Source: a bacterium
GTDB taxonomy: Bacteria > Sysuimicrobiota > Sysuimicrobiia > Sysuimicrobiales > Segetimicrobiaceae
Assembly: GCA_035295165.1 (NCBI GenBank)
Contig: DATGJN010000005.1
Location: 1-33,602 of the forward strand
Length of the DNA: 33,602 nucleotides
Reading direction: 5' to 3'
The notes under the pieces are model-generated. The model was given only the letters and a program-made list of their open reading frames with translations. It searched no databases and was not told where the DNA came from. Position numbers and translations under genes: made by a program. Below, in pieces: positions 1 to 33,602 of the stretch (position 1 is its first letter; each line of letters starts with the position of its first letter).

Positions 1-327
1 CGCTCCTCCTACGCCTAACTGCCGGCGTTACCGCCGCCAGCCCAAGGATGGATTCCCGGTGGGTGGCTAACCCTTGCCGAGGCAGGAATTGCACCTGCTG
101 GGAACACCGAGCTTCGCCCGCTATGTTCCGCCTTCACCTCCCTTCCGCGAGCTTTGCGCCTGGCGCGCCTTGTGCACGTCACATCCCGCGCACCGCTCGT
201 ACACGACCCGCACGCCGGCCATCCCTAGCCTCCCTGCAGCGGTTCGCGACGATCCGTCATGGAGGGACTCTCCTCCGCGTGCTCGCCCGAAGGCGGCAAC
301 AATCTGTGGTGCTCCGGATCGTCGGGG
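1..327. other. Non-coding stretch with two adjacent small hairpins
   Basis: No convincing gene was seen. Near positions 58-106 two short stem-loops sit side by side: GGGT/ACCC with a five-base loop, then GCAGG/CCTGC with a seven-base loop. Such paired hairpins can mark an insertion-sequence end or a structured RNA, but no transposase is attached here. Open frames crossing the stretch are Arg/Pro/Ser-rich and look like shadows of high GC. It lies downstream of the leftward hydrolase gene and may hold its transcript end. Confidence 0.3.
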
Positions 328-1458
328 TCAGACTCCTTTACGGGCTCTCGGCACCAGGGAGACGCGACCTCTCTTCCCCCGCTGCAGATCGTTGCTTCCA
401 CCATGACCGCCGTTTTCATCCTGTGTGGCGCTGCCCTGGAGCAGCATGGCCGACTCCTTTGTGGAAAGTCCGTGCGCGAATTTTGCGATCAGTGTAGCCA
501 AGGCTTCCGGCTGCTCGTGGGTGCTGAGATGACCGCCTGGCACACGCTCGATCTGGAGCCCGAGCTTGCCCAGCCGTTCTTGCGCGAGGTCGACTTGCCG
601 GTGTTCAAACGGATCTTCGTCGCTGCCCCCCACCAGGAACGGGAACTGATCGCGATACGCTTTGAAGAGGCGGCCGAGGTCGAGTCGGTCGCCTTGTGCT
701 TTATGATCGGCCACGAAGCCCGCTGCGGCGGCGAGGTAGAATAGGCCATCGTGGCGGTCCATGGCGCTATAGAGCTCGCGGACCTCGGCGTCCGTTACCT
801 GATAGCCTTTGGACCACATCACCCCTGCAATCATCTTGAACAGCGTGAAGGAACGCCCCAGACCGCGGCGGGCCCCGTTGGGGAGGCGGCGCAAGATCGG
901 CGTCGTGTACCAGGGGTGGGAGTGCCCGTCCGCGAAGAGCCCGCCATTGAAGATGAACACGCCGCGTATTTCCGGGCCGCCCGCGGGTTCGGCCCGCTCG
1001 GAGCGCTCAAACCGGCGCTGCAGGTGTTCCAAGACGACAAGCGAGGAAAAGTCGAAGGCGACCAGCGTCGTCGATCGGACACCAAAATCCCGCCAGATCG
1101 TTTCGACGAGATCGGTGCGTTCCGCGGTGGAATATGCATAATCCCTGGGCTTGTCGCTGTCGCCCATACCGACATACTCGACGAAAAGCTTCGGCATCTC
1201 GGCCGCGCTCGGTAAATGGGGGAGAACCGTGGCCCATCCAAACGAGCCATCCGGATATCCCGGCAGGAAGGACACAGCGTGGGCGAGATCTCCCTCCCAC
1301 CTCAAGAAGACGTGGAGGGGCGCGCCTTGGGCATCAACAATGGCACAAGCCCCGGGGTCATAGCCGACGCGCTCACCGCCCGCGAACCAGGCTTGCGCAG
1401 ACGGCATCCTGCCGACTTGTTCGGCGGCTATCATGTGCATCGTATCGGAACGGATCAT
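328..1458 (-). CDS. Alpha/beta-hydrolase fold protein, haloalkane dehalogenase/epoxide hydrolase-like
   Basis: This 376-residue protein has the layout of an alpha/beta hydrolase. It has an oxyanion-loop-like segment FLPGYPDGSFGW (about 65-75), a nucleophile-elbow segment LVAFDFSSL (about 132-140) with Asp136 where haloalkane dehalogenases and epoxide hydrolases carry Asp, and a C-terminal GGHLSTHEQP with the likely catalytic His310. The Gly residues usual around the nucleophile are replaced (AFDFSS instead of GHDWGG), so the exact reaction is uncertain. The ATG has a strong AGGAGG six to seven bases upstream. The last 40 residues are low-complexity and probably not part of the fold. It is the third gene of a leftward unit after the small ORF and the membrane protein, probably under the TetR-type control region at 2.5 kb. 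Confidence 0.75.
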   Translation of the reverse strand: MIRSDTMHMIAAEQVGRMPSAQAWFAGGERVGYDPGACAIVDAQGAPLHVFLRWEGDLAHAVSFLPGYPDGSFGWATVLPHLPSAAEMPKLFVEYVGMGDSDKPRDYAYSTAERTDLVETIWRDFGVRSTTLVAFDFSSLVVLEHLQRRFERSERAEPAGGPEIRGVFIFNGGLFADGHSHPWYTTPILRRLPNGARRGLGRSFTLFKMIAGVMWSKGYQVTDAEVRELYSAMDRHDGLFYLAAAAGFVADHKAQGDRLDLGRLFKAYRDQFPFLVGGSDEDPFEHRQVDLAQERLGKLGLQIERVPGGHLSTHEQPEALATLIAKFAHGLSTKESAMLLQGSATQDENGGHGGSNDLQRGKRGRVSLVPRARKGV

Positions 1459-1539
1459 TTCTCAACCTCCTGTGAAGGCCGCGGTCGGTGCGGCGGCCAG
1501 TGTTGAGGTGCGTGAGCGATGCTAGGCTCGCCGCAACCT

Positions 1540-2253
1540 TCAGGTCGCGGAGCGCGCTGGCAGCACGGCCCGTGGCGCACGTTCCTCGGATCTAATCTTT
1601 GCGGCGATCGTCAAGTGGACCAGGAGATAGAGTGGGACGAGCATCGTCGGGACCACGATCCACGGAAAAGCGCCCATCACCGCTGTGCCCGGCCCTTCCG
1701 TGAAGACCCGAAACGGTGTGCCGGGCGCCGAGAGCGCGCCGAGCGTAACCGCGTCGATCAGATCGGCGGCACCGAGAACGTTCCAGGCCAAGACCCAGCC
1801 GCGGTTCTTCGACCCTGTCGCAGCGATCGCCGCTACCGGAATCGCCAAGGCACCCGTCAAGGCGTCACCCCACCCTGCGGCCGGCCCGAACGGCGCGGAG
1901 ACCCGCCCCTGCGCGGCCGAGGTCGCCATCAAGATTCCCGCGAGCCGGCCAACGTTCACGGCAATGAGCGCCGGAAGTGGCACCGAGAGCAACGCGCTCC
2001 GAAATTGCGGGCCTGCACCCCACGCGATGAACAGGAGGGCAAAGAAGACTGCGAATGCCAGCACGGGAATCGGGACCGGCCCGGGAGCACCGAGGCCGAC
2101 GCCGGCAATAGTGACGACGATGACACCCCATAGCGCCGCGGCCGCAGCGAGGGCGAGCTTCGTGGATCGGCGGGCGGGTGCAAACCCCAGCAGAACGCCG
2201 ATGAGCACGGCATACAGTGCCGGATAAACAATCGCGCCAATGACCTCTAACAT
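1540..2253 (-). CDS. Multi-pass integral membrane protein of unknown function
   Basis: The 237-residue product is very hydrophobic with about six or seven predicted membrane segments. Examples are residues 3-25, 30-53, 60-82, 92-110, 125-145 and 190-218. A charged C-terminal tail rich in Arg and Ala follows. No family motif was recognised. The ATG at 2253 follows GGAGGAG with good spacing. It sits between the 48-codon ORF (2346-2492) and the alpha/beta hydrolase (start 1458, 81-base gap) on the same strand, so the three are probably one transcript from the promoter near 2550-2579. A role in transport or membrane sensing tied to the hydrolase substrate would be a guess. Confidence 0.7.
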   Translation of the reverse strand: MLEVIGAIVYPALYAVLIGVLLGFAPARRSTKLALAAAAALWGVIVVTIAGVGLGAPGPVPIPVLAFAVFFALLFIAWGAGPQFRSALLSVPLPALIAVNVGRLAGILMATSAAQGRVSAPFGPAAGWGDALTGALAIPVAAIAATGSKNRGWVLAWNVLGAADLIDAVTLGALSAPGTPFRVFTEGPGTAVMGAFPWIVVPTMLVPLYLLVHLTIAAKIRSEERAPRAVLPARSAT

Positions 2254-2345
2254 GGATCTCCTCCTTGTTGTTGCGTTTCGATGACGCCCCGTACGAATCT
2301 CGCACCCAGCGTCTGGACCGCTGACAGGTCATGCAGGATCTCGCG

Positions 2346-2492
2346 CTACCGGGCCTCCCGACGCACCGCGCGACTTGATGCTGCGCTGGCCAATGCGGCC
2401 GTCACACGGTTGCGGGTGAGCGGAGCGCGTGCCGCTCGGCAGGCGAGCCGGTGCCGGGGAAATTTGTCGCTGACGAGAATAGGCTTGACCAT
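2346..2492 (-). CDS. Small basic ORF, first in the leftward operon
   Basis: A 48-residue basic peptide begins MVKPILVSDKF. The ORF was chosen because its ATG at 2492 is preceded by AAAGGAGG with eight bases of spacing, and because the leftward promoter lies just upstream, giving a leader of about 50 bases. No domain was recognised. The N-terminus looks like an ordinary protein start, but the Arg/Ala-rich remainder is typical of shadow frames, so it may be the stump of a longer gene that has lost its frame. It could also act as a short translated leader for the membrane protein gene that follows. Confidence 0.4.
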   Translation of the reverse strand: MVKPILVSDKFPRHRLACRAARAPLTRNRVTAALASAASSRAVRREAR

Positions 2493-2512
2493 GACGATTC
2501 CCTCCTTTACAC

Positions 2513-2579
2513 TTGTTGCCGGTTGGTACCAGACGGTACCATAAACGCGATGATACGGTACCGGCTGGTACCATGTCAA
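2513..2579. promoter_or_regulatory. Face-to-face promoters with four GGTACC operator boxes
   Basis: GGTACC occurs at 2525-2530, 2535-2540, 2557-2562 and 2567-2572. Each pair forms a dyad GGTACC-N4-GGTACC, with box centres 10 bp apart within a pair and 22 bp between the inner boxes. A leftward promoter reads TTGACA (2574-2579), an 18 bp spacer and TATCAT (2550-2555). Boxes 3 and 4 fill its spacer. A weaker rightward promoter reads TTGTTG (2513-2518), an 18 bp spacer and TACCAT (2537-2542). Boxes 1 and 2 fall in its spacer or -10. The dyads suit a TetR dimer, and the tetR gene starting at 2593 is the obvious binder, controlling itself and the leftward operon. Binding is inferred; the boxes and promoter hexamers are seen. 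Confidence 0.7.
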
Positions 2580-2592
2580 GGGGGGATTTTTG

Positions 2593-3342
2593 ATGGCGGC
2601 ACGGCAGGCGTCGGAGTCGCGCGGGACACACGATGACGACAACTCGGTCCGGCAGCGGATTCTAAGCGCGGCCTTCGGAGCTTTTATGGAGCGTGGCTAC
2701 GCAGACACCAGCACGCGCGAGATCGCCACGCGCGCGCACGTTTCGAAACGAGAGCTCTATGCACTGGTCGGCAACAAGCAGAGAATGCTCACAGCGTGTA
2801 TCAGCGCGCGGGCGCAACGCCTCAAGGCGCCCGCTGGCCTGCCCGAGCCGCGTGACCGAGAGAGTTTGGCGCAAGGACTTACTGCCTTTGGGGTCCGCCT
2901 CGTAAGCGAGGTAAGCGATCCTGTCGTCATTGCCGTGTTCCGGCTCGCGATTGCCGAGGCCGTGCGCGCACCCGAGGTCGCACAGATCCTGGACTCCGCT
3001 GCCCGCAAGATCACTCGGGCCGCCTTGACGGACATCATGACCAAAGCTCGGTCAGCGAGGCTTCTTGGCGGCGATCCCGTTAAGATGACGGAACAGTTCG
3101 CCGGATTACTCTGGGGTGATCTGATCTTGGGGTTGCTCCTTCGTGTGATCGCTCGTCCGAGCGCGAGCGAGATCGCACGAAGGGCTCGCGATGCTACGGC
3201 AGCCTTCCTCAACCTGTATCCCGAGCCCGAGGGGGCCAGGCCGCGGAAGCCGTTGGCAAGGAAGAAATCACCTGAGGGCTCGAGCGCACCGTTGTTGAGC
3301 CCGATCTACACGGCGCACTTCCGGATGGAGAAGCCGGGCTAA
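2593..3342 (+). CDS. TetR-family transcriptional regulator
   Basis: This is a 249-residue TetR-type repressor. The N-terminal DNA-binding domain spans about residues 18-65: RQRILSAAFGAFMERGY, a helix-turn-helix around TREIATRAHVSKRELY and the trailing GNKQRM. The C-terminal ligand and dimer domain runs to about residue 205, followed by a basic tail of about 40 residues that is longer than usual. The ATG at 2593 is preferred over the TTG immediately before it, because AAGGGGGG lies at suitable distance. The gene is transcribed away from the membrane-protein/hydrolase operon and shares its GGTACC operator region. It most likely represses both directions until a hydrophobic or aromatic ligand, perhaps the hydrolase substrate, is bound. 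Confidence 0.88.
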   Translation: MAARQASESRGTHDDDNSVRQRILSAAFGAFMERGYADTSTREIATRAHVSKRELYALVGNKQRMLTACISARAQRLKAPAGLPEPRDRESLAQGLTAFGVRLVSEVSDPVVIAVFRLAIAEAVRAPEVAQILDSAARKITRAALTDIMTKARSARLLGGDPVKMTEQFAGLLWGDLILGLLLRVIARPSASEIARRARDATAAFLNLYPEPEGARPRKPLARKKSPEGSSAPLLSPIYTAHFRMEKPG

Positions 3343-3769
3343 CGCCAGCCGGAACCGTATGAAGGGGGCATGCACTACTGCTCACAAAGTATAGCAGTCT
3401 CGCGGATTGACCATCGCATGGGGCACTACACCTCAGGATCAAACACGCTCACGACCCGGAATGGACGTGGTGCCCTGGATACGGGCGTGGGCTTGGGTCA
3501 TGACGCGTGTTGTCGGCTGCAGTTGGTGCCGCGAGCGCGGTCGCGTGCGCTGCATCCGCGGAACCATGGTCCCGCACGTGCCGCCCGAAGTGGCGACTGT
3601 TGCGCCGGACGTGCAGGGCTTGCCGGCTGATCTGCCTCGTCAACCGCAGAACACGCGCCATCTGTGTGACCGGTGTCGGCGGGCCCTCGGTCCCGGCCGC
3701 CCACGCCGCGGCGTTGCCGCACGAGTACCTGTGTCGGCATCATGTATCCTCCTGCCGTCGCCGGCCGCG
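3343..3769. other. Gap between tetR and the cytochrome oxidase gene
   Basis: Apart from the doubtful small leftward ORF at 3498-3743, nothing recognisable was found. Long frames on the plus strand that run from here into the oxidase gene are shadows. No clear bidirectional terminator was seen between the convergent tetR and oxidase genes. Confidence 0.35.
3498..3743 (-). CDS. Possible small ORF directly after the oxidase subunit I gene
   Basis: An ATG at 3743 lies 26 bases after the stop of the oxidase gene and is preceded by AGGAGGA at good spacing, so ribosomes may well load here. The 81-residue product is Arg/Ala/Gly-rich with no recognised domain. A neighbouring frame (3449-3661) has similar composition, so the original gene may be frameshifted. 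The ribosome-binding site is seen; the coding call is weak. Confidence 0.3.
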   Translation of the reverse strand: MMPTQVLVRQRRGVGGRDRGPADTGHTDGACSAVDEADQPASPARPAQQSPLRAARAGPWFRGCSARDRARGTNCSRQHAS

Positions 3770-5524
3770 TTAGTCCTCACCGCCGCCACCCGCGGCGACC
3801 GGGACGTCCTGCACCGTCTGAGGGATGTAGTCCTCCTTCGCGCCGGGGACGCTGTAATCGTACGGCCACCGGTAGACGGTGGGGAGCTCGCCCTCCCAGT
3901 TGCCGTGAGGCGGTGGCGTGGCGGTCGTCCACTCGAGACCATTCGCGCGCCACGGGTTCGTGTCGGCCGCCGGCCCGTGCCGGAGGCTCCAGAAGAAGTT
4001 GAAGATGAAGAACAGCTGCGCGAACCCAAGCACAAACGCGCTCAGCGACACGAACACATCGATCGGCCCCGTGTGGGAGAGAAACGGGTAGGCCTCGGTC
4101 GAGTACAGTCGCCGGTCGTTCGCGTGGAGACCGATGAAGTGCATCGGATAAAACGTCCCGTAGATGCCAAGGAACGTGAGCGCGAAATGGATCTTCCCGA
4201 GCGTCTCGTTCATCACGCGCCCGAAGAACTTCGGGTACCAGTAGTACGTGGCCGCGAGAATCGCGAACAGCGAGGCGCTGGCCATCACGAAATGGAAGTG
4301 CGCGATGACAAAATACGTGTCGTGCAGGTAGATGTCCACCGGCGCGACGGCGAGAAAAATGCCGCTGAGACCACCCGTGACAAACACCGACACGAAGCCG
4401 ACCGCGAACAGCATGGCGGTGGTGAAGTAGATTCGGCCCTGCCACAGCGTCGTGCACCAGTTGAACGTTTTGATCGCCGATGGAATCGCAATGATAATCG
4501 TCGAGGCGATGAACGCGGCGCCAAGCAGCGGGTGCATCCCGCTCACGAACATGTGGTGGCCCCACACGAGGAAGCTGAGAAACCCGATCGCCGACAGCGA
4601 TAACACCATCGCCTTATAGCCGAAGATCGGCTTCCGAGAGAACGTCGAGATGATGTCCGACACAATGCCCATCGGTGTGAGGATCAGAATGTACACTTCC
4701 GGATGCCCGAAGAACCAAAAGAGATGCTGCCAGAGCAGCGGGTCCCCGCCCTGATGCGGGCTGGCCTGCCCGCCGATCAGCACGTTCGTGGGCTCAAAGA
4801 AGCTGGTGCCTGTGAGCCGGTCCAACAGCAACATGCCGAGGGCCGCCATGAGGACGGGAAACGTGAGCAGCGCGAGCACCCCGGTGACGAGCATCCCCCA
4901 GATCGTGAGCGGGAGACGGCCCATCGATAAGCCGCGCGTCCGGAGGTTGAGGATCGTCGTGAGGAAGTTGAGGGAGCCAAACAGGGAGGAGATCAGCACG
5001 AACAGGATCGCGATGATCCAAAGCGTCTGGCCAAGCCCGGCACCGCCTTCAGCCGCGGGCAGAGCGGACAGCGGGGCATAGGAGGTCCACCCGTTGCCGG
5101 CCGGCCCGCCGGGGACGAAGAACGACGCCAGGATCGTGATGACGCCCGGGACGAACGTCCAGTACGAGAGCATGTTCAGGAATGGGAACGCCATGTCCCG
5201 CGCGCCGATCATGAGCGGGATCAGCAGGTTGCCGAGGCCGCCGGTGAGCATGACCGTGAGGAAGAAGAAGATCATGATCGTCCCGTGCATCGTCACCGCC
5301 TGCAGGTACTGCTCCGGGCTAAGGACGCCGTTGTCGGGCCACCCGAGATGGACGCGCATCAGCATCGCCATCGCCCCGCCGACCAGCGCCATGAACATCG
5401 TTGTCAGGAAGTACTGCTTCCCGATCATCTTGTGATCGAGGCTGAAAATGTAGTGGCGGATGAAGCTTTCTGTCGGATGGGCATGGTGGACGAGCTCGGG
5501 TCTGTGGACCGTGACCGCATCCAT
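3770..5524 (-). CDS. ctaD: Cytochrome c oxidase subunit I (A-type haem-copper oxidase)
   Basis: The 584-residue protein is the catalytic subunit of an aa3-type oxidase, which reduces oxygen to water and pumps protons across the membrane. It has twelve or so membrane segments. Visible ligands are His80 (low-spin haem), His274 with Tyr278 in GHPEVY (CuB His and the cross-linked Tyr), His323-His324 in WGHHMF (CuB), and His409 and His411 in IAHFHF (haem ligands). Glu276 in GHPEVY marks the A1-type proton path. The ATG has GGAGGAG upstream. The length is normal. Subunits II and III are not adjacent: upstream is an IS110 remnant, downstream only a doubtful small ORF. The rest of the complex must be encoded elsewhere, or the operon has been broken here. 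Confidence 0.96.
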   Translation of the reverse strand: MDAVTVHRPELVHHAHPTESFIRHYIFSLDHKMIGKQYFLTTMFMALVGGAMAMLMRVHLGWPDNGVLSPEQYLQAVTMHGTIMIFFFLTVMLTGGLGNLLIPLMIGARDMAFPFLNMLSYWTFVPGVITILASFFVPGGPAGNGWTSYAPLSALPAAEGGAGLGQTLWIIAILFVLISSLFGSLNFLTTILNLRTRGLSMGRLPLTIWGMLVTGVLALLTFPVLMAALGMLLLDRLTGTSFFEPTNVLIGGQASPHQGGDPLLWQHLFWFFGHPEVYILILTPMGIVSDIISTFSRKPIFGYKAMVLSLSAIGFLSFLVWGHHMFVSGMHPLLGAAFIASTIIIAIPSAIKTFNWCTTLWQGRIYFTTAMLFAVGFVSVFVTGGLSGIFLAVAPVDIYLHDTYFVIAHFHFVMASASLFAILAATYYWYPKFFGRVMNETLGKIHFALTFLGIYGTFYPMHFIGLHANDRRLYSTEAYPFLSHTGPIDVFVSLSAFVLGFAQLFFIFNFFWSLRHGPAADTNPWRANGLEWTTATPPPHGNWEGELPTVYRWPYDYSVPGAKEDYIPQTVQDVPVAAGGGGED

Positions 5525-5580
5525 TCAGGGCTCCTCCAGCGTACCGCTGGCTGCGATGATGCCGACCGCTGGTGCGGGCA
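5525..5580 (-). other. Very short ORF abutting the oxidase start
   Basis: On the minus strand a frame beginning MPAPAV ends LEEP with a TGA that touches the oxidase ATG (TGAATG). AGAGGA lies eight bases before its ATG. It has about 18 codons. It could be a translated leader that couples to the oxidase gene or the tail of a lost upstream gene. The evidence is only position and a ribosome-binding site. Confidence 0.2.
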
Positions 5581-5813
5581 TGTTCATCTTCCTCTGAAGA
5601 CCTACGGTATTATCCCCGGGTTCCGTTCACTCGCCTCGCGTCGCCGCTCCGGGCGGGCCCCGGCTGGACCACCTCGTGAGAACCTGCGAATGCGAGAGCG
5701 GCATCAAGCATACGCCGTGTCGCGCGGCCGCCTTCTTCGCCCACCCGCGCTCCTCCGGCCGCCGCTCCGTCCCCGACCTGTTGGCCCGCGGGGGCGGATC
5801 GGTCTCGCACGAC

Positions 5814-6081
5814 CATCTCGCCGCCGAAACGGGGGTCCTCCCGGTCGCGCGCGCCTGCGGAAAACACCGTGGCGTCACCTTCCGCTGGACGTGTAATAAG
5901 CGCCTGCGATTCACGCATACCACGGTTGCCGACCATTCGCGACACGCCTCGCACTGGGCCGCGCACATCTACCAGCAGGCGCGCGCCCGCGGCTGCGATC
6001 ATCCGCATGCCATCCGCGTCCTCGCCCGCGCCTGGCTCCGCGTCCTCTGGCCCTGCTGGCAACAGCGCCTTCCCTACGCCA
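5814..6081 (+). pseudogene. IS110-family transposase remnant (C-terminal part)
   Basis: About 90 codons read as the C-terminal transposase_20 region of IS110/IS116/IS902 enzymes. The order is DHLAAETGVLPVARACGK, then GVTFRWTCNKRLR, then VADHSRHASHWAAHIYQ, then ARGCDHPHAIRVLARAWLRV. This is the family's conserved end, whose GVTFRW and NSRHASPWA-like blocks are recognisable. The N-terminal DEDD catalytic half is absent, and the upstream sequence falls out of frame, so this is a dead fragment. It lies just upstream of the oxidase gene and is a likely cause of the loss of any oxidase genes once there. Confidence 0.7.
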
Positions 6082-6158
6082 CCGAAACCATCGGCCAACC
6101 TGCGTCTTCCTCCCTCCCGCACTCGCGGGCGCTTACCTCGAGGGGGGACACAGAATGT

Positions 6159-6183
6159 CTCACCCAGGTACTCCCAGGGTGAG
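6159..6183 (-). terminator. Stem-loop just after the DarA-like gene
   Basis: CTCACCC (6159-6165) pairs with GGGTGAG (6177-6183) across an 11-base loop, 13 bases beyond the leftward stop at 6197. There is no strong T-run on the minus strand after it, so it may be a transcript-stabilising hairpin rather than an intrinsic terminator. Confidence 0.35.
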
Positions 6184-6196
6184 GGTGAATGTGCGC

Positions 6197-6517
6197 CTAA
6201 ACGCGTTCCATCCTCGTCGCATCGAGAACAAACACCACCATCCTGTGCTCCTGCGCCGACGTTGGGGCACGCCGCCGTCCCTGATGGGCTTCGCAGATCT
6301 GTTGCATGACCTCGATGACGCGATCCACCTGGTCCGCGTTGACGCCAGAGAGAATCGACACGCTTCCTACCTGCCAGATTCCACCTGTCGAACCGAATCT
6401 CGTCGCGGGAATGTCGCTGTGGGCGAAGGTGTCCAGCACCTGGGACGCATCCTCGTGTGACGCGATAATAAGGAGTAGCTTCTTCCCGTTCCCCGCCGAG
6501 CTGCGGCCATCACCCAT
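6197..6517 (-). CDS. darA: Cyclic-di-AMP receptor, DarA/PstA-type (P-II-like)
   Basis: The core has the P-II-like receptor pattern: KLLLIIASHEDASQVLDTF, then ATRFGSTGGIWQVGS, then GVNADQVDRVIEVM, then VVFVLDATRMERV at the end. Bacillus DarA and Staphylococcus PstA have the same order (LASTGGF loop, LIGVED-like strand, FVLDVERFE-like end), and they bind cyclic-di-AMP as trimers. The frame is open to 6616, but I chose the ATG at 6517 because the sequence before it is low-complexity and the family starts immediately before KLLLII. No strong ribosome-binding site was seen, so the start is uncertain. It stands alone. A diadenylate cyclase gene is not in the window. Confidence 0.78.
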   Translation of the reverse strand: MGDGRSSAGNGKKLLLIIASHEDASQVLDTFAHSDIPATRFGSTGGIWQVGSVSILSGVNADQVDRVIEVMQQICEAHQGRRRAPTSAQEHRMVVFVLDATRMERV

Positions 6518-7111
6518 TGGCCCCACCAATCCCCCGACTGGGCGCTCTGGCGTCCCCCTACTGTAGCAACGACGCGCATCCCCAAGAAGTTCTTGACCCT
6601 TGGACCGTTCGACCACACTGCTGAATCGACTGTTCCGTCAGCGGCCATCGTGGCGCGTGAACGGGCCCGCTCGGCATTCTCGGCTGTGCTACGTGGATCG
6701 CGTTTGGCATCGCCGTAGAAGGCGAACGACCGTCACACCCTCGGCACCGACACGGTGACCATCCCCGCCGGCACCTTCCAGCACGTGCACAGTGCCAGAC
6801 CGCGTTTCAATTCGGCGTCATCCGGCAGGTCCAAATCGCGGACGTCATCGGCTTTGTCGATCTCCACTTGGATTCCCAATACGGTGTCAACGACGCGCTG
6901 AAGTCCACGACGAGCCAGGAGCTCGTCCGCGGCCCCATGCGGTAACGATCACGGCGGGAAGAGAAGATGAGAGGAACGCCCACCCTTATGGGCGAGGATG
7001 CCCCAGCCGGTCCATCTGTGGATCCCGCCGACTCGCGGTAACGACATCGATGCAACCCGTCATGAGTCTCCGTGAAGGCGGGTCATCCACACGGGGTCCC
7101 GGGCAACTTCG
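6518..7111. other. Intergenic stretch with a possible gene remnant
   Basis: No complete gene was found. On the plus strand about 6795-6945 reads as a good coding tail with GC-rich third positions: FGVIRQVQIADVIGFVDLHL, then DSQYGVNDALKS, then LVRGPMR and a stop. It has no start codon nearby and its upstream frame degenerates. It was not recognised. It is probably the 3' stump of a lost gene. Confidence 0.3.
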
Positions 7112-8677
7112 TTACGAACGTCGTTGCCGCAAGAGTTCGGCCATCCGCTCCCGCACGCGGTAGCGAAGCAGCTTCCCCCCGGCCGATCGAGGAAGCCCGT
7201 CAACGAACCACACATGCTTGGGGACCTTGTACATGGCAAGTCGTTCAGCGCAAAACGCCTTGAGCTCGTCCGCATTCGTCTGCGGACGGGCACGCACCAA
7301 GACAGCGGCGACCACGACCTGTCCCCACAGGGGATCCGGAGCGCCGACGACGCACGTGTCCTCCACCGCCGGGTGGCTCTGCAGCACGCGCTCGACCTCC
7401 GCCGGATAAACATTTTCTCCCCCGGACACCACCAGATCCGTTCGGCGATCCACCACATAGAGGTACCCGTCGGCGTCGAGATACCCGAGATCGCCGGTGT
7501 GCAGCCAGCCGCCGTGCAAGACCTGTGCAGCATCGCCCGGTCGCCCGTCGTACCCGCGCATGACGACAGGGCCCCGCACGAGGATCTCGCCCACCTGCCC
7601 CGGCGCCGTCCGGCGTCGCCCCGAAGCCGCGATCCGGAGCTCCGTTGGAAACAGCGCTTGGCCGGCGGACCCGGTCTTCCGCGACACGTCCTCGGGCGCC
7701 AGGGTGGCGACCTGGGACGCCGTCTCCGTCAGCCCGTAGGTCGGCGCGATCGGGATGCGGCGTCGCACGCACGTCTCAAGCAGGCCTGGTGAGATCGGCC
7801 CGCCGCCAAGCAGGATGGCTCGGAGGCGCTGCGGAAACGGCCGCTGCCCGCGCGCGTCGATGAGGCGCTGCAGCATCGTGCCGACCAGCGAGATCAGGGT
7901 CACCCGCCCGTCATCGATCTCGCGGTTCACGACGTCCGGCTCGAACGCGTCGTGCAGGATCACCGGCACCCCGTAAATCACGCTGCGCCACAGAATCGCC
8001 AGGCCGCCGACGTGGGAGAGCGGCAGACACGCCAACCAGCAGTCGTCGCGCTGCAGCCCGAGATGCAGCGCGGCGCCCACGGCGCTCCACCAGTGGTTCC
8101 CGTACGTCAACAGCACCCCCTTGGGCGTCCCCGAGGTGGCGGAGGTGTGCACAATGCCTTGGATCGACGACAGAGACAGGCGCGGGCACGGGAGTCCCTC
8201 GCCAAGCGCGCCCCCGCCGCTTCGATCATGTGGTTCGGGCTCGGGCTCCTCCGCAACGAGCGCACGCACGGTTGGCAGAGCCGCCGCCTGGCCGAGCGCC
8301 GCCAGGGCGCCGTCACAGATCACCGCGGTCGCGCCCACGCCGTCGAGTTGCCGCACGAGTTCGGGCTTCGTGAGCCGCGCGTGCAGCGGCACCATGACCG
8401 CGCCGAGCTTCGTCAGCGCATGCGTGGTCGCGACAAACGACGCGCCGTTCCGCATGAGGACCGCCGCCCGCGTGCCGGCCGTTATCCCCGAGCCGGCGAG
8501 CCAGTGTGCGACCCGGCTCGCGGCCGCATCGAGCTGGCCGAACGACCAGCGATGCGCCCCGGTGACCAACGCCGGGCGTTCCGGGAACGCGCGGGCGCGC
8601 GCGTCCAGCCACGCGGGCGTCTGGCCGGACCACGGTTCCTCCTGCGACCGCACGCGGGCCACGGCGACCGACCTCAC
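7112..8677 (-). CDS. menE: o-Succinylbenzoate-CoA ligase
   Basis: This 521-residue acyl-adenylate enzyme activates o-succinylbenzoate with ATP and CoA for menaquinone synthesis. Motifs in order are the AMP-binding loop TSATSGTPKGV (about 170-180), TYGLTETAS (about 300), HTGDLGYLDADGYLYVVDR (about 385-405), and the C-terminal AGGKLLRY with the catalytic Lys (about 495-500). The loop has Ala where TSGTTG is usual. The start chosen is the GTG at 8677 that overlaps the menA stop (GTGA), implying translational coupling. A later GTG a few codons on is possible. The open frame continues far upstream, but that part is a shadow of menA and menB. It is the last gene of the men operon. Confidence 0.92.
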   Translation of the reverse strand: MRSVAVARVRSQEEPWSGQTPAWLDARARAFPERPALVTGAHRWSFGQLDAAASRVAHWLAGSGITAGTRAAVLMRNGASFVATTHALTKLGAVMVPLHARLTKPELVRQLDGVGATAVICDGALAALGQAAALPTVRALVAEEPEPEPHDRSGGGALGEGLPCPRLSLSSIQGIVHTSATSGTPKGVLLTYGNHWWSAVGAALHLGLQRDDCWLACLPLSHVGGLAILWRSVIYGVPVILHDAFEPDVVNREIDDGRVTLISLVGTMLQRLIDARGQRPFPQRLRAILLGGGPISPGLLETCVRRRIPIAPTYGLTETASQVATLAPEDVSRKTGSAGQALFPTELRIAASGRRRTAPGQVGEILVRGPVVMRGYDGRPGDAAQVLHGGWLHTGDLGYLDADGYLYVVDRRTDLVVSGGENVYPAEVERVLQSHPAVEDTCVVGAPDPLWGQVVVAAVLVRARPQTNADELKAFCAERLAMYKVPKHVWFVDGLPRSAGGKLLRYRVRERMAELLRQRRS

Positions 8678-9573
8678 CACAGGCTGGCGGCGAGCAGCAT
8701 GCCAAAGAGGAGATGGAGCGCGGCGGTCTCGCGAAGCGCCCGGTTGAGGCCCGCGGCAAGTGGCGGCCGCCATACGGTGCGCACGAGCGCGGCCCCGAGC
8801 GGCACGGTCAGCCACGGTAGCCAAAACCACGCGCCGATCTCCCCGACGCTTCGCATCACGGCCGGCGCCAGGCCGGCACCCACGAGACAGCCGAGATACA
8901 ACACCCGCGTGCGATGCGGCCCCAGGAGGATCGCGAGCGTCCACTTGCCGACCGCACGGTCGGAGTCGATATCGCGCAGGTTGTTGACGACGAGAATGGC
9001 CGTCGCAAGCAGACCGACCGGGATCGACGCGGCAAGGGCAAGTCCGCTCACCGTGCCCATCTGGACGTAGGCTGTGCCGACGACGGCCAGCACCCCAAAG
9101 AACAGGAAGACGAACAGTTCCCCGAGCCCGTGATACCCCAACGGCCACGGCCCGCCCGTGTATCCCAGCCCCGCCGCGATGGCGAGCCCCCCGGCGGCGA
9201 GCACCGGCCAACCGTACCGCGCGGCAAAGGCCGCTCCCACCAGCGCCGCAATCCCAAAACACACGTACGCGCCCGCGGTGGTCTGTTTCGGGGTGAGCAG
9301 CCCGCTCTGCGTCACCCGCAGCGGACCGCGACGCGACGCCGTGTCCGCGCCCCGCAGAAAGTCGAGCACGTCGTTGTACAGGTTCGTGCCGATCTGGATA
9401 CCCAGGGCCACGACGAGGGCCCCGAGCGCCCACCCCGGACGAAACTGCCCGCGATGCGCGGCGACCGCCGTCCCCACCACCACGGGGACCACCGCCGCCG
9501 GGAGCGTGGGAACGCGCGCGGCGATCATCCACGCACGCCAGAACCGCCCGTCCACGCCGTCGTGCGCGTGCAA
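8674..9573 (-). CDS. menA: 1,4-Dihydroxy-2-naphthoate polyprenyltransferase
   Basis: The 299-residue UbiA-superfamily membrane enzyme attaches the prenyl tail to DHNA, giving demethylmenaquinone. It has about eight or nine membrane segments and both Asp-rich motifs: NLYNDVLDF (64-72) and NNLRDIDSD (197-205), which bind Mg-diphosphate. The frame starts with TTG at 9573 immediately after the menB stop (TGATTG), and a GTG six codons later is an alternative. Neither has a clear ribosome-binding site, so coupling to menB is likely. It overlaps menE by four bases. Confidence 0.94.
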   Translation of the reverse strand: MHAHDGVDGRFWRAWMIAARVPTLPAAVVPVVVGTAVAAHRGQFRPGWALGALVVALGIQIGTNLYNDVLDFLRGADTASRRGPLRVTQSGLLTPKQTTAGAYVCFGIAALVGAAFAARYGWPVLAAGGLAIAAGLGYTGGPWPLGYHGLGELFVFLFFGVLAVVGTAYVQMGTVSGLALAASIPVGLLATAILVVNNLRDIDSDRAVGKWTLAILLGPHRTRVLYLGCLVGAGLAPAVMRSVGEIGAWFWLPWLTVPLGAALVRTVWRPPLAAGLNRALRETAALHLLFGMLLAASLW

Positions 9574-10392
9574 TCACGGATACCGCGGAAACTTCGAAAA
9601 GTTCGGCTTGCGCTTCTGGACGTAGGCGTCCCGCCCTTCCTGCGCTTCCTCGGAGAGGTAGTACAGGAGCGTCGCGTCGCCCGCGAGCTGTTGCAGCCCG
9701 GCGAGCCCGTCGGTATCGGCATTGAACGACGCCTTCAAGAGGCGCAGCGCCAGCGGACTCTTGTCGAGGAGCTCCTTGGCCCACCGGACGGCTTCCGCCT
9801 CGAGCTGGTCGAGGGGCACCACCGTATTGACCAACCCCATGGCGAGCGCCTGCTCGGCGGTGTACTGCCGACAGAGATACCAGATCTCCCGGGCCCGCTT
9901 GTGCCCGACGATCCGCGCCAAATAGGCCGACCCGTACCCCCCGTCGAAGCTGCCCACCTTCGGCCCGGTCTGTCCGAAGACCGCGTTCTCGGCGGCGATC
10001 GTCAGGTCGCAGACGACGTGGAGGACGTGGCCGCCCCCGATCGCGTAGCCGGCCACGACCGCGATCACGGGCTTGGGCAGCGTGCGTATCGCCCGTTGGA
10101 GGTCGAGGACGTTCAGCCGCGGCACCCCATCGCGGCCCACGTACCCCGCGTCGCCGCGAATGCGTTGGTCTCCGCCCGAACAAAAGGCCTTCGTACCGGC
10201 GCCGGTCAGGAGCACGACCCCGATCTCCGCGTCGTCGCGCGCGCGGGCAAACGCGTCGAGCAGCTCGGCGACGGTCTCGGGGCGAAAGGCGTTGCGGACC
10301 TCCGGCCGATTAATCGTAACCTTCGCGATCCCCTCGGCCCGCTCATAGAGAATGTCGCTGTAGTCCCGGACCTTCTGCCATGCGGTCTCCAT
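9574..10392 (-). CDS. menB: 1,4-Dihydroxy-2-naphthoyl-CoA synthase
   Basis: This 272-residue crotonase-fold enzyme closes the ring of o-succinylbenzoyl-CoA. Features are [11 protein letters not shown] (28-38), CSGGDQ (71-76), the oxyanion Gly run in AGYAIGGGH (114-122), [15 protein letters not shown] with Asp150 (141-155), and the typical tail [14 protein letters not shown]. The match to family patterns is close over the full length. The ATG is preceded by GAGGTGA and lies 50 bases inside the end of menH, an unusually long overlap. The menH tail in the overlap looks non-essential. Confidence 0.97.
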
Positions 10393-11233
10393 CGTGGCTC
10401 ACCTCGTCATGGGCTCGGTCGCGTAGGCGTTCGAGAAACTCAAACACGTGCCGCTGAAACTCCTCGGGCTGCTCCACCTGCACCGCATGCCCGGCCTGCG
10501 GGACGACCGTGAGCTGCGCACCGGGTATCAGCGCGCACAACTCACGCCCAAGCGCACAGTAGCGCTCGTCGAGCTCACCGACCATGAGCAGCGTCGGGAG
10601 GCGCAATCGGGACAGGTGCTCGTGCAAGGCGGGCTGTGCGCCTTGTCCGATGCCGCGCAGGCTGTTGGCGAGGCCGCGCGCTTGATGCCGGAGGCGCTGC
10701 GCGCGAACGGTGCGCCGGACGGCCGCCGGCAGGCGCTCCTGGGTGGCAAACAGCGGGTGCCGCTCCCACCGGCCGACGAACGCCGGCACACCATCCCGCT
10801 CGATGGCGTCGGCCAACGCGCCGTCCTCCACCGCTCTGGCCCGCCGGGTCGCGTCGTCACGGATCCCCGGCGACGCGCTCACCAGGATCAACGCGCCGAC
10901 GCGACGCGGCGCGGTCGCGGCGAGATAGAGCGCCACCCGGCCTCCCATCGAATAGCCGAGCACGCACGGCCGATCGACGCCGAAATGATCGAACACGGCG
11001 AGCAGATCCGCCGCGGCGTGCTCGATCTGATACCGCCGCGGATCGGCGGGCGCGTCCGACCGCGCGTGCCCGAGGAGATCTGGAACTAGGACACGCCGCT
11101 GCGCGGCGAAGACGGACAGATGCGGGTGCCATGCCTCGGCGCTCCCGGTGAACCCGTGGAGCAGCACGAGGGGTGGCCCGCTCCCCTCAGTCTCGACGTG
11201 CAGGCGCACGCCGTTGACCAGGATGCGCGCCAT
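10343..11233 (-). CDS. menH: SHCHC synthase, alpha/beta hydrolase fold
   Basis: The 296-residue enzyme is predicted to remove pyruvate from SEPHCHC to give SHCHC. It has an HGFTGS oxyanion loop (26-31), the nucleophile elbow LGYSMGGR with Ser95, Asp222 in VGELDER and His249 in [10 protein letters not shown]. The elbow GYSMGG and the place between menD and menB support MenH over a generic hydrolase. The ATG overlaps the menD stop by one base (TGATG). The C-terminal 25 residues run into menB and are probably a disordered extension. Confidence 0.87.
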
Positions 11234-13092
11234 CAGTACACCGATCCGGGTGCCAGGGCCGATCGGCCGCCCGCAAGCGCCCGTTCAACCTCGCCCCAGA
11301 CCTCGCGGTGCAGCACAACGTTTCGGTCCCGTGCGGTACGAACCTCCACAATGCCGAGCCCCGAAGAGGTCAGCCCTTCCCGCACGCACGTCCCAAATGC
11401 TTCCCAGGTCTGCGGACGCGCAAACGCCGCCCCATACAGCTCCGCGGCCACGCGAAAGTCGAGGCCCGTGGGCGTGCCGAAGAGCGCCTCGAAGTGCTCC
11501 GGATAGCCCGCCTGTGGCAGGAAGGAGAAGATCCCGCCTCCGTCATTATTCAACAGCACGACCGTGGCACGCAGGCGATGCAGCTTCGCGGCGAGCAGGC
11601 CGTTGAGATCGTGATAGAAGGCGAGATCGCCAAGGACGAGCACAACGGGCGGCCGTCCCACCGCGGCGGCTCCCAAGGCGCTGGAGACGACGCCGTCGAT
11701 GCCGCTGGCGCCGCGGTTGCCGAGGACGCGGATGGTGCGCGGGGAGCCGGGGAAAAAGGTGTCAAGGTCGCGCACCGGCATGCTGTTGCCAACGTACAAG
11801 GTGGCGCCGTCGGGAAGCAGCTCCGCAAGCTCAGCAAACACCTTTCCTTCGAACGGCTCGTGAATGCGCCCCAGCTGCTCGGTGATCGCCTGCCGGGTCT
11901 GGGCGGCGAGCCGCTGCCACATCGCCACCCACGGCGTCGGCGCGCACCCCTCGCCGCGCTCCAACTCCGTATGCAGGCGCGCCGAGCCCGCCGTGCGGCG
12001 CCGCCCGATCTCCGTGGTCACACCCTCACACAGCCGCCTCGGATCGGCGTGGACCACCTGCGAGGCGAGTCGCCCGGGATCACGCCATCCACCGCCGCCG
12101 TCGATGATCGTCTGACCGATGCGCCCGTGCCGTTCCAAGTACCCGAGGAGCGGCTTCGACGCCGGGACGCCCCCCACGCGGAGGATGATGTCGGGCGTCA
12201 ACGACGGCGCCAGTGCGCCCACCCGCAGCAGGGCGTCGTAGCTGTCCACGACATGGCTTCGATCATGGGCGCCGCAGCGCACCTGGGACAGGGGGTCCGC
12301 CAGGATCGGGTATCCCAACACCACGCCGAGCCGACAGATCGCCTCCGGAAGCGCGGGATCGTCCTGTGGGCCGCAGACGATCACGCCCTTGGGCCGCCGC
12401 TGAAGGTCGTCGGCCAGCGCACAGACGAGATCGGGGTCCGGCACGGGCTCTGCGCGCCGCACCGTGGTGAACGGTTGGCCGTCATCCCGCCCCACAGCGC
12501 ACGCGACGGCACGGCGATCGTCTGCGGGCTGATCGAACGGTTCGACCGTCGGCACCAGCGGTTCGCGCAACGGCAGGTTGAGGTGCACCGGGCCCGCGGG
12601 GACTGCCGTCGCCTCCGCGACCGCTTGGCAGGCGAGCGTCCGCGCATATCGCACCAAGACATCCGTGGCCTCCGGGACGGCCGCGTCCACGAACCACTTC
12701 GCATGCGCCCCATAGAGTCGAACCTGGACGATCGTCTGGGACGCGCCGCAGTCACGCAACTCGGGTGGGCGGTCGGCCGTGAGCACAATCAGCGGCACTC
12801 GACCGTACGCGGCTTCGATCACCGCGGGAAGGAAGTTCGCCGCGGCCGTCCCCGAGGTCGAGAGCAGCGCGACGGGAGCACGCTGCATCCTGGCCATCCC
12901 GAGCGCAAAGAAGCCGGCAGATCGTTCGTCGATGAGCGTCCAGACGCGGAGCCCGGGGTGGGACGCCGCAGTCAGAGCCACCGGCGTCGAACGCGATCCG
13001 GGGCACAGGCACAGGTGGCGCACGCCGGACCTCACCAACTCGTCCACGAGCGCGCCGACGCAGGTGTAGGTGGGGTTCTCGGCGCCCCTCAT
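11233..13092 (-). CDS. menD: SEPHCHC synthase (MenD), thiamine-diphosphate enzyme
   Basis: The 619-residue enzyme joins isochorismate and 2-oxoglutarate. Motifs include the N-terminal CPGSRSTPVALTA (about 24-36), IDERSAGFFALGMAR (about 49-63), STSGTAAANFLPAV, and the C-terminal cofactor site VLGDLAFYHDLNGL followed by NNDGGGIFSFLPQA (about 520-560). The real start is the ATG at 13092, which overlaps the menF stop (ATGA); the open frame beyond it is a shadow of menF. Length and motif order are normal for MenD. Confidence 0.96.
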   Translation of the reverse strand: MRGAENPTYTCVGALVDELVRSGVRHLCLCPGSRSTPVALTAASHPGLRVWTLIDERSAGFFALGMARMQRAPVALLSTSGTAAANFLPAVIEAAYGRVPLIVLTADRPPELRDCGASQTIVQVRLYGAHAKWFVDAAVPEATDVLVRYARTLACQAVAEATAVPAGPVHLNLPLREPLVPTVEPFDQPADDRRAVACAVGRDDGQPFTTVRRAEPVPDPDLVCALADDLQRRPKGVIVCGPQDDPALPEAICRLGVVLGYPILADPLSQVRCGAHDRSHVVDSYDALLRVGALAPSLTPDIILRVGGVPASKPLLGYLERHGRIGQTIIDGGGGWRDPGRLASQVVHADPRRLCEGVTTEIGRRRTAGSARLHTELERGEGCAPTPWVAMWQRLAAQTRQAITEQLGRIHEPFEGKVFAELAELLPDGATLYVGNSMPVRDLDTFFPGSPRTIRVLGNRGASGIDGVVSSALGAAAVGRPPVVLVLGDLAFYHDLNGLLAAKLHRLRATVVLLNNDGGGIFSFLPQAGYPEHFEALFGTPTGLDFRVAAELYGAAFARPQTWEAFGTCVREGLTSSGLGIVEVRTARDRNVVLHREVWGEVERALAGGRSALAPGSVY

Positions 13093-14609
13093 CGCCCGGA
13101 TTCCTCTTGGCCGCGAACTCCGAGCGCCGAAAGGACCGGACGGAGCTTCAACGACGATTCGGCGTACTCTCGGTCGGGATCCGAGGCCGCCATGATGCCG
13201 CAGCCGGCGAACAGACGCGCGTCGGCACCGCTGACCACCGCGGACCGGATCGCCACGGCAAACTCGCCGTTCCCCGTCCGATCCACCCACCCGACCGGAC
13301 CCGCGTACCACCCACGGTCCCATCCCTCGTGGGAACGGATCCACTGCAGCGCGGCCTCGCGCGGGGCGCCGCCCACGGCCGGAGTGGGATGCAGACGACC
13401 GACCAGGTCCAGCAACGTCGTGCCCTCTCGCGGGAGACCGCTCATCGGTGTCATGAGGTGCTGGATGTTGCGCATCTTGAGCAATACCGGGCCCGCCGGG
13501 ACGGACACACGCGCACACACGGCCGAAAGTGTCTCGCGAAGGGCATCGACGACGATCGCATGCTCGGTCAGATCCTTGGGATCGCGGAGCAGCGTCTCGC
13601 CCAGGCGGCGATCCTCATCCTCGCTCGCGCCGCGCCGCACGGATCCCGCCAACGCGGTCACCTGCATCTCGCCGTGGTGGAGACGGACGAGACGCTCAGG
13701 GGTCGCGCCCAGGAAACACCTCCGGCCGCGGGCCACGGCGAACAGCGTGCAGTCGGGATACTCGAGCCGAACCGTCCGCAGTGCCCCAACGGGATCAAAG
13801 CCGGCGGCACGGAGCCGGAGCCCGCGGGCGAGCACCACCTTCTGCAGCGCCCCCGCGCGAATCGTGTCGGTGGTCACCGCGACGAGGCTGCGCCACGCAT
13901 GGGCGGAGGGAAATTCCTCCGTCGAGCGGTCGGCTGCCTCCGGCTGGTTGCCGGAGCCCGCCGCGCCGCCGGCGAGGACCTCAGCGTAGACCCGCACACA
14001 CGCCTGCACCTCTCGATCTTGATCGACGGCGAGTCCATCAGGCGCAATCATCGCCGCGACGGTGAGCCAGCCGGCGTCACGAATGTTGACGAGCGAGACG
14101 CGCGGAAGCACGAGGAGGCCGGCGGGATACCCCAGCCACTCCCCGCCGGTGGGGGGCTCAGGGGCAAAGGCAAACCCCCCAAATCCGACCGGGCCGGAGA
14201 TTCGCCCGCCCCCGGTGGAGTCGTCTCCGCAGGCTTGGTCCATGACGGTACGCCATGTTTCGGCCGCGTGCGCGAACCGGTTGGCGCCCGCGGTCGTCAC
14301 GGTCCACGCGGACCCGATCCCGACCAGGCCGAACCGCTCGCTCGGGGCCTCCCAGAGCGTTCGGGTGTCGGCGACCTGGGTCGCCCGGTCGAACAAGGTC
14401 ACGAGATCAACGGGAGAGACCGGCAGCATCAGCCATGCCAAGACGGGCCGTCCGAGCGCACGCGCCCGCACGGCGGCCGTGGCGGCGACCCGACGAAATC
14501 GGACCGCTGCCTGCACGCAAAGCGTCCCGGGGCCGTCCAACGTTTCGCCCACGAAGACGGGGTCACACTGGAGCTCGAGGTTCCCGGCGGGACCGTTAGG
14601 CGGTTTCAT
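13089..14609 (-). CDS. menF: Isochorismate synthase
   Basis: The 506-residue chorismate-binding enzyme converts chorismate to isochorismate, the entry step. The conserved half is C-terminal: GALQKVVLARGLRLRA (around 245-260), CFLGATPERLVRL, ALAGSVRRG, KDLTEHAIVVDALRE, KMRNIQHLMTPMSG, LHPTPAVGG, GWYAGPVGWVD and the end pattern FAGCGIMAASDPDREYAES. The Met at 14609 is preferred, because it lies just inside the tetR tail (14-base overlap); a TTG at 14627 opens the same frame. Order and overlaps place it second in the operon after tetR. Confidence 0.93.
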   Translation of the reverse strand: MKPPNGPAGNLELQCDPVFVGETLDGPGTLCVQAAVRFRRVAATAAVRARALGRPVLAWLMLPVSPVDLVTLFDRATQVADTRTLWEAPSERFGLVGIGSAWTVTTAGANRFAHAAETWRTVMDQACGDDSTGGGRISGPVGFGGFAFAPEPPTGGEWLGYPAGLLVLPRVSLVNIRDAGWLTVAAMIAPDGLAVDQDREVQACVRVYAEVLAGGAAGSGNQPEAADRSTEEFPSAHAWRSLVAVTTDTIRAGALQKVVLARGLRLRAAGFDPVGALRTVRLEYPDCTLFAVARGRRCFLGATPERLVRLHHGEMQVTALAGSVRRGASEDEDRRLGETLLRDPKDLTEHAIVVDALRETLSAVCARVSVPAGPVLLKMRNIQHLMTPMSGLPREGTTLLDLVGRLHPTPAVGGAPREAALQWIRSHEGWDRGWYAGPVGWVDRTGNGEFAVAIRSAVVSGADARLFAGCGIMAASDPDREYAESSLKLRPVLSALGVRGQEESGR

Positions 14610-15198
14610 CACGAGATCGTGCACCAATGCTCCGCAGGAGCAGCATCCGCAGCGACGGCAGAAGTCCGGTCAGGTCGCCATCCACCGCCAGTTGCTGAGT
14701 GGCCACTTCGTTGATCGCCCCGATCCACGCCGCGGCCGCGGTGCGCGTGTCCTGCGGCGGGATCGCGCCGTCCAGCACCGCCCCGTCGAGATGTCGTTGA
14801 ATGAGCGCGGCGAATCGCTGATGGATGTGCAACCGACTCCGCTCAAACTCGGCGCCGAGCGCGGCCGATTCGATCAGCAGAATCTTGGTCAGGTCCCGGT
14901 TTTCTGACGCCACGCCCATGACGACTCGAAGCGCCGCCTCGATCTTCGCGAGCGCCCCAACCTCGTGCTCGATCACATGATCGACCCCGGCCTCCACCGC
15001 CGCAGCCATCTGTTCCAGCAGCTCTAAGAAAATCGCCTGTTTGCTTGCGAAGTAGTAGTAAAAGGTACCCTTGGACGCTTCGGATGCCACCACGATGTCG
15101 TCGACCGTCGCACGGTGGTATCCTCGCGAGGCGAACACGGTCACTGCGGCCCGAATCAAACGCTCCCGAGTGGCGGACTCCAGCGTGCTCCGCCTCAT
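14596..15198 (-). CDS. TetR-family regulator heading the men operon
   Basis: The 200-residue regulator has an N-terminal helix-turn-helix (about 12-58: RERLIRAAVTVFASRGYHRA, VDDIVVASEASKGTFYYYF, SKQAIF). Its C-terminal helical ligand domain resembles the FadR/YsiA-like subgroup in general form. Its stop overlaps the menF start, so it is the first gene of the men operon. A near-perfect palindrome lies 22 bases upstream of its ATG, between a sigma-70-type promoter and the gene. It is therefore expected to repress itself and the men genes. The ligand is unknown; a quinone intermediate or acyl-CoA would fit but is inference. Confidence 0.9.
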   Translation of the reverse strand: MRRSTLESATRERLIRAAVTVFASRGYHRATVDDIVVASEASKGTFYYYFASKQAIFLELLEQMAAAVEAGVDHVIEHEVGALAKIEAALRVVMGVASENRDLTKILLIESAALGAEFERSRLHIHQRFAALIQRHLDGAVLDGAIPPQDTRTAAAAWIGAINEVATQQLAVDGDLTGLLPSLRMLLLRSIGARSRDETA

Positions 15199-15219
15199 TG
15201 TTCGCCCCCGCCCTGAAAT

Positions 15220-15273
15220 TAGACTGACACGTCAGTCTAGCCAAAACTTATCGAGATTGTAGGGTTTTGTCAA
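15220..15273 (-). promoter_or_regulatory. Promoter and palindromic operator of the men operon
   Basis: On the minus strand TTGACA (15268-15273) is followed by a 17 bp spacer and TAAGTT (15245-15250). Five bases further lies a dyad (15220-15239) with nine-base arms TAGACTGAC and GTCAGTCTA around a central AC. The operator covers the expected transcription start and lies 22 bases before the tetR ATG. Its position predicts repression by the co-transcribed TetR protein. The sequence elements are seen; regulator binding is inferred. Confidence 0.8.
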
Positions 15274-15411
15274 CATTCCGGTGTGAAACTCCGCCCTGCC
15301 GGGGTCGAAGCCAGGAAACAATGGGTAAGCGGAGTCAGGCGACTCCGCCCAAACGGGGAACGCGGTCGCCACGTTATCCAAGCGCGTCAAGGGGGGCCGC
15401 TCGCCATCCGG

Positions 15412-16203
15412 TCAAGCGGAGGGACGCGCAGCAGTGTGAATCGTAGCAATGCCCGCGAGTAGGTTGTGATATCTCACCCCAGCGAACCCACCGGCAGCGA
15501 GGATCTCGGCAAATCGGGGTTGGTCCGGCCAGCGCCGGATGGACGTCGGCAGATACAAGTAGGCATCCCGATGACCGGCGACCAAACCTCCCAATCGCGG
15601 CACGACCGCAAAAGAATACCAGTCGTACAGCCCTCGGAGTATGCCGTTGGTCGGCCGGCTGAACTCGAGAATCGCAAGACGCCCGCCGGGCCGCAACACG
15701 CGCTGAATCTCCCGGAGAGCGATCTCGACGTGCCCGACGTTTCGGATCCCGAACCCAATCGTGGCCGCGTCGAAGGATGCGTCCGGAAACGGCAGGGCCT
15801 CGGCGTCACCTTGCACGAAGCAACAGCCACCAGCCCCTCGGAGCGCGCCGGCGCGTCGGCGGGCGACGCTGAGCATCCCCTCGCTGACATCCAGCCCCAA
15901 CACCGTCCCGGTCGGTCCCACCCGTCTCGCCAGCAGAAAAGCGAGATCGCCTGTCCCACAACACACGTCGAGTGCGCGTCCACCGGTCGACGGGTCGAGC
16001 ATTCTCACGGTCGCCCTCTTCCATCTCCGGTGCAGGCCCCCGGACAGCAGCGTGTTGACCAGATCGTAGCGCTGTGCGATGGCATCGAACATCCCGCGGA
16101 CATACCGCGCCCTCTCGTCCTCAGGGATCAAACCGGATCCGACGAGTTCCCCGGCGGGATCCTGCGCATGTTTGGCGGCCACGCCGTACTGTTCCGTGGA
16201 CAC
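15412..16203 (-). CDS. menG: Demethylmenaquinone methyltransferase
   Basis: The 263-residue SAM-dependent enzyme performs the last step of menaquinone synthesis. The N-terminal MFDAIAQRYDLVNTLLSGGLHRRWKR-type signature lies about 37-62 and is diagnostic of the UbiE/MenG family. It is followed by the SAM loop LDVCCGTGDLAFLLARR, LGLDVSEGML, FPDASFDAATIGFGIRNV (motif around 140-157) and LRPGGRLAILEFSRP. The start chosen is the GTG at 16203, preceded by GGAGGGGG. The frame is open further to 16308 but lacks a better site. The gene lies 214 bases upstream of the men operon in the same direction but before its promoter, so it is probably separately transcribed. Confidence 0.94.
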   Translation of the reverse strand: MSTEQYGVAAKHAQDPAGELVGSGLIPEDERARYVRGMFDAIAQRYDLVNTLLSGGLHRRWKRATVRMLDPSTGGRALDVCCGTGDLAFLLARRVGPTGTVLGLDVSEGMLSVARRRAGALRGAGGCCFVQGDAEALPFPDASFDAATIGFGIRNVGHVEIALREIQRVLRPGGRLAILEFSRPTNGILRGLYDWYSFAVVPRLGGLVAGHRDAYLYLPTSIRRWPDQPRFAEILAAGGFAGVRYHNLLAGIATIHTAARPSA

Positions 16204-16454
16204 AAGCCGTTCCCCCTCCAGACACCGAGCCGTCACGCGTGTGGGCGTTCGCACGGTGTAGCCGCGCCACGGATCACCAACGTGACCGGTGACCGCGGCC
16301 CATGCCAACGATCTGGACGAGATGCAGCGCTTCCCTCGGGGGGCATGGATTTAGGGTGGACACTGCGGGCGTTCCACGACCGCGTGCTGTCGCACGGCTC
16401 CGTACCCGTGTCGCTCATCCGGACGGCCGCGGGCAAACGCCGATCCCGCGACGG
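16204..16454. other. Intergenic region upstream of menG
   Basis: No gene, repeat or clear promoter was recognised here. It lies between the chimeric MFS/reductase ORF and menG and probably holds the menG promoter. Confidence 0.35.
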
Positions 16455-17306
16455 TCAGCCGTTCACGGTGGCCAGCGGGTCGGAGTAATCACAGACGCCG
16501 TGCGTCGCCATCTGCCGCGCGGCGCGCGCGACCTCGTGATCGAGCTGTCGCAGTTGCGCCTCGAGCTGGGCATCGCGAGGCCGGCCCGCATCGTCGAACG
16601 CATGGGGCGCCCGCGGAATGGGCACGACGAGCGGAACGGCCCAGCCGCGCAGTGCCCGGACGACGAAGTCCATGGTGTTGACCGCCTGCAGCCGGTGTAC
16701 GCCACCGGCCGTGCTGACCAAGCCGACGATTTTGTCGATGAGGTAGGGCGGGGTGAGGTCTCCCAGCACGTGCAGCCAATCGAGCGCGTTCTTGAACGCC
16801 CCGCTGATCGTCCCGTTGTAGAGGGGGCTGCTCCAGACGAGCCCGTGCGCCGCGTAGATCGTGTCAGAGAACGCGGCGGCCGACGCCGGCACGCGCGCAA
16901 ACAGCCGGTAGAGCGCCAGCGCGACGAGGCAGATCACGACACCGAACCACCAGACGGCGCGCCATCGACCCCAACCGGCGAGCGCCGGCGCCACGTTGAA
17001 CATCACGGCGGCGCCGAGGGGCACCGACGTGGCCCAAATGCCCATGGGGATGCCTCGCGACTCGGGGGGAAACCACAGGGCGATCACGGTCGGCGCGACC
17101 ACGGAGACCAACCCGAGACCGAGCCCTTCGATCGCCCGGCCTAGGAGCACCACTCCGAAGCTTCCCGCCAGCGCCCCAACGACGCCCCCCACGGCCACAC
17201 TACCGATCGCGATGGCCCCCACCGTCCGCGGGCCGAACCAATGCAGGATATAGCCCGAGCGCAACGCCAGCACGGCACCCGTGTCGCATACACCTCGCCT
17301 CCCCAA
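16455..17306 (-). pseudogene. Chimeric ORF: MFS transporter piece joined to FMN-reductase C-terminus
   Basis: The 283-codon frame contains parts of two unrelated proteins. Residues about 10-140 are a major-facilitator fragment with four membrane segments (GPRTVGAIAIGSVAVGGVV, GRAIEGLGLGLVSVVAPTVI, ALWFPPESRGIPMGIW and following), lacking the first segment and everything after about the fifth. Residues about 144-270 are the C-terminal half of an NADPH-dependent FMN reductase of flavodoxin-like fold (HGLVWSSPLYNGTISGAFKN, then DKIVGLVSTAGG), lacking the N-terminal FMN-phosphate loop. The junction is near 16886. No ATG start suits the frame (TTG at 17306), and the ATG on the ribosome-binding site opens another frame. 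A deletion joining two neighbouring genes is likely. A working fusion is improbable. Confidence 0.75.
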
Positions 17307-17782
17307 AAAAGTAGACTACTCTACGGGGTATAGTACTGTCCATCGAGCCCAGACCTGATTTGTTCGCCTGTGGGAGAGCCCTCGCGTCCACCATTCATGT
17401 CCGACCGAATCTTCACGAGAGCGGCACCGCAGAGTCACGGACCTGCAGTACGCTGCGAGTTGCAGGAGATCTTCGAACAACTGAGTGCGAGAGTGCGCAA
17501 GCCGCCGCGATGAGGAGGACGATGTCCCGACCACAGATCATTTCCCGCCCGATAGGCTACCACCGCCCCTCGATGCGACCTTTCTCTGCGTGGCGCGCTG
17601 GATCGTGTCAACACCGGGTTAGAGGTGACCCACCTCCGCCGCTTTTGAATTGACCCACCCCCCCGGGGCCGCCTCGTGGCCGGCCGCCAGTTTAGAATTG
17701 ACCTTGGTGATCCAGGGTAACGACCGGCCAATGGCCTCGCGGCCCGCGACGAGATAGCAGCGGTAGCCTGGCCTCCGTCCGG
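17307..17782. other. Gene-poor stretch with a small dyad and IS21-like end repeats
   Basis: No gene is supported. GTAGA-N4-TCTAC at 17311-17324 sits just before the chimeric ORF and could be an old operator. From 17619 to 17704 lie three related repeats described separately. Frames across the region are short and Arg/Ser-rich. Confidence 0.35.
17619..17704. repeat. Three imperfect repeats like an IS21-family end
   Basis: Related 14-base units start at 17619 (TTAGAGGTGACCCA), 17644 (TTTGAATTGACCCA) and 17691 (TTTAGAATTGACCT). Several short direct repeats of a GGGTCAATT-type unit at an element end are typical of IS21-family termini. No istA or istB gene is next to them, so this would be a solo end or scar. 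The family assignment is from memory of the pattern and is tentative. Confidence 0.4.
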
Positions 17783-18010
17783 TTATTCGACTCGGACACG
17801 CCGAAGGCGCCGGGCACGCGCCGCAGTCTCCGCCCGCGCGATCGCGTGGTCGAGCACGTCGCGGATTGCGAGGAGCACTTCCCGCCGGGCCTGGCGGAGA
17901 TGTGTACGTGCGGCGGGCGGCACGAACTCGTTAAGCGTCCGCAGGATGCGCTCTCCCTCCGCCGTGCGTACCCTGCGCGGCCGTGACCGTCGGGTCTGCT
18001 TAGTGGCCAT
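17783..18010 (-). CDS. Small basic protein coupled to ArsA
   Basis: The 75-residue product starts MATKQTRRSRPRRVRTAEGE, continues with ILRTLNEFVPPAARTHLRQ and a long amphipathic helix (about 36-60), and ends in an Arg-rich tail. The ATG at 18010 overlaps the arsA-like stop by 11 bases, so translation is probably coupled. No named family was recognised. The helix and charge pattern suggest a partner or DNA/RNA/membrane-surface binder; its function is unknown. Confidence 0.65.
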   Translation of the reverse strand: MATKQTRRSRPRRVRTAEGERILRTLNEFVPPAARTHLRQARREVLLAIRDVLDHAIARAETAARARRLRRVRVE

Positions 18011-19184
18011 CTGCACCTGCCTCCTTCGCAAACGTGACAAGCAGCCGGTCGTTCTCCAAGCGCGCGCCCGTTGCCGCGAGTGACGCGAGCGTGCGGGGGA
18101 GGGTGAGGGTGCGCTTGTAGTCGCCGATCCGGACGATGAGCTCTGCTCCCTTCTGCGACACGTCCACCGCGCCCTTCTCGACGAACGGCGCGGCGAGCGA
18201 TAGCACGTAGCGGCCGTCGCAGCGTTGGATCCGCTGCGGCGCCCCCATATAGAGTCGCGCCGTTGGGTCCCGGTCGCCATAGAGCTTGCGGCCGGCTTCC
18301 ATCAGGGGCTTGCGGCCCACGACCTCGCGGTCGGCGAGCGGCAGCTCGAGGATCGGCAGCGGCGCAAAGCCCTCCTGCACCATGGCCCGATAGCGCGCTT
18401 GCGCCTCGATCCACGGCCGCAAGAACCGGCCGTCCGCATCCGGGGGCAGGACGCGGTTCACGATCGCGGCGTCGGTACCATAGCCGAACAGGCTGAAGTA
18501 CGTGTAGGCCCGTTGGGCTTCCTTGATGACCATCTTCTCGAGGTTGAGCACGATGCGAATCGATGTCACGGCCGGGTCCGCGAGCAAGCCGTGCATCTCG
18601 TCCACGTTCAGAACCAGCTCCTTGACCGCTTCAAACACCTCGTCGGTCGGGAGCGGGATCTCGACGAATCGCTGGACCACCGGCCGGGTGAGGCGGACCA
18701 GCGCCCGCTGGATCGGAAACAGCTTCTCGAGCCACCAGCGCGCCATCTCCGGGAAGCTCAGCAACTGCATCGTCTCCCCGGTCGGCGCACAGTCCACGAT
18801 GATGACGTCGAACCGGTCTCCACGCGCCAGCGCGGTGAGCTGCATCAGGCTCGCGATCTCTTCCATGCCGGGCAGGTTGGCGAGCTCCTCGGCGACGACA
18901 TCGTCCAGGCCGTGGGCGCGCATCACCGAGGTAATGTACCGTCGCAGGACGCCCCAGTACTTCTCGAGCTGGTGCAGGGCGTCGATTTCCTGACCCCACA
19001 GGTTCGGCCCGATCCGCCGGACTTCGTGGCCGATGGCGGTGTCGAGCGAGTCGCTGAGGCTGTGCGCGGCGTCCGTACTGACGACGAGGGTGCGGTAGCC
19101 GCGGGCCGCCGCGGCCAGGGCGGTCGCGGCGGAAACCGTGGTCTTGCCGACGCCCCCCTTGCCCGTGTACAGGATGATCCGCAC
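18000..19184 (-). CDS. ArsA/GET3-family ATPase with C-terminal HSP20-like domain
   Basis: The 394-residue protein has the deviant Walker A loop GKGGVGKTT (8-16), a switch-like STDAAHSLSDSL (about 36-47), and DCAPTGETMQLLSFP (about 150-164), as in ArsA and Get3. Residues about 315-390 (GRYVLSLAAPFVEKGAVDVS, then LIVRIGDYKRTLTLP) form the beta-sandwich typical of the ArsA HSP20-like domain. Family roles include driving metalloid efflux and handling membrane proteins. No arsB or other ars gene is adjacent, so an arsenic role is not supported. The start is a GTG at 19184 after AAAGGAG. A small basic gene overlaps its end. Confidence 0.92.
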   Translation of the reverse strand: MRIILYTGKGGVGKTTVSAATALAAAARGYRTLVVSTDAAHSLSDSLDTAIGHEVRRIGPNLWGQEIDALHQLEKYWGVLRRYITSVMRAHGLDDVVAEELANLPGMEEIASLMQLTALARGDRFDVIIVDCAPTGETMQLLSFPEMARWWLEKLFPIQRALVRLTRPVVQRFVEIPLPTDEVFEAVKELVLNVDEMHGLLADPAVTSIRIVLNLEKMVIKEAQRAYTYFSLFGYGTDAAIVNRVLPPDADGRFLRPWIEAQARYRAMVQEGFAPLPILELPLADREVVGRKPLMEAGRKLYGDRDPTARLYMGAPQRIQRCDGRYVLSLAAPFVEKGAVDVSQKGAELIVRIGDYKRTLTLPRTLASLAATGARLENDRLLVTFAKEAGADGH

Positions 19185-19546
19185 GCTTCGAGCTCCTTTC
19201 GTCCCCCTCGCTATTCTACACCCGCTCTACACGCGGGGCCCCGGCCGAGAAGAGCGACCGCGTCTTCGGGCGTTGATCGCCGGCGCCTCACGCGCGTGTC
19301 ATCGGTGTTCCATGGTAGCCCCGACAGCGGTGACATGTCGTCGGAGGGGGCATCGCGCGACCCGTGACATGACCATCCATCGTTTGACTTCCGCGACCGC
19401 CTACGCCGCAGTCGCCACGCCGTCGGGAGGATTGTCCGGGCGGTCACGGAATCGCGATTTCGTGTTGCCGCCGGTCTCAAGAGACTGGTGCTTTCACACT
19501 CGCTTCGAGGTTGTGACGTCCGCTGACGGGACCGGAGCACCCGCGT
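19185..19546. other. Intergenic region upstream of the ArsA gene
   Basis: No convincing gene was found. A TAGAAT hexamer close to the arsA-like gene on the minus strand could be a -10, without a clear -35. The open frames present are composition-driven. Confidence 0.3.
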
Positions 19547-20162
19547 CTATCTGGGGAGCGCGCTGCCTTCATACGTGAAGTTCATGATCTTCGGGCCGGG
19601 GATGTAGCCCATCTCCAACCGCTCCATGCGGAAGCCACTGTCTTCGATCATGGCACCGATCGGCCGGTTCAGGTGGCAACCGCCGCTGATGCGGCGCCAG
19701 ACTGGTGTCAAACGATCCTGCCATCGATACACGCGCTCCTCGGGCGCACGCCCGTGCTCGGCGAAGACCAGGCGTCCGCTTGGCCGCAGGACGCGGCGCA
19801 TTTCATTGAGCGCAGCGTCCGCCTGGGAAAATGGTGCACAACGTCCAGGTCGTGACGACAGTATCGATACTCTCGTCATCGAGCGGAATGGTTTCCGCCG
19901 ACCCCTCGATCCAGGTGACCGGCACGGTCCACGTGCTCGCCGAGCGCTGGGCCAGGGCGATCAGTTGCGGATTCGGTTCAAGCGCCAAGATCTCGCGCAC
20001 GGGACCGGTATAGAAGGGCAAATTCACGCCCGATCCGACGCCGATCTCAAGCACGCCGCCCTCGGCCATGCCAACCACCCGCTTGCGATACGGCACCAGC
20101 CGCCGACTGCGCATCACAAGATCGCAGAGCGGCGGCAACACCACACTGCTACAGAAGCCCAT
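19547..20162 (-). pseudogene. Class I SAM methyltransferase broken by a one-base frameshift
   Basis: Two overlapping frames together make one normal 205-residue methyltransferase. The first (start ATG 20162 after AAGGGAG) carries VLEIGVGSGVNLPFY, the SAM loop, and IDTVVTTWTLCTI. The second continues ADAALNEMRRVLRPSGRLVF, AEHGRAPEERVYRWQDRL, GGCHLNRPIG and a typical end. The shift is in the run GGGAAAA at 19825-19831 (TTTTCCC on the coding strand), where one extra base would explain it. It may be real decay or a sequencing error in a homopolymer. It follows the SHOCT gene by 34 bases, so the two were probably one operon. Confidence 0.8.
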
Positions 20163-20196
20163 GGAGCGCTCCCTTGACGTTTGGGGGACCCATCCT

Positions 20197-20442
20197 TCAG
20201 CTCAGCGTGCGCTTCATCTCCTCAAACTGCTCTTTGGTGATCTCGCCGCCCGCGTACCGGCGCCTGAGAATCTCCGGCGCACTGTCCTGGCTCGGCTGGC
20301 CGAACCCGTGCCGGCCGGTGAGCGTCCGTACGCCGACGACAATGGCCGCGATCACGAGCGCCCAGAACACCAGCATCATGAGCCACCCGCCGATCATCCA
20401 GCCCCAACCCCACGGGCCAGGTCCGTACGGCCCATACGGCAT
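20197..20442 (-). CDS. Short membrane protein with a C-terminal SHOCT domain
   Basis: The 81-residue protein starts with a Gly/Pro/Trp/Tyr-rich segment (MPYGPYGPGPWGWGW), has one membrane helix (about 16-42) and ends in a SHOCT motif (about 53-80: APEILRRRYAGGEITKEQFE). SHOCT domains occur at the ends of many short membrane proteins and are thought to mediate oligomer formation. The ATG follows AAAGGAGGTG closely. It precedes the frameshifted methyltransferase on the same strand. Confidence 0.88.
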   Translation of the reverse strand: MPYGPYGPGPWGWGWMIGGWLMMLVFWALVIAAIVVGVRTLTGRHGFGQPSQDSAPEILRRRYAGGEITKEQFEEMKRTLS

Positions 20443-21053
20443 CGTACACCTCCTTTCTTCGCCTTGGCACCGTTGTCACGATCCACCGAAATGTCCCCAA
20501 CGAGCTCGGCGCGACCGTATTCTCTCAGATCGTCAGCGCATTTGGCGGCGTACGCCGGTTCGGGCATCGGGTACTCTCCGAGGCCCGCGTGATGACCGAC
20601 GAAAGCTACGGCTCCGTTCTTTGCCTGCCTACCTGCTGTCCCGGTCACCGCCGGTGTGTCATGGTCTCGCGCATCCAGCCGACGACTGCAACCGCCGAGC
20701 CGAGCAGCAGGACCGCGAGGCCCAGGAAGGTTGCGCGGGGCGTGAACAAGGCGGGATCCGGCCTGGAGCCTCATTCGTGTGCCTCCTGGCACGGACGGCG
20801 TAAGGGACCGAAGGAGGGAGTCGTGGCGGCCCCGATCCCCACCGCGACACCACCCAGCGGGTGGCCGAACGACCTCGTTGGCGTGATCTCTTGGCGCTCA
20901 GGTTGCTGGTCCCCGCGGCCGGGCGGCGGCGGTGCGGTTCGCCAGCAGCGAGACCGGCAACCTCGGGCACGGGGCTCGGTTGGCCTGGCAGAGCGTCAGC
21001 ACCTCTCCGCCCTGGACACTCTAGGCAAACCCCCCTCCTGGCCGGGCGGAGGG
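20443..21053. other. Stretch with possible overlapping small leftward genes
   Basis: No complete gene is certain. On the minus strand a frame ending at about 20776 reads like coding sequence (TRSFGHPLGGVAVGIGAATT, then GPLRRPCQEAHE) and its TGA overlaps an ATG (20792) preceded by AGGAGG. That ATG frame soon loses sense, while another frame from about 20747 to 20660 encodes a membrane helix (FLGLAVLLLGSAVAVVGWMR) and stops. This looks like two small coupled genes, the second frameshifted. All of this is from frame quality alone. Confidence 0.3.
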
Positions 21054-22844
21054 TCACACGCGCCTCCAGTCGGCAATGTTGCGCGTATCGGTGTCGAACG
21101 GCGTTAGGTTCTGTCCCACGTTCAGGCTCTTCGCGCGCGCCGAAACGATCTTGCGGTCGGCGAGCGGAATCGACACCGCCTGGTCCACCACCCGATCATT
21201 CATCTTGATCCAAAGATCCGTGCTCTTCCTCGGATCGAGCTCGACGAGGACCTGCTCGTACCACTGATTGTACTGCACGTCCACCCATCGGGAGATGTTG
21301 AGCCCAGACCAGTTGTTCTCTTTCTGGGCGATGTTTTTCGCCGGATCGGCGCTGTAGAACCGGGCCATGTATGAAGCCGGGAACGGACCGAGCGGGCCAG
21401 TGGTCAGCATTTCCACGTCGGTGTAGAAGTGGGGAAACGTATCGTTGTTCCCGGGGGCGCTACTAAAGAACGTACTCGCGTCCACCGCCTTCAATGTTGT
21501 CGCGATGCCGATTTGGGCCCAGCCGGCCTTGACGATCTCCTGCTCCTTTTGCCGCAAACTGTCGACGCTCGTTTGGAACATCATCTCGAGACGGACGCCG
21601 CTTTTCGCACGGACCCCGTCTGCCCCGCGACGATACCCCGCGTCGTCGAGTAGCCGGTTGGCGCTGGCGAGATCGAACACCAGCTTCGTGCGCTTCGACG
21701 CGAAGTTCGTCGGGATCGTGAGGATGTTGGGCGTCGCCTCGGCTTCAAGCCCATAGAGTTGCTGTGCGATCGCCTGTCGGTCGATCGCCAACGCCAGCGC
21801 CTGACGGACCTTGACGTCCGTCAGGAATGGGTGGGGCGCCTTCAAGGAGGACCGCTGGCCGTCCACCGTTTTGTTCGGGTCGGTCATGTTGCAGAAGATC
21901 TGTTCAACCCCTAGCCCGGGCGCCGTAAGGAGCTGGCCGCTGCTGGCGGCCGCCATGTGCTGCAGCACCGGCCACTCGACCTGCAGATTCCAGGCGTAAT
22001 CGTACTCGCCCGTCTCCAGCACCGCTCGTGCCGCAGACGTCGCATCCCCGCCGCCCTTGAGCTGCACCTGGCTGAAAGCGGGCTTACTCGGGTCGCGATA
22101 GTACGGATTGATTCGATAGACGACGAGATCGCCGGAGCGGAAGCTCTCCACCACGTACGGCCCGGTCCCAAACGGCATCGAGTTAAATGGCGCGTTTCGT
22201 GCATTGGTTCCCACGTACGCATCCAAGGCGTGCCTGGGCAGGATCGTCCCTTCCAGCCCGACAAACGGCAGGTACCAGGCTGGCGTCGGGGTCTTGAACG
22301 TGATTTTCACCGTATAGGGATCGAGCGGCTCCACTTTCGCGATGTTAGTGTAGGTGCCGTACGTGGTTGCCCCTGTCTCCCTATTGGCCACGAACTGGTA
22401 GGTGAACACGACGTCGTCCGACGTAAAGGGCCGACCGTCGGCCCAGCGGATGCCGCGCTTCAGCGTGTAAATGACCGACGAACCGTTCGGCGCCACGTGA
22501 CCGTTGGCCCGCGAGGGCACGGTTGCCGCGAGAACCGGGCTGAGCGTCCCCGCCGCGTCGACGGTAAGCAGCGGTTCGCAGCACAGACGGGCGGCGTGCC
22601 AGTCCTTGCTTCCCAGGGCGACGTGCGGGTTCAGGATGGTCGGAGCCTGCCAGTAGAGAAGCTTGAGCGTCCCGTCGGCTCCACGGGTCGTCGCGGCGGC
22701 CCGGACAGGCCTCGGAGTCGCGGCGGTGATTACGGACGCGATCCCACCGCCCAAGATCCCAAGGGCGATCATACGAGCCAGCGCCTCGCGGCGACCCAAC
22801 CGCCCAGTCTCAGCGGCTTCGCCGTGTCGTGTCAGATCCTTCAA
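21054..22844 (-). CDS. Extracellular oligopeptide-binding protein (SBP family 5), Tat-type signal
   Basis: The 596-residue protein is an ABC-transporter solute receptor of the DppA/OppA type, located outside the membrane. The N-terminus has a twin Arg in GRLGRREALARMIALG followed by a hydrophobic stretch to about residue 50, a probable Tat signal. Family landmarks are LKLLYWQAPTILNPH, YTLKRGIRWADGRPFTSDDV, FGTGPYVVESF and VRQALALAIDRQAIAQQLYG. I chose the TTG at 22844 because AGGAG lies six bases before it; the open frame to 22943 lacks such a site. No permease or ATPase gene is adjacent, so it works with components encoded elsewhere or is an orphan receptor. Confidence 0.92.
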   Translation of the reverse strand: MKDLTRHGEAAETGRLGRREALARMIALGILGGGIASVITAATPRPVRAAATTRGADGTLKLLYWQAPTILNPHVALGSKDWHAARLCCEPLLTVDAAGTLSPVLAATVPSRANGHVAPNGSSVIYTLKRGIRWADGRPFTSDDVVFTYQFVANRETGATTYGTYTNIAKVEPLDPYTVKITFKTPTPAWYLPFVGLEGTILPRHALDAYVGTNARNAPFNSMPFGTGPYVVESFRSGDLVVYRINPYYRDPSKPAFSQVQLKGGGDATSAARAVLETGEYDYAWNLQVEWPVLQHMAAASSGQLLTAPGLGVEQIFCNMTDPNKTVDGQRSSLKAPHPFLTDVKVRQALALAIDRQAIAQQLYGLEAEATPNILTIPTNFASKRTKLVFDLASANRLLDDAGYRRGADGVRAKSGVRLEMMFQTSVDSLRQKEQEIVKAGWAQIGIATTLKAVDASTFFSSAPGNNDTFPHFYTDVEMLTTGPLGPFPASYMARFYSADPAKNIAQKENNWSGLNISRWVDVQYNQWYEQVLVELDPRKSTDLWIKMNDRVVDQAVSIPLADRKIVSARAKSLNVGQNLTPFDTDTRNIADWRRV

Positions 22845-23181
22845 TCTTATCTCCTCCCTCCATTCGCACCATTGGTACACAACAACGCAATAGCCCCGTC
22901 GTTGGATCACCGCGCCGACGGGCGCACTGTGTCCATTCGGCATTCACCGAAGACCTCGCGCTTGTGAGTCGGACGAATTCCTACGTACCCTCCCTACCCC
23001 GAGTAAAAGCGATTTCCTATTGTAAGCACTTTCATGATGTATGTGAAAGTCGCTCGGATCGTGGCAAGCCCCCGGCAGGGTCAGCCCCGTTCCGTTTCTG
23101 CGGGCTTCGGGAATGTGATCTTCGATTCCCTTGCCGAGCGCACTGACGACGTTAGCGACCGGGACGTTTCGCCAAAGCCCT
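22845..23181. other. Leader and upstream region of the peptide-binding protein gene
   Basis: No gene was recognised. It contains the leftward promoter at 23019-23047 and the roughly 170-base leader of the binding-protein gene. Confidence 0.4.
23019..23047 (-). promoter_or_regulatory. Strong-looking sigma-70-type promoter for the peptide-binding protein
   Basis: TTCACA (23042-23047), a 17 bp spacer and TACAAT (23019-23024) match the consensus at five of six positions each on the minus strand. The start of transcription would be near 23012, leaving a leader of about 168 bases before the TTG at 22844. It is AT-rich against a GC-rich background. Confidence 0.6.
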
Positions 23182-23496
23182 TCACGCCTCTCCGGGGACT
23201 CCAGCGACCGACAGCCCCCTCGAACACGAAGAGGTACGCCTTGACCGTACGACACGGCCTTCTCCGCATTCGATTGTCGGGATCAGGGTGAGTCCGGCGA
23301 CGTACTGCGTTCGCGCTGCACCGGCGGGCACGGACCCGTATGAACAAAACACGCAACAGTCCCCCGCCTTCGGCCTGAGCGTCGCCCCGCACCCGCGACA
23401 CTGATACACGATTTGACAGGCGTCGGCTGGCATGCGTTCCGTGGCCATCGTCCCACACATCGGACAGGTTACGACAGACTCTTCAAGCACCCGCAT
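23182..23496 (-). CDS. GDCCVxC-type cysteine-rich protein with an aberrant C-terminus
   Basis: The N-terminal 57 residues match the small zinc-ribbon-like GDCCVxC family: VVTCPMCG (Cys11, Cys14), MPADACQIVYQCRGCG (Cys27, Cys33, Cys36) and PKAGDCCVFCSYGSVP (Cys47, Cys48, Cys51). Some relatives use selenocysteine here; this one has Cys codons only. Family members usually end soon after a CPP-x-Q motif at about 65-70 residues. Here the frame instead runs on for about 47 unrelated residues, while CPPVQ is present in another frame. A five-base deletion in a repeated GTGCC would explain it. The start is the ATG at 23496 after GAGGGG. The function is unknown; metal or redox chemistry is likely. Confidence 0.75.
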   Translation of the reverse strand: MRVLEESVVTCPMCGTMATERMPADACQIVYQCRGCGATLRPKAGDCCVFCSYGSVPAGAARTQYVAGLTLIPTIECGEGRVVRSRRTSSCSRGLSVAGVPGEA

Positions 23497-23681
23497 GGCA
23501 CCACCCCTCGGGACGTATGGCGCTGGTGCGCGTCCGTTCGCCGTGTCGATCGTGCGCTCCTGTAGCCATGGGGCGTCCGCTCCCCCTCGCCTTCGCAGAC
23601 AGAGCAAGGCCGCGCCCGATCTTGCGACGTGGCCCCCTGGTCTCGTGGCGCTCCCAGCTCTTAGTTACCACTGGACGAGCG

Positions 23682-24056
23682 CTAGTGCTTGCCGTTCCCG
23701 CCACCCATCCCGCCATCGCCACCACCATTGCCGTTCCCGCCAGCCATCCCGCCTCCGTTGCCACCATTCCCGTTGCCGTTCCCCATCCCATTGCCACCAC
23801 TGTTGCCGCCGTTATTACCTCCGTTCGCGTCGCCACCGCTACTCCCGTTCCCGCCACCCATTCCGCCCCCGCTGCCACCATCATTGCCGTTAGCGTGTCC
23901 ACCGGGGTTGCCACGACCAGCGCTATGCCCGGTTGAGTTGCCACCATGGTTCTCCGCCGCCGCGTCGTCGTGTAGTTCCTTCTCGTTGTGCGACGCCTGG
24001 CTCACCAACTCTCCAATCGTTACGCCGTCCGGCAGCGCTCCTTCCGCCTTGAGCAT
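23682..24056 (-). CDS. Gly/Asn-rich repeat ORF
   Basis: From the ATG at 24056 the 124-residue frame starts LKAEGALPDGVTIGELVSQA, has a short charged section (SHNEKELHDDAAAENHGG) and then about 85 residues made almost only of Gly, Asn, Ser, Asp and Met in GGNGNG-like repeats, ending GGNGKH. The repeat is encoded by GGN-rich DNA with GTGG runs. No ribosome-binding site precedes the ATG, because the sequence upstream is a nuclease-gene fragment in another frame. The repeat may be the disordered tail of a secreted or surface protein, and its own 5' end seems lost. No function is assigned. Confidence 0.45.
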   Translation of the reverse strand: MLKAEGALPDGVTIGELVSQASHNEKELHDDAAAENHGGNSTGHSAGRGNPGGHANGNDGGSGGGMGGGNGSSGGDANGGNNGGNSGGNGMGNGNGNGGNGGGMAGGNGNGGGDGGMGGGNGKH

Positions 24057-24059
24057 CGA

Positions 24060-24737
24060 CGCCGATGACTGCGCATTCGACGAGGAGTTCCTCCCATTTC
24101 CATGGGGCACGGAGGCCGCCTTCAAGCAGACGGACGTTGTCAGCGGCCGGAGCGGGCTGGTCATGCTCCACGGGAATGCCCGCCTGCCTCTCACCGACTT
24201 CAGTGGACGCGGTGGAGACTTGCCGCAAGGGGTAGGTCGCCGCCGGGCCGAGGGTTTCGTCCCCGGGCGGCGTCCATTCATCTTCGGCCCCACCGATGGG
24301 GGTACCAGCGTGCGGATACCCTTCTGCGTCGGGAGTCTGGAATGGGACCTGGCCGAAGGCGAGGTATTCCGCGAACCGTTTGGCGGACAAACCCTCGAGT
24401 GCGCAGTCGACAAGCGTCAGGAAGGCGCGCCCGGCCGGATCCGGCCGGGTTGTTCCCTGAACGAAGTAGGCTGGGATACCAGCGCGGGCAAGTGCGGTTT
24501 CAAGGAGCGGCGCGCAGGCGCCGGGTTTGCGCAGCAGCACTGCCATACGGTCGAAGGCGATGCCGTTGCGCGCTTCTTCGAGGACGAGGCGTGCGATCTC
24601 AACCGACTCACGGCCTTCGCCGGGGGCGGAAAAGAGGACGACCTTGCCCGTCCGCGCCCCTCGCAGAAACGTAGGATGCCGCGCGATCCCGGAACCGACC
24701 GGTCGCGTCCACGCACGTGCGGCCGTTCGCGATCGGA
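24060..24737 (-). pseudogene. Fragment of an AddB/RecB-like PD-(D/E)XK nuclease-helicase gene
   Basis: On the minus strand an open frame without a start reads GKVVLFSAPGEGRESVEIAR, LVLEEARNGIAFDRMAVLLR, PLLETALARAGIPAYFVQGT, RPDPAGRAFLTLVDCALEGL, AKRFAEYLAFGQVP and finally APWKWEELLVECAVIG. These are middle-region patterns of AddB-type exonuclease subunits (helicase-like part). Both ends are missing: the 5' side stops near 24737 next to the peptidase fragment and the 3' side loses the pattern near 24060 where the Gly/Asn-rich frame begins. It is a gene fragment, not a working protein. Confidence 0.6.
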
Positions 24738-24747
24738 CATTCGGAGG

Positions 24748-25707
24748 TTACCCGTCACTGCGGAACTCGAATGCATCGATGTGCCCCATGACGGCCAGCA
24801 TCGCTCCGTACTGCGCCTGCACCAGTGTCCGGGTGGGAATAGCAGTGTAGCATAGGTGCGACTCGACATCACTGAGCCAAGTGGTGAGCCATCGCTCCAG
24901 TCGCTGCTGTGCGTCGATCACTGCTGGCGCGCGCTGTGTTTGCAAGTGTGCCGCAAGCGCGCGGTTCAGCATGCTCGCCATAAGTACCTTGTAATACGTC
25001 TTGACGTAGAATTCATCAGCTCGCTGCGCCACGGTCGCGGGCTGCGACATACCAGGTGCTTCTTTGGCCCACGTTCGCTTGCTCTCAATTGACTTGGACT
25101 GATAGGCTACGAACGACGAAAAGGCCCTCATCAATCTGGTGCCCTGTACCACCTCGCCCGAGACCTCGGCGAGCAGGCCGGAGAGGGCATCCAGCATGTC
25201 GCGCGTCCGTTCAACACCGCTAAGAATCACGGCACCTTTCGTTTCTGTCGTCGGCGTCTGGTCCGAGATGTCCGGACTCTGAAAGTACGGTAGCTCCGTG
25301 ATTAAGACCGTGGGCAGGCGATCGGGGGCACGGAACGACGTCAGGTAGTCCCAACTCGATCCGCCGCCGGCGATGTGCTCCACGGGGTTTCCCGACGCAT
25401 ACTGCGCATGATAGTCATACGCATCGCGAACGCTCGGGATCCGATACACGGCGGGCGCCCACTCGACTGCCCAAGGCATCTCCGGCTCGCCGAGCGACAA
25501 TACCAATCCGAGTTCGTGCGGAATCTGGTGGAGCAACGCGTACGCCGCGTCCAGGCGACGAGACGGGTAGTAATAGACGCCGCCGAATCCGGCGTTGTGG
25601 AGCGAGTACACGAAATCTGGCGACGTGTCACGCAAGGCGGACATCAGCGCCCGAGTCTCTGGGAGCGGCTTGTCCCAGGCGAACGCATGACAAGCGTCAA
25701 CCTGCCT
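24748..25707 (-). pseudogene. N-terminally truncated M14-like zinc carboxypeptidase
   Basis: The frame is open from 25707, with the first ATG at 25644 (298 codons from there). It begins mid-domain with AFAWDKPLPETRALMSALRD, then DFVYSLHNAGFGGVYYYPSR, where SLHN holds the His that would be the third zinc ligand of M14 peptidases. LGLVLSLGEPEMPWA and a long helical C-terminus follow. The HxxE pair expected 60-130 residues earlier is absent, and the upstream DNA stops the frame. No ribosome-binding site was seen at 25644. I infer a decayed gene; a shorter unrelated protein is possible. Confidence 0.55.
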
Positions 25708-25879
25708 CTAATAGAGAACCGCTCTGCTCGTCTGCAACAGGTAGCCGCCGAGCTGCTTAAGCTCTGTACAAGCGACGGTCATCGGCGGGTGATCCCGGAC
25801 CCGCGTCACCCCTGGAACAGAAGTTCATCGGAAGCACCGAAAGGCGTGAAAAGGTCGTCAACACCTTAAGGTACACGCA

Positions 25880-25909
25880 GAGCAACTCTATTAGGGGGGA
25901 ACGTTGCTC
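25880..25909. other. Seven-base-pair hairpin before the NodB-fold gene
   Basis: GAGCAAC (25880-25886) pairs with GTTGCTC (25903-25909) around a 16-base loop containing a G6 run. It lies 67 bases upstream of the rightward gene start at 25977 and could be in its leader or mark its promoter region. Confidence 0.35.
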
Positions 25910-25976
25910 GAGGAACTCACACGCTCATTAGTATTGTTGGGGCGGTAGTGACTTTTTCCAAGGGGGACAAGAAATC

Positions 25977-26624
25977 ATGAGGGTTCGATACTACAATCAC
26001 GGCCGCCGCGATCGCTCAATCGTCGCGCTGACGTTTGACGACGGTCCCAATCCACCGCGGACAGATCAATTGCTCGAAATCCTATCTGCAAAGAACGCAC
26101 GAGCCTCCTTCTTCGTCATTGGCAAGTGGGTGGAGCGATTCCCGAAGGCGCTAGAACGCATCGTAGAGGCCGGGCACGTCGTAGGCAATCAGAGCTACTC
26201 GCATATCAGGAATATCGGCGACTTCGATCACGCGGAGACCGTAATTACTGCGATCACGGGCAGGCCGTCTGCCTTTCTTCGCTTCCACTATCTCGAGAAT
26301 TTTGCAGTAGTTCTGCAATCCCCCTTGGCAATGTCATGTGAAGTCAAGATCATTTACGCCGACGTCAATCCTGCCGACTACGAGCCAATCGATGCCAACG
26401 AAATCGTACGGCGCGTGCTCGAGTCTCGAAATCTCGCCAACGGATCAATCATTAATCTCCACGATGGTTCCGAGACTGACGACGATGCAGCCCGCCTGAG
26501 CCGTCCTCTCCCAACGATCGCCGCGCTCCCAAAATTGATCGACGGCCTCCGTGAGCGCGGCTTTGAACCTGTGGGACTGGACCAAATGGAATTCGATCAA
26601 CCGTACGAGTGGGTCTCGGAATGA
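25977..26624 (+). CDS. NodB-fold polysaccharide deacetylase-like protein with altered active site
   Basis: The 215-residue protein has the NodB core: motif 1 as TFDDGPNPPRT (about 19-29) with both Asp residues, FFVIGKWVERFPKALERIVE, a motif 5-like IINLHDGSE and the ERGFEPVGLDQ end. Motif 2, normally HSxxH, reads QSYSH, so the first metal-binding His is Gln. Motif 3, normally RPPYG, reads RFHYL. The metal site and the catalytic loop are therefore changed, suggesting an inactive or altered enzyme. The ATG follows AAGGGGG. It is the only rightward gene in this half. No signal peptide was seen. Base composition is less GC-rich than that of its neighbours, which fits acquisition by transfer. Confidence 0.8.
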   Translation: MRVRYYNHGRRDRSIVALTFDDGPNPPRTDQLLEILSAKNARASFFVIGKWVERFPKALERIVEAGHVVGNQSYSHIRNIGDFDHAETVITAITGRPSAFLRFHYLENFAVVLQSPLAMSCEVKIIYADVNPADYEPIDANEIVRRVLESRNLANGSIINLHDGSETDDDAARLSRPLPTIAALPKLIDGLRERGFEPVGLDQMEFDQPYEWVSE

Positions 26625-27434
26625 ACCTCGGCCGCCACGGCGGACGGCAGATGAGTGGGGGTTTGTTCTCTTCGACCTGGTGAGGCAATAGAATCCGGCC
26701 CGACAAAGAGACCTCATCCTTGCGGGGCAGACAGCGCAATCTGCAAGCCTGGTGTCCATCATGGTGGACGCAGGCACTTGAATCTGAGACCATCTCAAGC
26801 TTGGAGACAATTCTTGGCGGTGCCCGTACCCAGCTACCGCCGCTGCGTCAATGTCATGTTCCGCTTCCTCCGAGGCCCGGGATCGCTAGCGGCAGCAGCT
26901 CCTTCGACATCTCCATACGCACCGTCATCCCCGGATCCACGACCTGGCTAATCCTTAAAGCGCGTCCTGGTAGCGTAGGGAGAACTGCAGTGGACGACTG
27001 ACGCGGTTTCGTCAGTTTAGCACTGTTCGTGGGGGTTCAAGACGGGAGGGGGATTCAATACGTACTTGCAGCCCACGCCGAGCACCTCCCATGTTGGACG
27101 GAGGTCCCCGTGAGATAAGTTGTCAGCCTCGATCAGCGGGACAAAGCCCAGAACGAGAGGACGCAAGGACGGCGGCGGCTTGGACAGCCCGGCGAAACGC
27201 CAACGGATTGGAGTTGGTCAGGATCACTCGACCGTTCGGACGCGCCATGACGGATTCGAACCGACGACGACGGGCCAACCTACAGGAGGACGCGCAGCGA
27301 GAGAGATCCCAGTCCATCTGGAGCGGGGTCTTTCTCGTATACTGGCAGGTTTTGCAGGGCGGCGCTGGGAAAAGTCACGAGCTACCGTCCGTGTCGGCCG
27401 GGACCGGCCTCGAACAGTACGCTTGAGTGTTGGG
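26625..27434. other. Gene-poor stretch with one possible coding remnant
   Basis: No complete gene was found. On the minus strand about 26870-27035 reads as sensible protein (STAVLPTLPGRALRISQVVD, then PGMTVRMEMSKELLPLAIPG, ending GLGGSGT and a stop) but lacks a start, and was not recognised. A GGTTCGAATCC-like string on the minus strand at about 27251-27263 mimics a tRNA T-loop, but the rest of a tRNA is absent. The remaining frames look like shadows. Confidence 0.3.
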
Positions 27435-27698
27435 CAGGCGGAGCGCCGCCGCGATGATCTCATGCTCCGGAATGCCGGTCCGCTGCACCCGCCGTATGAC
27501 CGTGCTCGCGGGAACGCGCGAGCGCACGAACGCCTCGGCTTCGGCGAGCATCGTCTGCCCCGCCTCTGCCCCGAGCGCGCCCATCTGCCGGAGGCGACCA
27601 GCGGCCTTGTCGCCGCGACCCGGCAGGCCGGACGCGGCGAGCCCGTATTCGTCTAGCGTGTCCAGTGTGGACGAGGTGTTGACACTTTTGCACTCCAA
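27435..27698 (-). pseudogene. Possible gene fragment adjoining the IS481 end
   Basis: The frame starts inside the insertion-sequence end (MECKSVNT) and continues LDEYGLAASGLPGRGDKAAG, AGQTMLAEAEAFVRSRVPAS and HEIIAAALRLPNTQAY. The helical, well-mixed composition suggests real coding sequence that was cut by the insertion. No family was recognised. Confidence 0.3.
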
Positions 27699-28110
27699 TC
27701 GAGCCCAGCGGCATGGGTTAGTTGACCTTTCTGCCGGCGAACAGGGTTGCCGGCGTCCGCCCTTGCAGGCGGTACCCTTGATGCGGGCGCTCCCGATTGT
27801 AGAAGCGCAGGTAGGCCTGCAAATCGCGCTCCAACTGCGCGACGCTCGTATAGTACGTCCGGCGGAAGGCGACCCGCCACAACTCGCTCAGGATCGTCCC
27901 CTGCAAGCGTTCGACGAAGCCATTGGTCCACGCATGGCGCGGTTTGGTACGGCGATGCTCGATCCCCAGCTCGCGACAGGCGGTCAGGAAGCGTCCATAG
28001 GACTCCGGCCCCCCATCGGTCAAGACGGCGCGGACGTGCTGGCCCGCGTGCCGGTAGGTGGGTACCACGCAGGTCCGCAGGAACGCGGTAGGCGGGTGGA
28101 AGCGGCGCGT
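27660..28110 (-). mobile_element. Truncated IS481-type insertion sequence
   Basis: The element covers the C-terminal part of a DDE transposase and an end sequence near 27668-27700 (TGTTGACACTTTTGCACTCC) of the TGTTGAC type common to such elements. The other end and the N-terminal half of the transposase are missing beyond about 28110. Confidence 0.65.
27718..28068 (-). pseudogene. Transposase integrase-core fragment (IS481/IS3-like)
   Basis: About 116 codons show the integrase core: VRAVLTDGGPESYGRFLTAC (second catalytic Asp), IEHRRTKPRHAWTNGFVERL, and YLRFYNRERPHQGYRLQGRT, including the region of the final Glu. The first catalytic Asp and the N-terminal helix-turn-helix are missing. The frame is open a little upstream of the GTG at 28068 (RFHPPTAFLRTCVV), confirming that it is the end of a longer gene. 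It cannot transpose by itself. Confidence 0.8.
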
Positions 28111-28273
28111 TCGGCTTCAACTTTTGGATTTGCGACGGAAGTGGGGAAACATGGCCTGCCCTGGGGGGGGGGATCGGTGGTCCACACGGGATTCATCTGA
28201 GGCGATCCTGGCACATCTGGACGCGTCTTAGATCGAGCCGGGACTGCGCGCCGAGCCGCCCATATGGGCGTGT

Positions 28274-28630
28274 TCAGACCCGGTGGCTGCTCGCCCGCGG
28301 CACGCGCAACAACAGCATCACTGCGCAGACATAGTGCATCGCCGTGTTTGCAGGCATGACAGCCTCGGCGAAAATGGTGCGAACTGGTGCGAACCGATCC
28401 ATCCCGAGGAGGGGAAGGGCCTGTCGGAACGGGATCACGAGCCCAACGATCGGAATGCCCAACAGAGAGCCGGAGTCGAAAGCGAGTGGGAGCGTCGCGA
28501 TCAGAAAGCTATCGGTCGTTGCCAGCCCGACCGAGGGCGATGATCCAGAGCGCCAACACCGGGCGTTTCGTGACACGTGTCAGCCCCTCGTAAGTAAGGC
28601 CGCCGAGGAGTTCGCCCTCGTCAGAATGGC
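28274..28630 (-). pseudogene. Frameshifted integral membrane protein remnant
   Basis: One frame (about 28525-28630) reads DEGELLGGLTYEGLTRVTKR, then PVLALWIIALGRAGN before a stop. The next frame takes over with FLIATLPLAFDSGSLLGIPI, VGLVIPFRQALPLLGMDRF and a final helix MHYVCAVMLLLRVPRA. Together they look like the C-terminal third of a multi-pass membrane protein with a frameshift near 28525. The 5' part is missing. No family is assigned with confidence. It follows the gamma-glutamyltranspeptidase gene on the same strand. Confidence 0.5.
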
Positions 28631-28733
28631 GAAATGATCAACCGATCAACCCGCTGGGCTTGGCAGCGCTCCTCGGATCGCTCGACATCAGGTCCGATCG
28701 TTTGCGCTGCAGCAACAAGCTACGCGATCGCGC

Positions 28734-30359
28734 TCAAATCGCAATGGCATAGCCGTCGCGTCGTGGGTCCGCTCCGCCCGCGAGCGATCCAGATTCGGCG
28801 TCGCGCGCAATCCCGTGAGCACCGCCGAGGGTCCATGACCAGCCCTCATGCTCGTCCAAGAGATTGATCTCATGTCCGCGGGTCGCGAGCGCGCTGCGGA
28901 TCGCCGCGGGAATTCGTGCCTCGACATCAATAGCCCGCTTTCGTCGTGTGCAGACGCGGGGCGCCTCAATCGCTTCCTGAATGTTCAGATCGAACACGAG
29001 ATGATTCAAGATCATCTGCGGAGTCGTCTGCAAGATGCCATACGAGCCCGGAGTACCAATGGACAAGGCGAATCGATCATCCCGAAATGCTTGCACGGGC
29101 GTCATCATGAGCTCGATCTGCTCCCCGCCCCGGAGATAGTTCGGGCTTTCAGCATCAAGATCCGTCCACGCGAGAAAGTTGTTCAGAAACACGCCTGTTC
29201 CCGGGACCATAAATCCCGACCCAAACATGTTGCCAAGGCTCTGCGTCACGTTCACGACCATGTCGGTGTCTGCCGTGGCGAAATGCGTCGTTTCTTCTGC
29301 AAGAAGGTCCGGGCGCCCCGGTGGTACCTGCCCGGGCAAGACATCTCGGCTGAATCGCTCGCCGCCGCTTGCACTTGCACGTAGGCGATCCAGGTGCAAC
29401 CGTCGCTCGCCAGCATAGGCTTTGGTTATCAAACTACGCACCGGCGCTTGTTCCGCGTGCGCATACGCGACCCGATCGCTAGCAGCAAGCTTCGCAGCTT
29501 CGATGAACAGGTGCAAGTAATCCGCGGAGTTATGACCAAGTGACTTCAATTCGAACCCTTCAAGGATGTGCAATGTCTCCAAGATCTGCCACCCTGAACA
29601 CGGTGGCGGTGGAATGATTAGATCGACGCCATCAAAATTGCCCCCGAGTGGCGATTGCCAGTGAGGCTTGTATGCTTCTAGATCCGACTCGCGCAGCCAC
29701 CCCCCGTGTTGCTCAACACCGTTGGCAATGGCGCGGCCCAGGGGCCCGCCGTACAGCACACCGGCGCCGCCTTCGACGATCTGGCGAAGCGTTCTGGCCA
29801 TGTCCGCTTGAACGAAAATCGCGCCTGGTCGTGGCGTGCCACCACCACGTACGACCCGCCGGCCTTCATCCGACGCAGCAAGCCGTGGTAGAGCAAGACG
29901 GAGAAAGTCGCACGTCCTCAAGCTGAGAGGGAATCCCCGCTCTGCAAGTCGAATGGCCGGCGCGAAGACTTTGTCGCGCGGCATGGTGCCGAATCGCTCC
30001 AGGGCGGCGAGCCAGCCGCCAAGTGCACCAGGGGTTAGCGCAGCTTTGGGCCCAACCTGCAGCTCGTCCGCGGCCGTCCGCGCCGGGTCGCTCGCGTGCG
30101 GTGCAAACCCGGTAAAGTCCAGAGCTAGTCGTTCGCGCCGCCGCGCAGATGACACAACCATGACACCCGCGCCCCCGAGGCCCGACCGATAGAACTCAAC
30201 GACATTCAACGCCACCGCCGTTGCGATGGCGGCGTCCATAGCGTTTCCCCCTTCCAGCAACATCTCGGCGCCAGCCATGGACGCGAGGAAGTGCGCCGAC
30301 GTGACAACGCCGCGGGTACCGCACACGGCAGGCCGATGGGCAGCTCCGTGCGGAAGCAT
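28734..30359 (-). CDS. Gamma-glutamyltranspeptidase family Ntn-hydrolase
   Basis: The 541-residue protoenzyme is expected to cleave itself before the Thr in AEETTHFATAD (Thr357), giving two subunits that hydrolyse or transfer gamma-glutamyl groups. Supporting blocks are SAHFLASMAGAEMLLEGGNA, GLGGAGVMVVSS, GSGFMVPGTGVFLNNFL and GTPGSYGILQTTPQMILN. The position of the oxyanion Ser-Ser-Met found in classical enzymes reads GEQIELMMTP, so this is a divergent subgroup. There is no signal peptide, unlike many periplasmic relatives, so it may act in the cytoplasm. The ATG follows AGGAGG. It is the third gene after a peptide-binding protein and an Ntn amidase on the same strand. Confidence 0.92.
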   Translation of the reverse strand: MLPHGAAHRPAVCGTRGVVTSAHFLASMAGAEMLLEGGNAMDAAIATAVALNVVEFYRSGLGGAGVMVVSSARRRERLALDFTGFAPHASDPARTAADELQVGPKAALTPGALGGWLAALERFGTMPRDKVFAPAIRLAERGFPLSLRTCDFLRLALPRLAASDEGRRVVRGGGTPRPGAIFVQADMARTLRQIVEGGAGVLYGGPLGRAIANGVEQHGGWLRESDLEAYKPHWQSPLGGNFDGVDLIIPPPPCSGWQILETLHILEGFELKSLGHNSADYLHLFIEAAKLAASDRVAYAHAEQAPVRSLITKAYAGERRLHLDRLRASASGGERFSRDVLPGQVPPGRPDLLAEETTHFATADTDMVVNVTQSLGNMFGSGFMVPGTGVFLNNFLAWTDLDAESPNYLRGGEQIELMMTPVQAFRDDRFALSIGTPGSYGILQTTPQMILNHLVFDLNIQEAIEAPRVCTRRKRAIDVEARIPAAIRSALATRGHEINLLDEHEGWSWTLGGAHGIARDAESGSLAGGADPRRDGYAIAI

Positions 30360-30628
30360 CGCAATCCTCCTGTTCGACCGCCCACTATTAACCCTGCTTT
30401 CGTTCCGCTAGCCGACCCTACGACCTAGGGACTAGCCCGTGCCCCCTCCGTAGGCCGAGACAACCTCGCACAAAGAAACTCATCGTTGATACACATGACG
30501 GCTATCTCAATCTGCAGCCATATCACATGGAGAAAGATCCCCGGTCTAGTGAATGACTACGCATCGCCACGTACAGGACACATCCGCGATACTGAAGCCG
30601 ACGCACCACGACTTCGGGGTATTGAAGC
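30360..30628. other. Spacer between the Ntn amidase and transpeptidase genes
   Basis: The 269 bases contain no gene and no clear terminator. The two genes may still be co-transcribed. A separate transpeptidase promoter cannot be excluded. Confidence 0.35.
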
Positions 30629-31507
30629 CTATGTCAAGTTCAAGCTTCGCCATTCACCCTGACAAGGATTCTTCACCGAAAATAGCATCTCTCGCCGCCG
30701 AAGATCGAGAACCAATGCGGTAGCTGTCCAAAACGGCGCCGTCCCAAACCGGCCAATGGCCGGGGCCCGGGTTCCGCGCACCTGCAGCCCATGGACACAG
30801 ATTGACCCCGTCTGATCCGGACTGCCCGCGTGAGAACCAAGTAGAGCCTTTGCCGATTCAATAAACCGAGGCCCATCGCCATTCTCGAGAACGCCCACCT
30901 GCGATTTTAGAAACGCCTCCATCTGTTCTTGGCGCTTGAGGCAGTCGTGAATTATGGAAATACTTGCCTGCTTATCTCGGATTAGCAGCGATGAATTATT
31001 GCCACGTCCAGCGTACCCAACCTGTGAGTAGTCAGCTACCGCGGTCTTACCCTCGCACTGCTCAACGATCGCAACATTGCCAGTGGCATCAGCGAGCAGG
31101 TGGTTGCCACCCATCATCTCTGGATGTCTCGTCACGAATCGCTCGATGAATTCCACTGCTTGCGGGACACTTTTGCAGTGTGAAAGAACCAGGTGATTCA
31201 TCTGAGTCCGGGGTTCTTTCTCGGAGCTAATAAATGCATCTCGGAAGACTTCTTCCCGAGGGTAGATCTCCGGATCACGGAACCGGTAATCGGAGTACGA
31301 GATGACTACTCCCAATCCATACTCGTTCAAGCCAGAATTCACGCCGAGTTGTGGCTCAACTGAAAAGTCGATTCGTCGGACCCCTCCCTCGCTCGTCTCT
31401 ATCGAATGGTGGAACTCGCACCCCGCCCAGCAATCAGCAGTCTTCAACAAGAACGATCGGACTTCACCGGCTCGATCCCTTCCTGTGATCGCGCCAATTG
31501 TACACAT
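30629..31507 (-). CDS. C45/choloylglycine-type Ntn amidase with N-terminal Cys
   Basis: The 292-residue protein starts MCTIGAITGRD. The ATG at 31507 follows AGGAGG at good spacing, and removal of Met would expose Cys2 as the nucleophile, so this start is preferred over the longer frame to 31543. Further landmarks are GVNSGLNEYGLGVVISYSDY (about 58-77), MNHLVLSHCKSVPQAVEFIE, GGNHLLADATGNVAIVEQCE, AGRGNNSSLL (the NN likely substrate or oxyanion residues) and a terminal strand LVLDLRRREMLFSV. Members of this group cleave linear amides such as N-acyl amino acids, acyl-homoserine lactones, penicillin or bile conjugates. The substrate is unknown. Its neighbours suggest peptide or acyl-peptide breakdown. 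Confidence 0.82.
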   Translation of the reverse strand: MCTIGAITGRDRAGEVRSFLLKTADCWAGCEFHHSIETSEGGVRRIDFSVEPQLGVNSGLNEYGLGVVISYSDYRFRDPEIYPREEVFRDAFISSEKEPRTQMNHLVLSHCKSVPQAVEFIERFVTRHPEMMGGNHLLADATGNVAIVEQCEGKTAVADYSQVGYAGRGNNSSLLIRDKQASISIIHDCLKRQEQMEAFLKSQVGVLENGDGPRFIESAKALLGSHAGSPDQTGSICVHGLQVRGTRAPAIGRFGTAPFWTATALVLDLRRREMLFSVKNPCQGEWRSLNLT

Positions 31508-31655
31508 CGATATGCCTCCTAATATCCAGTGCAGAGATTTCATCCCTCGCCGGATGGAACGCTCTTCTGCGACACTTTACTGGATGCTGTGCGATACGCG
31601 CTCTACTATAACGAGCGCAGTGGCCTCTCCCCGTAGATCTTCTTCACCAGACGAC

Positions 31656-33269
31656 TCAACTACTGATCCAGGTCTTTTTCAAGAACATCCGAAGACCGGT
31701 GAATGACTGCGAGTATCCGCGGAATTTCGACGACAGTGCCTCGATATTGAATTTCGCGTACCACCACCAAGACGGCGAATCCGTCAACAGCATCCGTTGG
31801 ATCTCGATGTAGAGGCTCCGGCGCTCGTCATGATTGGAAATCGTTTGTGCCTGCACGATGAGTGGGTCAAGCGTGCGATTGTGGTACCCACCAAAGTTGA
31901 ATGTTCCTTGAGAATGGAACCACGGATAGATGTATCCGTCGGGGCCGGGGCGGAACGTTTGGGGAAAGCCGAAGACCTGATCTCCCTCCTTCCCGCCGGT
32001 TTCCGCGGCCTGGCGCGCGGCACTGACGAGGGCTCCCCACTCCATCTGAACGACGTTCACGTTGACGTTCAGCTTGCTCAACGCCTGCTGGATCACCAGC
32101 GAGCTGGCCACGCTCTCAGGATATTGGGGCGAGCACTTGATCTCGATCGCGAAGCCGCCGTTTGGATGCCCAGCCTCGGCCAACAGCTTCTTGGCGCCGT
32201 CCACATCGGGCGTGAGGTATGGCAGCGTCCGCGGGTCGAGAGACCAATCCGCGAACCCGGTGTTGATGGGCCCCGACGGCACCCCCCCACCGTACACAGC
32301 TTTCTGTATGATCTCGCGTGTGTCTACCGCCATACGCAGCGCGCGGCGCACCCGCCCATCATCGAGCGGCTTCTTGCTCACGTTGATATGGTGCATTCCA
32401 AGCCAGGCATACGGCGACTTCAGAACGTGTATCCCGGACATGTTCCCAAGTAGTGCCGCGCTTTGCGCACCCAGGGCCGCGTATTCGATCTGGCCTGCGC
32501 GCAACGCACTGACCCGGGCAATTTCCTCCGTCATGATCTTGAACGTCATCCCGTCGAGGTACGGCAGCGGCTGATCCCAGTAATCCGCGTTCCGCACGTA
32601 CGTGATGTGGTCCTGTGGCACGTACTCGACTAGTTTGAACGGACCGGTCCCAATGGCTTTGATCGCGAGATTCTCCCGCTCCGCAAACCCCTTCGGAATA
32701 ATGGCAGACGCCGTCAGCGCAGCGAACGCGCCCAGGAGATCCGGGTACGGGGCGTTGAGGGTCAGTTCCACCGTCAGGGGATCAATGATCTTGATTTCGT
32801 TGATTGAAGTAAACCAGCTTCGAAACGGCGACGCAGTCTTGGCATCTAGTACGCGGCGTATACTGTACTGTGCGTCTTCAGCAGTCATCGACTGGCCGTT
32901 GTGAAACTTCACATTCGGCCGAAGGTGGAACAGATACGTCTTGCCGCCGTTTGTGATCTCCCACTTCTGGGCGAGCGCCGGCACCACGCGCGTCTTTTCG
33001 TCGTAGGTGGTCAGGCTCTCGTAGATGGGCTCGTACGCTTGCAGCGAGGCAAAAACGCTCTTGTGCGGATCCAGGCTAATCGGATCGACCTCCTGGGCGC
33101 CCATGAGCGTGCCGCCGCGCTTTGGCGTCTGAGCGGTTGCAGCCAACGCTCCCGGCAAACTGCGGGCCATGCCAGCATGAAGCGCCGCCGCCCCGCCGAG
33201 CGCCAATCCTCCCGCCAATAACGCGCGTCGGCTGAGCTTGCCCCAAGGGTACGACTCGAAAGATCTCAC
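31656..33269 (-). CDS. Oligopeptide-binding protein (SBP family 5), Tat-type signal
   Basis: The 537-residue ABC solute receptor starts with GTG at 33269 after GGGGGAGAG. Its N-terminus has KLSRRALLAGGLALGGAAAL, a good Tat signal, ending near Ala45. Family blocks are PKRGGTLMGAQEVDPISLDP, YLFHLRPNVKFHNGQSMTAE, GTGPFKLVEYV, VRRALRMAVDTREIIQKAVY and the C-terminal WWWYAKFNIEA. It is a different protein from the binding protein at 21-23 kb. Permease and ATPase genes are not nearby. It heads the group with the Ntn amidase and transpeptidase, suggesting that the captured peptide is their substrate. Confidence 0.94.
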   Translation of the reverse strand: MRSFESYPWGKLSRRALLAGGLALGGAAALHAGMARSLPGALAATAQTPKRGGTLMGAQEVDPISLDPHKSVFASLQAYEPIYESLTTYDEKTRVVPALAQKWEITNGGKTYLFHLRPNVKFHNGQSMTAEDAQYSIRRVLDAKTASPFRSWFTSINEIKIIDPLTVELTLNAPYPDLLGAFAALTASAIIPKGFAERENLAIKAIGTGPFKLVEYVPQDHITYVRNADYWDQPLPYLDGMTFKIMTEEIARVSALRAGQIEYAALGAQSAALLGNMSGIHVLKSPYAWLGMHHINVSKKPLDDGRVRRALRMAVDTREIIQKAVYGGGVPSGPINTGFADWSLDPRTLPYLTPDVDGAKKLLAEAGHPNGGFAIEIKCSPQYPESVASSLVIQQALSKLNVNVNVVQMEWGALVSAARQAAETGGKEGDQVFGFPQTFRPGPDGYIYPWFHSQGTFNFGGYHNRTLDPLIVQAQTISNHDERRSLYIEIQRMLLTDSPSWWWYAKFNIEALSSKFRGYSQSFTGLRMFLKKTWISS

Positions 33270-33294
33270 TACTCTCCCCCTTCAGCCCGAGATG

Positions 33295-33323
33295 GCTATA
33301 TGCTTCCGTGGTTTTTGTGTCAT
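33295..33323 (-). promoter_or_regulatory. Promoter of the peptide-uptake/Ntn-hydrolase group
   Basis: ATGACA (33318-33323), a 17 bp spacer and TATAGC (33295-33300) on the minus strand, with the -10 ending 25 bases before the GTG start. The -35 matches consensus at five of six positions and the -10 at four of six. Confidence 0.55.
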
Positions 33324-33436
33324 GTTCCCATTGAATCTTAGCCTGTCTTTTCGGTAGACGTTTACACTGTCCTGCCGCGCTGAGAACCCCCTGAAAGTCC
33401 CCCGTCCGCGCAGAGAGGGAGTCCCTTCCTTCTCTA

Positions 33437-33602
33437 TGGAGTTGACCCGGTTTGGTGGACACCCTATCGTTAGGGGGTCAAGACCCCAGAGAGGAGTCCA
33501 CCGTGGGGAAGACACGCCCACCGTATGCGAAGGAGTTTCGAGCGGAGGCAGTCCGGTTGGTGCGGGAGTCTGGCAAGTCGCTGGCGGCGATCGCGAGGGA
33601 TC
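33437..33602 (+). mobile_element. Left part of an IS3-family insertion sequence, cut by the window edge
   Basis: A likely end sequence TTGACCCGGTTTGGTGGACA lies near 33442-33461, the kind of terminus found on IS3-family elements. It is followed 40 bases later by an OrfA start. The rest lies outside the window, so completeness and target duplication cannot be judged. Confidence 0.65.
33503..33602 (+). CDS. IS3-family transposase OrfA, N-terminal part
   Basis: The partial product reads VGKTRPPYAKEFRAEAVRLV, then RESGKSLAAIARD, the start of the HTH_Tnp_1 domain that binds element ends. The GTG at 33503 is preceded by AGAGGAG with six bases of spacing. The gene runs off the window end. OrfB, with the DDE domain, is expected beyond it. 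Confidence 0.85.
   Translation, partial: MGKTRPPYAKEFRAEAVRLVRESGKSLAAIARD

Follow-up and report, generated by a model that had tools for sequence, protein, structure and literature searches.

Paired GGTACC dyads as a putative autoregulatory double operator of a TetR-family repressor

Four GGTACC boxes, arranged as two dyads that we call O1 and O2, lie just ahead of a TetR-family gene and very probably make up an autoregulatory double operator of the adjacent repressor, in which O1 would block transcription in both directions and O2 would block the leftward operon. The boxes were found in a stretch of bacterial DNA of 33,602 nucleotides, the whole of which is called the window here, and the features discussed below are collected in Table 1. 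An earlier note on this DNA had proposed that one TetR protein could switch both directions, and this proposal is now strongly supported, at the level of sequence, by paired dyads that accompany tetR orthologues and by the predicted leftward promoter around O2.

The boxes start at 2525, 2535, 2557 and 2567, at the successive offsets of 10, 22 and 10 bp that the earlier note had given. Reckoned at 10.5 bp per turn, the cumulative offsets of 10, 32 and 42 bp amount to 0.95, 3.05 and 4.0 turns, placing all four boxes on one face of the helix, again as previously suggested. They are best taken as two 16-bp dyads of the form GGTACC-N4-GGTACC, which do not overlap and are 32 bp apart from start to start. 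Neither four boxes nor two dyads arose in any of 20,000 dinucleotide shuffles of positions 2493-2592, and a single dyad arose in 3 of 20,000. Single boxes are frequent in the window, with 15 copies of GGTACC against 4.3 expected from dinucleotide shuffles, so an isolated GGTACC means little and it is the dyad that carries the signal. Eleven of the copies fall outside 2525-2572. A chance origin of the boxes was considered and ruled out by these shuffles, together with the count of dyads in the source genome and their co-occurrence with orthologues. A palindromic operator beside its own gene, such as is expected of the TetR family, can be read in the letters of the window (two dyads) and of 20 of 24 orthologues.

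Table 1. Positions and properties of the features discussed, in window coordinates
Feature	Position	Strand	Description
Alpha/beta hydrolase	328..1458	-	376 aa; weakly haloalkane-dehalogenase-like; in G001 the gene divergent from tetR encodes an 82% relative
Predicted membrane protein	1540..2253	-	237 aa; no Pfam match; adjoins tetR in G002 (79%) and, as a distant relative (29-33%), in G004
Leader ORF	2346..2492	-	48 codons; first leftward; good ribosome site; begins MVKPILV; no Pfam match
Best rightward (tetR) promoter candidate	2485..2513	+	TTGACC (2485-2490) -17- TACACT (2508-2513); promoter scan 9/12
Rightward promoter of the earlier note	2513..2542	+	TTGTTG (2513-2518) -18- TACCAT (2537-2542); matrix score 6.4
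Operator O1 (putative)	2525..2540		Dyad GGTACC-AGAC-GGTACC, boxes 1 and 2
Leftward promoter (predicted)	2550..2579	-	TTGACA (2574-2579) -18- TATCAT (2550-2555); promoter scan 11/12
Operator O2 (putative)	2557..2572		Dyad GGTACC-GGCT-GGTACC, boxes 3 and 4; within leftward promoter spacer
TetR-family repressor gene	2593..3342	+	249 aa; TetR_N and TetR_C_7, AefR-like

The TetR protein matches Pfam TetR_N (E 8.5e-11; 41.9 bits against a cut-off of 24) and the AefR-like domain TetR_C_7 (E 9.4e-16; 58.3 bits against a cut-off of 22), and its recognition-helix region is nearly invariant in an alignment of nine members. This protein very probably binds the dyads. A sequence search of the PDB yielded 8 distinct sequences at E <=1e-5, the best being 6g87 at 2.9e-13, matches that carry no information on the operator. 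Upstream of the gene, at about 2578-2585, is a purine-rich Shine-Dalgarno-like stretch. RNA folding gives an 8-bp stem at 2575-2594 that takes in the ribosome site and the beginning of the start codon, and such a stem could lower tetR translation.

The earlier note had named a search for the boxes elsewhere in the genome as a check. Across the 4.79 Mb and 121 contigs of the source genome the exact dyad occurs twice, both times at this locus, and 13 further sites depart from it by one mismatch. None of the 13 has a partner with three or fewer mismatches within 40 bp (the best partner has 4), so control looks local. A wider regulon in the same genome was considered and rejected, the 13 sites being unpaired and lying inside open frames of 182-699 codons, though long open frames are weak evidence for coding in a GC-rich genome. 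With the operators included, one-mismatch dyads exceed those of a reversed control modestly (15 against 10 in G000, 10 against 3 in G001, 12 against 7 in G002 and 9 against 5 in G004), which leaves room for a few additional single sites. The exact single dyad is present in 11 of 43 genomes, and the reversed control in 4. All four genomes with a strong orthologue have it, located at tetR, as do 7 of the 39 same-order genomes without a strong orthologue; no second dyad was seen at the loci of these 7, which contain 8 sites, one lying 27 bases short of a contig end, and their dyads are taken as chance.

Strong evidence comes from the upstream regions of tetR orthologues. Among 24 tetR genes from 23 genomes, picked by protein similarity alone, 20 are preceded, within about 250 bp, by a double dyad with no more than two mismatches altogether. 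For most later loci this upstream region was measured back from where the match begins, and otherwise from the start codon. No double dyad was found upstream of 26 other TetR genes or in 960 shuffled upstream regions. The 24 genes comprise four at E <=1.1e-72 from the first protein search, six at <=1.1e-60 reached via a distant relative, and 14 at <=1e-40 from later searches. Left aside were 12 matches at E 8.9e-21 or weaker from the search via the distant relative and the first-search matches no better than 7.1e-9; of these, 26 (loci L007-L032) served as the control TetR genes. The later searches scored up to seven candidates per genome, and the number of orthologue-bearing genomes is therefore a lower bound. 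Three of the relatives come from the genus or family of the window's genome (at 83, 62 and 62%), and the other orthologues, reached via a distant relative, would belong to distant bacterial groups.

The four orthologues without a double dyad are those of G148, where the stretch before tetR appears rearranged, of G100, where an ABC-type operon precedes tetR on the same strand, and of G416 and the second G436 copy (G436b), which have one dyad each. When the 40 dyads of the 20 paired loci, entered with up to three mismatches each, were compared, the outer GGTAC proved invariant and the inner GTACC departed once in 200 positions, while the 4-bp centre varied; fixed half-sites around a variable centre are as expected of a dimer touching two half-sites. 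The idea that O1 is invariably stronger than O2 was discarded, as which dyad is perfect differs between loci.

Another reading is that the two dyads act together. Two dimers about three helical turns apart might bind jointly, as a unit that can silence one promoter without a divergent tetR. In 17 of the 20 pairs the dyads are 31-34 bp apart, and G148 has a pair 32 bp apart (L076, 6615-6662) before an ABC-type operon with no adjacent tetR, on the same contig as its tetR and about 5 kb from it. The operon is a probable second target, predicted to be controlled in trans. That said, the remaining pairs are spaced at 23, 25 and 38 bp, so dyad spacing is not rigid, and the prevalent spacing may simply reflect promoter overlap; moreover, the model paper on Tn10 sees, in the passages concerned with its two operators, no indication of cooperativity between them (PMC3037858). 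Joint binding is thus possible but on the whole unlikely.

The positions of the dyads relative to promoters were evaluated with a matrix built on E. coli frequencies, which underlies all matrix scores given here. Twelve loci were scanned, 11 of them at tetR and one before the G148 ABC operon, and loci L105-L113 were left out. On the leftward side, the promoter described earlier, with boxes 3 and 4 in its spacer, is indeed present in the window. The best leftward match straddles O2 at all 12 loci, though weakly in some; O2 is wholly within the spacer at eight, and in the other four (G001, G111, G152 and G419) it extends 1-4 bases into the -10 element. Leftward scores range from 6.1 to 13.6, and those of G111, G432 and G436 were equalled by shuffles in 11-22% of trials. 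The leftward transcript of the window would start near 2543.

The rightward side is less uniform. The letters of the rightward promoter claimed in the earlier note (TTGTTG-18-TACCAT) are there, and its -10 hexamer does lie 7 bp from that of the leftward promoter, as was stated; as a promoter it is weak and was not confirmed, matching at 7/12 positions, being absent from the scanner output and having a -35 element that is not conserved in G002. Both the scanner and a separate matrix scan instead chose TTGACC-17-TACACT, with a score of 11.6 both here and in G002. The two genomes have 28 of its 29 bases in common, but on the opposite strand the leader ORF has its start and ribosome site in the same interval, so that this conservation is no proof of a promoter. 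From this candidate the tetR transcript would start near 2520, and O1 follows it. The position of the tetR-ward promoter varies among loci; in G004 a true mirror form exists, with a rightward TTGAAT-17-TATACT (score 12.3) nested on O1.

These observations bear on the idea of a symmetric switch, put forward in the earlier note, in which mirror-image promoters each carry their own dyad and the filling of one pair favours the opposite promoter. The letters and spacings of both promoters exist in the window, the layout is realised in G004, and in Tn10 the occupation of tetO2 alone can still allow transcription of tetR from one promoter, according to passages of PMC3037858. Exact mirror-image promoters are not borne out in the window, however, where the candidate at 2485-2513 outscores the rightward mirror (11.6 against 6.4), whose -35 element also differs in G002. 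Furthermore, the first bases transcribed from the leftward promoter would be covered by O1 as well, which should therefore not favour that promoter. We regard a symmetric switch as improbable.

The double operator of an autoregulatory repressor would work as follows. One repressor dimer would occupy each GGTACC-N4-GGTACC dyad. A dimer on O2, between the -35 and -10 elements, would keep polymerase off the strong leftward promoter and so silence the leftward operon, which would consist of the leader ORF, the membrane protein and the alpha/beta hydrolase. Relative to starts near 2543 and 2520, O1 would span roughly positions +3 to +18 on the leftward transcript and +5 to +20 on the rightward one. 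Since it lies just downstream of both predicted starts, O1 should shut both directions, giving negative autoregulation of tetR, and O2 should act mainly on the left operon; by position, only O2 should be direction-selective. A ligand would release the repressor and open both directions. The parts of this switch that we infer are the binding, the dimer stoichiometry, the repression, the extent of the operon, the start sites and the ligand. With either rightward promoter it is plausible that the two polymerases exclude each other, since overlapping footprints are expected. For starts near 2543 and 2520 the overlap would be about 18 bp, and the polymerases should either shut one another out or collide.

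A TetR-family gene that is divergent from a close neighbour usually represses that neighbour, according to parts of PMC3511530. The 200-bp rule given in the same parts of that paper fits the doubtful 48-codon leader ORF, 100 bp from tetR, and does not fit the next full-size leftward gene, 339 bp away. The similarity of the hydrolase to haloalkane dehalogenases (6e-12, 45.5 bits) is far below the curated cut-off of 241.

The genes adjoining tetR vary among orthologue loci. Another alpha/beta hydrolase is divergent from tetR in G436 and G419 (91% alike), an NmrA-like gene in G152 and G1100 (81% alike), and G106 has an ABC-type operon that includes an FtsX-like permease and a LolA-like protein, its ATPase being 79% alike to that of G129. 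A family of small membrane proteins is encoded at 13 of the 21 loci searched (E <1e-30), often as the divergent gene (for example L077, 5664-6161, plus strand); the members are 40-80% alike, and those scanned have no Pfam match. Between tetR and the present membrane gene of G004 lies a remnant of an NmrA-like gene, in three collinear, frame-shifted pieces at about 1232-1445 of L036 (weak E values of 0.15, 1.3 and 1.3), with its start retained next to the operators. The leader ORF of the window may, at a guess, be a further decayed NmrA-like gene; comparison with the NmrA-like genes of G004 and G152 gives no support for kinship.

One way to view this variety is as the history of a portable cassette: tetR and its paired operators would have moved between distant groups onto different cargo (an NmrA-like enzyme, the small membrane protein, an ABC exporter or an alpha/beta hydrolase), the dyads being kept because the dimers cooperate, with NmrA-like cargo decayed and replaced in G004 and perhaps in the window. 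We put this forward tentatively, as a history that may well not be the true one.

The paired pattern can also be sought without reference to any protein. Among 398 genomes of one phylum it matched 6, against 1 for a reversed control pattern, and the tetR protein profile matched at least 5 (up to seven candidates scored per genome). Pattern and profile coincide in 3 genomes, with the site directly upstream of tetR in each. The other three matches are directly upstream of TetR-family genes outside the orthologue group, at spacings of 25, 26 and 42 bp. Two of these are pairs of GGTACY-N4-RGTACC beside TetR_C_7 genes with a divergent HlyD-type membrane-fusion gene, 26 bp apart at G226:C41:109030-109071 (L082) and 25 bp apart at G539:C1:692990-693030 (L083); in the third, at G450:C10:985868-985925 (L081), dyads of the same type are 42 bp apart.

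Such pairs beside other TetR proteins suggest that this motif may be recognised by other proteins too, and that a different regulator could bind the boxes here, the adjacent tetR being incidental. Against this, a TetR-family gene is the neighbour at all six pattern-matched sites, and at the orthologue loci it is the other neighbours that change while tetR and the dyads stay, so this explanation is very improbable. Least credible of all is a role in RNA, with the long inverted repeat folding in the tetR leader to govern translation or termination: positions 2520-2600 do fold better than 200 shuffles (z -3.4) and a second stem spans the tetR ribosome site, yet any two self-complementary operators would fold likewise, O2 is upstream of the predicted leftward start and would hence be outside the leftward RNA, and no clear complementarity has been maintained between the two 4-bp centres (26 of 80 positions, where chance would give 20), on which ground an RNA hairpin was judged unlikely.

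The preferred reading, a double operator under the control of the adjacent repressor, has a familiar counterpart in Tn10, where the operator centres are spaced about 30 bp apart. The window contains a putative divergent neighbouring operon with two putative operators between it and tetR. In passages of PMC3037858 and PMC3511530, Tn10 tetR/tetA is likewise described as a TetR-family gene divergent from its target with two palindromic operators between; the operators overlap both promoters, tetO1 shutting both genes and tetO2 mainly tetA. This division of labour resembles that proposed for O1 and O2, which in the window would follow from position only. The stronger operator of Tn10 is tetO2, according to parts of PMC3037858. 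The two systems differ in operator sequence, in the C-terminal domain of the protein (TetR_C_7 in the window) and in the genes controlled; the leftward genes encode a membrane protein and a hydrolase in place of a tetracycline pump, and the locus is not a tet determinant.

Other members of the family offer partial parallels. Two dimers are expected on the control region here as in QacR, CgmR and CprB, and the operator half of CgmR as printed in a passage of PMC9210681 also contains GTACC. In those systems the two dimers share one site of 22-32 bp, and the dimers of CprB sit on opposite sides, as described in part of PMC4150764. No single 22-32 bp site for two dimers was found in the window, which differs in having two separate 16-bp dyads on one face; orthologue pairs are mostly 31-34 bp apart. 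MbdR of Azoarcus, described in parts of PMC4424350, is also a TetR-family protein with several operators, an 18-bp palindrome ATAC-N10-GTAT overlapping promoter elements, but its core and spacing are different and it controls an anaerobic degradation cluster. Closest in its C-terminal domain is the AefR-like TetR_C_7 group, whose G226 and G539 members also have upstream dyad pairs, differing in their spacing of 25-26 bp. A TetR operator with the paired GGTACC-N4-GGTACC layout was not found in the literature searched.

The system is very probably an ordinary TetR autoregulatory switch, with an operator sequence that the literature searched did not show. Less usual is that, as the controlled gene changes from one distant genome to another, the paired operator appears to persist. 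For a TetR_C_7 repressor group whose targets were not found described in the literature searched, the comparison yields a testable operator, GGTACY-N4-RGTACC in pairs. Such a paired operator allows targets to be predicted, the ABC operon of G148 being one example, and could, together with its repressor, serve directly in synthetic circuits.
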